From NCBI RefSeq assembly GCF_002356115.1, contig NZ_AP014836.1, positions 682,001 to 746,000 on the forward strand: a stretch of DNA of 64,000 nucleotides, read 5' to 3'. Position numbers and translations under genes: made by a program. The DNA is from Candidatus Nitrosoglobus terrae. GTDB taxonomy: Bacteria; Pseudomonadota; Gammaproteobacteria; Nitrosococcales; Nitrosococcaceae. Shown piece by piece: positions 1-64,000 of this stretch (positions within the stretch are counted from its first letter, which is position 1; every line of letters begins with the position of its first letter). The notes under the pieces are model-generated. The model made no database searches and was not told the origin of the DNA. It saw only the letters and a list, made by a program, of their open reading frames with translations.

Positions 1-260
1 AGGCCAGTATTATGCCCGTCATCAAAGTATAGCTTGATAGCATAGTTACCTATAGGTTCAATATTAGTTACATTAACTGCGTCTTTATCAACAAGTAAAA
101 TTTCTTGACCGGGGCCATGCCCTTGTACCTCTGCTGAAGGAGAGAATATCCTTAAAAATTCGCAAGAAAATGCGAATTTAGCACCATTATCGAAGCTCAG
201 TTCAAGCATACGAGATTGGCGGTGAAGTTTAATTTCAGTAGGCTGAGGGGATTGCGTCAT
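1..260 (-). CDS. DUF971 family protein (partial, C-terminus outside window)
   Basis: About 86 N-terminal residues are visible, from an ATG at 258-260 running leftwards off the window edge. They carry the conserved block of DUF971 (the fold shared with the N-terminus of gamma-butyrobetaine hydroxylase): EFLRIFSPSAEVQGHG near residues 34-49, then a region with IEPIGNYAIKL and FDDGHNTG. DUF971 genes commonly sit just downstream of hslVU in gammaproteobacteria, as here (32 nt after the hslU stop), so it is probably the third gene of that operon. Its biochemical role is not established; a metal or iron-sulfur related role is sometimes suggested for the fold. The family call is firm and the function is unknown. 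Confidence 0.85.
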   Translation of the reverse strand, partial: MTQSPQPTEIKLHRQSRMLELSFDNGAKFAFSCEFLRIFSPSAEVQGHGPGQEILLVDKDAVNVTNIEPIGNYAIKLYFDDGHNTG

Positions 261-292
261 TTGAGGCTTTAGGATTAAAAAACAGCTAATTT

Positions 293-1618
293 TTATAGAA
301 TATAGCGCGATAAATCTTCATCCTGAGCTAAATCAGCCAACTGCACGTCTACATAGCCTGAATCAATAACAACCTCTTTGCTAGCATGATCTTCAGCTTC
401 AAAAGAAAGGCCCTCTAGTAAGCGCTCCATAACAGTGTGTAGGCGTCGAGCGCCAATATTTTCAGTGCGCTCATTGACTTGCCAAGCAACTTCGGCGATA
501 CGGGCGATACCATCTTCAGTAAAACGTAAAAATATTCCTTCGGTTTTTAAGAGAGCAATATATTGTTCGGTAAGGGAAGCTCTTGGTTCAGTGAGAATAC
601 GTACAAAGTCATTAACATCCAGTGCGTTTAGTTCGACTCGAATAGGTAAACGCCCTTGCATTTCTGGAATAAGATCTGAAGGTTTAGCAAGATGGAAAGC
701 CCCTGATGCAATAAACAGGATATGGTCAGTTTTTACCATGCCGTACTTAGTAGAAACCGTATTTCCTTCTACTAGAGGAAGTAGATCCCTCTGTACGCCC
801 TCACGGGAGACATCAGTGCCAGAGAACTCAGAGCGTTTGGCAATCTTATCTATTTCATCGAGAAATATAATACCATTTTGTTCTACGTTATTGAGAGCTC
901 TAGCTTTTAAATCCTCATCATTAATGAGCTTCCCCGCTTCCTCTTCAGTGAGTAATTTAAATGCTTCACGTATTCGCAGTCGACGAATCCGTGTGCGCGT
1001 ACTCCCTAAATTTTGAAATAAACTTTGAAGCTGATTTGTCAACTCTTCCATACCGGGAGGAGCCATAATTTCAACGCCCATAGATGTAATAGGTAGTTCA
1101 ATCTCAATTTCGCGGTCGCCCAATTTTCCTTCTCGCAACATTTTGCGAAATTTTTGTCGGGCGCTTGATTCTTCCTCTACTATCTCATTAGTTGCAGTTC
1201 TAGCGGAAGGCAATAGGGTATTAAGAATTCTCTCTTCAGCTATATCTTGGGCTTGATTACGGACTTTAGACATCTCTTGCTCACGGGTCATTTTGATGGC
1301 TATATCCATTAAATCTCGGATAATAGATTCTACATCTCGACCTACATAACCTACTTCAGTAAATTTAGTTGCTTCGATTTTAATGAAAGGGGCATTGGCT
1401 AATTTAGCAAGACGTCGTGCAATTTCAGTTTTGCCTACTCCGGTTGGCCCGATCATAAGAATATTTTTAGGAGTAATTTCATTGCGTAGCTCCTCACTTA
1501 CTTGGCACCGGCGCCAGCGGTTACGAAGAGCAACAGCTACGGCTCGCTTAGCAGCCGATTGACCGATGATATGCTTATCTAGTTCCTGAACGATTTGTCG
1601 AGGGGTAAGTTCGGGCAT
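293..1618 (-). CDS. hslU: HslU, ATPase subunit of the HslUV (ClpYQ) protease
   Basis: AAA+ unfoldase that binds, unfolds and feeds substrates into the HslV peptidase in the cytoplasm. Seen: Walker A GPTGVGKT at about residues 57-64, Walker B FLDEIDKI in the middle, the family-specific I domain between them, the sensor segment ending [15 protein letters not shown], and the C-terminal EDLSRYIL tail that docks into HslV. I start at ATG 1616-1618 ([14 protein letters not shown]), which gives 441 residues, close to the E. coli length of 443. An in-frame TTG at 1645 would add nine residues and overlap hslV. The gene follows hslV by 7 nt, so the two are co-transcribed. Identification is secure. Confidence 0.97.
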
Positions 1619-1625
1619 GGTCGAT

Positions 1626-2165
1626 TTAGCCTGAGAGTTCTTCAATAGTTAGGTAAGTGTTAGTATATATACAAATATCCGCAGCAATAGTCAGCGCTTT
1701 TTCAACGATAGCATGAGCATTAAGATCGGTATTTTCTAATAGAGCGCGGGCCGCTGCTTGAGCATAGGAGCCCCCTGAACCAATAGCCATTATGCCATGC
1801 TCTGGCTCGATAACATCGCCATTGCCTGAGATAATATAGGATACTTTACGATCTGCAACTGCTAGGAGCGCTTCAAGCCGCCTAAGAGAGCGATCAGATC
1901 GCCAATCTTTAGCTAATTCCACAGCAGCGCGTACTAAATTACCTTGATGTTTTTCCAATTTAGCTTCAAAGCGCTCAAAGAGTGTAAAGGCGTCGGCAGT
2001 ACCGCCAGCAAAGCCAGCAACTACTTGATCGTGAAATAGTCGCCGTACTTTACGTGCGTTACCTTTCATAACAATATTATTCATACTAACTTGGCCATCG
2101 CCTCCAATAACCACCTGTTCTTGGCGTCGTACTGAAAGAATGGTTGTGCCGTGAAAATACTCCAA
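1626..2165 (-). CDS. hslV: HslV, peptidase subunit of the HslUV protease
   Basis: Threonine peptidase forming the double-hexamer core of HslUV. The mature N-terminus should be Thr7, after removal of MEYFHG; the segment TTILSVRR followed by VVIGGDGQ is the family N-terminal signature. The [13 protein letters not shown] and [15 protein letters not shown] motifs are present. At 179 residues it is slightly longer than E. coli HslV because of the short pre-sequence. The start codon is TTG (2163-2165), supported by an AGGAG about 9 nt upstream and by the agreement of MEYFHG-T with the expected processing site. First gene of hslVU; I did not find a clear sigma-32 promoter upstream. Confidence 0.97.
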
Positions 2166-2673
2166 AAGCCCCTGCTCCTTTTAGTTAAATTATGACTGAA
2201 GTGCTAATTTTACACCAATTCTAGCTTTATAAACTTAATATTTAAATGTTTTTTAAAGAGCTTCTGCCTAGTAATTAGCAGGTCTCATATTTATTTGGCA
2301 TAGAATAGATTATAATGTTAGTATCTTGTGTATATTAGGTAATGATTTACAATAGCTTCTTTTAATTTGAACACTAATTAATTTAAGTAAAAATCCTTAC
2401 TAAACCCTTCGTTGTATTTAGCAGCTATATATTTCCATGGTCAATTTTAATATTAATAACTGTCAAGGTAATTTGGATAAGCATTAAAATACTTATTCAT
2501 AAGAAGATTATTTAGAAATAGCAGCTATATATGTAACTAGCTAATTTAGCTGAGAGCTTAGAGGTTATTTGCTTAATTACTAGATAGTAGTGCGTTAGCT
2601 TGTATAATTTAAGCTTTAAACCATTAATATGGTATAAGGCTATCCCTTTGCTCATTGTTAAATTTTATAGATA
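2166..2673. other. Intergenic region between hslV and the tRNA-tuf operon
   Basis: About 500 bp of AT-rich sequence separating divergent transcription units. I see no gene. It holds a 13-bp direct repeat (agcagctatatat at 2420-2432 and again at 2520-2532, exactly 100 bp apart) and a small imperfect hairpin at about 2258-2286 (GAG..CTGcCTA / TAGCAG..CTC). No good sigma-32 consensus for hslVU was found. Putative reading frames here run antisense through the tRNA genes and are not real. Confidence 0.5.
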
Positions 2674-2704
2674 TTGACAATTTATTGTAAACAGGTAATA
2701 ATAT
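2674..2704 (+). promoter_or_regulatory. Sigma-70 promoter of the tRNA-Tyr/Gly/Thr-tuf operon
   Basis: A perfect -35 TTGACA (2674-2679) is followed after 16-17 nt by TAATAA / AATAAT (2696-2702). Transcription would begin roughly 10-15 nt before tRNA-Tyr, leaving a very short leader as expected for a tRNA transcript. It is the best promoter match in the upstream gap. Confidence 0.7.
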
Positions 2705-2718
2705 TGGGATTCGATTTT

Positions 2719-2803
2719 GGAGGGGTTCCCGAGTGGCTAAAGGGATCAGACTGTAAATCTGACGGCACTGCCTTCGGAGGTTCGAATCCTCCCCCCTCCA
2801 CCA
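2719..2803 (+). tRNA. tRNA-Tyr (anticodon GTA)
   Basis: Class II tRNA with a long variable arm. The acceptor GGAGGGG pairs with CCCCTCC, CCA is encoded, and the anticodon loop CTGTAAA gives GTA. First of three tRNAs ahead of tuf, the same order (Tyr, Gly, Thr, tuf) as in the E. coli tufB operon. Confidence 0.97.
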
Positions 2804-2860
2804 GCTAGTTGTTACTATATAAACTATAGCTAGGAAGTTATTTTTTTCAAAGATGTGTCG

Positions 2861-2934
<74 letters not shown>

Positions 2935-2989
2935 TATTATTAATTATAAGTTTATCAAGAGTACTTGAGTTAATTTATTGTGATACTGC

Positions 2990-3065
<76 letters not shown>

Positions 3066-3189
3066 AAGTTATTAGCAGTCTAAATTTTATTAGTGATGTT
3101 TGTTTTTTTAATGAATGATAGCTGTACCCATAATATAGTCGTTGCATCGTCAAATAGTTTACGTGATCTAAAGATAAGGAGATTTTATT

Positions 3190-4380
3190 ATGTCCAAGGC
3201 GAAATTTGAGAGAAAGAAGCCACATATTAATGTAGGGACGATTGGCCATGTAGATCATGGTAAGACGACGCTAACGGCGGCATTAACGAAGGTATTATCG
3301 GCACAATATGGTGGGGAGTTTAGAGCCTATGATCAGATTGATAATGCGCCGGAGGAGCGAGAGCGAGGGATTACGATAGCTACATCCCATGTAGAATACG
3401 AGACCAAAGATAGACACTACGCGCATGTGGATTGCCCGGGTCATGCGGATTATGTAAAGAACATGATTACGGGTGCGGCACAGATGGATGGAGCGATACT
3501 AGTAGTATCGGCGGCGGATGGGCCGATGCCACAGACTCGGGAGCACATACTGCTAGCGAGACAAGTAGGAGTGCCATATATTCTAGTATATTTAAATAAA
3601 GCGGACATGGTAGATGATCCAGAGCTGCTAGAATTGGTGGAGATGGAAGTACGGGAGTTACTAGATAGTTATCAATTTCCTGGGGATGAGACGCCGATTG
3701 TAGTAGGGAGCGCTTTAAAGGCTTTAGAAGGGGATGAGACCGAGATAGGGGTAGCGTCGATTATGAAGCTAGTGGAAGCGATGGATGCTTATGTTCCAGA
3801 GCCGCAGCGGGCGATAGATCAACCGTTTTTGATGCCGATAGAGGATGTATTTTCTATATCTGGTCGTGGTACGGTAGTTACGGGGAGAGCGGAACGAGGG
3901 ATTATCAAGGTAGGTGATGAGATAGAGATTGTAGGGATACAGGAGACGCAGAAGACCATCTGCACGGGTGTTGAGATGTTTCGTAAGCTGTTGGATGAAG
4001 GTCGTGCGGGAGATAACATAGGGGTATTGCTGCGAGGAACCAAGCGAGAGGATGTAGAGCGTGGTCAAGTGTTGGCTAAGCCGGGGTCGATTACACCGCA
4101 TACGAAATTTCAAGCAGAAATTTATGTGCTTTCTAAGGAGGAGGGTGGGCGTCATACTCCGTTTTTCAAAGGTTATCGGCCACAGTTTTATTTTCGGACT
4201 ACGGATGTGACGGGCGCTGTTGATTTACCTGAGGGAGTAGAGATGGTGATGCCTGGTGATAATGTTCAGGTGACGGTGAGTTTAATAGCTCCTATTGCGA
4301 TGGAAGAGGGTTTACGTTTTGCAGTTCGGGAAGGGGGACGTACTGTAGGCGCTGGTGTCGTTAGCAAAATTATTGAATAA
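3190..4380 (+). CDS. tufB: Elongation factor Tu, copy 1 (tRNA-linked)
   Basis: GTPase that delivers aminoacyl-tRNA to the ribosomal A site. Domain I carries the P-loop GHVDHGKT (residues 19-26), [13 protein letters not shown] and NKAD; domains II and III follow, ending [10 protein letters not shown]. It is 396 residues, the usual size. The ATG start has a good AAGGAG (3176-3181). The protein is identical to that of the second copy at 19741, and the DNA is identical by eye from the second base of the start codon. Thr, Gly and Ala codons favour acg, ggg and gcg, unlike fusA. The 4-gene tRNA-tuf unit is classic for gammaproteobacteria. Confidence 0.98.
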
Positions 4381-4419
4381 CAGTAATAATATGGTTAAAC
4401 AACAGGTAATTAGAATCAG
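3191..4419 (+). repeat. Duplicated tuf segment, copy 1 (about 1,229 bp)
   Basis: Matches 19742-20970 at a constant offset of 16,551 with no difference seen on line-by-line comparison. Identity starts at the second base of the start codon (ATG here, GTG there) and continues 39 bp past the tuf stop through the first nine codons of rpsJ plus two bases. The sharp edges point to gene conversion or duplication. Confidence 0.93.
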
Positions 4420-4486
4420 TAAGAATAATAAATTAAATATAGCTAACTATGCCTCCCTTGTTGTTTACTATTGTGCTATTAATTAG
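4391..4486 (+). pseudogene. 5' fragment of rpsJ carried along with the tuf duplication
   Basis: After tuf copy 1, the ATG at 4391 opens the same codons as genuine rpsJ at 20942 (MVKQQVIRI, then two more bases), after which the sequence diverges into unrelated DNA. A chimeric 31-codon frame continues to a TAG at 4484-4486, whose last two bases are the first two of tRNA-Trp. It lacks everything needed for an S10 protein. I read it as a relic marking the end of a copied tract; whether it is translated is unknown. Confidence 0.8.
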
Positions 4487-4560
4487 GCCAGTAGCTCAAT
4501 TGGCAGAGCGGCGGTCTCCAAAACCGCAGGTTGGGGGTTCGATTCCCTCCTGGCCTGCCA
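4485..4560 (+). tRNA. tRNA-Trp (anticodon CCA)
   Basis: Acceptor AGGCCAG pairs with CTGGCCT; discriminator G and encoded CCA. Anticodon loop CTCCAAA gives CCA. It lies between tuf copy 1 and secE, a conserved position in several proteobacteria. Confidence 0.97.
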
Positions 4561-4603
4561 TTTTATTACGCTTAATTAAGCTATTTTTAGCCCTAGGAAT
4601 ACT

Positions 4604-4951
4604 ATGGCAGATATTATCAAATTTACAGTAGCCTTACTGTTGCTGGGTACGGCGACTGGTTTATTCTATTATTTTGGAGATCACTCTACACCTTTGCGTG
4701 TATTTGGATTACTTATAGCACTGGGTATTTCGCTAGCAATTTTAGCAAAAACAGTACGTGGCCAAGCAATATTAAATTTTACAAGCGAAACCCAAGCAGA
4801 GTTTCGTAAAATAGCTTGGCCAGCGCAACAAGAGACAACTCGAACTACATTAATAGTACTACTTATGGTCGTGGCTGTAGCAAGTATATTATGGCTATTT
4901 GATATGTTATTGATGTGGGTTGTCCGTCTATTGACTGGGCAAGGAGTTTAA
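4604..4951 (+). CDS. secE: SecE, preprotein translocase subunit
   Basis: Small inner-membrane partner of SecY in the Sec translocon. Three hydrophobic segments (about residues 5-24, 30-49 and 82-108) match the gammaproteobacterial three-helix form. The conserved cytoplasmic amphipathic stretch just before the last helix is visible as [18 protein letters not shown]. Length is 115 residues against 127 in E. coli. ATG start with AGGA about 6 nt upstream. nusG starts 1 nt after its stop, the standard secE-nusG pair. Confidence 0.96.
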
Positions 4952-4952
4952 A

Positions 4953-5486
4953 ATGGCTAAGCGCTGGTATGTAATACAAGCGTTTTCAGGGTTTGAGCAG
5001 CGGGTAAAACGATCTCTTGAGGAAAGGATTAGCCAGTATAATTTACAGGGGAAATTCGGAGATATCTTAGTACCTACTGAGGAGGTTATTGAGATGCGCG
5101 AAGGCCAGAAACGTAAGAGCGAGCGTAAGTTTTTTCCTGGCTATGTTTTAATCCAAATGGAAATGGATGATGAGACTTGGCACTTGGTTAAGGATATACC
5201 TCGGGTGCTTGGTTTTATCGGTGGCGCTAGTGATAAACCAGCCCCAGTTGCAGATAGTGAAGCCGAAAAAATATTGGAGCGGATTCGGGAAGGAGCGACG
5301 CAGCCAAAGCCTAAAATCCCATTTGAGCCCGGTGAAATGGTACGTGTCACTGAAGGGCCTTTTACTGACTTTAATGGTGTAATTGAGGAAGTTAGCTATG
5401 AGAAAAATAAACTCCGAGTAGCAGTATTAATTTTCGGGCGATCAACTCCAGTTGAGCTTGATTTTGGACAAGTTGAAAAAAAATAA
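4953..5486 (+). CDS. nusG: NusG, transcription elongation/termination factor
   Basis: Binds the RNA polymerase clamp through its N-terminal NGN domain and links polymerase to Rho or ribosomal S10 through its C-terminal KOW domain. Seen: [15 protein letters not shown] at the N-terminus, [12 protein letters not shown], and the KOW region [19 protein letters not shown] near residues 124-142. 177 residues, close to 181 in E. coli. One nucleotide separates it from secE. Identification is secure. Confidence 0.97.
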
Positions 5487-5575
5487 AAGAAATATTGTAG
5501 CCTTTATGCTCTAGGCTTAATTGGATATGAGTTCTCTGGGAAGTAATAGTCCTTTTTTATACGCAAGGAGTGATT

Positions 5576-6007
5576 GTGGCAAAGAAAATAGAAGCTTACA
5601 TTAAGTTACAAGTGCCCGCAGGGCAAGCTAATCCAAGTCCTCCGGTGGGGCCAGCGTTAGGGCAGCGTGGTGTTAATATTATGGAGTTTTGCAAGGCATT
5701 TAATGCTCAAACTCAGGGGTTAGAGCAAGGGGTGCCTACGCCTGTAGTAATCACTGTATATTCTGACCGTAGTTTTACTTTTGTAACCAAAACTCCACCA
5801 GTTTCAGTCTTACTTAAAAAAGCAGCAGGAATAAGTTCTGGGAGTAAGCGACCAAATAGCGATAAGGTCGGTAAGGTAGATCACGCCCAGTTAGAAGAGA
5901 TTGTAAAAATAAAGATGCCTGATTTAACAGCGGCGGATAAGGAAGCGGCTATTCGTACTATTGTTGGTAGCGCACGTAGTATGGGATTAGAAACGGAGGG
6001 TATCTAA
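5576..6007 (+). CDS. rplK: Ribosomal protein L11
   Basis: 50S protein of the GTPase-associated centre, contacting 23S rRNA and translation factors; also needed for RelA activation. The N-terminal domain has the proline-rich [20 protein letters not shown]; the rRNA-binding C-terminal domain ends [14 protein letters not shown] choose GTG 5576 ([11 protein letters not shown], 143 residues), with AAGGAG at 5565-5570. An in-frame GTG six bases earlier overlaps that Shine-Dalgarno and would add two residues. rplA follows 3 nt later, so the L11 operon is intact. Confidence 0.97.
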
Positions 6008-6010
6008 ATT

Positions 6011-6709
6011 ATGGCTAAGCTTAGTAATCGTTTAATAAAGATTCGAGAAAAATTAAAGCCAGGGAAACTTTATTCGGTAGAAGAAGCATTAAACTTACTT
6101 CTTAAGGAGATTCCTAGTGCCAAGTTTGAGGAGTCAGTAGATGTAGCTGTTAATCTTGGAGTGGATCCTCGTAAATCTGATCAGGTAGTGCGAGGTTCAA
6201 CGGTATTACCTAATGGTACTGGTAAACCAGTAAAGATAGGAGTGTTTACGCAAGGAGTTAATGCCGAAGCTGCAAAAGAAGCTGGAGCTGATGCAGTCGG
6301 TTTAGAAGATCTAGCTGAAATAGTGAAAGCTGGGCAGGTTGCTTTTAATGTAATTATTGCTTCGCCAGATGCTATGCGGGTAGTAGGGCAGTTAGGGCCT
6401 ATTTTAGGGCCTCGTGGGTTAATGCCTAATCCTAAAGTGGGCACTGTTACTACTGATGTTGCAGGAGCTGTAGCAAAGGCTAAGGCAGGCCAAATTCGTT
6501 ATCGAACTGATAAAGCCGGTATCATTCATTGCTCAATTGGTAAGGCATCATTTAGTGTAGATGCTCTTAAGCGTAATCTTTTAGCTTTGGTTGAGGATTT
6601 AATAAGGCTTAAGCCTGCTTCGGCAAAAGGTATATATTTAAAAAAATTAACTTTATCTACTACGATGGGTCCCGGTATAGCTGTAGATCAGGCTAATTTT
6701 TCAGCCTAA
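6011..6709 (+). CDS. rplA: Ribosomal protein L1
   Basis: Builds the mobile L1 stalk that releases deacylated tRNA, and in E. coli represses its own rplKA mRNA. 232 residues. Recognisable are [32 protein letters not shown] and the C-terminal [12 protein letters not shown] motif. Starts 3 nt after rplK. I did not identify the L1 operator in the short rplK leader, so autoregulation is inferred from the family only. Confidence 0.97.
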
Positions 6710-6725
6710 ACGTGTAGATAATGGA

Positions 6726-6754
6726 TTAGGCTTTAAATCTAAATATATTATAAT
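6726..6754 (+). promoter_or_regulatory. Candidate promoter for rplJL-rpoBC
   Basis: A perfect TATAAT -10 lies at 6749-6754, 40 bp after the rplA stop. The -35 region (about 6726-6731, TTAGGC) is poor. The position is right for the separate rplJ promoter known in E. coli. Moderate to low confidence because AT-rich DNA produces TATAAT by chance. Confidence 0.4.
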
Positions 6755-6794
6755 TATATATTTATTTAAATTTGAGATCGCTTACCAATTATGG

Positions 6795-6955
6795 TGAGTT
6801 GTCTAAGACCGCAGGTGTACCAATTTAATTGATTAATACAATAAATAATCGGCCTGCGCAGACGGTAGATTTCTTGCTACTGCTACAAAAAATGCAAAAT
6901 GTTGTTGTGGCAACAACTGCCGTAATCATGGAGAGGTTGGATGTTTATCAACCTT
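6795..6955 (+). promoter_or_regulatory. L10-type leader RNA upstream of rplJ
   Basis: The segment resembles the E. coli L10 leader: CTAAGACCGCAGGTGT (6803-6818) and later GGCCTGCGCAGACGGT (6851-6866), so CGCAGG (6810-6815) can pair with CCTGCG (6853-6858). Further on are a hairpin GTTGTTG/CAACAAC (6901-6907 with 6911-6917) and GGTTG/CAACC (6935-6939 with 6949-6953). In E. coli the L10-(L12)4 complex binds this leader and represses rplJL translation. Presence of the motif is seen; regulation is inferred. Confidence 0.7.
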
Positions 6956-7003
6956 TAACTGGCACTTGCTGGATATAAGGTGAATTATAGGAGGCGGTTA
7001 AGA

Positions 7004-7531
7004 TTGAGTCTTAGTTTAGAAATGAAAAAAGCCGTCGTTGCTGATGTGGCAGCGGTTGCTTCTCGGGCTTGTTCTGCTGTTGCTGCTGAATATTGTGGTT
7101 TGACGGTTGCTGAGATGACAAAGATCAGAATAGCCGCACGCCAAGAAAACGTTTATCTACGAGTAGTACCTAATACGCTAGCATCTCGTGCCCTAGAAGG
7201 TACTGATTTTGAATGCATGAAATCTGGGCTAGTAGGCCCTTTGATATTAGCATTTTCTTGTGATGAACCCAGCGCTGCAGCACGGATAATTCAGGGTTTT
7301 AGCAAAGAGTATAGCAAGCTTGTGGTTAAGATGGGCTGTGTTGGGGGTAAGCTGATTCCACCGGAATCTCTAGATTCCCTAGCAAAAATGCCTACAAAAG
7401 AACAGGCAATTAGTATGTTTATGGGAGTGTTACAAGCACCAATTAGTAAACTTATTCGTGTTTTAACTGGGCCAACGACGAAATTAATACGTGTTATTGC
7501 TGCTGTGCGCGATCAAAAACAAGCAGCTTAA
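7004..7531 (+). CDS. rplJ: Ribosomal protein L10
   Basis: Base of the L7/L12 stalk: the N-terminal domain binds 23S rRNA and the C-terminal helix carries L7/L12 dimers. 175 residues from a TTG start at 7004 (MSLSLEMKKAVVADV), preceded by a strong AGGAGG (6989-6994) at 9 nt. A GTG at 6980 in frame would place that Shine-Dalgarno inside the gene, so TTG is preferred. Conserved blocks: RVVPNTLASRALEGTDFE, GPLILAFS and the C-terminal VLTGPTTKLIRVIAAVRDQKQAA-like tail. The structured leader upstream suggests L10 autoregulation. Confidence 0.95.
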   Translation: MSLSLEMKKAVVADVAAVASRACSAVAAEYCGLTVAEMTKIRIAARQENVYLRVVPNTLASRALEGTDFECMKSGLVGPLILAFSCDEPSAAARIIQGFSKEYSKLVVKMGCVGGKLIPPESLDSLAKMPTKEQAISMFMGVLQAPISKLIRVLTGPTTKLIRVIAAVRDQKQAA

Positions 7532-7595
7532 CTTGATTGCTAAAAATAGATACTTAAATTAAAAATATTTTGCAGAAAGATTTACGAGGTTAACA

Positions 7596-7973
7596 ATGGC
7601 TGTAGCAAAAGAAGAAATTTTAGATGCAATTGCAAATATGACCGTCATGGATGTGGTTGAATTGATTGAGGCTATGGAAGAAAAATTTGGTGTTAGTGCT
7701 GCAGTGCCGGTTGCTGCAGTAGCAGCGCCTACGGTTGGATCAGAAACTGTAGCTGAAGAGAAAACTGAATTTGATATAATATTAACAGGTTTTGGATCTA
7801 ACAAAGTGCAAGTTATTAAAGTCGTACGTGCTATTACTGGTCTTGGCCTTAAGGAGGCTAAGGATCTAGTAGAAGCTGTACCTTCATCTATTAAGGAAGG
7901 TGTAGCTAAAGGTGAAGTAGAGGGGATTAAAAAGCAGCTAGAAGAAGCAGGCGCTAGCGTTGAGATTAAGTAA
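7596..7973 (+). CDS. rplL: Ribosomal protein L7/L12
   Basis: Multi-copy stalk protein that recruits and stimulates the translational GTPases. 125 residues: N-terminal dimerisation domain (1-34), an Ala/Val/Pro-rich hinge (about 35-55, [16 protein letters not shown]) and a C-terminal factor-binding domain with [23 protein letters not shown] with upstream GAGG. It follows rplJ by 64 nt and is followed by a stable hairpin before rpoB, as in E. coli, where this arrangement gives excess L12 over polymerase subunits. Confidence 0.98.
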
Positions 7974-8000
7974 TTATATTGTTCTATATATTCATATATA

Positions 8001-8034
8001 AAAGGCTGGTGATAGTAGCCACCAGCCTTTTTCC
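8001..8034 (+). terminator. Terminator/attenuator between rplL and rpoB
   Basis: Perfect 11-bp stem AAAGGCTGGTG (8001-8011) / CACCAGCCTTT (8020-8030), 8-nt loop, followed by TT and more T-rich sequence. This is the textbook shape of a rho-independent terminator and sits where E. coli has the partial rplL-rpoB attenuator. Since no separate rpoB promoter is obvious, read-through is expected. Confidence 0.85.
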
Positions 8035-8070
8035 ATTTTTTACATGCAAGAAGCGATAACTTATAAGAGT

Positions 8071-8101
8071 ACTAGCAATAGAGTAGTCCCTATTGCTTAG
8101 T
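8071..8101 (+). promoter_or_regulatory. Second hairpin in the rplL-rpoB spacer
   Basis: ACTA plus GCAATAG (8071-8081) pairs with CTATTGC, a bulged T, and TAGT (8090-8101): 11 bp with a single bulge and an 8-nt loop. No T-tract follows, so it is not a terminator. E. coli has an RNase III processing site in this spacer; the same role here is inference. Confidence 0.5.
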
Positions 8102-8133
8102 GTTTACTAGCAAGCGCTCAATGAGGTGATAAG

Positions 8134-11100
8134 ATGTCTTACTCGTTGACCGAGAAGAAGCGTATTCGTAAGGATTTTGGTAAGCTTCATAGTATATTAA
8201 AAATCCCTTTCTTATTAGCTATACAAATTGATTCTTTCTTAGATTTTTTACAAACAGATGTACCACCTGACAAGAGAACGAATAAGGGGTTACATGCAGC
8301 ATTTAAGAGTGTATTTCCTATTAAGAGCTATACAGAGTATGCTGAGCTGCAATATGTTAGTTATTATCTAGGCGATCCCTTATTTGATGTAAAGGAATGC
8401 CAAATTCGAGGTTTGACTTATGCCGCTCCGTTGAGAGTTAAGTTACGTCTTATCATCTATGATAGAGAGTCCCCAGCTAGTGAGCAAATAATCAAAGATG
8501 TGAAAGAGCAAGAAGTATATATGGGTGAAATTCCCTTGATGACGCCAAAAGGCAATTTTGTTATCAATGGAACAGAACGAGTTATTGTTTCCCAACTGCA
8601 CCGCTCTCCAGGGGTAATCTTTGAGCATGACAAGGGAAAAGCTCATTCTTCAGGAAAAGTCCTTTTTTCTGCAAAAATAATTCCTTATCGGGGATCTTGG
8701 TTAGATTTCGAATTCGATCCTAAGGATTGCGTATATGCCCGTATCGATCGTCGACGTAAGCTACTCGCAACTGTTTTATTACGTGCCCTTGGTTATAGTA
8801 CTGAGGAAATTTTGACGATATTCTTTGAGACTAATGCTGTTTGTCGCCAAGACTCAGGGTATTTATTTAGTTTCACCCCGCAACAGCTTCGTGGCGAGTC
8901 TTTACCTTTTGATATTAAGAATCCTAATGGCGGTGAGTTAATTGTTGAAGCTGAGCGGCGAGTAACAGCACGGCATATTAAGCAAATGGAAAAAGCGGGG
9001 ATTAAGAATTTATTTGTACCTAATGAGTTTTTAATAGGAAAAATCTTAGCCCAAGATCTAGTTGATGCTGATACAGGAGAAATATTAGCTAAAGCTAATG
9101 ATGAGATTACAGCAGGATTGATAGCAACCATAGAAAGCACCGGGATTCAAAATTTTGATCTTATTTATATTAATGATCTAGACCGTGGATCTTTTATCTC
9201 AGATACCTTACGGCTGGATCATACTACCACATCCTTAGAAGCTCAAATAGAAATCTATCGTGTCATGCGCCCTGGGGAACCACCAACTAAAGAGGCTGCG
9301 CAGAATTTATTTCAGAATTTATTCTTTAGCCCGGATCGCTACGATCTCTCTGCAGTAGGACGAATGAAATTTAATCGTCGGCTTAGGAGAAATGAAATTG
9401 ATGGCTCAGGCACGTTATCTAAAGAAGATATAGTTGATGTTATAAAGACTTTAGTGAATATCCGTAATGGATACGGTAGCGTAGATGATGTTGATCATTT
9501 AGGTAACCGTCGGGTACGCAGTGTTGGTGAGATGGCGGAAAATCAGTTTCATGTAGGATTGATTCGAGTTGAGCGAGCAGTGAGAGAGCGTTTGGGTTTA
9601 GCTGAGTCAGAGGGGTTAATGCCTCAAGAGTTGATTAATGCGAAGCCTATATCGGCGGCGATTAAGGAGTTCTTTGGCTCCAGCCAATTATCACAATTTA
9701 TGGATCAAAATAACCCTTTGTCAGAAGTGACTCATAAACGCCGAGTATCAGCGCTAGGGCCAGGAGGATTAACTCGAGAAAGAGCTGGGTTTGAGGTGCG
9801 AGATGTACACCCTACCCATTATGGGCGTGTTTGCCCTATTGAGACACCCGAAGGCCCAAATATTGGACTCATCAATTCTTTAGCAATCTACGCTAGGACT
9901 AATCAATATGGTTTTATTGAAACACCGTATCGAAAGGTTGTCGAAGGTAAAGTTACCGATCAGGTTGAATATCTATCAGCCATTGAGGAAGGGCAGTACG
10001 TAATTTCTCAGGCAAATGCAGCTATTGATGAAAAAAGCTATTTAGCTGATATGCTGGTTTCATGCCGTTATAAGAATGAATTTACACTTTTACCGCCAGA
10101 GAAAGTGCAGTATATAGATGTGTCTCCTAAACAAATCGTATCAGTAGCTGCATCTTTGATCCCTTTTTTAGAACATGACGATGCCAATCGGGCATTAATG
10201 GGGTCGAATATGCAGCGTCAAGCAGTTCCTACCTTAAGGGCTGAAGCTCCTCTAGTGGGTACTGGTATAGAACAGGCTGTAGCCCGTGATTCAGGAGTAA
10301 TGGTTGTTGCTCGTCGAGGCGGAGTTGTACACTCTGTAGATGCAGCTAGAATTGTAGTACGTGTTAATGATGAGGAAACTGTCCCTGATAAGCAGGGTGT
10401 TGATATTTATAATCTTACTAAATATGCTCGGTCAAATCAAAATACATGTATTAATCAACGACCTTTAGTAAAGTTGGGGGATGTGGTAGTAGCAGGAGAT
10501 GTGTTAGCTGATGGCCCCTCTACAGATATGGGTGAATTAGCTTTAGGCCAAAATCTCCTCGTAGCTTTCATGCCTTGGAATGGTTATAACTTCGAGGATT
10601 CGATCCTGATTTCTGAGCGAGTGGTGGAAAAGGATCGCTTCACGTCAATCCATATTGAAGAACTTATTTGCTTGGCTCGAGATACTAAGCTGGGATCAGA
10701 AGAAATTAGCAGCGATATCCCAAATGTAAGCGAGGCAGCTTTATCTAAACTAGATGAATCAGGCGTTGTATATATTGGAGCTGAGGTAAAGCCTGGAGAT
10801 ATTTTAGTAGGTAAGGTAACTCCTAAAGGTGAAACCCAGTTAACTCCAGAGGAGAAGCTACTACGGGCAATCTTTGGGGAGAAAGCTTCTGATGTAAAAG
10901 ATACCTCTCTACGTGTACCTTCAGGAATGCATGGTACAGTTATAGATGTTCAGGTTTTTACCCGGGATGGTATAGAGAAAGGATTGCGAGCTTTACAGAT
11001 AGAGGAGATGGAGTTAGCTAAGATTAAAAAAGACCTATGGGATGAGTTTCGCATTGTAGAGGCTGATATTTATCAGCGCCTAGAGAAAATGCTATTAGGT

Positions 11101-12219
11101 GAAATTGTTGAGGGAGGTCCAGCAGAATTAAGAACAGGGAATCAGATTACAAAAAACTATCTTATGAGTTTATCTAGAGAGCGTTGGTTTGATATTCGGC
11201 TACGTAGTGAGGGAGCTAATAAGCAGCTAGAGCTTGCTGCAGGGCAGCTTAAAGAGCAACGAGTCTTAATGGATGAGAAATTTGAGCAGCAGAAAATTAA
11301 ATTTACTTCTGGGCATGATTTAGCCCCTGGTGTTCAAAAAATGATTAAAGTCTACCTAGCTGTAAAGCGCCGTACTCAACCGGGGGATAAGATGGCAGGT
11401 CGACATGGAAATAAGGGTGTGATTTCTGCTATTGTCCCTATTGAAGATATGCCCTATATGGAGGATGGAACCCCTATTGATATGGTGCTGAATCCTTTAG
11501 GTGTACCTTCTAGAATGAATATTGGGCAGATTTTAGAAGCTCATTTAGGGTGGGCTGCAAAAGAAATTGGTCATAAAATTGGCTCTCTTCTTGATTCAGG
11601 AGAAGCGTATGTATCTAAGCTACGTGTTTTTCTGGAGCAAATCTACAATACAAGTGGTAAAAAAGAAAACTTAGATTCTTTAAGCGATGAAGAGATACGA
11701 GAGCTTGCGCACAATCTACGTGATGGTGTTCCTATGGCAACACCGGTATTTGATGGTGCTTCTGAAGAGGAAATAAAAGCTATGCTGAGATTAGCTGATT
11801 TACCAACCAATGGCCAAACAACCCTCTATGACGGTAGAACAGGGCAGGCTTTTTCTCGTCCGATAACAGTAGGATATATGCATATGCTTAAGTTAAATCA
11901 TTTGGTTGATGATAAGATGCACGCTCGATCAACTGGCCCTTATAGCTTAGTTACCCAGCAGCCTCTAGGTGGAAAAGCTCAATTTGGTGGGCAGCGTTTT
12001 GGTGAGATGGAGGTATGGGCATTGGAATCTTATGGCGCTGCATATACTTTACAGGAAATGCTTACGGTGAAATCTGATGATGTAAGCGGGCGGGCTAAGA
12101 TGTACAAGAGTATTGTAGATGATGATTATCGAATGGAAGCAAATATGCCTGAATCCTTTAATGTGTTAACCAAAGAAATCCGCGCCTTAGGAATCGATAT
12201 TGAATTAGAATGTGATTAA
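8134..12219 (+). CDS. rpoB: RNA polymerase beta subunit
   Basis: Catalytic beta subunit of RNA polymerase, 1361 residues, the gammaproteobacterial size (1342 in E. coli). The rifampicin region reads [20 protein letters not shown] then [13 protein letters not shown], with the usual D, H and S residues of rifampicin-sensitive enzymes. The active-site flank [20 protein letters not shown] and the C-terminal clamp anchor ending [16 protein letters not shown] are present. ATG start with AGGTGAT upstream. rpoC follows 71 nt later. No sign of frameshift or insertion. Confidence 0.99.
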
Positions 12220-12290
12220 TACAGGTATGAAAAAACGGGTGAGTGGTCATAATAGACAAATTTGCTAGCATAGCTGTGGAGGATCACACA

Positions 12291-15200
12291 ATGAAAGATT
12301 TGCTGAATTTACTTAACCAGCAAAACCAGGTAGATGAGTTTGACTCCATACGTATTGGTCTAGCATCTCCAGATATGATTCGATCTTGGTCATATGGAGA
12401 GGTTAAGAAGGCTGAAACTATTAATTACCGAACTTTTAAGGCTGAGAGGGATGGGCTCTTTTGTGCCAAAATTTTTGGCCCTGTGAAAGATTATGAGTGT
12501 TTATGCGGAAAATATAAACGTCTTAAACATCGAGGTGTTGTTTGCGAGAAGTGTGGAGTTGAGGTTACTTTAGCTAAAGTTCGCAGAGAACGTATGGGGC
12601 ATATTGAGTTAGCAAGCCCTATTGCTCATATTTGGTTTTTAAAATCTTTGCCTTCGAGGATCAGCTTACTGTTAGATATGACTCTCCGTGATATTGAGCG
12701 AGTCCTCTACTTGGAGTCTTCCGTAGTTATCGATCCAGGTATGACCCCTTTAGAGAGAGGACAGATTTTATCTGACGAATCTTATCTTCAAGCGATTGAA
12801 GAGTATGGTGACGAATTTGATGCTCGTATGGGCGCTGAAGCAGTCCAAAAAATGCTAAAGACCCTCGATCTCAAGAAAGAAGCTAATAAATTACATGAGG
12901 AGATCGCGGGAACTAACTCCGACAATAAAATTAAGAAGCTTAGTAAGCGGCTGAAGCTTATTGAAGCTTTTATTGATTCAGGTAATAAACCAGAGTGGAT
13001 GATTTTGGAAATTCTCCCAGTATTACCACCAGATTTACGGCCTTTAGTACCTTTAGAAGGAGGGCGGTTTGCTACCTCTGATCTTAATGATTTATACCGG
13101 CGAGTAATTAATCGAAATAATCGGCTTAAACGATTACTAGATTTAAATGCACCAGATATTATCGTACGCAACGAGAAGCGTATGTTACAAGAATCTGTAG
13201 ATGCTCTTTTGGATAATGGTCGCCGTGGTCGGGCTATTACTGGCACCAATAAACTGCCTTTAAAATCATTAGCAGATATGATTAAAGGTAAACAAGGGCG
13301 ATTTCGCCAGAATCTTTTAGGTAAACGAGTAGATTACTCCGGCCGATCTGTGATTGTAGTTGGCCCGACTCTTAAGCTACATCAATGCGGTTTGCCTAAG
13401 AAAATGGCGTTAGAGTTATTTAAGCCTTTTATCTTCGGTAAGCTAGAACGATCTGGGCTTGCCACTACAATCAAGGCAGCAAAAAAATTGGTGGAGCGAG
13501 AAGTTCCCGAGGTTTGGGATATATTAGAGGAAGTTATCCGTGAACATCCCGTGATGCTTAATCGTGCCCCAACTTTGCATCGGCTTGGTATCCAAGCGTT
13601 TGAACCAGTGCTAGTTGAGGGTAAGGCGATCCAGCTACATCCTTTAGTGTGTGTAGCTTTTAATGCTGATTTTGATGGTGATCAGATGGCGGTTCACGTG
13701 CCACTCTCTTTAGAGGCTCAGCTAGAGGCTCGTGCGCTTATGATGTCTACAAATAACATTCTATCCCCCGCTAATGGGGAGCCTATTATCGTACCTACTC
13801 AGGATGTAGTTTTAGGGCTTTATTATATGACCTGTGAGCGGGTGAACGCTAAAGGTGAAGGGATGATTTTTGCTGATATTAGTGAGGTACAGCGAGCCTA
13901 TGAAACAGGGGTAGTCGATCTACATGCAAAAATTTCAGTGCGTATTACTGAGACAGACCTTTCTAAATGCAATGCTGAGCGTAAAACTATCCGTCTTGTT
14001 AACACTACAGTAGGGCGAGCATTACTTTCAGAGTTATTGCCGCCGGGGTTACCTTTTGAGTTAGTCAATAAAAGTATGACTAAGAAGGAAATTTCTAAGC
14101 TGGTAAATACCTGTTATCGTCGTCTCGATCTTAAAACTTCAGTAGTGTTCGCTGATCGTTTAATGTATCTTGGTTTTCGCCAATCTACCCTTAGCGGTAT
14201 TTCTATTGGTATTGATGATATGGTAGTGCCAGCAGAGAAGCAAGGTATCCTTGCTAAGGCAGAAAAGGAAGTTAAGGAAATTGAGGAGCAGTATGCCTCA
14301 GGTTTAGTAACTAATGGCGAGCGATACAATAAAGTAGTAGATATTTGGTCTCATACTAATGATCAAGTCGCTAAAGCAATGATGGAGCGATTGGGGAGCG
14401 AGAATGTACAGGATGCAGAGGGTAATATAGTTAAGCAGCAAACATTCAATTCTATTTATATGATGGCTGACTCTGGGGCACGAGGATCAGCTGCTCAGAT
14501 TCGTCAGCTTGCTGGTATGCGTGGCTTAATGGCAAAGCCAGATGGTTCCATTATTGAAACCCCAATTACTGCTAACTTTCGTGAGGGGCTTGATGTTCTA
14601 CAGTATTTTATTTCTACCCATGGAGCTCGTAAGGGTCTAGCTGATACAGCATTAAAAACAGCTAATTCAGGATATCTGACTCGGCGTTTAGTGGATGTAG
14701 CCCAAGATTTAGTGGTTACAGAGCGTGATTGTGGTACTACAAAAGGAATTAATATGTCCCCTCTTGTAGAGGGCGGCGACATTGTAGAGCCGTTACAAGA
14801 GCGAGTCCTTGGGCGAGTGTTATCACAAGATGTTTGTATACCTGGGGGTAATGAAGTAGCTATACCGGCCGGTACGTTATTGGACGAGTCGTGGATTGAT
14901 CGCTTTGAGGATTTGGGTATAGATACCGTGAAGGTACGCTCGCCTATTACCTGTGAAACACGCTATGGGGTTTGTGCTGCTTGCTATGGTCGGGATTTAG
15001 GCCGTGGACATCTTGTGAATATTGGTGAAGCGGTTGGTGTAATTGCAGCTCAATCTATTGGTGAGCCAGGCACGCAGCTTACAATGCGTACTTTTCATAT
15101 CGGAGGGGCGGCATCCCGAGCAGTTACAACTAGCAGCATTGCAATTAAGTATAAAGGTAATATTCGGCTACACAATGTTAAGGTTATTCAACATATAAGT

Positions 15201-16508
15201 GGCAAATATGTCGCCGTCTCTCGCTCTGGTGAAGTCCACGTAGTAGATGAACAGGGACGAGAACGAGAGCGTTATAAAATTCCTTATGGTGCCGAACTGT
15301 CTGTAGGGGATGGTGATTCGGTAGAGGCAGGTCAAAGCGTCGCTACTTGGGATCCACATACTCATCCTGTTATTACAGAAGTAGAAGGTAAAGTTCAACT
15401 TCATGGTTTTATAGAAGGCACCACAGTAGAGAGGCAGGCTGATGAAGTGACCGGTTTATCAAGTCTTACTGTGCTTGATCCTAAACAACGAGGTGCGGCT
15501 GCTAAAGAACTACGCCCGATGGTCAAGCTGATCGATGATTTAGGAAATGATCTATGCCTTGCTGGAACAGATATTCCTGCTCATTATTATTTGCCAGCAG
15601 GAGCTATTGTTTCAGTAGAAGATGGAGCTATAGTTGGGGTTGGAGATGTATTGGCAAGATTACCTCAAGAGTCAAGTAAAACTCGCGATATTACTGGTGG
15701 TCTACCAAGAGTAGCGGATTTATTTGAGGCCCGTAAGCCAAAAGATACAGCTGTGCTTGCTGAGATTTCAGGGATAGTGAGTTTTGGTAAGGAAACTAAG
15801 GGTAAGCAGCGATTGATTATTACTAGCAGCGATGGAGATCGCCGTCATGAAGAGTTAATTCCAAAATGGCGACAAGTTAACGTATTTGAGGGTGAGCATG
15901 TTGAAAAGGGTGAAATAATTGTGGATGGATCACCAACACCTCATGATATTTTACGTTTAAGAGGGGTAGAGGAATTAGCTCATTATATTGTTACTGAAGT
16001 TCAGGATGTTTATCGTCTTCAGGGGGTGAAAATTAATGATAAACATATTGAGGTTATTATTTGCCAGATGCTTCGTAAAGTGGAAATAGTAGATTCTGGG
16101 GATACTAATTTTCTTAGAGGAGAGCAGGTTGATAGATCAAGGCTGTTGGAAGAAAATGAAAGAGTAGAGAAAGAAAATAAAATTCCAGCGAGATTTGAAC
16201 CTATACTCCTTGGTATTACTAAGGCTTCTTTAGCAACCGAATCTTTTATTTCGGCAGCCTCTTTCCAAGAAACTACACGTGTACTTACAGAAGCGGCAAT
16301 AACGGGTAAACGTGATGAGCTACGTGGGTTGAAAGAAAACGTTATTGTAGGGCGTTTAATTCCTGCTGGAACAGGACTAGCTTATCACACTAGGCGATGT
16401 CATAAGCGGCAGGTATTAGCTTCATCAGAAGCTTTAATTACTGCTGCAGATCCATTTCCCCAAAATCATGAAAATGAAACTTCTGATTCGGGAGCAGCTA
16501 CTACTTGA
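12291..16508 (+). CDS. rpoC: RNA polymerase beta' subunit
   Basis: Beta' subunit, 1405 residues (1407 in E. coli). The N-terminal zinc ribbon [20 protein letters not shown] and the catalytic Mg-binding loop [12 protein letters not shown] are intact, as is the second Cys cluster, C-(ETRYGV)[13 protein letters not shown]. I start at ATG 12291 ([11 protein letters not shown]), with GGAGG at 12278-12282 and matching the family N-terminus; an upstream in-frame GTG at 12243 would add 16 unconserved residues. Its TGA stop lies inside the -35 hexamer of the next promoter. Confidence 0.99.
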
Positions 16509-16533
16509 CATCAGTTTTAATTACGAATACAAT
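16505..16533 (+). promoter_or_regulatory. Sigma-70 promoter of the str (rpsL) operon
   Basis: TTGACA (16505-16510), an exact 17-nt spacer, and TACAAT (16528-16533): 11 of 12 consensus positions. The rpoC stop codon TGA (16506-16508) is part of the -35 hexamer. Transcription should start near 16540, giving a leader of about 138 nt before rpsL. Confidence 0.8.
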
Positions 16534-16550
16534 TTATCTTTTATAAATAT

Positions 16551-16640
16551 TCTCCTTTTAAGGCTATAATAAGAAAATAAGGAGAACAATTTAAACTCGT
16601 AAACAATATTTTAGCGTAACCATACTATAGTGTTACGCTA
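16551..16640 (+). promoter_or_regulatory. Structured leader upstream of rpsL
   Basis: Two hairpins: TCTCCTT (16551-16557) with AAGGAGA (16579-16585), 7 bp around a 21-nt loop; and TAGCGTAAC (16612-16620) with GTTACGCTA (16632-16640), a perfect 9-bp stem around an 11-nt loop that itself contains ACTATAGT. No T-tract follows either one. The structures are seen; any regulatory role is inference. The E. coli str operon is controlled by S7 at the rpsL-rpsG junction rather than here. Confidence 0.55.
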
Positions 16641-16677
16641 GACTGTGAATATTATTCGTTCTGGAGCATCGAGATCC

Positions 16678-17563
<886 letters not shown>

Positions 17564-17612
17564 AAGTTATTTTATTATTATAATATGATTTTTAGATTAA
17601 AGGTTTATTGCT

Positions 17613-19709
17613 GTGCCTCGTAAGACTTCTATTGAGCGATATCGTAATATTGGCATCATGGCTCATATTGATGCTGGTAAAACTACTACCACTGAACGTA
17701 TTTTATACTACACTGGGGTTTCTCATAAGATTGGTGAGGTTCATGAAGGTGCTGCTACCATGGATTGGATGGAGCAGGAGCAGGAACGAGGAATTACGAT
17801 TAGTTCTGCGGCAACAACCTGTTTTTGGAGAGGGATGGGAAAGCAACTTCCTGAGCATCGAATTAATATTATTGATACCCCGGGGCATGTAGATTTTACG
17901 ATTGAGGTAGAACGCTCTTTGAGAGTGCTAGACGGCGCTGTTGCCGTGTTTTGTGCTGTAGGTGGGGTAGAGCCTCAATCTGAAACAGTATGGCGACAGG
18001 CAAATAGATATAAGGTACCTCGTTTAGTATTTGTTAATAAAATGGATCGGCAGGGGGCTAATTTTTTTCGTGTGATTAGGCAGATCCATGCTAGGTTAGG
18101 CGCTAATCCAATTCCTATTCAGATTCCGATCGGTTCCGAAGAGAATTTTAAAGGGGTAGTAGATCTCATTAAAATGAGGGCTATATACTGGGATGATGCC
18201 ACTAAAGGCATGACGTTTGAGGAAAGGGATATTCCTGAAGAACTAGAGGTTGTTTGCACTGAGTATCGAGATAAGATGTTAGAAGTTGCTGCTGAGGCTT
18301 CTGAGGCGCTTATGGATAAATATCTAGAAGAGGGTAATTTATTACCAGATGATATTATTGAAGGGCTTCGTAGTCGAGTATTAAATGGTGAAATTGTTCC
18401 AGCTTTATGTGGATCTGCCTTTAAAAATAAGGGAGTTCAAGCGGTTTTGGATGCAGTGCTTTATTATATGCCATCTCCGGCTGATATTCCCCCCGTTAAA
18501 GGTATGAGGTTGAATAATGAGGCTGAAGATCAGCGGCATGCCTCCGATGAAGAACCGTTTGCAGCTTTAGCTTTTAAGGTTGCCTCTGATCCTTATGTTG
18601 GGAATCTTACTTTTTTCCGTGTTTATTCGGGGGTTTTGAATTCAGGAGATGTCGTCTATAATGCCGCTCTAGAGAGTCGGGAGCGTGTTGGTCGATTACT
18701 TCAGATGCATGCTAATAGCCGGGAAGAAATTAAAGAGGTAAGGGCTGGTGATATCGCTGCAGCTGTTGGGTTAAAAAATGTTACAACCGGCGATACTTTG
18801 TGCGATACGAATCATGTGATTTTGTTAGAGCGTATGGAGTTTCCTGAACCAGTGATTTCCGTTGCTATCGAGCCTAAAACTAAGGCAGATCAAGAAAAGA
18901 TGTCTCTAGCGCTTGGAAAGCTAGCCAAGGAAGATCCTTCTTTTAGAGTTCATACTGATGAAGAATCTGGGCAGACTATCATTGCAGGAATGGGTGAGCT
19001 ACATCTCGATATTATTGTTGATAGAATGCGAAGAGAATTTAAAGTCGAGGCTAATGTGGGCGCACCTCAAGTGGCCTATCGCGAAACGATTCGAAAAAAG
19101 GTGGAGCAAGAAGGAAAGTTCGTGCGACAGAGTGGTGGCCGGGGTCAATATGGTCATGTATGGCTGCGAGTTGAGCCTCATGAACGCGGAAAAGGGTATG
19201 AATTTGTTAACCAAATTGTTGGTGGTACTGTACCAAAGGAATTTATCCCAGCTGTTGGTAAGGGAGTAAAAGAGCAGGTAGAAAACGGAGTAATTGCAGG
19301 ATATCCTGTAGTTGATATTAAAGTAAGCTTATATGATGGCTCATATCATGATGTAGATTCTAGTGAAATGGCTTTCAAAATTGCTGGATCTATAGCATTT
19401 AAGGAAGCAGTACAAAAAGCAGATCCTGTGTTATTGGAGCCTATTATGAAGGTTGAAGTTGTAACACCTGAAGAATATATGGGGGATGTAATGGGCGATC
19501 TTAATCGTCGCCGCGGTATAGTACAAGGGATGGATGAATCTAATAGTGGAAAGATTGTTCGAGCAGAAGTACCGCTAGCAGAAATGTTTGGATATGCTAC
19601 TGATCTTCGTTCAGCTACTCAGGGGCGAGCTACTTATACAATGGAATTCGGAAAGTATAGCGAGGCGCCATCTAATATTTCTGGGGCAATTATTAAAAAA
19701 TCTCAATAA
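17613..19709 (+). CDS. fusA: Elongation factor G
   Basis: Translocase GTPase, 698 residues. G domain motifs [15 protein letters not shown] (about residues 17-31), [20 protein letters not shown] and NKMD are intact, followed by domains II-V with [13 protein letters not shown] and the C-terminal [19 protein letters not shown] start at 17613 gives [20 protein letters not shown], matching the family. Codons for Thr, Ala and Arg mostly end in t (act, gct, cgt), in contrast to the tuf gene that follows 31 nt later. Third gene of the str operon. Confidence 0.98.
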
Positions 19710-19740
19710 TCTAGAGTCTATCTGAGCGGGGTGAATATCT

Positions 19741-20931
19741 GTGTCCAAGGCGAAATTTGAGAGAAAGAAGCCACATATTAATGTAGGGACGATTGGCCAT
19801 GTAGATCATGGTAAGACGACGCTAACGGCGGCATTAACGAAGGTATTATCGGCACAATATGGTGGGGAGTTTAGAGCCTATGATCAGATTGATAATGCGC
19901 CGGAGGAGCGAGAGCGAGGGATTACGATAGCTACATCCCATGTAGAATACGAGACCAAAGATAGACACTACGCGCATGTGGATTGCCCGGGTCATGCGGA
20001 TTATGTAAAGAACATGATTACGGGTGCGGCACAGATGGATGGAGCGATACTAGTAGTATCGGCGGCGGATGGGCCGATGCCACAGACTCGGGAGCACATA
20101 CTGCTAGCGAGACAAGTAGGAGTGCCATATATTCTAGTATATTTAAATAAAGCGGACATGGTAGATGATCCAGAGCTGCTAGAATTGGTGGAGATGGAAG
20201 TACGGGAGTTACTAGATAGTTATCAATTTCCTGGGGATGAGACGCCGATTGTAGTAGGGAGCGCTTTAAAGGCTTTAGAAGGGGATGAGACCGAGATAGG
20301 GGTAGCGTCGATTATGAAGCTAGTGGAAGCGATGGATGCTTATGTTCCAGAGCCGCAGCGGGCGATAGATCAACCGTTTTTGATGCCGATAGAGGATGTA
20401 TTTTCTATATCTGGTCGTGGTACGGTAGTTACGGGGAGAGCGGAACGAGGGATTATCAAGGTAGGTGATGAGATAGAGATTGTAGGGATACAGGAGACGC
20501 AGAAGACCATCTGCACGGGTGTTGAGATGTTTCGTAAGCTGTTGGATGAAGGTCGTGCGGGAGATAACATAGGGGTATTGCTGCGAGGAACCAAGCGAGA
20601 GGATGTAGAGCGTGGTCAAGTGTTGGCTAAGCCGGGGTCGATTACACCGCATACGAAATTTCAAGCAGAAATTTATGTGCTTTCTAAGGAGGAGGGTGGG
20701 CGTCATACTCCGTTTTTCAAAGGTTATCGGCCACAGTTTTATTTTCGGACTACGGATGTGACGGGCGCTGTTGATTTACCTGAGGGAGTAGAGATGGTGA
20801 TGCCTGGTGATAATGTTCAGGTGACGGTGAGTTTAATAGCTCCTATTGCGATGGAAGAGGGTTTACGTTTTGCAGTTCGGGAAGGGGGACGTACTGTAGG
20901 CGCTGGTGTCGTTAGCAAAATTATTGAATAA
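19741..20931 (+). CDS. tufA: Elongation factor Tu, copy 2 (str operon)
   Basis: The same 396-residue EF-Tu as at 3190, with P-loop GHVDHGKT and NKAD motifs. It differs from copy 1 only in the start codon (GTG here, ATG there) and in upstream sequence, so expression of the two is set by different promoters and ribosome binding sites: tRNA operon versus str operon. The Shine-Dalgarno here is a modest GGGGTGA. rpsJ begins 10 nt after its stop. Codon choice is rich in acg, ggg and gcg, unlike fusA immediately upstream. Confidence 0.98.
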
Positions 20932-20970
20932 CAGTAATAATATGGTTAAACAACAGGTAATTAGAATCAG
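19742..20970 (+). repeat. Duplicated tuf segment, copy 2 (about 1,229 bp)
   Basis: Counterpart of 3191-4419. In this copy the segment ends inside a complete rpsJ gene, so this locus is the natural source of the rpsJ-derived tail found at the other one. Confidence 0.93.
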
Positions 20971-21256
20971 ATTGAAAGCATTTGATCATCGATTGATAGA
21001 TCAATCAGCGCGAGAAATCGTAGATACTGCTAAACGTACAGGTGCATATATACGAGGACCAATTCCGCTACCTACTCATAAAGAACGGTTTACAATACTG
21101 ATATCGCCCCATGTAAACAAAGACGCACGAGATCAATATGAGATTAGGACACATAAGCGGTTAATGGATATTATTGACCCAACAGAAAAAACTGTTGATG
21201 CCTTGATGAAGCTCGATTTAGCCGCTGGTGTTGATGTCCAGATTAAGCTAAATTAA
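20942..21256 (+). CDS. rpsJ: Ribosomal protein S10
   Basis: 30S head protein and, as NusE, partner of NusB and NusG in antitermination. 104 residues from ATG 20942 ([20 protein letters not shown]), essentially the family length. Conserved: [18 protein letters not shown] and [19 protein letters not shown]. It starts only 10 nt after tufA with the spacer cagtaataat, which holds no Shine-Dalgarno, so translation is probably coupled to tuf. This also means there is no room for the long L4-responsive S10 leader of E. coli. Confidence 0.97.
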
Positions 21257-21290
21257 TAAAGTATTCGATCGTAGATACGAGGGTAAATAA

Positions 21291-21953
21291 ATGGCAATGG
21301 GGCTAGTTGGCAGAAAGGTTGGGATGACGAGGATATTTACTGATGATGGGGAATCAATATCGGTAACTGTCATTGAGGTCATTAGAAGCCAAGTCTCGCA
21401 GATAAAAACTATGGAACGAGATGGGTATCGAGCAGCACAAGTAGCAGTAACCATAGATGAGAGGTATTACTCTCGTGTTACAAAACCTCTTAGAGGGCAT
21501 TTTGCTAAAGGCGGAGTCGAACCTGGGAAAAAACTATATGAGTTCCGGCTCAGAGATGGAGAAGGAGAGGATATTAGAGTTTCTGAGAGTTTAAATGTAG
21601 GGTTTGAAGCTGGCCAGAAGGTCGATGTTACTGGTACTACAAAAGGGCGCGGTTTTGCTGGTGTAATTAAACGACATCATTTTGGTGGTGGTAGTGCTAG
21701 CCATGGTAACTCGCTATCCCATCGAGCTCCTGGATCTATTGGGCAATGTCAGACTCCAGGGCGAGTGTTTAAAGGAAAAAAAATGGCTGGACATATGGGT
21801 AATGTTAGAAGGACTGTTCAAAATCTTGAGCTAGTACGAATGGATCAAGATCGTCAATTCCTTTTGATAAAAGGAGCTGTGCCAGGTTCTATGGGGAGTG
21901 ATGTGATAGTTAAGCTAGCAAATAAAGCTAAGCTTAAGGCGGCAGCAAAATAA
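21291..21953 (+). CDS. rplC: Ribosomal protein L3
   Basis: Early-assembly 50S protein reaching the peptidyl transferase centre. 220 residues beginning [16 protein letters not shown] at ATG 21291, with GAGGG 7 nt upstream; a second ATG two codons later is the alternative. The conserved loop [20 protein letters not shown] then [20 protein letters not shown] is present. Thirty-four nt after rpsJ and 12 nt before rplD, in canonical S10 order. Confidence 0.97.
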
Positions 21954-21965
21954 AGGAGAACAAGA

Positions 21966-22595
21966 ATGGCAGATATCGTTATGCAACAGTTTGTAGAAAA
22001 CACTAAAGCAGGTGTTATACAAGCATCAGATGCCATATTTTCTCAACGCTTTAATGATCCTCTTGTTCACCAGGTAGTGGTTGCTTATCTAGCTAGATCT
22101 CGTGCAGGTACGCAGGCCCAAAAGACGAGATCAGAAGTGCGAGGCGGTGGTATTAAGCCTTTTCGCCAGAAAGGAACGGGGCGAGCTAGAGCAGGCTCAA
22201 TCCGTAGCCCGCTATGGAAAGGCGGTGGCAAGGTATTTGCGGCTAAACCGAGAGATTATTCACAGAAAGTAAATAAAAAAATGTACCGGGCTGCTATGTG
22301 CTCTATTTTTTCAGAGCTTGTACGCCAGGATCGGTTACGAGTGATAGATAGTAATGTCATCTTTTTCTCTGAGCCTAAGACGAGAGAATTAATAAGATTA
22401 TTGAAGCCTATTAATTGGCGTACGGTGATGATAATTACTAATGAAAGTAATAGGAATTTTGAGCTATCAGCTCGGAATATCCCAACAGTTACAGTATGTA
22501 CAATAAGAACTATTAACCCGGTCGATTTAGTTAAATTTGATGGGATTTTAGTGGTGGATAGTGTAATTCGTAGTATTGAGGAGAGCTTTATATGA
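21966..22595 (+). CDS. rplD: Ribosomal protein L4
   Basis: 50S protein whose extended loop lines the exit tunnel: [20 protein letters not shown] then [14 protein letters not shown], residues about 55-89. 209 residues; the N-terminus is slightly divergent ([16 protein letters not shown]). In E. coli L4 is the autogenous repressor of the S10 operon and also binds RNase E. The usual leader target is missing upstream of rpsJ here. Its stop overlaps the rplW start (ATGA), implying translational coupling. Confidence 0.96.
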
Positions 22596-22888
22596 GTGAG
22601 GAGCGCTTAGCTAAAATTATCTTAGCACCTCTACTTTCTGAAAAGAGTTCTTTAGTAGGGGAAAAATATAAGCAAGCAGTATTTAAAGTTCTCTCCAGTG
22701 CAAATAAAAAAGAAATAAAGCAGGCGGTTGAATTTTTATTTAACGTCAAAGTTGATAAAGTAAATACAGTATCTACTAAAGGTAAGCATAAACGTTTTGG
22801 CCGCTATATAGGTCGCCGTAGTGACTGGAAAAAAGCTTATGTAGTACTACATTCGGGTTACGATATTAATTTTATGAATATTGAATGA
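22592..22888 (+). CDS. rplW: Ribosomal protein L23
   Basis: Tunnel-exit protein and docking site for trigger factor and SRP. 98 residues with [40 protein letters not shown] and the [17 protein letters not shown] segment. ATG overlaps the rplD stop by 4 nt. The docking glutamate region near residue 18 (SEKS) is kept. Confidence 0.96.
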
Positions 22889-22930
22889 GCATGGATTGTC
22901 TGCTTTGGATAATAAACTAGAGACTTAGTT

Positions 22931-23761
22931 ATGCCAATTATAAAAACTAAACCTACATCTGCTGGTCGCCGGTTTTTAGTAAAAATAATAAGCTCTCCTA
23001 GTTTATATAGAGATAGGCCATATGCGGCATTAACTAGGAAATTGAGCAAGACTGGGGGTCGAAATAACCAAGGTAGAATAACAGTTCGCCATCGCGGTGG
23101 TGGACATAAGCGACTGTATAGAGTTATTGATTTTAATCGTGATAAAATAGACATTTCTGGATATGTAGAAAGATTAGAATACGATCCTAATCGTAGTGCT
23201 CATATTGCACTAATTAGTTATTCTGATGGAGAGAAGCGCTATATCATCGCACCGAAAACTATTAAAATGGGAGATATTGTAGTTTCAGGGCAAGAGGTTC
23301 CAATACGTGATGGAAACTGTCTTCCTCTGAGAAATATCCCTATAGGCGCGCTTATTCATTGTATTGAGCTAAAACCAGGTAAAGGCGCCCAACTAGCGAG
23401 AAGCGCAGGAGCTTCATGCCAACTGGTAGCGCGCGAGGATAGGTATGTAACATTACGTTTACGATCAGGGGAGATGCGAAAAGTATTACCTGAATGCCGA
23501 GCCACAATTGGAGAGGTTGGAAATGATGAGCATGGATTATGCTCTTTAGGTAAAGCTGGGGTTAAGCGTTGGCAAGGAAAACGACCTACAGTGCGTGGCG
23601 TTGCAATGAATCCTGTTGATCATCCCCATGGTGGTGGTGAAGGTCGGACATCTGGTGGTCGTCACCCAGTTAGTCCTTGGGGGATTCCAACTAAGGGATA
23701 TAAAACCCGTAATAATAAGCGTACTGAGAATCTCATTGCTCGTCGACGTAAGAATAAATAA
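22931..23761 (+). CDS. rplB: Ribosomal protein L2
   Basis: Highly conserved 50S protein needed for subunit association and peptidyl transfer. 276 residues. The [13 protein letters not shown] segment and the C-terminal [20 protein letters not shown] motif, with its functionally important histidine, are intact. ATG at 22931. Eighteen nt precede rpsS. Confidence 0.98.
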
Positions 23762-23779
23762 GTGACAGGATAGTAGACT

Positions 23780-24052
23780 ATGCCGCGTTCGATTAAAAAA
23801 GGCCCATTTGTTGATCCCCATTTACAAAAAAAAATAGGGAGTGCAGTTGAATCTCAGAGTCGTAGGCCAATCAAGACTTGGTCTCGTCGATCAATGATAG
23901 TTCCAGAAATGATTGGATTAACGATCGCTATTCATAACGGGCGACAACACATTCCTGTTCTAGTTACAGAAAATATGGTTGGCCATAAATTGGGTGAGTT
24001 TGCTCCAACACGGACTTTTAAAGGCCATGCGGCCGACCGAAAGACAAAGTAG
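23780..24052 (+). CDS. rpsS: Ribosomal protein S19
   Basis: 30S head protein contacting S13 and the A-site finger. 90 residues, [19 protein letters not shown] at the start and the signature [21 protein letters not shown] at the end. Standard position between rplB and rplV. Confidence 0.97.
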
Positions 24053-24068
24053 TGGAGCGGAGTAGAAA

Positions 24069-24404
24069 ATGACAACAGCTACAGCAATATTAAAATATGT
24101 ACGATTATCAGCGCAAAAAGGGCGGTTAGTGGCTGATCAAATTCGAGGGCTTCCCGTAGATAAGGCTTTAGATATTTTGAATTTTAGCCATAAGAAATCG
24201 GCTGAAATTATTAAAAAGGTGCTAGAGTCAGCAATTGCTAATGCTGAGTCTAATGATGGAGCCGATATTGATGACTTAAAGATTGATACGATTATAATTG
24301 ATGAGGGATCTACTATAAAGCGAACCTATGCAAGAGCTAGAGGCCGTGCAAATAGAGTTTTTAAGCGTTCTTGTCATATCAAGATAGTGGTTGCAGAGAA
24401 TTAG
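24069..24404 (+). CDS. rplV: Ribosomal protein L22
   Basis: 50S protein with a beta-hairpin in the exit tunnel. 111 residues; [20 protein letters not shown] near the N-terminus and the hairpin/C-terminal [20 protein letters not shown]. The hairpin reads YARARGRAN where E. coli has a PRAKGRAD-type sequence, ordinary variation. Sixteen nt after rpsS. Confidence 0.97.
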
Positions 24405-24416
24405 GAGGGTATAGTA

Positions 24417-25097
24417 ATGGGGCAAAAAGTACATCCTATTGGTATCCGTCTTGGTATTGTTAAAGACTGGAACTCTAAGTGGTACGCAAATAGTAGTCAA
24501 TTTAGCGAATTACTAAATAATGATTTAGCAGTGCGTAGCTATTTGACTAAGAGATTGTCTCAGGCATTGGTGAGTAATATCCAAATTGATAGACCTGCGC
24601 GTAATGCGAGAATTACTATCTATACAGCGCGGCCGGGTATTGTAATTGGAAAGAAAGGTGAGGATATTAATAATTTACGGCAAACGATTGCTGATATGAT
24701 GGGTATACCCGTTCATATCAATATTCAGGAGATACGGAAACCTGAGTTAGATGCTACCCTTGTTGCAGTAAGTGTAGCGCAACAGCTTGAACGTCGAATT
24801 ATGTTCCGCCGAGCGATGAAGCGTGCCGTTACTAATGCTATGCGTGTAGGTGCTCAAGGTATCAGAATAAAAATTTCTGGACGCTTAAATGGAGCGGAAA
24901 TTGCCCGTAGCGAATGGTACCGAGAAGGGAGAGTGCCTTTGCATACCTTACGTGCTAATATCGATTATAGCTTTGCTGAAGCGAAAACTACTTATGGGGT
25001 TCTTGGTGTTAAGGTGTGGATATTTAAAGGGGAAGTGTTTGAGCAGCTAGATCAGCAAGTTAATATAGGGGAATCGGCGATAGGTAATTTAAGGTGA
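24417..25097 (+). CDS. rpsC: Ribosomal protein S3
   Basis: mRNA-entry protein of the 30S with helicase activity together with S4. 226 residues: KH domain with [16 protein letters not shown], then [20 protein letters not shown] and the C-terminal [20 protein letters not shown]. The start [20 protein letters not shown] is the family signature. GGAGG-like sequence precedes the ATG. Confidence 0.98.
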
Positions 25098-25103
25098 TAT
25101 AAA

Positions 25104-25517
25104 ATGTTGCAGCCGAAAAGAACTAAATTCCGTAAACAGCAAAAAGGTAGGAATCGCGGGCAGGCGCTTAGAGGTAGTTATGTAGATTTTGGTGAGTATG
25201 GATTGAAGGCTATTGGTAGAGGGCAGATTACAGCGCGGCAAATTGAATCTGCTAGACGCGCTATGACAAGATATATTAAACGAGGTGGAAAAATCTGGAT
25301 TAGAATTTTTCCAGACAAACCAATTACCCAGAAACCACTCGAAGTACGCCAAGGAAAAGGCAAAGGTAATGTAGAATACTGGGCTATTAATATACAGCCA
25401 GGCTGCATTCTTTATGAAATGGAAGGTGTGGCAGAGGAAGTAGCAAGAAGGGCTTTTGAGCTAGCTGCAGCTAAGCTACCTATTAAAACAGTATTTGTTA
25501 CACGGACGGTCATGTAA
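25104..25517 (+). CDS. rplP: Ribosomal protein L16
   Basis: 50S protein at the tRNA binding corridor. 137 residues, [19 protein letters not shown] start, then [20 protein letters not shown] with the arginine that is hydroxylated in E. coli. Six nt after rpsC; its TAA stop shares one base with the rpmC ATG. Confidence 0.97.
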
Positions 25518-25708
25518 TGAAAGGTCAAGAGCTAAGGATGAAGACAACCGAGGATCTACAAAGAGAGCTCTTAGATCTTTCTAGAGAGCAATTTAAATTG
25601 CGGATGCAGAGAAGCGGGGATCAGTTAGCTAAAAATAGCGAACTAAACCGAGTTCGGCGGGATATTGCACGGATCAAAACTATACTGACTGAAAAACAGG
25701 GAGGGTAA
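25517..25708 (+). CDS. rpmC: Ribosomal protein L29
   Basis: Small helical-hairpin 50S protein near the tunnel exit. 63 residues, [18 protein letters not shown] and the LREQFKLRM-like second helix ([15 protein letters not shown]). One-base overlap with rplP (TAATG). Length equals E. coli L29. Confidence 0.96.
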
Positions 25709-25715
25709 TAAAAGT

Positions 25716-25976
25716 ATGAATGACCAAGATAAACCTCTACGTAGAATTATTGGGCGTGTAATAAGTAATAAAATGAATAAAACTATTACAGTGCTTGTGG
25801 AGCGTAGAGTAGCCCATCCTATTTATAAGAAATATATAAAACGTTCTACGAAATTACATGCTCATGATGAAAATAATGAGTGCCAAGCAGGAGATGTTGT
25901 TGCGGTTACATCGACGCGCCCTTTATCAAAAACTAAAGCTTGGAAGTTAGTTAGTATCGTTGAGCATGCTCGCTGA
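25716..25976 (+). CDS. rpsQ: Ribosomal protein S17
   Basis: Primary 16S rRNA-binding OB-fold protein. 86 residues; [20 protein letters not shown], then [20 protein letters not shown], are diagnostic. Last gene of the S10 group; 57 nt separate it from rplN, where the spc group begins. I see no clear promoter or terminator in that spacer. Confidence 0.97.
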
Positions 25977-26033
25977 TTACCACACTTTTTATTTTTTATA
26001 GAATATAGTAAGTATTTAATTGGAGAGTAGCAA

Positions 26034-26402
26034 ATGATTCAAATGCAGACTAGCCTAGATGCAGCAGATAATAGTGGTGCCCGGCGACTTGTTTGCATCA
26101 AAGTATTGGGTGGATCGAAACGCCGTTACGCAGAAATTGGCGATATTATTAAAGTTGCAGTAAAAGAAGCTACTCCTAGAAGCAGAGTTAGAAAAGGCGA
26201 AGTATATAATGCGGTAATTGTACGGACTAGAAAAGGTGTTCGCCGTGCTGATGGATCGTTAATTCGGTTTGATAATAACGCAGCAGTATTATTGAATAAT
26301 CAATTACAACCTATAGGTACTAGAATATTTGGGCCTGTAACTCGAGAGCTGCGCAGTGAGAGTTTTATGCGGATTGTGTCTTTGGCGCCGGAAGTATTGT
26401 AG
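26034..26402 (+). CDS. rplN: Ribosomal protein L14
   Basis: 50S protein at the subunit interface that binds the silencing factor RsfS. 122 residues starting [20 protein letters not shown], with the [20 protein letters not shown] motif and the VTRELR segment. GGAGAG lies 7 nt before the ATG. Confidence 0.98.
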
Positions 26403-26414
26403 GAGTATTCAGTA

Positions 26415-26732
26415 ATGCGTAGAGTACGAGCAGGAGATCAGGTTATTGTTATTACTGGAAGAGATAAGGGAAAACAGGGAAAAATTTTACGCGTACTGTC
26501 GAATAATCGTGTAATTATAGAAAATATTAATATGCTGAAACATCATGATCGTCCTAATCCAGCTGCGGGAAAACCAGGAGGGATCATTGAAAAAGAAGGG
26601 TCGATTCATATTTCTAATATTATGCTCTATAATTCCGCTAAAGATAAAGGTGATAGAATAGGGTTTAAGAGACTAGAAGATACCCGTAAGGTGCGTTATT
26701 TTAAGTCAGATGGCGAAATTATCGATATTTAG
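26415..26732 (+). CDS. rplX: Ribosomal protein L24
   Basis: Assembly-initiator 50S protein with a KOW motif: RAGDQVIVITGRDKGKQGKI (residues about 5-24). 105 residues. The IIEKEGSIHISNIMLYN block is conserved. Followed by a 76-nt spacer containing a small hairpin before rplE. Confidence 0.97.
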   Translation: MRRVRAGDQVIVITGRDKGKQGKILRVLSNNRVIIENINMLKHHDRPNPAAGKPGGIIEKEGSIHISNIMLYNSAKDKGDRIGFKRLEDTRKVRYFKSDGEIIDI

Positions 26733-26774
26733 TTAGTAATCTAGTAGAGAATTATTTAATTTAAAGGTTAGATT

Positions 26775-26792
26775 ATGCTTGTTTTTAAGCAT
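26775..26792 (+). promoter_or_regulatory. Small hairpin just upstream of rplE
   Basis: ATGCTT (26775-26780) pairs with AAGCAT (26787-26792) around GTTTTT, ending 16 nt before the rplE ATG. In E. coli S8 represses the spc operon by binding near the rplE start. This simple stem lacks an evident S8 core, so the link is only positional. Confidence 0.3.
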
Positions 26793-26808
26793 GAGCGGTA
26801 AATTTAAT

Positions 26809-27348
26809 ATGGCAAGATTACAAAAATATTATCAGGATGTTGTTATTAATCGGCTACGGGATCGATCAAGTTATTGCTCTATTATGGCAGTGCCCCGCAT
26901 TGAAAAGCTTACTCTAAATATGGGGGTAGGAGAGGCAACTGGGGATAAGAAAATTTTAGAGCGGGCGGTAGATGACATGGCTAAAATTTCTGGGCAGAAA
27001 CCAATGATTACACGGGCAAGGAAATCGATAGCTGGATTTAAGATTCGCGAAGATTGGCCTATTGGCTGTAAAGTTACTCTGCGCCGTAAGCGAATGTACG
27101 AGTTTTTGGATCGGTTAATTAATGTTGCTATTCCTAGGATTAGAGATTTCCGAGGATTTAGCCCTAACTCTTTTGATGGAAGAGGTAATTATAATATGGG
27201 GATTCGTGAGCAAATTATATTCCCAGAGATTGATTACGATCAAATCGATGCTATACGAGGAATGAATATTACTATAACAACTACGGCAAAAACGGATGAT
27301 GAAGGTCGAGCGTTACTAAAAGAATTTAATTTTCCGTTTAGGTCTTAA
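26809..27348 (+). CDS. rplE: Ribosomal protein L5
   Basis: 5S rRNA-binding protein of the central protuberance. I use ATG 26809 ([16 protein letters not shown]), giving 179 residues, the E. coli length; an in-frame ATG at 26791 would add six residues and lies within a hairpin. Conserved: [51 protein letters not shown]. Shine-Dalgarno is weak. Sixteen nt before rpsN. Confidence 0.96.
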
Positions 27349-27364
27349 AGATTAAAGGGCTGTA

Positions 27365-27670
27365 ATGTCAAAAAAATGCATGATTAATCGTGAGCTAAAA
27401 CGAGTTCAAGTAGCTCGTAAGTATGCGATGAAACGTACAGAGCTAAAATCACGGATCTTTGACCCTAGCCTTAGTTTAGCTGAGCAACAGAAAGCCATAT
27501 ATGAGTTTCGTAGCTTACCGAGAGATTCTTCAGTTATACGTCAGCGAAGACGCTGCTGTATAACTGGTAGGCCTCGTGGATATATGCGTAAGTTTGGCTT
27601 ATCTCGTAATAAATTACGCGAGGCAGCGATGCAAGGGGATGTCCCTGGGATAACTAAAGCTAGCTGGTAA
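27365..27670 (+). CDS. rpsN: Ribosomal protein S14 (zinc-independent form)
   Basis: 30S head protein, 101 residues, the long zinc-independent type: the two adjacent cysteines in [20 protein letters not shown] are not part of CxxC pairs. The end [11 protein letters not shown] is standard. Starts [20 protein letters not shown]. Confidence 0.97.
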
Positions 27671-27723
27671 GTATATGTTAAAAGATATTTAATTGTAAAT
27701 GTAAAGAGGCTGAAAATAATACT

Positions 27724-28116
27724 GTGAGTATGACAGATCCCATCTCAGATATGCTGACACGGATACGTAATAGCCAAAGCGCGAGTAAGCGGGAAGTTAG
27801 TATGCCTTCATCAAAGCTAAAACAGGGTATTGCCTGCGTTTTAAAAGAGGAGGGTTATATCGAAGATTATAGGGTGGTGAATGGTACAAAACCCATATTA
27901 GTAATATGCTTGAAATACTATAATGGTAAGGCGGTGATTGAAGAGATACAGAGAGTAAGCCGCCCAGGGTTACGCGTGTATAGAGGTAAAGATAAATTAC
28001 CTAGAATTCGCAACGGACTAGGTATTACTGTCGTTTCTACATCTCGTGGTGTTATGACTGATAAGACTGCAAGATCTATCAGGGAAGGCGGTGAGGTACT
28101 ATGTTATGTTGCTTAG
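27724..28116 (+). CDS. rpsH: Ribosomal protein S8
   Basis: 16S central-domain binder, and the spc operon repressor in E. coli. 130 residues from a GTG start ([20 protein letters not shown]), preferred over ATG two codons later because E. coli S8 begins MSM. The RNA-binding C-terminal [15 protein letters not shown] is intact. Fifty-three nt after rpsN. Confidence 0.97.
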
Positions 28117-28130
28117 AGGAGCAAAATAGT

Positions 28131-28664
28131 ATGTCGAGGGTTGCTAATAATCCTGTACTGATCCCAGAAGGTGTTGAGGTCTCAGTATCTGAAAACGATA
28201 TTAAGGTGAAAGGGGTAAAAGGATCTCTTTCTCTCCCCATCCATAAATTAGTGCAAATTACCCAAAAAGAACGTACATTAAATTTCTTGCCTAAGAAGTT
28301 GGGAAAGCATGCCGAAGCGTTAAGTGGAACATTTCGATCTTTAGTAAATAATATGGTTCGAGGAGTAAATCAAGGGTTTGAGGAGCGTTTACAGTTAGTT
28401 GGCGTTGGATATCGAGCACAAATTCAAGGAAAAAAGCTCTTACTTAACCTAGGCTATTCTCATCCTATTGAATTTATTGTACCTATAGGTCTTACCGTTG
28501 AGACACCAAGCCCGACTGATGTAATAGTTAAGGGAGCAGATAAGCGGCAGGTTGGCCAAGCTGCAGCGAATATTCGTAATTTTAGGGTACCTGAGCCTTA
28601 TAAGGGAAAAGGTATTCGTTATACAAGCGAAATAATTGTACGCAAAGAAGCTAAGAAGAAGTAA
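28131..28664 (+). CDS. rplF: Ribosomal protein L6
   Basis: 50S protein near the sarcin-ricin loop. I start at ATG 28131 (MSRVANNPVLIPEGVEV), which has AGAGGAGC 9 nt upstream and gives 177 residues, the same as E. coli; an earlier in-frame ATG at 28101 overlaps rpsH. LQLVGVGYRAQIQGKKLLLN and PEPYKGKGIRYTSE are conserved. Confidence 0.97.
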   Translation: MSRVANNPVLIPEGVEVSVSENDIKVKGVKGSLSLPIHKLVQITQKERTLNFLPKKLGKHAEALSGTFRSLVNNMVRGVNQGFEERLQLVGVGYRAQIQGKKLLLNLGYSHPIEFIVPIGLTVETPSPTDVIVKGADKRQVGQAAANIRNFRVPEPYKGKGIRYTSEIIVRKEAKKK

Positions 28665-28688
28665 TGGCGATTAAAGGCAATAAATGGC

Positions 28689-29045
28689 ATGGATAAAAAA
28701 ATAGCAAGGTTGCGGCGAGCAATTAAAACAAGATGCAGACTCCACAGTCTGGGAGTAGTAAGATTAGCGGTTCATCGTACTTCTAAACATATTTATGCGC
28801 AGATCATTAAACCAATAAGCGGGGACATTATTGTTAGTGCATCAACAGTAGAGTTGAGCTTAAGGCAGGAGCTAAAGAATAATACTGGTAATAAGGAGGC
28901 AGCGATGGTCATTGGCAAAAGAATTGCTGAACGAGCTAAAGCAAAAGGTATTCATAGTATCGCTTTTGATCGTTCTGGTTATAGATATCATGGTCGAGTA
29001 AAAGCGTTAGCAGACGCGGCTCGTGAAGGCGGATTACAGTTTTAA
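28689..29045 (+). CDS. rplR: Ribosomal protein L18
   Basis: 5S rRNA-binding protein. 118 residues; [20 protein letters not shown] at the start and the conserved [20 protein letters not shown] near the end. Twenty-four nt after rplF. Ordinary spc operon member. Confidence 0.97.
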
Positions 29046-29056
29046 AGGTTAGTTTG

Positions 29057-29569
29057 ATGGCACAACAAATAGATCGCCGGGCAATGGGAGATGGGTTACT
29101 AGAAAAGTTAGTTGGTGTAAGGCGTGTTGCAAAAGTTGTGAAAGGCGGGCGTCAGTTTGGCTTTTCAGCTTTAACAGTAGTAGGTGATGGTAAAGGGCGT
29201 ATTGGGTTTGGGCGAGGGAAGGCTCGAGAAGTTCCTTCTGCTATTCAAAAAGCTATGGAAAACGCAAGAAAGAACATGATTTCTATCCCTCTAAAAGGGG
29301 ATACGTTACAGTATCCAATTATTGCTCGTTATGGCGCAGCTAAAATCTATATGCAGCCTGCTTCTGAAGGGACGGGGATTATTGCTGGGGGCGCAATGAG
29401 ATCTGTTTTTGAAGTTATAGGTATACATAATGTTTTAGCGAAATGTGTTGGTTCAGCAAACGCTGTGAACGTTGTGAGAGCTACTGTTAGAGGGCTCGCA
29501 CAAATGTCGGACCCAGATAGCATTGCTGCTAAGCGTGGCAAGAGCCTCAAGGAAATTGCTGGTGAATAA
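29057..29569 (+). CDS. rpsE: Ribosomal protein S5
   Basis: 30S fidelity protein. 170 residues from ATG 29057 ([18 protein letters not shown]) with AAAGGTT upstream. The dsRNA-binding fold signature [20 protein letters not shown] then [12 protein letters not shown] is clear. A TTG immediately before the ATG would add only one residue. Eleven nt after rplR. Confidence 0.97.
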
Positions 29570-29574
29570 TAGAG

Positions 29575-29757
29575 ATGCAAAAGGTAATTAAGGTAACATT
29601 ATTGAAGAGCCCGATAGGGCGATTGGTAAAGCATAAAGCATGTATTATCGGGCTGGGTCTTCGGCGAATTGGTCAAACAGTTGAAGTTATTGATACCCCA
29701 GAGAATCGAGGGATGATTAGGAAAACCTCTTATCTTCTTAGAGTGGGGGAAAGTTAA
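29575..29757 (+). CDS. rpmD: Ribosomal protein L30
   Basis: Small 50S protein of 60 residues. The motif [20 protein letters not shown] then [20 protein letters not shown] matches the bacterial L30 family. Five nt after rpsE and 1 nt before rplO. Confidence 0.96.
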
Positions 29758-29758
29758 A

Positions 29759-30196
29759 ATGCGGTTAAATACGATTTCCCCAAATGAAGGCAGTAGGCAG
29801 ATAAAAAAGCGCGTAGGGCGAGGTATAGGCAGCGGTCTTGGAAAAACTTGTGGCCGTGGCCATAAAGGTCAAAAAGCTCGATCGGGGGGCTTTCATAAAA
29901 TTGGATTTGAGGGTGGTCAGCTACCTTTACAAAGGCGAGTTCCTAAAATTGGCTTTAATTCTCGTAAATCGCGTTTCTCAGCTCAAGTGCACCTTAGCCA
30001 GCTTAGCAATATTGAAAGCGATACTATAAATATACTTACCCTTGTTAAGGAGGGTTTAATTCCTTTCAGAGTTAAACAAGTTAAAGTAATTGTATCGGGT
30101 GGAGTTATTAATCGAGCGATAAATCTGCAAGGTATTAAAGTATCTGCGAATGCACGCCGAGCTATTGAAGCAGCAGGTGGTCGAATCGAGGAGTAA
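29759..30196 (+). CDS. rplO: Ribosomal protein L15
   Basis: Late-assembly 50S protein. 145 residues; the glycine/arginine-rich N-terminal extension (RVGRGIGSGLGKTCGRGHKG, QKARSGG) and GFEGGQLPLQRRVPKIGF are diagnostic. Three nt before secY, the usual coupling. Confidence 0.97.
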   Translation: MRLNTISPNEGSRQIKKRVGRGIGSGLGKTCGRGHKGQKARSGGFHKIGFEGGQLPLQRRVPKIGFNSRKSRFSAQVHLSQLSNIESDTINILTLVKEGLIPFRVKQVKVIVSGGVINRAINLQGIKVSANARRAIEAAGGRIEE

Positions 30197-30199
30197 ATT

Positions 30200-31579
30200 G
30201 TGGCTAATAAGGGCACCTATAAAAAATCGTTTGATCGAGATAATTTTAATAACCTAATAGAGTTACGGCACAGGCTATATTTTGTCATAGGTGCGCTGCT
30301 AGTCTATAGAATTGGTACATTTATTCCTGTTCCCGGAATTGATCCTATTGCATTAGCTGCCTTATTTGAACAGCAACGGGGCACTATTCTGGATATGTTT
30401 AATATGTTTTCTGGGGGTGCCCTACAGCGTTTATCTGTTTTTGCATTAGGTATTATGCCTTATATCTCGGCATCTATTATTATACAATTGCTAACGACAG
30501 TTCATCCAAAACTGGAACAATTACGAAAGGAAGGGGCGTCAGGGCGGCGAAAAATTACTCAATATACACGTTATAGCACGCTAATCTTAGCTGCTGTGCA
30601 ATCAGTTGGGGTAGCTATTGCATTAGAATCACAACAAGTAGGAGGAGCTTCTGTTGTTATTGAAATAGGGTTAGTTTTTAGGATAACAGCAGTAGTGACA
30701 CTCGTAAGCGGAACTCTATTCTTAATGTGGTTAGGAGAGCAGATCACTGAGCGTGGCATAGGGAATGGGATTTCACTAATTATTTTTGCAGGTATAGTTG
30801 CAGGGTTACCATCAGCATTAGGCGGAACGTTAGAACTAGCTAGGACTGGAGAACTACATATTTTTACAGTATTGACACTTTTAGTATTAATCGTATTAGT
30901 AACCGCATTTGTAGTGTTTATGGAGCGAGCTCAACGACGTATACCGGTACATTATGCTAAGCAGCAACATGGAAGAAGAACATATGGGGGGCAGATTAGC
31001 CATTTGCCACTAAAAATAAATATGTCTGGAGTTATTCCTCCCATTTTTGCGTCAAGTATTATCCTTTTCCCAGCAACTGTAGCGAATTGGTTTGGCGCTG
31101 GTGAAGGGATGGGCTGGCTTAGGAACTTATCAGCCATCCTTTCTCCTGGGCAGCCTATCTATGTATTTTTATATGCTATAGCTATTGTTTTCTTCTGTTT
31201 TTTTTATACGGCACTTGTTTTTAATCCAAAAGAGACAGCGGATAATTTAAAAAAATCAGGAGCATTCATTCCGGGTATACGGCCAGGGATGCAAACAGCT
31301 AGATATATCGATAATGTTATGGGTCACCTTACCTTAGGTGGTGCAATTTATATTACCGGTGTATGCCTTTTACCAGAATTTTTAATATTATATTGGAATG
31401 TGCCTTTTTATTTTGGAGGTACTTCTTTATTGATTATTGTAGTTGTTGTTATGGATTTTGTAGCTCAAATACAAGCGCATTTGATGTCTCATCAATATGA
31501 GAGCTTATTAAAAAAATCTCAGCTAAAAGGAGGCGCTGGGGCTGCTGGAGGAGGGAGAGGGAGTAGCTTGCTATATTAA
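30200..31579 (+). CDS. secY: SecY, preprotein translocase channel
   Basis: Inner-membrane channel of the Sec translocon, ten predicted transmembrane helices. 459 residues from GTG 30200 ([19 protein letters not shown]). Recognisable: [16 protein letters not shown], the cytoplasmic loop [20 protein letters not shown], and [20 protein letters not shown] near the C-terminus. The tail ends in a Gly/Ala-rich stretch. It works with SecE, encoded at 4604. Confidence 0.98.
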
Positions 31580-31630
31580 TTAAATTAAATTAGGCTAGGC
31601 GGCTAGGAAAATTAGGAGTATAAGATAATA

Positions 31631-31744
31631 ATGAAGGTTCGCGCCTCGGTAAAGAAGGTTTGCCGTTATTGTAAAATTGTACGGCGGAAAAATGTGGTTC
31701 GTATTATATGTAAGGATGCCCGTCATAAGCAACGCCAAGGATAG
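31631..31744 (+). CDS. rpmJ: Ribosomal protein L36
   Basis: A 37-codon gene reading [20 protein letters not shown], then [17 protein letters not shown]. Cys11, Cys14, Cys27 and His33 form the zinc ribbon, so this is the zinc-binding L36. It sits between secY and rpsM, the standard position linking the spc and alpha operons. ATG at 31631, with a weak AGGAGTATAAG about 10 nt upstream. Confidence 0.96.
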
Positions 31745-31861
31745 ATTATCCGCAGCATGCAGCATATATATATAGGTAATTGATGAGCTAGTGGCAAAAA
31801 TATACACGACCTACGATAATAATAAGCTTACCCCTGCGTAAGGGTTTATGGAGATAAAGTA

Positions 31862-32215
31862 ATGGCACGTATTGCTGGAGTTAATATCCCTGTACATAAG
31901 CACACAGTAATTGCGCTTACATCTATTTATGGAATAGGCTTAGCGCGTGCTAGGAAAATATGTGAAGCAGCTGGGGTAGCTTTTGATAAAAAAGTTAGGG
32001 ATCTCTCCGATACCGATCTAGATGAATTGAGGGCTAGGATTGCTAAGTTTTCAGTAGAAGGGGATTTACGGCGTGAGGTAAGCATGGATATTAAACGATT
32101 AATGGATATAAGTTGTTATCGGGGGATTCGTCATAGAAGAGGTCTTCCAGTGCGAGGTCAACGTACTCAAACCAATGCAAGGACGCGCAAGGGACCGAGA
32201 AGATTAGCAAAATAG
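31862..32215 (+). CDS. rpsM: Ribosomal protein S13
   Basis: 30S head protein bridging to the 50S. 117 residues, [20 protein letters not shown], helix-two-turn-helix domain, and the end [23 protein letters not shown] with GGAG 9 nt upstream. It is preceded by a 117-nt spacer, the longest in the spc-alpha stretch, where an S4-regulated leader would be expected; I could not recognise the E. coli pseudoknot in it. Confidence 0.97.
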
Positions 32216-32232
32216 ATAGTTGGATAAGCACC

Positions 32233-32622
32233 ATGGTAAAGGTAAAAACAAGTGTAAAAAAACGAATTAAAAAAATTGTAATTGATGGCGTTGCACATAT
32301 TCACGCTTCTTTTAATAATACAATTATTACGATTAGCGATCGCCAAGGAAATACATTGGCATGGGCAACATCGGGCGGCAGTGGATTCCGCGGCTCTCGC
32401 AAGAGTACGCCATTTGCTGCACAGGTGGCTGCAGAGAAAGCTGGAAGAGTAGCACAAGAAATGGGAATGAAAAATTTAGAAGTACGGGTTAAAGGACCAG
32501 GTCCGGGGCGTGAATCTGCTGCTCGTGCTCTAAATAATGTAGGATTTAAAATCACAAATATTATAGATATAACCCCTATTCCTCATAATGGGTGCCGTCC
32601 TCCCAAGAAGCGAAGAGTTTAA
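32233..32622 (+). CDS. rpsK: Ribosomal protein S11
   Basis: 30S platform protein near the Shine-Dalgarno helix. 129 residues, with [20 protein letters not shown] and the C-terminal [18 protein letters not shown]. Seventeen nt after rpsM. Confidence 0.98.
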
Positions 32623-32637
32623 AAAGGAGATCTTATA

Positions 32638-33264
32638 TTGGCTAAGTATACAGGCCCCAAGCTTAAGCAGGCGCGACGCGAAGGTACGGATCTATTTCTA
32701 AAAAGCGGTATTCGGCCTATTGATTCTAAATGTAAAATCGATCAAGTACCTGGCCAACATGGAACAGGGTCTAAGCGCGCCCGCATATCAGATTATGCAT
32801 TGCAGCTACGCGAGAAGCAGAAACTGCGCCGCATGTATGGTATATTGGAAAATCAGTTTCGATGCTACTATAAGAAGGCTGTTCGACATAAAGGATCTAC
32901 GGGTGAGAATCTACTTAAATTACTTGAATCGCGTCTTGATAATGTAGTTTATAGGATGGGTTTTAGTAGTACTCGCGCAGAGGCTAGACAGCTTGTCAAC
33001 CATAGAGGGGTTCTTGTTAATGGTAGGGGTATAAATATTCCTTCTTATCAAGTGCAAACTGAAGATCTGATATCTATTAGAGAGAGATCTAAGAAGCAGG
33101 ATCGGATAAAGTTTGCACTTGAGTTAGCCCAAGGGCGTGCAGAGCTTAGCTGGATAGAAGTTGATATTAATAAGCTGGAAGGTGTATTTAAAAGGATTCC
33201 AGATCGTAGTGAGCTTGCTTCTGATATCCAAGAAAACCTAGTTGTTGAACTTTACTCAAAGTAA
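32638..33264 (+). CDS. rpsD: Ribosomal protein S4
   Basis: Primary 16S rRNA binder and, in E. coli, repressor of the alpha operon. 208 residues from a TTG start at 32638 ([20 protein letters not shown]), with AAGGAG 9 nt upstream; no ATG is available at the conserved N-terminus. S4 RNA-binding domain: [40 protein letters not shown]. Ends NLVVELYSK. Confidence 0.97.
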
Positions 33265-33352
33265 GAGAATATTAGTCCCAATAAGAAAAGCCCTGCTTTC
33301 TAATATACTCCAACGTAATATTAACCCTCCCTAAAGGGGAAATACAGTATCT

Positions 33353-34345
33353 ATGTCAGTATCTGAGTTTCTTAAACCTAGGATAGTAAATGTTGAGCAA
33401 ATCAATAGCTATATAGCTAAAGTTACGCTAGAACCGCTAGAGCGTGGATTTGGGCATACACTTGGGAATGCTCTACGCCGAATTTTGCTGTCATCAATGC
33501 CAGGTTGTGCTATTATCGAAGCACAAATTAATCAAGTACTGCATGAATATACTGCTAAGGATGGAGTACAGGAAGATATAACAGAAATTTTGCTTAACCT
33601 GAAAGGGGTTGCAGTTAAGCTACATGGGCGTAATGAGGTTACTTTAATATTAAATAGTAAAGGTCCCGGAAAGATAACAGCGGGAGATATAGAACTTGAG
33701 CATGATGTAGAGATTGTTAATCCAGATCACGTGGTGGCTCATCTTACACATTCTGGTGAGATTAATATTATTATGAAAGCTGCCCGTGGCCGAGGTTATC
33801 AGCCGGCTTCAACGCGGCTTACAGAAGAAGATCAGTCTATTGGGCGATTAGTTCTTGATGCCTCCTTTAGTCCTATTCGTAGAGTAGCCTATGAAGTGGA
33901 TAGCGCTCGTGTTGAGCAACGAACTGATTTAGATAAGTTAATTATAGAGATTGAAACAAACGGTACAATATCCCCGGATGAAGCAATACGAAAAGCGGCA
34001 ACAATCCTACAAGATCAATTGACGGCTTTTGTTGAACTAGAAAATAAAGTAAAAGGATCTAAAGAGGAAAAAATGCTCCAGGTTGATCCTATACTGTTAC
34101 AACCAATAGATGATTTAGAGCTGACAGTGCGATCAGTAAATTGTCTAAAAGCAGAAAATATTTATTATGTTGGAGATCTTATTCAACGAACAGAAGTTGG
34201 ATTGTTAAAGACGCCAAATTTAGGAAAGAAGTCGCTGACAGAGATTAAAGATGTGCTAGCTTCGCGAGGACTCTCTTTAGGGACACGTCTAGATAACTGG
34301 CCACCTACAGAGATACAAAGTGATACTAGGGCATCTTCTGTTTAA
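33353..34345 (+). CDS. rpoA: RNA polymerase alpha subunit
   Basis: 330 residues. N-terminal dimerisation domain with [21 protein letters not shown]-terminal UP-element and activator-contacting domain with [20 protein letters not shown] and [20 protein letters not shown]. Both domains are intact. Starts 88 nt after rpsD; the spacer includes a CCCT/AGGG mini-hairpin. Confidence 0.98.
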
Positions 34346-34368
34346 TAAATAAGGAAAGGAGAAAAATT

Positions 34369-34740
34369 ATGCGCCACCGCTGTAGCGGAAGGAAGCTCAA
34401 CCGAACTGGTGCTCATCGTAGATTAATGTTCCGCAATATGGCTGTTTCTTTGATTAACCATGAGATAATTAATACAACTCTACCTAAAGCAAAAGAATTT
34501 AGACGTATTGTTGAACCATTAATTACTTTGGCTAAGGAAGATTCGGTACCTAATCGACGATTAGCATTTTCGCGATTAAGAGATAGGAAAGCAGTAATTA
34601 AGCTGTTTAATGAATTAGGCCCTCATTATCAAGGGCGTCCCGGTGGCTATCTACGAATCTTAAAAAATGGGTTTCGGGCAGGAGATAAGGCACCAATGGC
34701 ATTTGTAGAGCTAGTTGAACGTTCACGCCCTAATGCATAA
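34369..34740 (+). CDS. rplQ: Ribosomal protein L17
   Basis: Last gene of the alpha operon. 123 residues starting [20 protein letters not shown], with [20 protein letters not shown] and a [19 protein letters not shown] end. AAAGGAG precedes the ATG. A very weak terminator-like stem (AAATC/GATTT then T-rich, about 34761-34779) follows. The next gene is convergent. Confidence 0.97.
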
Positions 34741-34846
34741 ACTTTAACTTTTTACTCTATAAATCTAAGATTTTGTTTTGTAGCGAGATCTTCTTTATGG
34801 CAGGCAGTAGTGAGGCTGAATATAGGCTTTATAGGTTTAGAGAGAA

Positions 34847-35557
34847 TCAGATTATTTTTGTTCCATAGCTAAGATAATTAACGTTAATATCATTGCCGAG
34901 CCAGTAGCGTCTAGTTATAGGATTGTAATGAAGACCTGTCAGATTGTTAATTGTTAGATTCGATGCTCGACACCAACTTTCTAGCTCAGAAGGACGGATA
35001 AATCGCCGATAGTCATGAGTACCCTTAGGTAATAATCTTAGGGTGTACTCAGCGCCAATAATGCCGAATAAATAAGCTTTTGGAGTCCGATTAATCGTAG
35101 AAAAAAATGCTTTCCCATCAGGCTTAAGTAGCTGCGAACAGGAGGCGATAACACTGCTAGGCTTTGGCACATGTTCTAGCATTTCTAGACTGATAACTAT
35201 ATCAAAGAATTCAGCTTTTTTTTCTGCAAACTGCTCCACGCTGATTTGCTGATAATCAATTTCTAGGCCATTTTCTAAAGCATGTAAGCGTGCTACAGAT
35301 AAAGGGGTGCTACCCAAATCGATTCCTGTTACTTTAGCACCGAGTCTAGCTAGCGCTTCTGTTAAGATACCACCACCACAGCCTACATCTAATACTTGCT
35401 TACCGTCTAAAGCGCAATAGCTACGAATGTATTCTAAGCGAAGCGGATTAATATCATGGAGGGGTTTAAATTCGCTTTCATAATCCCACCACTTGTGGGC
35501 TAGTTGCTCGAATTTAGTTATCTCCCTAGGGTCAACATTAGCTAATTTTTCTTTCAT
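34847..35557 (-). CDS. ubiG: UbiG, ubiquinone biosynthesis O-methyltransferase
   Basis: SAM-dependent O-methyltransferase acting in two steps of ubiquinone synthesis. 236 residues; SAM-binding motif I VLDVGCGGGILTEALARLGA (residues about 55-74), TGIDLG, VISLEMLEHVPKP, and the FFSTINRTPKAYLFGIIGAE stretch typical of UbiG. Its ATG overlaps the end of the upstream deaminase-like gene by 20 nt. The grouping ubiG, TRZ/ATZ-type deaminase, mtnA recurs in Pseudomonas. Confidence 0.96.
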   Translation of the reverse strand: MKEKLANVDPREITKFEQLAHKWWDYESEFKPLHDINPLRLEYIRSYCALDGKQVLDVGCGGGILTEALARLGAKVTGIDLGSTPLSVARLHALENGLEIDYQQISVEQFAEKKAEFFDIVISLEMLEHVPKPSSVIASCSQLLKPDGKAFFSTINRTPKAYLFGIIGAEYTLRLLPKGTHDYRRFIRPSELESWCRASNLTINNLTGLHYNPITRRYWLGNDINVNYLSYGTKII

Positions 35558-36881
35558 ATGGATTTTTTGCTTCCTTTATCTTTTTTTCCCAGGTCTTAGT
35601 ATTAGATAAAATGAATGATTCATCTAAGGTTATAAATTGATATTTTTTTATGACTTGTTGACCCGCTATCCACACATCACTAACTTTATCTCGACTTGCT
35701 GCATAAACTATTTGAGAAGCTGGGTTATAGATAGGTTGAGTTTCTAGCTTGCCAAGATCAATTGCGATTATATCAGCAGCTTTACCTATCTCTAAAGAAC
35801 CAATCTCTTGTTCTAATCCTAAAGCTTTTGCCCCATTCAAAGTAGCCATACGGAGCGCTTGATTAACGGTAATAACTTTGGCATCGTGAGCTACTGTTTT
35901 CGCTAATAAGGTTGCAAGCCGCATTTCTGTAAACATATCTAAATCATTATTACTCGCTGCACTATCAGTGCCCAATGCGATATTTACTCCTGCTTGATAT
36001 AGCTTTGCTATCGGGCAGAAACCATTAGCAAGCTTCAGGTTAGACTCGGGGCAGTGGACAATATGAGCACCCTTAGCTGCAATTATTTGAATTTCTTCAT
36101 TAGTAAGTTGTGTCATATGAACCGCGAGGAGCTGGGGCGAAAGTAATTCTAATCGTTGCAGTCGTTCTAAGGGCCTAATACCATACTGGGTTAAACTTTG
36201 GTTTATTTCATCTTCTGTTTCATGGATGTGCATATGCACTGGAAGATGGAGTTCTTTAGCCAGAATAGCGATTTGCATTAAGGATTTATCGCTAACAGTA
36301 TAAGGGGCATGAGGGGCAAGAGCAGTTTTGATAAGAGGATGATTCTGGTATTTATTATTTAACTCTAACCCTTTACGAATATAGTCTTGGGGGTTTTTAG
36401 CCCAAACGCTAGGGAAATCGATAGTAATCATACCAATAACTGCGCGTATACCAGTTTCAGCTGCTACTTGAGCTACTACCTCAGGAAAAAAGTACATATC
36501 ATTAAAGCAGGTTATTCCTCCACGAAGCATTTCAGCAATTGCTAAAAGAGCCCCATCACGAATAAAAGTCTCGCTTATCCATTTCGCTTCAGCCGGCCAA
36601 ATATGATCATTAAGCCACTCCATGAGAGGTAGATCATCTGCGAGCCCACGTAGAAGAGACATAGGACTGTGGGTATGGGCATTAATAAAGCCGGGCATTA
36701 GGGCATGTTGTGAGAATTCGATTTGATTCTGTCCTTGGTAGTAGGTTTTAATTTTTTCTGTTGGAGCACAGTCTATAATCCGTCCTTGATGGATAGCGAG
36801 GCTATAGCCCTCTAATACTTGATCGTCTGGGGTAATGGGAATAATCCAAGGAGCCTGAATTATAGTATCAATATTTTGCAT
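35538..36881 (-). CDS. mtaD: 5'-methylthioadenosine / S-adenosylhomocysteine deaminase-like amidohydrolase
   Basis: TRZ/ATZ-family metal-dependent deaminase, 447 residues. Metal-binding HxH at H69/H71 (GFINAHTHSPMS), HMHIHETE at 216-223, HCPESN and GTDSAASNNDLDMF with D306 are all present, so it should be active. It probably deaminates 5'-methylthioadenosine to methylthioinosine. The neighbour mtnA across a divergent promoter region, and the same trio in Pseudomonas aeruginosa (where the homologue is an MTA deaminase), support this. An S-adenosylhomocysteine or guanine deaminase role is possible. Confidence 0.85.
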   Translation of the reverse strand: MQNIDTIIQAPWIIPITPDDQVLEGYSLAIHQGRIIDCAPTEKIKTYYQGQNQIEFSQHALMPGFINAHTHSPMSLLRGLADDLPLMEWLNDHIWPAEAKWISETFIRDGALLAIAEMLRGGITCFNDMYFFPEVVAQVAAETGIRAVIGMITIDFPSVWAKNPQDYIRKGLELNNKYQNHPLIKTALAPHAPYTVSDKSLMQIAILAKELHLPVHMHIHETEDEINQSLTQYGIRPLERLQRLELLSPQLLAVHMTQLTNEEIQIIAAKGAHIVHCPESNLKLANGFCPIAKLYQAGVNIALGTDSAASNNDLDMFTEMRLATLLAKTVAHDAKVITVNQALRMATLNGAKALGLEQEIGSLEIGKAADIIAIDLGKLETQPIYNPASQIVYAASRDKVSDVWIAGQQVIKKYQFITLDESFILSNTKTWEKKIKEAKNPYERKIS

Positions 36882-37184
36882 AATAGAGGGTTGAGGGTTA
36901 TAGATGAATAAAATAACTGCAGAAGTATAACCTTATTATATTTGATATTATAACAATAGGTGTATTAGCAAGAGGATAGTTAGGGTTTTTAATAATTAAT
37001 ATTAAGTGATATTTTTTATTTTGCTTGCTAGCTATTTGGCAGTAAAGAAATGGATATAGATTATAGGGTTATTTGAGTATAAAAAAGCGGTAAGCACTAT
37101 TGCCTTGATGAGCGTAGTGAGAGAATAAGTAACTCAACACTATATTTTGGGCTTTTTAATCTTTTAAACTGGATATAACATAAA
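36882..37184. other. Divergent intergenic region between mtaD and mtnA
   Basis: About 300 bp of AT-rich DNA between two divergent genes of one salvage pathway, so it should hold promoters for both. I do not see a clear sigma-70 pair, a SAM-type riboswitch or a long inverted repeat. Nothing else supportable. Confidence 0.4.
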
Positions 37185-38234
37185 GTGTTAAGCACTAAAT
37201 ATGACGCAATTCGCGCTGTGATTTGGGCTGAAATGGGTGTGCAATTTTTGGATCAGCGTCGTCTTCCAGAGGAAGAAACTTATCAGGTTGCAACCCGCGC
37301 CTCTGAGGTGGCTGAGGCTATTACTAAAATGGTAGTACGAGGCGCGCCTGCAATTGGGATTGCTGCGGCCTATGGGGTAGTGCTTGCAGCAAGAGCTCGT
37401 TTTTCTGAATCCAGTTTAAGCTGGAGACAGCTTATTGAAGCCGATTTATGCGCATTAGCAGCGGCTCGACCTACTGCAGTTAATCTTTTTTGGGCTTTAG
37501 CTAGAATGCGTTCTCGCATCAAGGATCTTCCGGATAATGTTGATCCGGAGGCTGTTTTGCTTGCTGAGGCTCAGTCTATTCACTTAGAAGATATCGAAGC
37601 TAATTATCAAATGAGTAAGCTAGGAGCCGCTCTGATTGAAGGGTCAGCAAATGTATTGACTCATTGTAATACAGGCTCTTTAGCAACCGGTGGTTTTGGT
37701 ACTGCGCTTGGAGTTATTCGTCATGCTTATAGTAAGGGGCAAATTAAAAAAGTGTTTGCGGATGAAACTCGCCCTTGGCTGCAAGGAGCGCGGCTTACTG
37801 CATGGGAGTTGATGCGTGATCAAATACCAACCGTACTTATTGCCGATAGTGTTGCTCCTTATTTGCTAGGGCAAGGTCAGATTCAATGGGTAATTATTGG
37901 TGCAGATCGGATTGCAGCTAATGGGGATACCGCTAATAAAATAGGATCTTATAGCTTAGCTTTGGCTGCCCGTCACCATGGAGTGCGTTTTATGGTAGTA
38001 GCTCCAACTTCAACAATCGATTGGAGCTTATCTAGTGGTAGTGAGATTCCTATAGAGCAACGTCCCCAGGAAGAAATTCTGACTTTGGCTGGCAAGGCTG
38101 TCGCCATGCCAGGTACTGAAGTCTATAATCCTGCTTTTGATGTCACGCCTGCTGATCTGATTGATGCTCTTGTTACTGAGAAGGGAGTAATTCTTCAGCC
38201 TAATAGTAATCGTATGAAAACCCTTTTAGCTTAA
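37185..38234 (+). CDS. mtnA: MtnA, methylthioribose-1-phosphate isomerase
   Basis: Converts methylthioribose-1-phosphate to methylthioribulose-1-phosphate in methionine salvage. 349 residues from GTG 37185. RGAPAIGIAAAYG (52-64), catalytic Cys161 in THCNTGSLATGGFGTALG, and Asp241 in GADRIAANGDTANKIG are conserved. No methylthioadenosine phosphorylase is in the window; with the deaminase next door, the route may go through methylthioinosine. Its stop overlaps the convergent cysB stop by 4 nt. Confidence 0.96.
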   Translation: MLSTKYDAIRAVIWAEMGVQFLDQRRLPEEETYQVATRASEVAEAITKMVVRGAPAIGIAAAYGVVLAARARFSESSLSWRQLIEADLCALAAARPTAVNLFWALARMRSRIKDLPDNVDPEAVLLAEAQSIHLEDIEANYQMSKLGAALIEGSANVLTHCNTGSLATGGFGTALGVIRHAYSKGQIKKVFADETRPWLQGARLTAWELMRDQIPTVLIADSVAPYLLGQGQIQWVIIGADRIAANGDTANKIGSYSLALAARHHGVRFMVVAPTSTIDWSLSSGSEIPIEQRPQEEILTLAGKAVAMPGTEVYNPAFDVTPADLIDALVTEKGVILQPNSNRMKTLLA

Positions 38235-39151
38235 CTATGAATAGCTGCATCTATCACTTCTCGAGTAAGCTGTGGTGTGAATAACTTGATAAAGGCATAA
38301 ATATACCCCCGTAGATAAACACCGCGACGAATCCCGATATGGGTTGTGCTAGGTTCAAATAGGTGACTGGCATCGATAGCTTTAAGCGGGGCATCTTGAA
38401 TTGGATCAAACGCCATGCTGGCTATAATTCCAATACCTAGCCCTAAGTGGAGATAAGTCTTAATAACATCGGCATCCGTAGCAGTTAGAACGACATTTGG
38501 TATTAATCCTTTACTCGTAAAAGCCTTATCAAGCTTAGATCGGCCCGTAAAACCAAATACATAGGTCACAATAGGGTATTGTGCTACCGCTTCTAAAGTT
38601 AGAGGCTGGCATGTAAGTAGAGGGTGCTCTGGTGGAACGATTACACTTCGATTCCAATTATAGCAAGGCAACAGAATTAGCTCTTCAAATGATTCAATAG
38701 CTTCGGTAGCAATTGCTAAATCTACAACACCGGTAGCCGCCATTTCAGCGATTTGAGGAGGAGTGCCTTGGAACATCTTTAAACGAACATTAGGGTAACA
38801 ATCTCTGAATGTTTTGATTACTAATGGGAGGATATAACGGGCTTGAGTGTGAGTGGTAGCAATAGAAAGTATTCCTTGACGATCATCAGTAGCTTCTGCG
38901 CTTACTTCTTTAATATTATTTACTTCCTGTAAGATACGTTCAATCATCCTTAAGATTACAACCCCAATTGGGGTTATCCCTGTAAGTCTTTTTCCGTGAC
39001 GCTCAAATATAAGTATACCCAGTTCTTGTTCTAAGAGATGGATTTGATTGCTCACCCCTGGCTGAGTGGTGTGAAGTGCTTGTGCAGCAGCAGATATATT
39101 ATATTTTCGTCGTGCTACTTCGCGTACAAGCTGTAATTGTCGTAGTTTCAT
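38231..39151 (-). CDS. cysB: CysB, LysR-type regulator of sulfur assimilation
   Basis: Tetrameric LysR-family activator of sulfate assimilation genes, responsive to N-acetylserine. 306 residues (324 in E. coli; the C-terminal tail is shorter). HTH in the first 60 residues; inducer-site T100, T102 and Q103 in TTHTQARY; CYNWNRSVIVPPEHPL; TFGFTGR-type motif (YVFGFTGRSKLD); TATDADVIKTYLHLGLGIGI. Divergent from the TauE-cysHDN operon that it likely controls. A TATAAT -10 for cysB lies at 39173-39178 on the minus strand. Confidence 0.94.
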   Translation of the reverse strand: MKLRQLQLVREVARRKYNISAAAQALHTTQPGVSNQIHLLEQELGILIFERHGKRLTGITPIGVVILRMIERILQEVNNIKEVSAEATDDRQGILSIATTHTQARYILPLVIKTFRDCYPNVRLKMFQGTPPQIAEMAATGVVDLAIATEAIESFEELILLPCYNWNRSVIVPPEHPLLTCQPLTLEAVAQYPIVTYVFGFTGRSKLDKAFTSKGLIPNVVLTATDADVIKTYLHLGLGIGIIASMAFDPIQDAPLKAIDASHLFEPSTTHIGIRRGVYLRGYIYAFIKLFTPQLTREVIDAAIHS

Positions 39152-39198
39152 AGTTATTTAGTATAATTAAAAATTATATCTATAAAGAATAATATATT

Positions 39199-39227
39199 TT
39201 GATATGATATTTGTTAAGCATTACAAT
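39199..39227 (+). promoter_or_regulatory. Sigma-70 promoter of the TauE-cysHDN operon
   Basis: TTGATA (39199-39204), 17-nt spacer, TACAAT (39222-39227): 10 of 12 consensus positions. Transcription would start near 39234, about 45 nt before the first gene. A small hairpin TTCCT/AGGAA lies at 39238-39258. The 128-bp divergent gap must also hold CysB sites, but I cannot define them. Confidence 0.65.
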
Positions 39228-39279
39228 TTCCATGAGCTTCCTGTTTTTTAAAAAGGAAATAATAATAGGATTAAGATAA

Positions 39280-40080
39280 ATGGGATTGGGATATGTTATT
39301 GCTGGGTTAGTTGTTGGTTTTATGGTTGGGTTAACGGGCGTTGGTGGTGGATCGTTAATGACTCCGTTACTAATTTTTGGTTTTGGGCTTCCACCGCTAA
39401 CGGCGGTAGGAACGGACTTATTATTTGCAGCACTCACTAAAATTGGGGGTATTGGGGCTCATTGGCGGCACCATACCATTCAGTGGCGAGTAGTCGGATT
39501 TCTAGCTCTAGGGAGTATTCCGGCAACGCTGATAACGTTACAAATACTAAAGTTATTTCAGAATCACGATCAGAAATTAGAAAACTTGATCAATACAGCT
39601 TTAGGGGTGGCTTTAGTTTTAACGGCTCTATCATTGCCTCTGAAGAGTTGGTTACAAAGCATAAGCATAAAAGGTAGGTTGCCTAGATTGTTGCAGATAT
39701 TTATCTTGCTGCGATGGAATCCGCGTTTCACTGCGATAAGTACTGTTGTGATGGGAGGAGTATTAGGTTTTTTGGTTACCTTATCCTCTGTTGGAGCTGG
39801 GGCGTTAGGTGCAGTAATATTATTATATCTTTACCCTAGATTGCGAATGGCTCAGATTGTAGCTACAGATATTGCCCATGCTGTACCTTTAACCGCTATC
39901 GCAGGTATTGGGCACTGGTATTTAGGATCAGTGGATATAATGCTTTTGGGTAATTTACTTTTGGGTTCTTTACCTGGAGTTTATTTAGGTAGCCAAGCAG
40001 GCGTATATGTTTCGGAAAAGATTACGCGAGTAGCTTTATCTGCTTTACTCATGTTTATAGGTATTAAATTTATTTTTTAA
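39280..40080 (+). CDS. TauE/SafE-family membrane permease in the cys operon
   Basis: 266 residues with about eight hydrophobic segments and the glycine-rich repeats of the TauE/SafE (DUF81) family: VGFMVGLTGVGGGSLMTPLL near residues 13-32 and GVLGFLVTLSSVGAGALGAV in the second half, with the TAVGTDL and ATDIAHA pair. Members move organosulfur or sulfur oxyanions. It is first in an operon with cysH, cysD and cysN and opposite cysB, so sulfate or sulfite transport is a reasonable inference. In Corynebacterium a TauE-like protein (CysZ) is proposed for sulfate uptake. No sulfate ABC transporter is in the window. Confidence 0.8.
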   Translation: MGLGYVIAGLVVGFMVGLTGVGGGSLMTPLLIFGFGLPPLTAVGTDLLFAALTKIGGIGAHWRHHTIQWRVVGFLALGSIPATLITLQILKLFQNHDQKLENLINTALGVALVLTALSLPLKSWLQSISIKGRLPRLLQIFILLRWNPRFTAISTVVMGGVLGFLVTLSSVGAGALGAVILLYLYPRLRMAQIVATDIAHAVPLTAIAGIGHWYLGSVDIMLLGNLLLGSLPGVYLGSQAGVYVSEKITRVALSALLMFIGIKFIF

Positions 40081-40097
40081 AAAGGAAGAATACAATA

Positions 40098-40835
40098 GTG
40101 GATAGCCTAACAAGAGAGGATTTATTAGCAAGTAAAGTTGAGATGGTATCTTCGCTATTGATCTCAATTGAAGGCAATTATATTCCTACTTGTTTTGCCT
40201 GTAGTTTTGGAGTTGAGGATATAGTGCTTGCAGATCTTATTTGTAAGCATGCACCGAGGATAGAGATATTTACTTTGGATACGGGTCGTTTGCCCCAAGA
40301 GACTTACGATGTAATGCAAAAAATTAAAGATCGCTATGATCGGGAAATAATTCTCTATTTTCCAGAACCCCAAGCCGTAGAGGCTTATGCGAGAGAATAC
40401 GGGCCAAACGGCTTTTACAAATCGACTATGTTGCGTAAAGAGTGTTGTTATATTCGTAAGGTAGAGCCTTTAAGGCGAGCGTTATCTGGAAAAAAAGCTT
40501 GGATTAGCGGGGTACGGCGAGAGCAATCAATAACTCGTAAAGAGCTATCACTCTCTGAGTGGGATAAAGAATATGGGTTACAGAAATTTAACCCCTTGAT
40601 TGATTGGAGTGAAGATGATGTTTGGAGCTATATACGCCAATTTGGGCTACCTTATAATGCTTTGCACGATAAAGGTTATGCCAGTATCGGCTGTGCGCCG
40701 TGTACCCGTGCTATTACTGTAGGTGAAGATATTCGTGCCGGAAGATGGTGGTGGGAAGATGCTATCACGAAAGAATGTGGCCTACATACAAAGAATTATT
40801 CTCAAGGTAGATTAAAGGCTAAATCGGCAGTATAG
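40098..40835 (+). CDS. cysH: Assimilatory APS reductase (CysH, iron-sulfur type)
   Basis: Thioredoxin-dependent reductase giving sulfite. 245 residues from GTG 40098. Cys116-Cys117 (RKECCYIRK) and Cys199/Cys202 (GCAPCTRA) are the 4Fe-4S ligands that distinguish APS reductases from the cluster-free PAPS enzyme of E. coli; catalytic Cys227 sits in KECGLH. The SFGVEDIVL phosphosulfate loop is at 36-44. The absence of an APS kinase gene (cysC) nearby agrees with direct use of APS. Eighteen nt after the permease. Confidence 0.94.
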   Translation: MDSLTREDLLASKVEMVSSLLISIEGNYIPTCFACSFGVEDIVLADLICKHAPRIEIFTLDTGRLPQETYDVMQKIKDRYDREIILYFPEPQAVEAYAREYGPNGFYKSTMLRKECCYIRKVEPLRRALSGKKAWISGVRREQSITRKELSLSEWDKEYGLQKFNPLIDWSEDDVWSYIRQFGLPYNALHDKGYASIGCAPCTRAITVGEDIRAGRWWWEDAITKECGLHTKNYSQGRLKAKSAV

Positions 40836-40869
40836 CTTGTAGTAAATATTTATCGGCAAATGGGAAGTT

Positions 40870-41775
40870 ATGAAATCGTATCATCTGACTCATCTAAAAC
40901 AGCTTGAAGCAGAATCAATATTTATTATGCGTGAGGTAGCAGCCACGTTTGAACAGCCAGCGCTGCTGTTCTCCGGAGGTAAGGATTCTATAGTTATGGT
41001 GTGGCTGGCCAAAAAAGCTTTTTGGCCTGCTAAGCTACCATTTCCTTTGTTGCATATTGATACTGGGCATAATTTCCCGGAAACTTTAGCGTTTAGGGAC
41101 GATTTTGTAGCGAAAATGGAGGCGAAACTGATTATTAGGTTAGTGCAGGATTCTATTGATAAAGGGCGCGCTGTCGAGGAGAAGGGATTAAATGCTAGCC
41201 GTAATAAACTGCAGACGGTCACTTTATTAGATGCTATTGAAGAGCTTAAGATTGACGCCGCTTTTGGAGGTGGACGCCGTGATGAAGAAAAAGCACGGGC
41301 TAAAGAAAGAATTTTTTCTCACCGAGATGAGTTTGGCCAATGGGATCCTAAGAATCAGAGACCTGAATTATGGGGGCTTTTCAATGACCGCAAACATATA
41401 GGTGAACATTTCCGGGTATTTCCACTTAGTAATTGGACTGAAATGGATATTTGGCAATATATTGCTCAAGAGCATATAACTATTCCTAGCATCTACTTTA
41501 GCCATGAAAGAGAAATTACTAAGCGAGATGGAATGTTGCTATCTAATTCTCCTTATATTGTTTTAGCTAGGGGAGAGATTCTAGAGCGACGGCGTGTTCG
41601 CTGCCGAACAGTAGGGGATATGACTTGTACTGGGGTGGTAGAATCTGAGGCGACTACCATTGAGGATATTATTCAGGAAGTAGCAGCAGCTAGAGTAACT
41701 GAGCGCGGAGGGAGAGCTGACGATAAGCGTTCAGAAGCTGCAATGGAAGATCGTAAAAGGCAGGGTTATTTTTAA
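40870..41775 (+). CDS. cysD: CysD, sulfate adenylyltransferase small subunit
   Basis: ATP sulfurylase catalytic subunit, making APS from ATP and sulfate. 301 residues; PP-loop FSGGKDSIVM (34-43), LLHIDTGHNFPETLAFRD, AFGGGRRDEEKARAKERIFS and the C-terminal DDKRSEAAMEDRKRQGYF are all typical. Acts as a heterodimer with CysN, whose gene starts 4 nt later. Confidence 0.97.
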   Translation: MKSYHLTHLKQLEAESIFIMREVAATFEQPALLFSGGKDSIVMVWLAKKAFWPAKLPFPLLHIDTGHNFPETLAFRDDFVAKMEAKLIIRLVQDSIDKGRAVEEKGLNASRNKLQTVTLLDAIEELKIDAAFGGGRRDEEKARAKERIFSHRDEFGQWDPKNQRPELWGLFNDRKHIGEHFRVFPLSNWTEMDIWQYIAQEHITIPSIYFSHEREITKRDGMLLSNSPYIVLARGEILERRRVRCRTVGDMTCTGVVESEATTIEDIIQEVAAARVTERGGRADDKRSEAAMEDRKRQGYF

Positions 41776-41779
41776 AGTT

Positions 41780-43054
41780 ATGAATGGATCCTTACAATCA
41801 CAATATCTATCCATGGATTTATTAAGGCTTACTACTGCCGGTAGTGTGGATGATGGTAAAAGTACTTTAATTGGTCGTCTACTTTATGATTCAAAATCTA
41901 TTTTTGAAGATCAGTTAGAGGCGATTCAAAAAAGTAGCCAGCAGCAGAGTAATGGTCAGATTAATTTAGCATTATTAACAGACGGTTTACGGGCAGAGCG
42001 TGAGCAAGGTATTACGATTGATGTCGCCTATCGTTATTTTGCTACCCCTAAACGTAAGTTTATTATTGCTGATACCCCAGGTCATATACAATATACCCGA
42101 AATATGGTCACTGGAGCTTCAACTGCTAATTTAGCTATTGTATTAGTAGATGCGCGTCATGGAATAATTGAGCAAACTCGTCGTCATGCCTCAATTACTT
42201 CTCTGTTAGAGCTTCCTCATCTTGTATTGTGTATTAATAAGATGGACCTAGTAGAATATAAGGAAGAAGTTTTTGATCGTATCAAAAATGAGTTTGAGGA
42301 TTTTGCAGCTAAGCTAGACATTCCTGATATTCACTATATTCCTATAAGTGCATTTTATGGGGATAACGTGGTTGAGAAATCTGAGCGTATGCCGTGGTAT
42401 CAGGGGGGTACGCTACTTTATATACTGGAAAATGTACATATTGGCAGTGACTATAATCATATTGATAGCCGTTTTCCAGTACAATACGTTATTCGTCCTC
42501 ACTCCGATAGCTATCATGATTATCGCGGCTATGCTGGGCGCGTGGAAGGCGGTATTTTTCGACTGGGAGATGAAATTATAGCGCTTCCTTCAGGATTATC
42601 TACCCGTATTAAATCTATTAATACTATGGATGGCGTAATAGATGAGGCATTTGCGCCTATGTCGGTAACTCTTACCTTAGAGGATGATATTGATATCAGC
42701 CGAGGGGATATGATTGTTAAACCTACTAACCAACCTCAATCTACTCAAGATATTGAGTTAATGGTCTGCTGGTTGCATGAAACACCTTTAATCCCGGGAG
42801 GTAAATATGCTATCAAGCATACTACTAAAGATGCCCGCTGCGTAGTTAAAGAGGTGCGTTATAAATTGGATATTACCACCTTAAGCCGAGTTGAGGATAA
42901 AGTAGCACTAGAGCTTAACGATATTGGCCGAGTTAAAATTCGAACAACAAGCCCGCTGTTTTTTGATAGTTATCGTAAGAATAGGGGAACAGGTAGCTTA
43001 ATTCTTATTAATGAATTTACTAATGAGACTGTAGGCGCGGGGATGATTATTTAG
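41780..43054 (+). CDS. cysN: CysN, sulfate adenylyltransferase GTPase subunit
   Basis: GTPase that drives APS synthesis with CysD. 424 residues: P-loop AGSVDDGKSTLIGRLL (20-35), REQGITIDVAYRYF, DTPGHIQYTRNM and NKMD. It ends after domain III with no fused APS kinase (CysNC fusions exceed 600 residues), consistent with the APS-reductase route. Last gene of the operon; a hairpin (ACTAG..CTAGT, 43097-43117) lies downstream. Confidence 0.96.
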   Translation: MNGSLQSQYLSMDLLRLTTAGSVDDGKSTLIGRLLYDSKSIFEDQLEAIQKSSQQQSNGQINLALLTDGLRAEREQGITIDVAYRYFATPKRKFIIADTPGHIQYTRNMVTGASTANLAIVLVDARHGIIEQTRRHASITSLLELPHLVLCINKMDLVEYKEEVFDRIKNEFEDFAAKLDIPDIHYIPISAFYGDNVVEKSERMPWYQGGTLLYILENVHIGSDYNHIDSRFPVQYVIRPHSDSYHDYRGYAGRVEGGIFRLGDEIIALPSGLSTRIKSINTMDGVIDEAFAPMSVTLTLEDDIDISRGDMIVKPTNQPQSTQDIELMVCWLHETPLIPGGKYAIKHTTKDARCVVKEVRYKLDITTLSRVEDKVALELNDIGRVKIRTTSPLFFDSYRKNRGTGSLILINEFTNETVGAGMII

Positions 43055-43183
43055 CTTATAAATAGAATGTCTTTATTTAGACAGTTGAGCTGTAAAACTA
43101 GCTCGAGAGCTACTAGTCAAGGTGTATTGTTTTGGTGCTTAACAGTTTAATTTAGGGGTAGGGGCCTACATACGGATATCAGT

Positions 43184-44311
43184 ATGGGTGATGCAATGTG
43201 GGTATGGTTAGCTCTACCAAGTACCGTAATATGGTTAGCTGTCCTTATTGTGCCATGGCTGCCGTGGCTGAATCGAGAGTATCTTGAACCAGATTCAGTA
43301 ACCACTGTTAGCAAAGATGATATGGATCTTTCAGAAGTTACAGTGTTAGTGCCAGCGCGTAATGAGGTAGGAACTATTGCCGCCACTGTTGAAGCTTTAT
43401 ATACCCAAGGGGTTGGCTTGCGAATCTTGGTGATTGATGATCAATCGGAAGATAGAACAGCAGACTTAGCGCGCACTGCAGGCGCAACTGTGTTACAGGG
43501 CGCACCGCTTCTCCAAGGCTGGACAGGCAAATTATGGGCTTTAGAGCAGGGGTTAGCTCATGTTCAAACGCCCCTTACATTGTTATTAGATGGTGATATT
43601 GTACTTAAGCCTAACCTATTAGCTGCACTTTTACATCATAAACGTGAGTCTGGGGCACAGCTTGTTTCTTTAATGGCAGATTTACGCCGTATTAGCTTCT
43701 GGGATTGCCTGTTGTTGCCTGCTTTTGTGTATTATTTCAAATTGTTATATCCGTTTGCTATTTCTAATTCACGTAGCCCATGGGTGGCTGCAGCGGCAGG
43801 CGGTTGTATATTGGTAGAGACTGAAGTGCTTCGTACTATTGGAGCTTTCAGCTCAATGCGAGATGCGCTAATTGATGATTGTACACTAGCACGACAAGTA
43901 AAGGAGGCGGGCGGTCGTATTTGGATTGGCCTTAGCCGGGGGGTTGTGAGCTATCGGCTCTATACCAGTTTTAATGCTATATATCAAATGATAGCACGTT
44001 CTGCATATACTCAGCTTCGTTACTCACTATGGTTATTATGGGCGGTAACTGTAGTTTTTATTGTTGCATATTGGTTACCGTTAGTAGTATTGCTGATAGG
44101 TACCGGTATTAGCCGTATGGTAGCTTTTACGGCATTTATTGCGATGCTGATAAGCTATATACCAACATTGTATTATTATCGTGTCTCGCCATATTTTGCC
44201 TTACTGCTACCTGTGACGGGTACCTTGTATCTTGCGATGACTTGGGGTTCAGCGCTACGTTACTGGCGTGGTGTACGCTCTAGCTGGAAAGGTCGAAACT
44301 ATACACGCTGA
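43184..44311 (+). CDS. hpnB: HpnB-like hopanoid-associated family 2 glycosyltransferase
   Basis: 375 residues. N-terminal membrane helix (about 8-28), GT-A core with VLVPARNE (54-61), VIDDQSEDRT, GAPLLQGWTGKLWALEQG and the DGD metal motif at 136-138, then SPWVAAAAGGCILVE, DALIDDCTLARQVK and two or three C-terminal helices. The WTGKLWA and LIDDC blocks are characteristic of glycosyltransferases annotated HpnB in hopanoid producers. The substrate is unproven; the gene stands alone here, with no other hopanoid gene in the window. Confidence 0.8.
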   Translation: MGDAMWVWLALPSTVIWLAVLIVPWLPWLNREYLEPDSVTTVSKDDMDLSEVTVLVPARNEVGTIAATVEALYTQGVGLRILVIDDQSEDRTADLARTAGATVLQGAPLLQGWTGKLWALEQGLAHVQTPLTLLLDGDIVLKPNLLAALLHHKRESGAQLVSLMADLRRISFWDCLLLPAFVYYFKLLYPFAISNSRSPWVAAAAGGCILVETEVLRTIGAFSSMRDALIDDCTLARQVKEAGGRIWIGLSRGVVSYRLYTSFNAIYQMIARSAYTQLRYSLWLLWAVTVVFIVAYWLPLVVLLIGTGISRMVAFTAFIAMLISYIPTLYYYRVSPYFALLLPVTGTLYLAMTWGSALRYWRGVRSSWKGRNYTR

Positions 44312-44486
44312 AATAGATAGTAGAGTAGGTATCTTAAGCAAAATCCATAGAGATGACGGATAGGGGGTTTTATAAACTAAGGATACTAAAAACACTTGCT
44401 TTATTGATATCCCTTAATTTGAGTTAATTATAGATATACCTATAAATTCTGGGATTGTATAAAGGCTGCTATGGAAATTTGCTAAG

Positions 44487-44512
44487 AAAATGCCCTTAGA
44501 GCATTTTAATAT
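44487..44512 (+). terminator. Candidate terminator after the hpnB-like gene
   Basis: Perfect 7-bp stem AAAATGC (44487-44493) / GCATTTT (44501-44507), 7-nt loop, followed by AATAT rather than a long T-tract. It lies 176 bp beyond the stop, so it is a weak candidate. Confidence 0.35.
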
Positions 44513-44770
44513 TGAATAAAATTCTTCTATGTGTTGTTGATAGATAGATTAGAATTTGCTTAGAACTGTATAAATCTATCATAAATATTTTATTGTTAGT
44601 TGATCTGCATATTATTTATCTTATAGATAAGCTATAAGAGTAATGAAGTTTGTAGTGTTATTATATTAATAGAGATCATCAGCTATTGGTATTACTTCTT
44701 TATGATTGGGAAGTGGGGTTTATTATTTTTTAAGCCTTAAACTCTATAGGGAAAAAAGGAGCTGGCGTGG

Positions 44771-44825
44771 TTATGCTTTGTCACGGAGCTTTCAGGGTAT
44801 GAAGTGAATGAGCTCTGTAGCATAA
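44771..44825 (+). promoter_or_regulatory. Bulged hairpin in the 5' leader of the wbpM-like gene
   Basis: TTATGCT (44771-44777), bulge TTGTC, ACGGAGCT (44783-44790), a 20-nt loop, then AGCTCTGT (44811-44818) and AGCATAA (44819-44825): 15 pairs, one of them G-U, with a single 5-nt bulge on the 5' side. It ends 37 nt before the start codon and has no T-tract. I do not recognise a known riboswitch class. Confidence 0.55.
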
Positions 44826-44862
44826 TTCTACTTCTCCTAGGAAGGCGGGAAGTTATTAGGCA

Positions 44863-46761
44863 ATGCTGAATAGTAAAGTAAGCTCTTTTTTGAAGTCACA
44901 GAGGCTGCGGGCAGTAGTTATTATTCATGATATTATTGCTGTTTGCTTAGCTTGGGTATTTAGTTATCTTACTCGCTATAACCTATCACCCTATTCGGTA
45001 GATTGGGAGTCATGTCTCAATACTTTACCTGTTATTGTCATAGTCCAAAGTATTATTTTAATTTGGACTGGGCTTTACCGAGGGCTATGGCGTTTTGCAA
45101 GTATTCCTGATTTATTGAATATTATCCGTGCGATTGGTTATGGGGCTCTTTTTGTCGCATTAGTACTTTTTTTGATTAACCGTCTAGATAGCGTGCCCCG
45201 AAGTACACTACTACTTTATCCTATTTTTTCATTGCTTTTACTTGCAATTCCTCGGCTTGCTTATCGGATATGGAAGGATCGTCGATTTACTTTAACTGCA
45301 AATCCTTATCGAGAGCGGGTTCTTATTCTAGGGGCTGGTCGTGCTGGTGATTTACTGGCGCGTGATATGCTAGGTGAAGGTAATTATTTACCAGTTGCTT
45401 TTTTAGATGATCGACGTGAATTAATAGGACGGCAAGTACGAGGAATTCCAGTAGTAGGAGTATTAGAACAGCTACCTACTAAAGTAGATGAAATGTCCGT
45501 GGATATTGTTGTTATTGCGATGCCTTCAGCCAATAGTGGGCAGATGTGTCGAGTTGTTTCATTCTGTGAGCAAGTAAAAATTCCTTACCGTACTTTACCC
45601 CGGTTGCAGGATTTAGTTTCAGGACAAGCTAGTATTAGAGAGCTGCGCGAGGTGGCAATTGATGATTTGCTAGGGCGGGATGAAGTGCTTTTAGATGAGG
45701 CTCATATTTACCAAGGTTTTGCAAATAAATCTCTACTGGTCAGTGGAGGGGGAGGATCTATTGGATCTGAGCTTTGTCGGCAGTTGGCTCGTTTTGAGCC
45801 TGCCGATCTCATCATAATGGATAATAATGAATATCGACTCTATTCCATTGAGCAGGAGTTACGTCAAAAATTCTCTAAAATTAATCTTCATATATATTTG
45901 TGTGATATATGTGATAGAGCTGAGATCAAGGAAATTTTAATACGCCACCTTCCAGAGGTAGTATTTCATGCAGCAGCTTATAAACATGTGCCTCTCCTTG
46001 AAAGACAGGCACGACAGGCTGTGCGAAATAATGTATTTGGAACTCGTTGTTTGGCTGAGGCAGTAGAGCAGGCCGGATGTGGAGTTTTTGTCCTAATTTC
46101 CACTGATAAGGCGGTTAATCCAATGAGTATCATGGGTGCAAGTAAGCGAATAGCAGAGCTTCTCTGTCAGAATCTTAGCCGAGGTAGCCAGACACGGTTC
46201 ATTGTAGTGCGTTTCGGTAATGTACTTGGGTCAGCAGGAAGTGTGGTGCCCTTATTTCAGGCACAGATTGCGGCAGGCGGGCCAGTTACAGTCACTCATC
46301 CGGAAATGAGTCGCTACTTTATGACTATCTCTGAGGCTTGCCATCTGATTACTCAAGCAGCAATGATAGGTGAAGGAGGAGAAATATTTGTCCTTGATAT
46401 GGGTGAATCAATTAAGATTACTGAGCTTGCTGAGCAAATGATTCGCCTCTCTGGTCAAGTACTAGGCGCAGGGGTAGAAATTGTTTATACAGGATCTCGG
46501 CCAGGGGAGAAGCTTCATGAAGAATTGTTTTATAAGCATGAGGCCCCTTTAGCTACTAAGTCACCAAAGATTCTATTAGCACGCCATGGCGCTATTAACT
46601 GGGAAAACTTAGAACAAGGGCTGCGAGAGTTAGAAGCAGCTTGTAATTTAGGAGATGAAGAGCAGGTGAAACAAGTATTGTATCGATTAGTACCAAAGAT
46701 TGATGCAGAGACTGAGTTTCAGCAAATAAGTACTGAGGCGATAGCGGTCAGAGGAAAATAA
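44863..46761 (+). CDS. Membrane-bound NDP-sugar 4,6-dehydratase (WbpM/FlaA1/CapD family)
   Basis: 632 residues. Four N-terminal membrane helices (about 15-35, 53-70, 90-107, 114-130), a first Rossmann domain with LILGAGRAGDLLARDML (154-170), then the SDR catalytic domain with GGGGSIGSE (295-303), HAAAYKHVPLLE and STDKAVNPMSIMGASKR (413-429). Met424 replaces the usual SDR tyrosine in MxxxK, as in WbpM/PglF-type 4,6-dehydratases acting on UDP-N-acetylglucosamine. It likely starts a surface-glycan sugar pathway. galU follows 2 nt after the stop. Confidence 0.9.
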   Translation: MLNSKVSSFLKSQRLRAVVIIHDIIAVCLAWVFSYLTRYNLSPYSVDWESCLNTLPVIVIVQSIILIWTGLYRGLWRFASIPDLLNIIRAIGYGALFVALVLFLINRLDSVPRSTLLLYPIFSLLLLAIPRLAYRIWKDRRFTLTANPYRERVLILGAGRAGDLLARDMLGEGNYLPVAFLDDRRELIGRQVRGIPVVGVLEQLPTKVDEMSVDIVVIAMPSANSGQMCRVVSFCEQVKIPYRTLPRLQDLVSGQASIRELREVAIDDLLGRDEVLLDEAHIYQGFANKSLLVSGGGGSIGSELCRQLARFEPADLIIMDNNEYRLYSIEQELRQKFSKINLHIYLCDICDRAEIKEILIRHLPEVVFHAAAYKHVPLLERQARQAVRNNVFGTRCLAEAVEQAGCGVFVLISTDKAVNPMSIMGASKRIAELLCQNLSRGSQTRFIVVRFGNVLGSAGSVVPLFQAQIAAGGPVTVTHPEMSRYFMTISEACHLITQAAMIGEGGEIFVLDMGESIKITELAEQMIRLSGQVLGAGVEIVYTGSRPGEKLHEELFYKHEAPLATKSPKILLARHGAINWENLEQGLRELEAACNLGDEEQVKQVLYRLVPKIDAETEFQQISTEAIAVRGK

Positions 46762-46763
46762 GG

Positions 46764-47651
46764 GTGAAATCAATTACTAAGGCTGTATTTCCTGTAGCTG
46801 GACTAGGCACTCGTTTCCTTCCTGCAACTAAAGCAAGCCCAAAAGAGATGCTTCCCATTGTGGATAAGCCTTTGCTTCAATATGCTGTTGAGGAAGCCGT
46901 TGAGGCAGGTATTAAAGTAATGATCTTTGTAACTGGGCGTAATAAATGGCCAATTCCTGATCATTTCGATAAAGCCTATGAATTGGAAGCTGAGCTGGAA
47001 AAGCGGGGTAATAATAAATTATTAACATTAGTGCGGAATATTATTCCTAAGGATATTACTTGTGTTTATATTCGCCAAGAAGAAACCTTAGGATTAGGTC
47101 ATGCAGTGCTCTGCGCTGCCCCTGTTGTAGATGATCAGCCTTTTGCTGTGATTCTCGCCGATGATTTAATCCATACAAGTGATGAAGGCTGTCTTTTGCA
47201 GATGGTCAAGCAATTTAGTAAGCATCGCTGTAGTTTAGTGGGTGTTGAAGAGATAGATCTTGGAAACGCGGAACAATATGGCATTATCCAGCCTGGCTTA
47301 ACTGAAGGTCGAGAGTATAAGGTAGAAGGAATTGTTGAGAAGCCTACACCAGCGGCTGCCCCTTCTTCATTGGCAGTAGTGGGTCGCTATATTTTAACGC
47401 CTCGTATCTTTGATTTATTACGAACTACTACTAGCGGTGTTGGTGGTGAGATTCAGCTGACAGATGCACTAGCAGCTTTATTGAAGCAGGAATATATGTT
47501 TGCTTACCGTTTTAGTGGCAAGCGCTATGATTGCGGCAGTAAATTAGGTTATCTTCAAGCTACAGTAGAGTATGGGCTTAAGCACTCTGAGTTAGGCCAA
47601 CCTTTTAGAGATTATCTGTATACCCTACTGGATTATCATCAAGACGTTTAA
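46764..47651 (+). CDS. galU: GalU, UTP-glucose-1-phosphate uridylyltransferase
   Basis: Makes UDP-glucose for glycans. 295 residues from GTG 46764. Nucleotidyltransferase signature FPVAGLGTRFLPATKASPKE (residues 9-28) with EMLPIVDKP, RQEETLGLGHAV, VILADDLI and VEKPTPAAAPSSLAVVGRY are present. It is two bases downstream of the dehydratase gene, so the two form an operon supplying activated sugars. Confidence 0.95.
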   Translation: MKSITKAVFPVAGLGTRFLPATKASPKEMLPIVDKPLLQYAVEEAVEAGIKVMIFVTGRNKWPIPDHFDKAYELEAELEKRGNNKLLTLVRNIIPKDITCVYIRQEETLGLGHAVLCAAPVVDDQPFAVILADDLIHTSDEGCLLQMVKQFSKHRCSLVGVEEIDLGNAEQYGIIQPGLTEGREYKVEGIVEKPTPAAAPSSLAVVGRYILTPRIFDLLRTTTSGVGGEIQLTDALAALLKQEYMFAYRFSGKRYDCGSKLGYLQATVEYGLKHSELGQPFRDYLYTLLDYHQDV

Positions 47652-47974
47652 AACTTATAATTTTATTTTTGAAATTTGAGAGGTGATAGGAAAACTGATT
47701 TTATTTGGATATTGTTTAGTATTTTTTGATAATTACAGTGTATCTTTATGCTTTAAGAAAAAAATCTTATATCTATCTAGGTAATTCTTTAATTAATTAA
47801 AGAATTACCTACCTTAGACGTAATTATAGTTAATAAAAATAGCCAATTTATTTTTAATTTTGTAGATTGAGTATAAAAAATTTACTTCCTTTCTAGAAAG
47901 AAGATGTTTTACCTATCAGTTTAGGTAATAGTAAAATTCTATGAGAGTAGCAGAATAAAAATAGAAGATTCAGA
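47652..47974. other. Intergenic region galU-surE
   Basis: About 320 bp, very AT-rich. The only clear structure is a perfect 34-bp palindrome at 47778-47811. I see no gene and no confident promoter for surE. Confidence 0.5.
47778..47811. repeat. Perfect 34-bp palindrome
   Basis: Two 17-nt arms with no spacer, beginning TAGGTAATTC and ending GAATTACCTA; every pair was checked. It lies 127 bp after galU and 164 bp before surE. It could form a hairpin in RNA from either strand or a dyad protein-binding site. No T-tract flanks it, so a simple terminator is not obvious. Confidence 0.85.
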
Positions 47975-48727
47975 ATGAGAATTCTTGTAAGTAATGATGA
48001 TGGCTATTTAGCACGTGGTATTCGTGTGCTTGCAGATTGCTTAACCGAGATTGCTGAAGTTACCGTAATAGCACCCGATCGAGATCGCAGTGGCGCTAGC
48101 CACTCTTTAACTTTAGATAGACCTTTGCGCGTAAGTTTCGGAGAGAATGGATTTTATTGTGTAGAGAGTACCCCAACTGATTGTGTACATTTAGGGATTA
48201 CAGGTTTGCTAAAAGAAGAACCTAATATGGTGGTTTCAGGAATTAACGCAGGCGCAAACTTAGGTGACGATGTTATTTATTCAGGCACAGTAGCTGCTGC
48301 TATGGAAGGGCGGTTTTTAGGTTTACCAGCTATTGCTGTGTCTTTAGCGTCTGCTAAACCTGATCACTTTGACACTGCAGCTTGGGTAGCTCGTCGATTT
48401 GTAATGAGGCTTATAGAAGATCCATTGCCAGCTAATACAATTCTTAATATTAATGTACCTGACTTGCCTCGCGCAAAAATTACCGGTTTTGAAGCTACTC
48501 GCCTAGGTTATCGGCATCGATCAGAGGCTATAATTAAAGATATTGATCCTAGAGGGCGCCCTATTTATTGGGTGGGCCCAGCAGGTAAGAGCCAAGACGC
48601 AGGCCCGGGCACTGATTTTTATGCTATAGCCCGGGGAGTGGTTTCCATTACTCCTATTCAAGTGGATCTAACTCGTTATGAGGCTCTGGATAAAATAGCT
48701 GGATGGTTACGCAGAATTCCTATTTGA
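47975..48727 (+). CDS. surE: SurE, 5'/3'-nucleotidase
   Basis: Stationary-phase survival nucleotidase/exopolyphosphatase. 250 residues with the metal-site NDDGY (7-11), [13 protein letters not shown] and the [20 protein letters not shown] loop. Its TGA stop shares one base with the pcm ATG, the usual surE-pcm coupling. Confidence 0.96.
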
Positions 48728-49386
48728 TGAAAAAAAGATCCTCTGGTACTAGGGTCGCCTCTCAACGTAGTCGAGATTGGCTTATTCAGCAATTGTATGA
48801 GGAGGGTATTATAAATTCCGAGGTACTTAAGGTAATGGGAAGGACACCTCGGGATATTTTTGTTGACGAAGCGCTTTCAAGTCGTGCTTATGAAAATACC
48901 GCTTTACCTATTGGTTTTGGGCAGACTCTCTCTCAACCTTATATAGTAGCCCGTATGACTGAATCGCTACTAGTGGGAGGGCCACTTCAGAAAGTCTTGG
49001 AGGTTGGTACGGGCTCTGGGTATCAGACCACAGTTTTAGCCCGTTTAGCAGGGTTAGTTTACACGATAGAGAGAATCAAACCTCTGCTTATTCAGGCTCA
49101 GATGCGCTTTAGTCAGCTTGGCATTACTAATATTCGCGCTAAATATGCAGATGGTTTTGAGGGCTGGCCCGCTTGCGGTCCCTATCAGGGTATATTAGTG
49201 ACGGCTGCCCCTACAGAGATACCTCAACAATTGCTTAAGCAGTTAGCTGTAGGGGGAAGAATGGTTATTCCGGTAGGCACTACCAAAGTACAATCTTTAA
49301 TAACTGTCACTAAAACTGTAGATGGCTTTGAGATGAAAACCTTAGAGAGGGTTAGTTTTGTACCTCTAGTAGGAGACAAAATTTGA
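48727..49386 (+). CDS. pcm: Pcm, protein-L-isoaspartate O-methyltransferase
   Basis: Repairs isoaspartyl damage with SAM. 219 residues from ATG 48727, overlapping the surE stop by one base; an ATG at 48703 in frame would overlap surE further. ALPIGFGQTLSQPYIVARMT, motif I VLEVGTGSGYQTTVLARLAG and the GRMVIPVGT segment are diagnostic. Followed by a gap with a terminator-like stem, so transcription may end before nlpD. Confidence 0.95.
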   Translation: MKKRSSGTRVASQRSRDWLIQQLYEEGIINSEVLKVMGRTPRDIFVDEALSSRAYENTALPIGFGQTLSQPYIVARMTESLLVGGPLQKVLEVGTGSGYQTTVLARLAGLVYTIERIKPLLIQAQMRFSQLGITNIRAKYADGFEGWPACGPYQGILVTAAPTEIPQQLLKQLAVGGRMVIPVGTTKVQSLITVTKTVDGFEMKTLERVSFVPLVGDKI

Positions 49387-49565
49387 AAAAACTTAGTGGG
49401 ATCTTATACTTATTTTATAACACGATTATAGGGATCAATGCGTGGTAATTTTTGCTTACAGAGAGATGTTTATAATTAGAAGTGGGATATTTTAGCTATA
49501 TCGGTAATTAGATCATTAAAAACTCCTATCTGGAAGTTCGCTTGTGGTTTTAATAGTACAGGAAA

Positions 49566-49628
49566 GTAAACCTTGTATATGATCAGCGTAACTTCTACCC
49601 CTTTAGTATGGTTTACCTCTTTTTTTTT
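49566..49628 (+). terminator. Terminator-like stem with T-tract after pcm
   Basis: GTAAACC (49566-49572) pairs with GGTTTAC (49610-49616), followed by CTC and nine T residues (49620-49628). The loop is long (37 nt), which weakens the call, but the T-tract is the best in this gap. Located 180 bp after pcm and 50 bp before nlpD. Confidence 0.45.
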
Positions 49629-49679
49629 AGTTTTAAATTAATAGATAATATGTAAGCCGTATTTTATATTTTAAATCAT

Positions 49680-50408
49680 TTGGTTTTAGTGCGTTTTTTA
49701 TTAGTTATTGTTATTTTTTTTACGGGCTGCGGTATTTTTGGGTCAGGACCTCATGTGTCTTATTACACTGTTAAGCCGGGAGATACTTTATATACTATTG
49801 GTTGGGCATATGGTTTGGACTATAAGAACTTGGCTAGCTGGAATGAAATAGATTCTCCTTACACTATCTATGTAGGACAGAAATTACGCTTAACCTCTCT
49901 CTCAGAGGATCCTCTTAAACACCAAGGTGCTCCTAAACTAAAGCAAAGAATTGATAATAATAACGTAGAGATCCAGCCTAAATTAGCAACTCGGCCTCCA
50001 CTAAATAAAATTCAACCTACTTCGTCTAAGAAACATCTTATATCTTGGCGCTGGCCTACTGAAGGAAAAATTATTCAGAGTTTCTCTAATACTACTCTTG
50101 ATCGGAAAGGAATAGATATTGTTGGGCAGTTAGGACAACCCGTAGTTGCGGCTGCTGATGGTGAGGTGGTTTATAGTGGGATGGGGCTACCACGTTATGG
50201 TAAGTTGATTATTATTAAGCATAATAATAGTTTTCTTAGCGCCTATGCTCATAATCGATTATTAGTAACTGAGGAAGGTAGCCTAGTGAAAGGGGGGCAA
50301 AAGATTGCTGAAATGGGGCGTAGTGGGACTGATCAGGTCAAGCTTCATTTTGAAATTCGTTATAATGGCCAGCCAGTAGATCCTTTAAATTACCTTCCTA
50401 AGCTATAA
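49680..50408 (+). CDS. nlpD: NlpD-like LysM / LytM-domain lipoprotein
   Basis: Outer-membrane lipoprotein that activates a septal amidase in E. coli. 242 residues: short hydrophobic signal with lipobox FTGC (Cys17), LysM domain YYTVKPGDTLYTIGWAYG and VGQKLRL (about 28-71), then an M23/LytM domain (about 130-240). The zinc ligands are degenerate: RKGIDIVG lacks the HxGxD histidine, and LHFEIR keeps only one histidine, so it is an activator rather than a hydrolase. The start is uncertain: TTG 49680 or GTG 49689, with no clear Shine-Dalgarno. rpoS, often next, is absent. Confidence 0.9.
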   Translation: MVLVRFLLVIVIFFTGCGIFGSGPHVSYYTVKPGDTLYTIGWAYGLDYKNLASWNEIDSPYTIYVGQKLRLTSLSEDPLKHQGAPKLKQRIDNNNVEIQPKLATRPPLNKIQPTSSKKHLISWRWPTEGKIIQSFSNTTLDRKGIDIVGQLGQPVVAAADGEVVYSGMGLPRYGKLIIIKHNNSFLSAYAHNRLLVTEEGSLVKGGQKIAEMGRSGTDQVKLHFEIRYNGQPVDPLNYLPKL

Positions 50409-50459
50409 ATGGATTAATAGCTTTTTCTCATATATTAAATGAATTATAGAGAGGGATTA

Positions 50460-51558
50460 ATGATAGAAAAAAATACGGTAATACAGCGAATTAATAGCCT
50501 TATGGAGCGATTAAAGGCTTTACGGGGGTATCTTTGACTTTGCAGGAAAGCAAGAGCAATTACTGGAAGTTGAACGGGAGCTAATGGAGTCCTCTATCTG
50601 GAGTCAGCCAGAGCGGGCGCAAAAACTGGGTCAAGAGCGGGCACAGTTAAAAGCTATAGTAGATTCATTGACAGAACTAAGAGAGGAAATTACCCAAGCA
50701 AAGGAATTATTTGAACTTGCAGTGGCTGAAGATGATCAGAGTATTGCTTGGGAGGTAACGACTGAATTAGATGCGATAGAACAACACTTAACAAAGCTAG
50801 AGTTTCGCCGTATGTTTTCAGGTGAAATGGATTCCAGCTCTGCTTACTTGGATATTCAGTCAGGATCTGGGGGTACAGAGGCTCAAGATTGGGCAAATAT
50901 GCTATTAAGAATGTATCTGCGCTGGGGCGAGAAACATGGTTTTAAAACTGAGCTTAGCGAAGTCTCTGAAGGAGAAGTGGCTGGAATTAAAAGTGCAACT
51001 ATTCATTTTGAAGGGGAATGGGCTTTTGGTTGGCTAAGAACTGAAACAGGGATTCATCGTTTAGTGCGCAAATCGCCATTTGATTCAGGGAATCGGCGCC
51101 ATACTTCTTTTGCCTCGGTATTTGTTTATCCTGAGATAGATGAGAGGATAGATATTGAGATAAATTCCGCAGATTTACGTATTGATACCTACCGAGCTAG
51201 TGGCGCGGGGGGGCAGCATGTTAATCGAACTGATTCGGCAGTCAGAATTACTCACCTGCCTACTAATACCGTTGCTCAATGCCAAAGTGAGCGATCACAG
51301 CATCAAAACAAAGCTCATGCCATGGCACAACTTCGGGCTAAATTATATGAATTAGAAATGCGTGCACGGCAAGCACAAAAGCAGGCGGCAGAGGAGGCCA
51401 AAGCGGATATTGGTTGGGGTAGTCAGATTCGTAGCTATGTCTTAGATCAATCTCGGATTAAGGATTTGCGTACTAATGTTGAAGTGGGTAATACTCAAGC
51501 AGTATTAGACGGAGATTTGGATTTATTTATTGAAGCAAGCCTTAAGAATGGACTTTAG
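50460..51558 (+). CDS. prfB: Peptide chain release factor 2, with programmed +1 frameshift
   Basis: RF2 reads UGA and UAA stops. The gene starts at ATG 50460 ([20 protein letters not shown]), reaches an in-frame TGA at 50535-50537 after 25 codons, and must shift +1 at CTT to continue at GAC 50536. The slip site is CGGGGGTATCTTTGAC, with the internal Shine-Dalgarno-like GGGGG. The full product is 365 residues, exactly the E. coli length, with the SPF stop-reading motif (RKSPFDSG) and catalytic GGQ (SGAGGQHVN). The residue preceding SGAGGQ is Ala, not the E. coli K-12 Thr. The shift lets RF2 control its own level. Confidence 0.97.
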
Positions 51559-51637
51559 GTTTATTGAGTAACTCATTTTATTAAAGCGCACATAATTAAT
51601 AGTGGGGCTGGGATAATGAAATTAAAGATAACGCAAA

Positions 51638-53140
51638 ATGGCTGAACAGGAAGAAAGTGATCTAATTGCTCAGAGACGAGCAAAGTTGGCTGATCTTCGT
51701 CAGCAGGGAAATCCCTTTCCCAATGATTTTCAACGTAACGCAATAGCCAATAAGTTGCATGCGGAGTACAGTCATAAAAGTGCTGATGAGTTAGAATCTA
51801 AACCTTTGCGGGTTAAGGTGGCAGGTCGGATGATGACCCGACGGATCATGGGTAAGGCGAGCTTTGTCCATATTCAAGATATGTCAGGTCAGATGCAGCT
51901 TTATATTCGTAGTGATAGTTTAATTATAGGGGATTATCAGGAATTTAAGCGCTGGGATATTGGAGATATTGTAGGAGCTGAAGGTTTGTTGATGAAAACC
52001 CAGAGTGGTGAGCTTTCGGTTCGAGTCGATCATTTGCAGCTGATTACGAAATCTTTGCGCCCGTTACCTGAAAAATTTCATGGTTTAGCAGATCAAGAAA
52101 CCCGCTATCGCCAGCGTTATCTAGATCTTATCATGAACGAAGCAACTCGAGAGACCTTTCGTCGGCGTAGTCGTATTATTAATCATATTCGCCATTATCT
52201 GGTAGATCGGGGGTTTTTAGAAGTGGAAACGCCCATGATGCAGGCTATCCCCGGAGGTGCATTAGCTCGGCCTTTTATTACCTATCACAATGCGTTAGAT
52301 ATGGAGTTATTCCTGCGCATTGCCCCAGAGCTCTATCTTAAGCGTCTTGTGGTTGGTGGCTTTGAAAAGGTCTTTGAAATTAACCGTAATTTCCGTAATG
52401 AAGGGCTTTCTACTCGCCATAATCCTGAATTCACTATGCTGGAATTTTACCAAGCGTATGCTACTTATGAGGATTTGATGAATGTTACTGAATCCATGAT
52501 GAGGGAGCTGGCACAGACAATATTAGGAACAACTACAATCACTTACCAAGGTGAAGAATATGATTTTGGCAGTCCCTTTGCTTGTATGACTCTCAAAGAG
52601 TCTATTCTTCATTATCACTCCAATATAAGGCCAGAGGATTTAGAAACGCTTTCTACAGCGCGTAAAGTTGCTGATTATTTAAAAATTCCGCTTCAGAAAA
52701 ATTATGGCCTAGGTAAGATTCAGCTTGAAATTTTTGAAAAAACAATAGAGCCTAAGCTTAAAAACCCTACCTTTATTACTGCTTACCCAACTGAAGTTTC
52801 CCCTTTAGCTCGACGTAATAGTGCTGATCCGTTTATTACTGATCGATTTGAGTTTTTTGTGGGGGGACGAGAGATTGCAAATGGTTTTTCTGAGCTCAAT
52901 GATGCTGAAGATCAAGCTGAACGTTTTCGATTACAGCTACAGGATAAAGAGGCTGGGGATCTGGAAGCAATGCCTTTTGATATGGACTATATTTGTGCAC
53001 TTGAGTATGGTATGCCTCCTACGGCAGGAGAAGGGATAGGTATCGATCGAGTGGTAATGTTATTTACTGACGCTTCGTCGATCCGGGATGTATTATTGTT
53101 TCCCCATATGCGGCCGCAAGAGAGGCCAGTGGAATCCTAG
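51638..53140 (+). CDS. lysS: Lysyl-tRNA synthetase, class II
   Basis: Charges tRNA-Lys. 500 residues: N-terminal OB anticodon-binding domain (about 60-145), then class II catalytic motifs: motif 1 [20 protein letters not shown], motif 2 [20 protein letters not shown], motif 3 [20 protein letters not shown]. Eighty nt after prfB, a conserved pairing in proteobacteria. Ends [11 protein letters not shown]. Confidence 0.97.
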
Positions 53141-53147
53141 ATCCAAG

Positions 53148-53897
53148 ATGAAGGTTAATCTCCAGCCTGCATATATCCTGAGCTTACGCCCTTATCGAGA
53201 AACAAGCGCCTTAGTAGAGGTTTTTACTCAAAACTATGGTCGAGTAGGTCTAGTCGCTAAGGGCGTAAGACAGCAGCGTTCTAAGATTGCCGGTTTATTG
53301 CAGCCATTTCGCTCTTTACTGCTCTCTTGGGTTGGGCGGGGAGATTTAGTTACTTTAGTCAGCGCTGAGATTACCGATGGAGATCTTACCCTAGTGGGAG
53401 AAGGGCTGGTATGTGCTTTTTATCTAAATGAGCTACTGCTGCGCTTATTATCCCGTTATGATCCATTTGAAGCACTATTTTTAGTCTATACACGCTCATT
53501 ACTATCACTAACTAATCTGCAGCAGCGCCAGCAGGCTTTACGTTTATTTGAGCGGGATCTACTCGCTCATTTAGGATACGGGCCTCTGCTGCAATATGAA
53601 GCGGATACCTATCAACCTATAGAGGCGGAACAATGGTATAACTATAAGGCGGAAAAAGGCCCGCAGCGCTTTCATACAGAAGATTTAGAGGGGATGAGGA
53701 TCCAAGGGCGTACGCTGTTAAATTTAGCTCAAGGTCAATTAACAGATCCTGTTAGCCTACGTGAATCTAAGTATTTACTGCGATGGTTACTGTCCTTTTA
53801 CTTAGGTAGTAAGCCGCTAAAAAGCCAGTATTTACTAAAAGAACTTCGTCAGTTTTCTAATAATGATAAAAAAAGAGCCGCCCATGATCACAAATAA
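53148..53897 (+). CDS. recO: RecO, recombination mediator
   Basis: Loads RecA on SSB-coated gaps with RecR. I start at ATG 53148 ([20 protein letters not shown]), giving 249 residues against 242 in E. coli; an ATG at 53088 would run through the lysS end. N-terminal OB fold with [20 protein letters not shown] and [11 protein letters not shown], then the helical domain with [20 protein letters not shown]. The 3' end overlaps pdxJ by 14 nt. Confidence 0.93.
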
Positions 53898-54624
53898 CAC
53901 TATTTTGTTAGGGATTAACATTGATCATGTAGCTACGTTACGTCAAGCTCGGGGGACTCGATACCCTGATCCAGTACAGGCAGCAATTGAGGCTGAACAA
54001 GCTGGAGCTGATGGTATTACCTTACATCTTCGAGAAGATCGTCGTCATATTCAAGAGCGAGATGTAGCCTTATTAAAAGATATTTTACTTAGTAAGATGA
54101 ATCTAGAAATGGCAGTTACTGAGGACATGTTAGTGATTGCTGAGAAGTATCGCCCCGAAGATTGTTGCTTAGTACCAGAACGACGGGAAGAGCTTACCAC
54201 TGAAGGGGGATTAGATGTAGTGAATCAATTTGATCGTATCTTTGAGGCTTGCACTCGTCTCCGAGAAGCTGGAATTAAAGTTTCCTTATTTATTGATCCT
54301 GACCCTTATCAAGTTGAAGCGGCAACTCGGGCTTTAGCGCCTGTCATTGAGATTCATACCGGTCATTTTGCTAATGCTACTAATAAAGTAAGTTACCAGC
54401 AGGAACTTCAGCGAATTACCAAAGCGATAGCGGCGGGGCGGGAGGCTGGGCTACAAATTAATGCTGGGCATGGATTAAACTACTATAATGTGAGTACCAT
54501 TGCCGCAATCCCTGATGTTGTTGAGCTTAATATTGGTCATGCTATTGTTGCTCGTGCTTTATTTATAGGGATACAGCCAGCTGTTAGAGAAATGAAGCGC
54601 CTAATGAGAGAGGCTCGGAGGTGA
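53884..54624 (+). CDS. pdxJ: PdxJ, pyridoxine 5'-phosphate synthase
   Basis: Condenses 1-deoxyxylulose-5-phosphate with 3-amino-2-oxopropyl phosphate to form pyridoxine phosphate. 246 residues from ATG 53884 ([20 protein letters not shown]). TIM-barrel motifs [49 protein letters not shown] and [11 protein letters not shown] are conserved. An ATG at 53863 is a less likely start. recO-pdxJ-acpS is the normal gammaproteobacterial order. Confidence 0.96.
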
Positions 54625-55049
54625 TTTTTGGAATTGGTACTGATATTGTACAGATTTCTAGGATGATGATGTTGCTTGAGCGCTATGGTGAGCGTTTCCC
54701 TCAGCGTATTCTCACTAGTGATGAATTTAAAGAGTTTTTACTGGATAAGCGACCTGCCCATTTTCTTGCTAAGCGTTTTGCTGCTAAGGAAGCCGCTGCT
54801 AAAGCCCTTGGCACAGGTTTTAGAAGTGGCTTACAGCTTCGCCATATTGGTGTTAGCCATACTAAGATGGGGCAGCCATTTTTAAAATGGCTGGGGCAGG
54901 CTGACGAGTTAATTCAATTTTTAGGTATTGATCGAGCATTACTTAGCCTTGCTGATGAAAAAGATTATGCGGTAGCCTTTGTTACTTTGCTTATAGGAGA
55001 TAGCAAAAAAACCAAATCGCTAAACTTAAATCCAGTAGAGCAAATATAA
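54621..55049 (+). CDS. acpS: AcpS, holo-[acyl-carrier-protein] synthase
   Basis: Transfers 4'-phosphopantetheine to ACP. 142 residues from a GTG that overlaps the pdxJ stop by four bases (GTGA). Mg-binding [11 protein letters not shown] (4-14) and [16 protein letters not shown] (52-67) are typical. The C-terminal 15 residues ([14 protein letters not shown] region) extend past the family core. Confidence 0.94.
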
Positions 55050-55145
55050 TGATAGTACTGATAGCGATGAGGTATTTTGGCGCGCTCTTTTGCATTAGCA
55101 ATGCTGAAGTGGGTCATCAGATTTTAAGGAGCGCTTACGGCTAGT

Positions 55146-56036
55146 ATGAATTATCCTTCGATTGAAAATTTCGTTGGCCATACCCCGTTAGTCAAACTCC
55201 AACGTCTATCCTGTGGGACGAATAATACTATATTAGTAAAACTAGAGGGTAATAACCCTGCTGGTTCAGTTAAGGATCGGTCTGCGATAAGTATGATTCA
55301 TCGCGCAGAGCGGAGAGGGGAAATTAAATCTGGAGATACATTAATAGAGGCCACTAGCGGCAATACCGGGATTGCGCTTGCTATGGCTGCTGCTATTAAA
55401 AACTACCAAATGGTATTAATTATGCCAGAGAGTATGAGTGTAGAGCGGAGAGCAGTCATGAAGTCCTTTGGTGCCAAAATTATTTTAGTATCTCAAGATG
55501 AGGGAATGGAAGGAGCGCGTGACTTAGCCTTAGAGATGCAGGTACAAGGAAAGGGTCGGGTACTGGATCAATTTTCTAATCCAGATAACCCTCAGGCTCA
55601 TTATGAAGGAACAGCCCCTGAGATTTGGCATGATACAGGGGGTACTGTAACCCATTTTGTGAGTGCAATGGGAACTACTGGCACAATTATGGGAGTTTCT
55701 CGTTATCTTAAGGCTCAAAACCCAAATATTAAAATTATTGGTGTTCAGCCTATGGAGGGCGCTAGCATTCCCGGAATTCGTCGCTGGCCAGAAGCCTATT
55801 TACCTAAAATTTACGATCCAACTAGGGTAGATAGAATTATTGATATTTCTCAGCAAGAAGCAGAAGAGATTACCCAGCAACTTGCGGCGCAAGAGGGGAT
55901 ATTTGCGGGGATTTCCTCTGGAGGAGCAGTTGCAGCATCATTACGCCTAGCTCAAGAGATAAAGGATAGCACGATTGTAACTATCATCTGTGATCGCGGC
56001 GATCGTTATCTTTCAACTTCAGCTTTTCTTAGCTAA
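55146..56036 (+). CDS. cysM: CysM, cysteine synthase B
   Basis: PLP enzyme making cysteine from O-acetylserine and sulfide or thiosulfate. 296 residues; PLP-lysine motif NNPAGSVKDRSAISM (36-50), EATSGNTGIALAMAAA, and the CysM-type IICDRGDRYLSTSAFLS end. The GVQPMEGASIPGIRRWP segment matches CysM better than CysK. It complements the cysHDN operon at 39280-43054. Confidence 0.95.
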   Translation: MNYPSIENFVGHTPLVKLQRLSCGTNNTILVKLEGNNPAGSVKDRSAISMIHRAERRGEIKSGDTLIEATSGNTGIALAMAAAIKNYQMVLIMPESMSVERRAVMKSFGAKIILVSQDEGMEGARDLALEMQVQGKGRVLDQFSNPDNPQAHYEGTAPEIWHDTGGTVTHFVSAMGTTGTIMGVSRYLKAQNPNIKIIGVQPMEGASIPGIRRWPEAYLPKIYDPTRVDRIIDISQQEAEEITQQLAAQEGIFAGISSGGAVAASLRLAQEIKDSTIVTIICDRGDRYLSTSAFLS

Positions 56037-56341
56037 AAATTTGCCTAAGATTGGATTTTATGAGCTATTGAGTAAGAATAGCCACCTAAAAGCTGTTAAA
56101 ATTATATTTACATATCGTCTTAGTGCCTTTTCCATAAGGTATTTTCATATTTTTATCAGCTTATTGGCGCTTAGCGGCAAAGATAGTTGTGAATGTTTTT
56201 GTCCTTTGTTTCGGGTAGTTCTGCTATTCTTATTTTAATTATTGAAAGAAGAATGTAAGTATTTTTTACTCACCATAGAGTTTGTACTGATAAAGATCAG
56301 AAATACGCTACCCCAATTACTACCTAAAAGTAAAGGAAGGC
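56037..56341. other. Intergenic region cysM-ribH
   Basis: About 305 bp. I looked for an FMN riboswitch ahead of ribH and found none of its conserved elements. One small open frame here overlaps the end of cysM and has no homology I recognise. No clear promoter. Confidence 0.4.
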
Positions 56342-56842
56342 ATGAAAGATAAAATTAAAACGATTACTGGTAGCTATTATTCTACGCAAAATTTGCGGAT
56401 AGGCGTTGTTGCAGCTCAATTTAATGAATTTATTGTCGTTAGCTTATTAGATGGTGCCATAGATACTTTACTTCGGCATGGAGTAGCGGCTAAGAATATT
56501 GAAATCGTTCGAGTTCCAGGGGCATATGAATTGCCATTGGCGGTGCAAGCTATGGCTCGACGAGGTGGATTTGACGGTTTAGTAGCTTTAGGCGTAGTTA
56601 TTCGAGGGGTCACACCACATTTTGAGTATGTTGCTGGTGAGTGTAGCAAAGGTCTTGGGATTGTTTCATTACAGCATAATTTACCTGTTGGTTTTGGAGT
56701 GCTAACTGTCGATACTATTGAACAGGCTATAGAGCGAGCAGGCACTAAATCTGGAAATAAAGGAGTAGATGCGGCACTTTCTGTGATTGAAATGGTCGAT
56801 GTATTGCGGCAAATTCATAAGCTAGAGGGTCTGGAAGCATGA
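56342..56842 (+). CDS. ribH: RibH, 6,7-dimethyl-8-ribityllumazine synthase
   Basis: Penultimate step of riboflavin synthesis; forms an icosahedral shell in many bacteria. 166 residues; [37 protein letters not shown], catalytic His in [17 protein letters not shown], and [23 protein letters not shown]-type end. ATG with AAGGAAGGC upstream. It overlaps nusB by four bases (ATGA), a conserved pair. Confidence 0.96.
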
Positions 56843-57270
56843 GTAATAGTCGTTCTAAGGCTCGCGCAGCAGCTTTGCAAGGCCTTTATCAATGGCAATT
56901 AACTGGGCAGGATATTAGCAGTATTGATACTGAATTTATCATAGATCAAAATTTAATTAATGTTGACAAAGCTTATTTTCAAAAATTGCTCAGCGGAGTG
57001 ATTCAGCATCAGCGCGAGTTAGATAGTTGCATTGAGCCATTCTTAGATCGACCCATTAATGAAGTGAATCTAGTTGAATATGCTATTTTAAGGATAGGGG
57101 CTTTTGAGTTTCTTTTTTGTGCTGATATTCCCTACCGAGTAGTATTAAATGAGGCGATTGAACTTGCTAAGTGTTTTGGTGCCGAACATGGTCATCGTTA
57201 TATTAACGGTATTCTTGATAAGGTAGCTCGTAAGGTTCGGGCTGCAGAGTTTCAAGCTAGATCCCAGTGA
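56839..57270 (+). CDS. nusB: NusB, transcription antitermination factor
   Basis: Partners S10 (rpsJ at 20942) on boxA of rRNA transcripts. 143 residues, all helical; [20 protein letters not shown] at the N-terminus and [20 protein letters not shown] then [20 protein letters not shown] near the end are diagnostic. Confidence 0.96.
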
Positions 57271-57342
57271 TGATAATTGCCTTTTTTCAGTAGATATTAA
57301 TTCAACGGTTATTAGATTAGCTGATATTTTTCGTGATCATCC

Positions 57343-58308
57343 GTGACTATAGATGAGTTTTCTTTAATTAATGAGTTTTTTACCAATTGTACTCATAAAC
57401 GAGATGATGTAAGCCTTGCTATAGGTGATGATTGCGCTTTAGCTACTGTCCCACTAGGTTATGAGCTTGCTATTTCTATAGATACCCTAATTGAAGGAAT
57501 ACACTTTACTGCGGCAATTAATCCTGCTGCTTTAGGGCATAAAGCCCTAGCAGTGGGGCTAAGTGATTTAGCGGCCATGGGTGCTACTCCAGCTTGGGCG
57601 ACTTTAGCACTAACTCTTCCTAGAGTTGATCGGATTTGGTTAGCACAATTTACCCAAGGGTTAAGTGAGCTTGCAGTAAATCATGGCGTGCAGCTAATAG
57701 GAGGGGATACTACCCGAGGTTCACTAGCGGTCACTATGCAATTACATGGATTTGTACCTAAAGGAAAGGCTTTGAGGCGTGATAAGGCTTGCGTAGGCGA
57801 TGGGATTTATGTAACGGGTACTTTAGGCGACGCTGGACTCGCGCTTCAGGCACGTTTGAAGGGCAGGGAACTAATGCCAGAAAATTTGTTTTATGCCGAG
57901 AATCGTCTAGATTGGCCACGGCCCCGTGTGCCTGAAGCTCAGGCTATACGCTCTTTAGCCCATGCTGCCATTGATATCTCTGATGGTCTTGCTGCGGATC
58001 TGAGACATATCCTGAATCGTAGTGGTGTTGGGGCAGTAATTGAAATGGAATCTCTACCTCTTTCGCAGCCGCTGCAATCCTCTCTTGAGAGAATAGAAGC
58101 TTTGACATTAGCACTGACTGCAGGTGATGACTATGAGTTATGCATTACGGCTCCCCTTCAAGCTTACCAGCAGATGCAAGTATTATTGTCAAATTTTGGT
58201 TGTTCCCTGACATTCATTGGGGTAATTACAGAAGGATCAGATTTACGTTGTTGCCTGAAAGATGGGACAATATTTACTCCTCAATATGAAGGTTATCGTC
58301 ACTTTTAA
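57343..58308 (+). CDS. thiL: ThiL, thiamine-monophosphate kinase
   Basis: Phosphorylates thiamine monophosphate to the active diphosphate. 321 residues from GTG 57343 (MTIDEFSLINEFFTNC). AIGDDCALATVP (27-38), ALAVGLSDLAAMGATPAWAT, IGGDTTRGSLAVT and AIDISDGLAADLRHI are family motifs. Follows nusB by 72 nt, as in E. coli (ribH-nusB-thiL-pgpA). Confidence 0.95.
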   Translation: MTIDEFSLINEFFTNCTHKRDDVSLAIGDDCALATVPLGYELAISIDTLIEGIHFTAAINPAALGHKALAVGLSDLAAMGATPAWATLALTLPRVDRIWLAQFTQGLSELAVNHGVQLIGGDTTRGSLAVTMQLHGFVPKGKALRRDKACVGDGIYVTGTLGDAGLALQARLKGRELMPENLFYAENRLDWPRPRVPEAQAIRSLAHAAIDISDGLAADLRHILNRSGVGAVIEMESLPLSQPLQSSLERIEALTLALTAGDDYELCITAPLQAYQQMQVLLSNFGCSLTFIGVITEGSDLRCCLKDGTIFTPQYEGYRHF

Positions 58309-58313
58309 TTTTT

Positions 58314-58820
58314 ATGGCTGAGTTTACTGTAAAGAGCAACTTACGTCGTATATTAACTAACCCTATCTATTTCTTGGCTTTTGGTTTTGGTTTTGGCCTT
58401 GCCCCTAGAGCTCCAGGTACTTTTGGTACGTTGCCTGCATTACCTATTTATTTATGGATTCAAGACTGGCCTTTGTTATGGTACATCTTATTAGTATTTA
58501 TCTTATTTTTAGCGGGTATTTGGATTTGCCAAGTGACGGCGAGAGATCTAGAAATTAAAGATCCTCCATGTATTGTTTGGGATGAGTTTGTAGGTTTTTT
58601 AGTGACTATGATAGTAGCCCCTAGTGGTGGAGGTTGGGTATGGTTGCTAGGCGGGTTTATTTTTTTTCGCCTATTTGATATTTGGAAACCTTGGCCTATT
58701 TATATACTGGATCGTCGCTTATCAGGGGGGTTAGGGATTATGCTTGATGATGTTGTAGCAGGTATTTTTGCTGCCTCTATGCTTGTTTGTTTTCAATGGA
58801 TGATAGAGAGACTGTGTTAA
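58314..58820 (+). CDS. pgpA: PgpA, phosphatidylglycerophosphatase A
   Basis: Inner-membrane phosphatase making phosphatidylglycerol. 168 residues with about four hydrophobic segments; GFGFGLAPRAPGTFGTLPAL, PCIVWDEFVGFLVTM and LFDIWKPWPIYILD-R carry the conserved acidic and polar residues. Five nt after thiL; convergent with glnD. Confidence 0.95.
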   Translation: MAEFTVKSNLRRILTNPIYFLAFGFGFGLAPRAPGTFGTLPALPIYLWIQDWPLLWYILLVFILFLAGIWICQVTARDLEIKDPPCIVWDEFVGFLVTMIVAPSGGGWVWLLGGFIFFRLFDIWKPWPIYILDRRLSGGLGIMLDDVVAGIFAASMLVCFQWMIERLC

Positions 58821-58854
58821 AAATTATGGCCTATTGGAGGAGTTGCCCCTTTTT

Positions 58855-61551
58855 CTATTTTTTAGAGCTAATGTTTGCAGCGGCATGTTTTAAATAAGCA
58901 TAAATCATTTCCGCTAACTGTTTTTGTTGTTCTTGGGTTAGAGGTTGATTTTCATCATTGCGAATAAAAAAAACATCGACAACTTGAGTACCTAGCGTGG
59001 TAATTTTAGCGTTAGTGAGTTGTATTTGGCAGTTGACTAGCGCTTGGCTAATCTGTGAAAGGAGACCTGGCCAGTTATTGGTGATTAATTCCATGATAGT
59101 ACAGTGATTACGATGATCCTCACTAAAACTAATTTTAGTAGGGAATTGAAATAGCTTCAGTTTCCGTGAAATAAACCTAGGACGGTAAGGTTGAGTATGA
59201 TCAGGATCAATTAAATGTTGAGTTAATGTTTCTTGTATTTCTCGCAAACGCAACTCCAGATCGGCCCCGGCATTGACAGCTGCTACTTCACGAACGATGA
59301 AGCTTTCTAGAATAAAGCCATGGCGAGTAGTTAGGATTCGAGCATCCAAAACATCTAAATCAAGCTGAGTCATAGTGCTGGTAGTTACAGTAAAAATAAG
59401 CCTATGAGCTTTAGCATAGATAAATACTTCTACCGTACTAGGTTCTAGATTATGGATACGTACTAAAGATCTAGGCATTTCGTTATGATAGCTTCCTTGA
59501 GCAAGTGCCTCTGCATGCCAGCATATTTCATCAGGTGTATGCCGTAGAAAATAATCGATATCAATTTCGCTCCATAGAGAGTTAAGCGCTTGCTTAGTCC
59601 AACCTTTTCCTAGCAATATTTCTTGAGCCTTGTGTTGAACATCATGGATATGATCAAATTTATCAATCGAATGATCTAAACCTCGTCGTAATGTTTGTTG
59701 AGTTGCGATATAGAGCTTGCTTAGTAAAGCATCTTTCCAGCTATTCCAAAGACTAGGGTTAGTAGCGCGAATATCTGCAACAGTGAGTAAGTAGAGATGG
59801 TTTAAATGGGTTTCATCTCCAACTTTTATAGCAAATTCTTTAATTATTTCTGGATCATTAATATCACGCCGTTGAGCTGTCATGGACATGATCAAGTGAT
59901 GGGTAACTAACCAAGCAACTAAGCGAGAGTCGTGGAGACTAAACCCATGGAAGAGACAAAACTCCAAAGCATCCTTAGCGCCAAGCTCACTATGATCGCC
60001 GCCGCGTCCTTTGGCAATATCATGGAAGAGACCTGCAAGATAGAGTAGTTCAGGCTTAGGGATATACCGAAATACTTCTGAGCATAGAGGGAATTCATGG
60101 GCATATTTCGGAAGAGTGAATCGTCGTAGATTACGGATTAGGAATAAAGTATGCTCATCAACAGTATAAACATGGAACATATCGTATTGCATTTGGCCAA
60201 CAATTTTGCCAAAGACGGGTAGATAGACCCCAAGTATACTGTATTTGTTCATACGCTGGAGCGTGCGTGCAACTCCATAAGGCTGGCGGATGATCTTGAT
60301 AAATAATTTACGATTAGCAAGTTTGGCACGAAAGCGATCATCAATAATCGAGTAATTCTCCCGAATAAGCCGAGCAGTTGAAGCTCGTATACCTTTAATG
60401 TATTGAGGATATTTTTGGAGTAAAAGGAAAATTTCTAATAAGGCGGAAGGAACACGGTTAAATACTTTAGAATCAGTGGCCTCGATAAATCCATTACGAA
60501 TCTGAAAGCGCTTGTTAATAGAGCGAATGTTGGTTTTTTCATTAATGAGAAAAAATTCTTCTTCAAATAATTGTAATAATATTTCATTAAGACTCTCTAT
60601 ACTCCTAGCAGTTCGATAATAATCCTTCATGAGCTGCTCGACCGCTAAATGCGATCCTTGATCGTGGTAGCCTAGTTGCTTAGCAATGGCTATTTGATAA
60701 TCAAACAAAAGCCGATCTTCACTACGATTAGCTAAGGTATGGAGGCTATAACGGATCTGCCAAAGAAAAGCTTGGTTTTCTAATAGTTCCTTTTGCTCTG
60801 ATGATGTTAAAAACCCACGCTGTAAGAGGTTGAGACTATCGATAGATCCAGTATTAAAATGGCGTTTTAGTACCCACTGAATAGTTTGTAGATCCCGTAG
60901 CCCGCTAGGGCCTTCCTTGATGTTAGGCTCTAGATTATAGGCAGTATCGTGATATTTATGATGGCGTACCGTCTGTTCAGTCCGCTTAGCGAGAAAAAAT
61001 TGGCGGCTATCCCAAGTGATTTTTGGAGAAATAGCTTTCTGTAAAGTTTTGAATAAATGCTTTGGCCCAAAGATCAGGCGAGCTTCCATAAGGCTAGTAA
61101 TAAATGAGAGATCAGCGCGGGCAGCCTCTTGGCACTGCTCCACTGTACGTACACTATGCCCTATATCTAGACCAATATCCCATAAGAAAGTAATAAAGCG
61201 ACTGATACTATCTTGTAAGATAGGGTCAGGCTCTTTTTCTAATAATAGAAGAATATCGATATCGGAGTAAGGATGCAGCGTACCTCTTCCATATCCGCCA
61301 ACGGCAATTAGTGTAGTGTGATCAGCAGATTTCATATAAAGGGGGTAGGCTTGGATAAGAATTTGATCTACTAACCAAGCGTGGAGTGATAACAGATCAG
61401 CGGCTGGCGTTCCCGTAAGAAAGGACTGTTTTAGTGATTTTATCCCTTCCTGCAGAAAGGATCGAAATAGGGGTAGTGGGTTTTTATTTGTATTAATTTG
61501 ATTAGAGAGAGTAATAGGGGCAAATAGTTTTTGAAAAATAAGGTGAGACAC
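58855..61551 (-). CDS. glnD: GlnD, bifunctional uridylyltransferase/uridylyl-removing enzyme
   Basis: Nitrogen sensor that uridylylates and deuridylylates PII proteins according to glutamine. 898 residues (890 in E. coli). Nucleotidyltransferase motif GGYGRG (85-90) with the DxD pair D97/D99; HD hydrolase motif LFHDIAKGRGGDHSELGAKD in the middle; two ACT domains near the C-terminus (around 705-780 and 820-890). GTG start at 61551 with no obvious Shine-Dalgarno. It follows map by 24 nt, as in E. coli. Confidence 0.96.
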   Translation of the reverse strand: MSHLIFQKLFAPITLSNQINTNKNPLPLFRSFLQEGIKSLKQSFLTGTPAADLLSLHAWLVDQILIQAYPLYMKSADHTTLIAVGGYGRGTLHPYSDIDILLLLEKEPDPILQDSISRFITFLWDIGLDIGHSVRTVEQCQEAARADLSFITSLMEARLIFGPKHLFKTLQKAISPKITWDSRQFFLAKRTEQTVRHHKYHDTAYNLEPNIKEGPSGLRDLQTIQWVLKRHFNTGSIDSLNLLQRGFLTSSEQKELLENQAFLWQIRYSLHTLANRSEDRLLFDYQIAIAKQLGYHDQGSHLAVEQLMKDYYRTARSIESLNEILLQLFEEEFFLINEKTNIRSINKRFQIRNGFIEATDSKVFNRVPSALLEIFLLLQKYPQYIKGIRASTARLIRENYSIIDDRFRAKLANRKLFIKIIRQPYGVARTLQRMNKYSILGVYLPVFGKIVGQMQYDMFHVYTVDEHTLFLIRNLRRFTLPKYAHEFPLCSEVFRYIPKPELLYLAGLFHDIAKGRGGDHSELGAKDALEFCLFHGFSLHDSRLVAWLVTHHLIMSMTAQRRDINDPEIIKEFAIKVGDETHLNHLYLLTVADIRATNPSLWNSWKDALLSKLYIATQQTLRRGLDHSIDKFDHIHDVQHKAQEILLGKGWTKQALNSLWSEIDIDYFLRHTPDEICWHAEALAQGSYHNEMPRSLVRIHNLEPSTVEVFIYAKAHRLIFTVTTSTMTQLDLDVLDARILTTRHGFILESFIVREVAAVNAGADLELRLREIQETLTQHLIDPDHTQPYRPRFISRKLKLFQFPTKISFSEDHRNHCTIMELITNNWPGLLSQISQALVNCQIQLTNAKITTLGTQVVDVFFIRNDENQPLTQEQQKQLAEMIYAYLKHAAANISSKK

Positions 61552-61575
61552 ATTTAAATAAAGTAGAGAGATGAT

Positions 61576-62343
61576 TTAAAGGTTGTCTCCGGGTCTAATT
61601 GTAAGTACCTCGAAACTGTTTTCAGTAACTAGTACTGTATGTTCCCATTGGGCTGAAAGGCTATGATCTTTGGTTACGGCGGTCCACTGATCTGGCAAGA
61701 TTTTTATATGACGCTTGCCCACATTTACCATAGGCTCAATAGTGAAAATCATACCTGTCTCTAGCCTAAGACCGGTATTTGGAGTGCCATAATGGAGTAT
61801 TTGCGGGTCTTCGTGAAAAACACGACCAATGCCATGCCCACAGAACTCTCTAACAATAGAGAAATGATTAGCCTCAGCATGAGTTTGAATGGCATAGCCA
61901 ATATCCCCTAGATGAACACCGGGTTTTACCATTTTGATCCCAATGCACATACATTCATAGCTGATCTGTGATACTCGTTTAGCAATAATACTAGGTTCTC
62001 CAACAAAGAACATTTTGCTAGTATCCCCATGGTAGCCATCTTTAATTACTGTGATATCAATATTAATAATATCACCTTTTTTGAGCTGTTTATTGCTAGG
62101 AATCCCATGGCAAACTACGTGATTTACAGAGGTGCAAATAGATTTAGGGAAGCCCCGATAGTTAAGGGGAGCGGGGATAGCTTTTTGGACATTAGTAATG
62201 TAATCGTGGCAAAGAGTATTTAGTTCTTCAGTTGTCACTCCAGGTTTTACATAGGGTCGGATCATATCTAGCACGTCGGCAGCAAGACGGCCCGCAATCC
62301 TCATTTTCTCAATTTCCTCTGGGGTTTTGATAGTCACCGGCAT
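61576..62343 (-). CDS. map: Methionine aminopeptidase, type I
   Basis: Removes N-terminal methionine co-translationally. 255 residues; starts MPVTIKTPEEIEKMRIAGRL. Metal-binding residues lie in NIDITVIKDGYHGDTSKMF, FCGHGIGRVFHEDPQ and MIFTIEPMVN. ATG at 62343. Divergent from rpsB across a conserved regulatory region. Confidence 0.97.
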   Translation of the reverse strand: MPVTIKTPEEIEKMRIAGRLAADVLDMIRPYVKPGVTTEELNTLCHDYITNVQKAIPAPLNYRGFPKSICTSVNHVVCHGIPSNKQLKKGDIINIDITVIKDGYHGDTSKMFFVGEPSIIAKRVSQISYECMCIGIKMVKPGVHLGDIGYAIQTHAEANHFSIVREFCGHGIGRVFHEDPQILHYGTPNTGLRLETGMIFTIEPMVNVGKRHIKILPDQWTAVTKDHSLSAQWEHTVLVTENSFEVLTIRPGDNL

Positions 62344-62405
62344 GAGCTGTGATATATTATAGTCATTCTGAAAAATTTAAATTTTTACCCTGTAAGTAAA
62401 GATTA

Positions 62406-62433
62406 AGTACTACAATTTAACTATTGTAGTACT
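62406..62433. repeat. 11-bp perfect inverted repeat in the map-rpsB intergenic region
   Basis: AGTACTACAAT (62406-62416), 6-nt centre, ATTGTAGTACT (62423-62433). Its right arm covers the predicted rpsB -35 region. No T-tract on either strand, so an operator-type site is more likely than a terminator. Confidence 0.8.
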
Positions 62434-62461
62434 ATGGAGCTTTATGGTATAAAGCCCGCGC
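62424..62461 (+). promoter_or_regulatory. rpsB-tsf promoter with GC-rich discriminator
   Basis: TATAAA (62448-62453) as -10 with TTGTAG (62424-62429) as a weak -35 at 18 nt, followed by the discriminator GCCCGCGC (62454-62461). GC-rich discriminators mark stringently controlled ribosomal promoters in proteobacteria. Start of transcription near 62460. Confidence 0.6.
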
Positions 62462-62483
62462 TTTAAAAGCAAATAAAATCACA

Positions 62484-62554
62484 CGTACATCGGCACATAT
62501 ACTAGGGTGCCTTTAGTAAGGTTAGTATCTGGGATGTACGGAGGAAGAACCCTA
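62484..62554 (+). promoter_or_regulatory. rpsB leader RNA (t44-like), pseudoknot-capable
   Basis: CGTACATC (62484-62491) pairs with GATGTACG (62533-62540), and TAGGGT (62503-62508) with ACCCTA (62549-62554). The stems interleave, so both together would make an H-type pseudoknot. This is the map-rpsB position of the conserved t44/rpsB leader of gammaproteobacteria, through which S2 represses its own synthesis. An alternative stem GTTAG/CTAAC (62521-62525 with 62552-62556) competes. Confidence 0.65.
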
Positions 62555-62573
62555 ACATGAGGTAAAATGTACC

Positions 62574-63395
62574 ATGGCAAATGTTACTATGCGTCAAATG
62601 CTAGAGGCTGGAGTTCATTTTGGCCACCAAGCCCGCTACTGGAATCCAAGAATGGCTCCTTATATTTTTGGTAAGCGTAATAATATCCATATTATTAATT
62701 TAGAAGAAACGCTTCCATTATATATTGAAGCCACAAATTTTTTAGGAAAATTAGCTGCAAATAGAGGTACAGTTTTATTTGTAGGCACTAAACGAGCTGC
62801 TCAAGAAGCTATTCATGAGGAGGCGCAGCGGTGCGGTATGCCTTATGTCAATCGGCGCTGGCTAGGAGGTATGCTAACTAATTTTCAAACAGTTAGACAG
62901 TCAGTTAAACGTTTACACGATGTAGAAGCTATGCTTCAGGATGGTAGCCTAGATCGGCTGAAAAAAAGAGAATCATTGATGATAAGACGTGATCGAGATA
63001 AGCTTGAGCGTAGTCTTGGGGGTATTAAGAATATGGCTCATCTTCCTGATGCTTTGTTTATTATCGATGTGGAGCATGAGCGTATTGCAGTGGATGAGGC
63101 GGAGAAATTAGGTATCCCAGTGGTAGCAGTAGTAGATACTAATAGTAATCCTAAAAAAATAGATTATATTATTCCAGGCAATGACGATGCTATTCGCGCT
63201 ATTCGTCTTTATGCTTGTGGGGTTGCTGATGCAATTATTGATGGCCGTACGACAGCAATCGCTAATAGTGCTAGCAAGGCTAATAGGGATGAGTTCGTAG
63301 AGATGGATGAAACTAACGAAAGGGAGATACCACTACCTGAACTATCAGCCGATGGATCTGTGGCAGTAGATAATAGTAATTCTGCACGGCAATAA
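62574..63395 (+). CDS. rpsB: Ribosomal protein S2
   Basis: 30S protein bridging head and body, required with S1. 273 residues, longer than E. coli S2 (241) by an acidic, low-complexity C-terminal tail (about 240-273). [20 protein letters not shown] then [37 protein letters not shown] and the [11 protein letters not shown] motif are conserved. ATG 62574 with GAGGT at about 10 nt. Confidence 0.98.
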
Positions 63396-63411
63396 CTAAG
63401 TGGTTTAGAAC

Positions 63412-63444
63412 TGCAAGGCTCTGGCTTTGAAAGCTATCCTTGCA
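63412..63444 (+). promoter_or_regulatory. Hairpin between rpsB and tsf
   Basis: TGCAAGG (63412-63418) pairs with CCTTGCA (63438-63444), and the interior GCTTTGAAAGC folds again. Only a weak TTTAACTTT follows. E. coli has an attenuating structure in this spacer that lowers tsf relative to rpsB; the same role here is inferred. Confidence 0.45.
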
Positions 63445-63480
63445 TTTAACTTTGCCTCAGCTATCAAAAGGAACAGAATA

Positions 63481-64000
63481 ATGACGGTTACAGCAGCCCA
63501 AGTCAAAGAATTACGTGAGCGTACTGGCTCTGGAATGATGGAATGTAAGAAAGCTTTGATAGAAACAGGGGGCGATATTGAGTCTGCTATAGAATGGATG
63601 CGCAAGCAGGGATTAGCTAAAGCAGATAGGAAGGCAGGTCGAGTAGCTGCCGAAGGTATTATCACTACTGCTATGAGCGATGATGGCTCTAGAGCAGCAA
63701 TGGTAGAGATTAATTCTGAGACCGACTTTGTCTCTAAGAATGATGATTTTCGTCGATTTGCTATAGCTATAGCGGAAAAAATATTAGCTGCCCATCCTAC
63801 GACTTTGGATGAACTTCTTTCTATGCCATTAGATCCGGATAAGAAGAGTATTAATGAGGTACGTCAAATACTAATTGCTAAAATTGGTGAAAATATTAAT
63901 GTGCGTCGTTTTACATGTGTTGAAGCGAAAAATGGTCGTATTGGTTGTTATATTCACGGCGATAGGATAGGAGTGTTGGTAGCAATAGAAGGCGGAAGCG
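63481..64000 (+). CDS. tsf: Elongation factor Ts (partial, C-terminus outside window)
   Basis: Guanine nucleotide exchange factor for EF-Tu. About 173 N-terminal residues are visible from ATG 63481, with AAAAGGAAC upstream. [19 protein letters not shown] (residues 8-26) is the conserved N-terminal domain and [12 protein letters not shown] (about 79-90) the EF-Tu-contacting TDFV motif. The frame is open to the window edge. Standard rpsB-tsf operon. Confidence 0.97.

Follow-up and report, generated by a model that had tools for sequence, protein, structure and literature searches.

A perfect 34-bp palindrome between galU and surE, single copy and lineage-specific, as a possible gene-end hairpin without a U-tract

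The gap between galU and surE in Candidatus Nitrosoglobus terrae carries a perfect 34-bp palindrome that occurs once in the genome and that was found in none of 62 other genomes of the order. It is tentatively read as a single-copy, lineage-specific, AT-rich palindrome that was perfected by template switching and that would act in RNA as a gene-end hairpin without a U-tract; this reading is ranked first, at somewhat less than even confidence, and a functionless by-product of mutation comes closely behind it as almost as likely. The features of the locus are given below in coordinates of the window (the whole stretch of DNA analysed, 64,000 nucleotides).

46764..47651, + strand: galU (UTP-glucose-1-phosphate uridylyltransferase), upstream neighbour; ORF with TIGR01099 above cut-off
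47652..47974, no strand: galU-surE gap, 323 bp, 22% GC (27 window gaps from a crude ORF call average 33%)
47778..47811, no strand: palindrome, 34 bp, perfect, 17-nt arms; predicted RNA fold: 15-bp stem, UUAA loop, -15.6 kcal/mol
47908..47937, + strand: weak promoter-like match TTTACC-18-TAAAAT (9/12), with the small dyad lying over its first hexamer and spacer
47909..47928, no strand: small dyad TTACCTA-N6-TAGGTAA, its heptamers shared with the outer ends of the palindrome; the only exact copy in the genome
47975..48727, + strand: surE (5'/3'-nucleotidase), downstream neighbour; ORF with NF001489 and TIGR00087 above cut-off

The palindrome consists of TAGGTAATTCTTTAATT followed directly by its reverse complement, and it lies 126 nt past the galU stop and 163 nt ahead of the surE ATG. 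The earlier note had reported its coordinates, its two 17-nt arms and the lack of any spacer or mismatch, all of which proved exact on recheck. None of 20,000 dinucleotide shuffles made from the 323-bp gap gave arms of 17 nt (longest shuffled arm, 12), nor did any of 40,000 first-order Markov sequences with the composition of the gap (longest, 16). Analytically, 1.8e-6 such palindromes are expected in the gap, and 0.011 in an entire genome of 2.018 Mb with the gap's extreme composition. The palindrome is not explained by composition alone. Among 27 gaps of the window (60-2000 bp, taken from a crude ORF call), this one holds the longest perfect arm, the next two being 12 and 11 nt. Twenty stretches sampled from the same genome, 400 kb in all (with the five longest repeats taken per repeat-rich region), gave at least eight repeats with fully complementary arms of 13-14 nt at a distance of up to 40 nt, the longest arm being 14 nt, and no repeat listed there combined fully complementary arms of 13 nt or more with a zero spacer.

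The identity of both neighbours, as named in the earlier note, is confirmed by NCBIfam models, with galU scoring 365.9 bits against a cut-off of 326.8 (TIGR01099) and surE 388.9 bits against a cut-off of 295 (NF001489). The genes that follow surE are pcm, an nlpD-like gene (model score below cut-off) and prfB. That note had also described the gap as free of any other feature, which has to be amended for the small dyad and the weak promoter-like match found ahead of surE. The genome comprises 2,018,309 bases in two contigs and encodes an ammonia monooxygenase subunit (PF02461, 392 bits; no match in any of 14 control genomes). The second contig is small, 6.4 kb by subtraction, and holds a 16-mer twice, at G000:C2:2074-2089 and 2146-2161, 72 bp apart, possibly as the iterons of a small plasmid.

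Among the checks proposed in the earlier note were a genome-wide search for copies and a comparison with relatives. The first returned no second copy in the 2.02-Mb genome with up to three mismatches allowed; in the second, conservation was not borne out, since at the same threshold its own genome alone, out of 63 from the order, carried the palindrome and the 62 others lacked it. A looser pattern with a free centre was found in 1 of 62 genomes, the own one included. This distribution fits the proposal that such a palindrome is either selected or recently made and, being perfect over all 17 pairs, it would seem to be young or maintained. The arrangement of the two genes differs among the family relatives: in G002, the nearest small relative (1.8 Mb, from the same family), the ORFs of galU and surE overlap; they are separated by two ORFs in the larger relatives G003 and G004, and lie far apart in G001 and G005. 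The gap is, as judged from these gene orders, lineage-specific, and because the arrangements differ, the spacer of 323 bp and 22% GC looks as though it arose by rearrangement or loss within the lineage. The intervening ORFs (L166:1240-5744 and L167:1536-3652), which we take to be formate-dehydrogenase-like (fdh), are much shorter and overlapping in L167 (G004), as if decaying.

Seven galU or surE regions from five family relatives gave at least four inverted repeats, none of those listed resembling the palindrome; the longest fully complementary one among them has 14-nt, GC-rich arms without a spacer and lies about 2.3 kb before the G001 surE (L172:2769-2796). When the gap was aligned with sequence flanking galU and surE in the relatives, no convincing homology emerged beyond the gene ends (mean column identity 36%). 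A scan of genome contigs with galU brought up no near relative among the best 80 loci (top identity 66%), and the 63 order genomes compared include no second genome of the genus. A match to the palindrome core in G002 (68278-68299, E 0.145) covers 22 bp within an ORF and was taken as chance.

At the RNA level, the predicted stem has three G-C pairs, the surrounding 121 nt are predicted to fold better than every one of 200 shuffles (z -4.74) and a 339-nt stretch better than 98 of 100. The hairpin is as stable as a terminator would call for, and the U-tract expected directly after the stem is missing: the flank reads CCTTAGAC on the + strand and GATAGATA on the - strand, so that the earlier statement that T-tracts are absent is right for the immediate flanks. 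A run of seven Ts on the - strand (47758-47764) starts 13 nt beyond the stem, which is too far out for a standard terminator, and that side has no gene running towards the stem, surE being on the + strand as well. Known structured RNAs of Rfam were ruled out, with nothing in the gap at gathering score (best weak match, a microRNA-precursor hairpin at 23.3 bits, where the gathering score is 97).

Taken as a gene-end hairpin, the palindrome would have begun as a shorter or imperfect inverted repeat that was completed by template-switch (quasipalindrome) mutation. Template switching is documented in E. coli (PMC7202029) and is described as making palindromes more perfect (PMC7202029, PMC8794818), and perfect symmetry can in this way arise from mutation alone. 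RNA polymerase reading past galU would then produce a transcript that folds into the 15-bp stem and UUAA loop 126 nt past the stop. Lacking a U-tract, the hairpin would not release the polymerase efficiently and would hinder 3'-5' exonucleases, by which it would define or protect the 3' end of the galU mRNA; if transcribed, it is more likely to be an RNA-end stabiliser than a terminator. PMC10434271 also belongs to the literature drawn on. Arms far beyond chance, the site after a stop codon, the fold z-score and the lack of a U-tract on either strand all count for the gene-end hairpin, as do two other hairpins without U-tracts at gene ends, L052:7769-7803 in the same genome and L182:439-473 in G002. 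On the other hand, the palindrome is kept in no relative examined, so that selection on it cannot be inferred, and an RNA hairpin does not require a DNA symmetry with zero spacer.

The two hairpins just named belong to a wider set. Flanks were examined for seven of the eight listed fully complementary repeats of the 400-kb sample, that is, all except L056:19782. L052:7769-7803 has no U-tract on either side and lies 31 nt from an ORF 3' end; L050:9745 lies between converging ORFs and its arms carry short A/T ends; L063:3603 has a U-rich stretch after it, read on the strand of its gene; L063:15544 and L065:9133 both lie within ORFs; L053:7501 is 5' of an ORF; and L064:4400 comes after a doubtful 111-aa ORF. 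The last of these (L064:4400-4439) has fully complementary 14-nt arms and a 12-nt loop (GTCAGGTCTTAGCC...GGCTAAGACCTGAC). Within the window, a terminator-like hairpin with a T-rich tail occurs at 8000-8031, which marks the palindrome as an element of another sort. A perfect 11-bp hairpin is also found at 62406-62433 of the window, a short way 5' of an Rfam t44 match (62462-62550). In the 200 kb sampled from G002, the AT-rich hairpin L182:439-473 has 17-nt arms with one mismatch (94% complementary); it spans the short gap of two converging ORFs and overlaps the end of the first.

The parS core consensus is TGTTTCACGTGAAACA, and it is carried by the longest perfect palindrome among those listed in the same G002 sample, which measures 32 bp (L179:1401-1432, that is G002:C1:1401-1432). 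Together with the gene-end hairpin of G002, this site indicates that the family has long symmetric elements at gene ends and also one of a known protein-binding kind. The galU-surE palindrome resembles parS centromere sites such as this 32-bp extended site in being long, perfect and spacer-free within the same bacterial family, but its core is entirely different and it is a single copy in its gap. Identity with parS was rejected: the sequence differs from the parS core, which has no match in the own genome with up to one mismatch; with three mismatches it matches 5 places, none of them at the palindrome, and the reversed control matches 4.

The closest known counterparts are the 3'-end stabilising mRNA hairpins without U-tracts described in PMC13289151, with which the palindrome shares a putative stem-loop past the stop codon and a strong predicted fold. 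According to that source, Rho-dependent ends are trimmed to a hairpin with a GC-rich stem and have C-rich, G-poor sequence downstream; the palindrome differs by its AT-rich predicted stem and its zero DNA spacer, and the 163 nt that follow it, with 15 C and 24 G, are not C-rich and G-poor (rut-like). It likewise agrees with the perfect inverted repeats that bacterial surveys describe between genes (PMC13155455, PMC6060812) in being intergenic, past a stop codon and built of perfect arms. Bacterial inverted repeats are reported to peak at +50 to +80 from the stop codon and to have mostly 4-5 nt spacers (PMC13155455), whereas the palindrome has no spacer, lies farther from the stop codon than this peak and has longer arms than any repeat listed from the 400 kb sampled in its genome.

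Template switching within the AT-rich spacer may also have made the perfect palindrome without any function resulting, in which case it would probably be short-lived. This neutral origin is quite possible, although on the doubtful side of even. It is favoured by the single-copy state of the palindrome and its absence from the 62 other genomes of the order, also with the looser pattern, by the lineage-specific gap (overlap in G002, intervening genes in G003 and G004, distance in G001 and G005), by a GC content that is the second lowest of the 27 window gaps and by the E. coli precedent for the mechanism (PMC7202029). The perfection of all 17 pairs, which points to a young or a maintained element, and the position at a gene end speak against it, neither being decisive.

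An operator is an unlikely explanation: a dimeric DNA-binding protein would read TAGGTAA/TTACCTA half-sites both in the palindrome and in the small dyad that lies over a possible promoter of surE, and might loop out the 124 bp separating the two centres. One heptamer pair forms dyads twice within 323 bp, and none of 20,000 shuffled versions of the downstream flank contained the exact dyad (spacer 0-12, either order), but a 7-bp hairpin with any heptamer in common with the palindrome turned up in 1,721 of 60,000 shuffles made from both flanks (2.9%), both tests having been devised after the dyad was seen. The small dyad does overlap the promoter-like match, and such matches in the region are at chance level (4 found, 2.9 expected). 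Moreover, order and spacing differ between the two elements (TAGGTAA-N20-TTACCTA against TTACCTA-N6-TAGGTAA), TAGGTAA alone is common in the window (13 + 10 places), and the six neighbouring products examined include no regulator. The small dyad matches one place in the genome at zero mismatches, none at one and 22 at two (reversed control, 18), and the palindrome too has no second copy; neither the recurrence at several genes nor the retention in relatives that would mark an operator was seen in the own genome and the order genomes. A local operator with a single target would be weakly compatible with this absent recurrence, and the small dyad is a weak hint of one. An operator search in the literature for TAGGTAA/TTACCTA led only to DtxR boxes, TTAGGTTAG(G/C)CTAACCTAA (PMC1382209), which have the same outer TAGGT...ACCTA half-sites and do not fit, since the palindrome has 34 bp against a 19-bp box, an unsuited interior and spacing, and a host of another phylum. 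It is more speculative still, and very unlikely, that palindrome and small dyad form a lineage-specific operator pair through which a putative regulator would loop the AT-rich spacer and couple galU sugar-nucleotide supply to the stress gene surE in this small-genome ammonia oxidiser.

An ordinary intrinsic (Rho-independent) terminator of galU is highly improbable: site and stability of the hairpin would suit it, but the stem is AT-rich and followed by CCTTAGAC in place of a U-tract, and a terminator scan of the region did not list it, in keeping with the view of the earlier note that this is not an obvious terminator. The earlier note had offered a protein-binding dyad or a bidirectional RNA hairpin for the full symmetry, and both are candidates at most: since galU and surE both run on the + strand, a bidirectional terminator has no second client, and neither the own genome nor the order genomes searched hold another copy that might serve a regulon. 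Least probable of all is a remnant of a mobile element (MITE or insertion-sequence end) or one copy from a dispersed family of palindromic repeats, for which a direct 8-mer TAGGTAAT at 47778 and 47922 can be read as a flanking duplication, and against which stand the lack of a second genome copy of gap or palindrome (best other gap match E 0.0125 over 33 bp), of an exact viral-contig match to its 30-bp core, of terminal inverted repeats by eye and of any gap ORF longer than 33 aa. REP/MITE-type families were ruled out on the one copy at up to three mismatches and the unrepeated gap DNA, and a phage, plasmid or viral origin was rejected, the six phage and five plasmid records found matching the gap briefly, over 10-18% of the query.

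A striking perfect palindrome can thus be single copy, lineage-specific and restricted to a rebuilt spacer, and its confinement to one such spacer means that symmetry alone is no proof of selection. In this genome it looks like an unusually tidy, otherwise ordinary gene-end hairpin, and should RNA ends be mapped there, it would be an AT-rich addition without a U-tract to the class of 3'-end hairpins.
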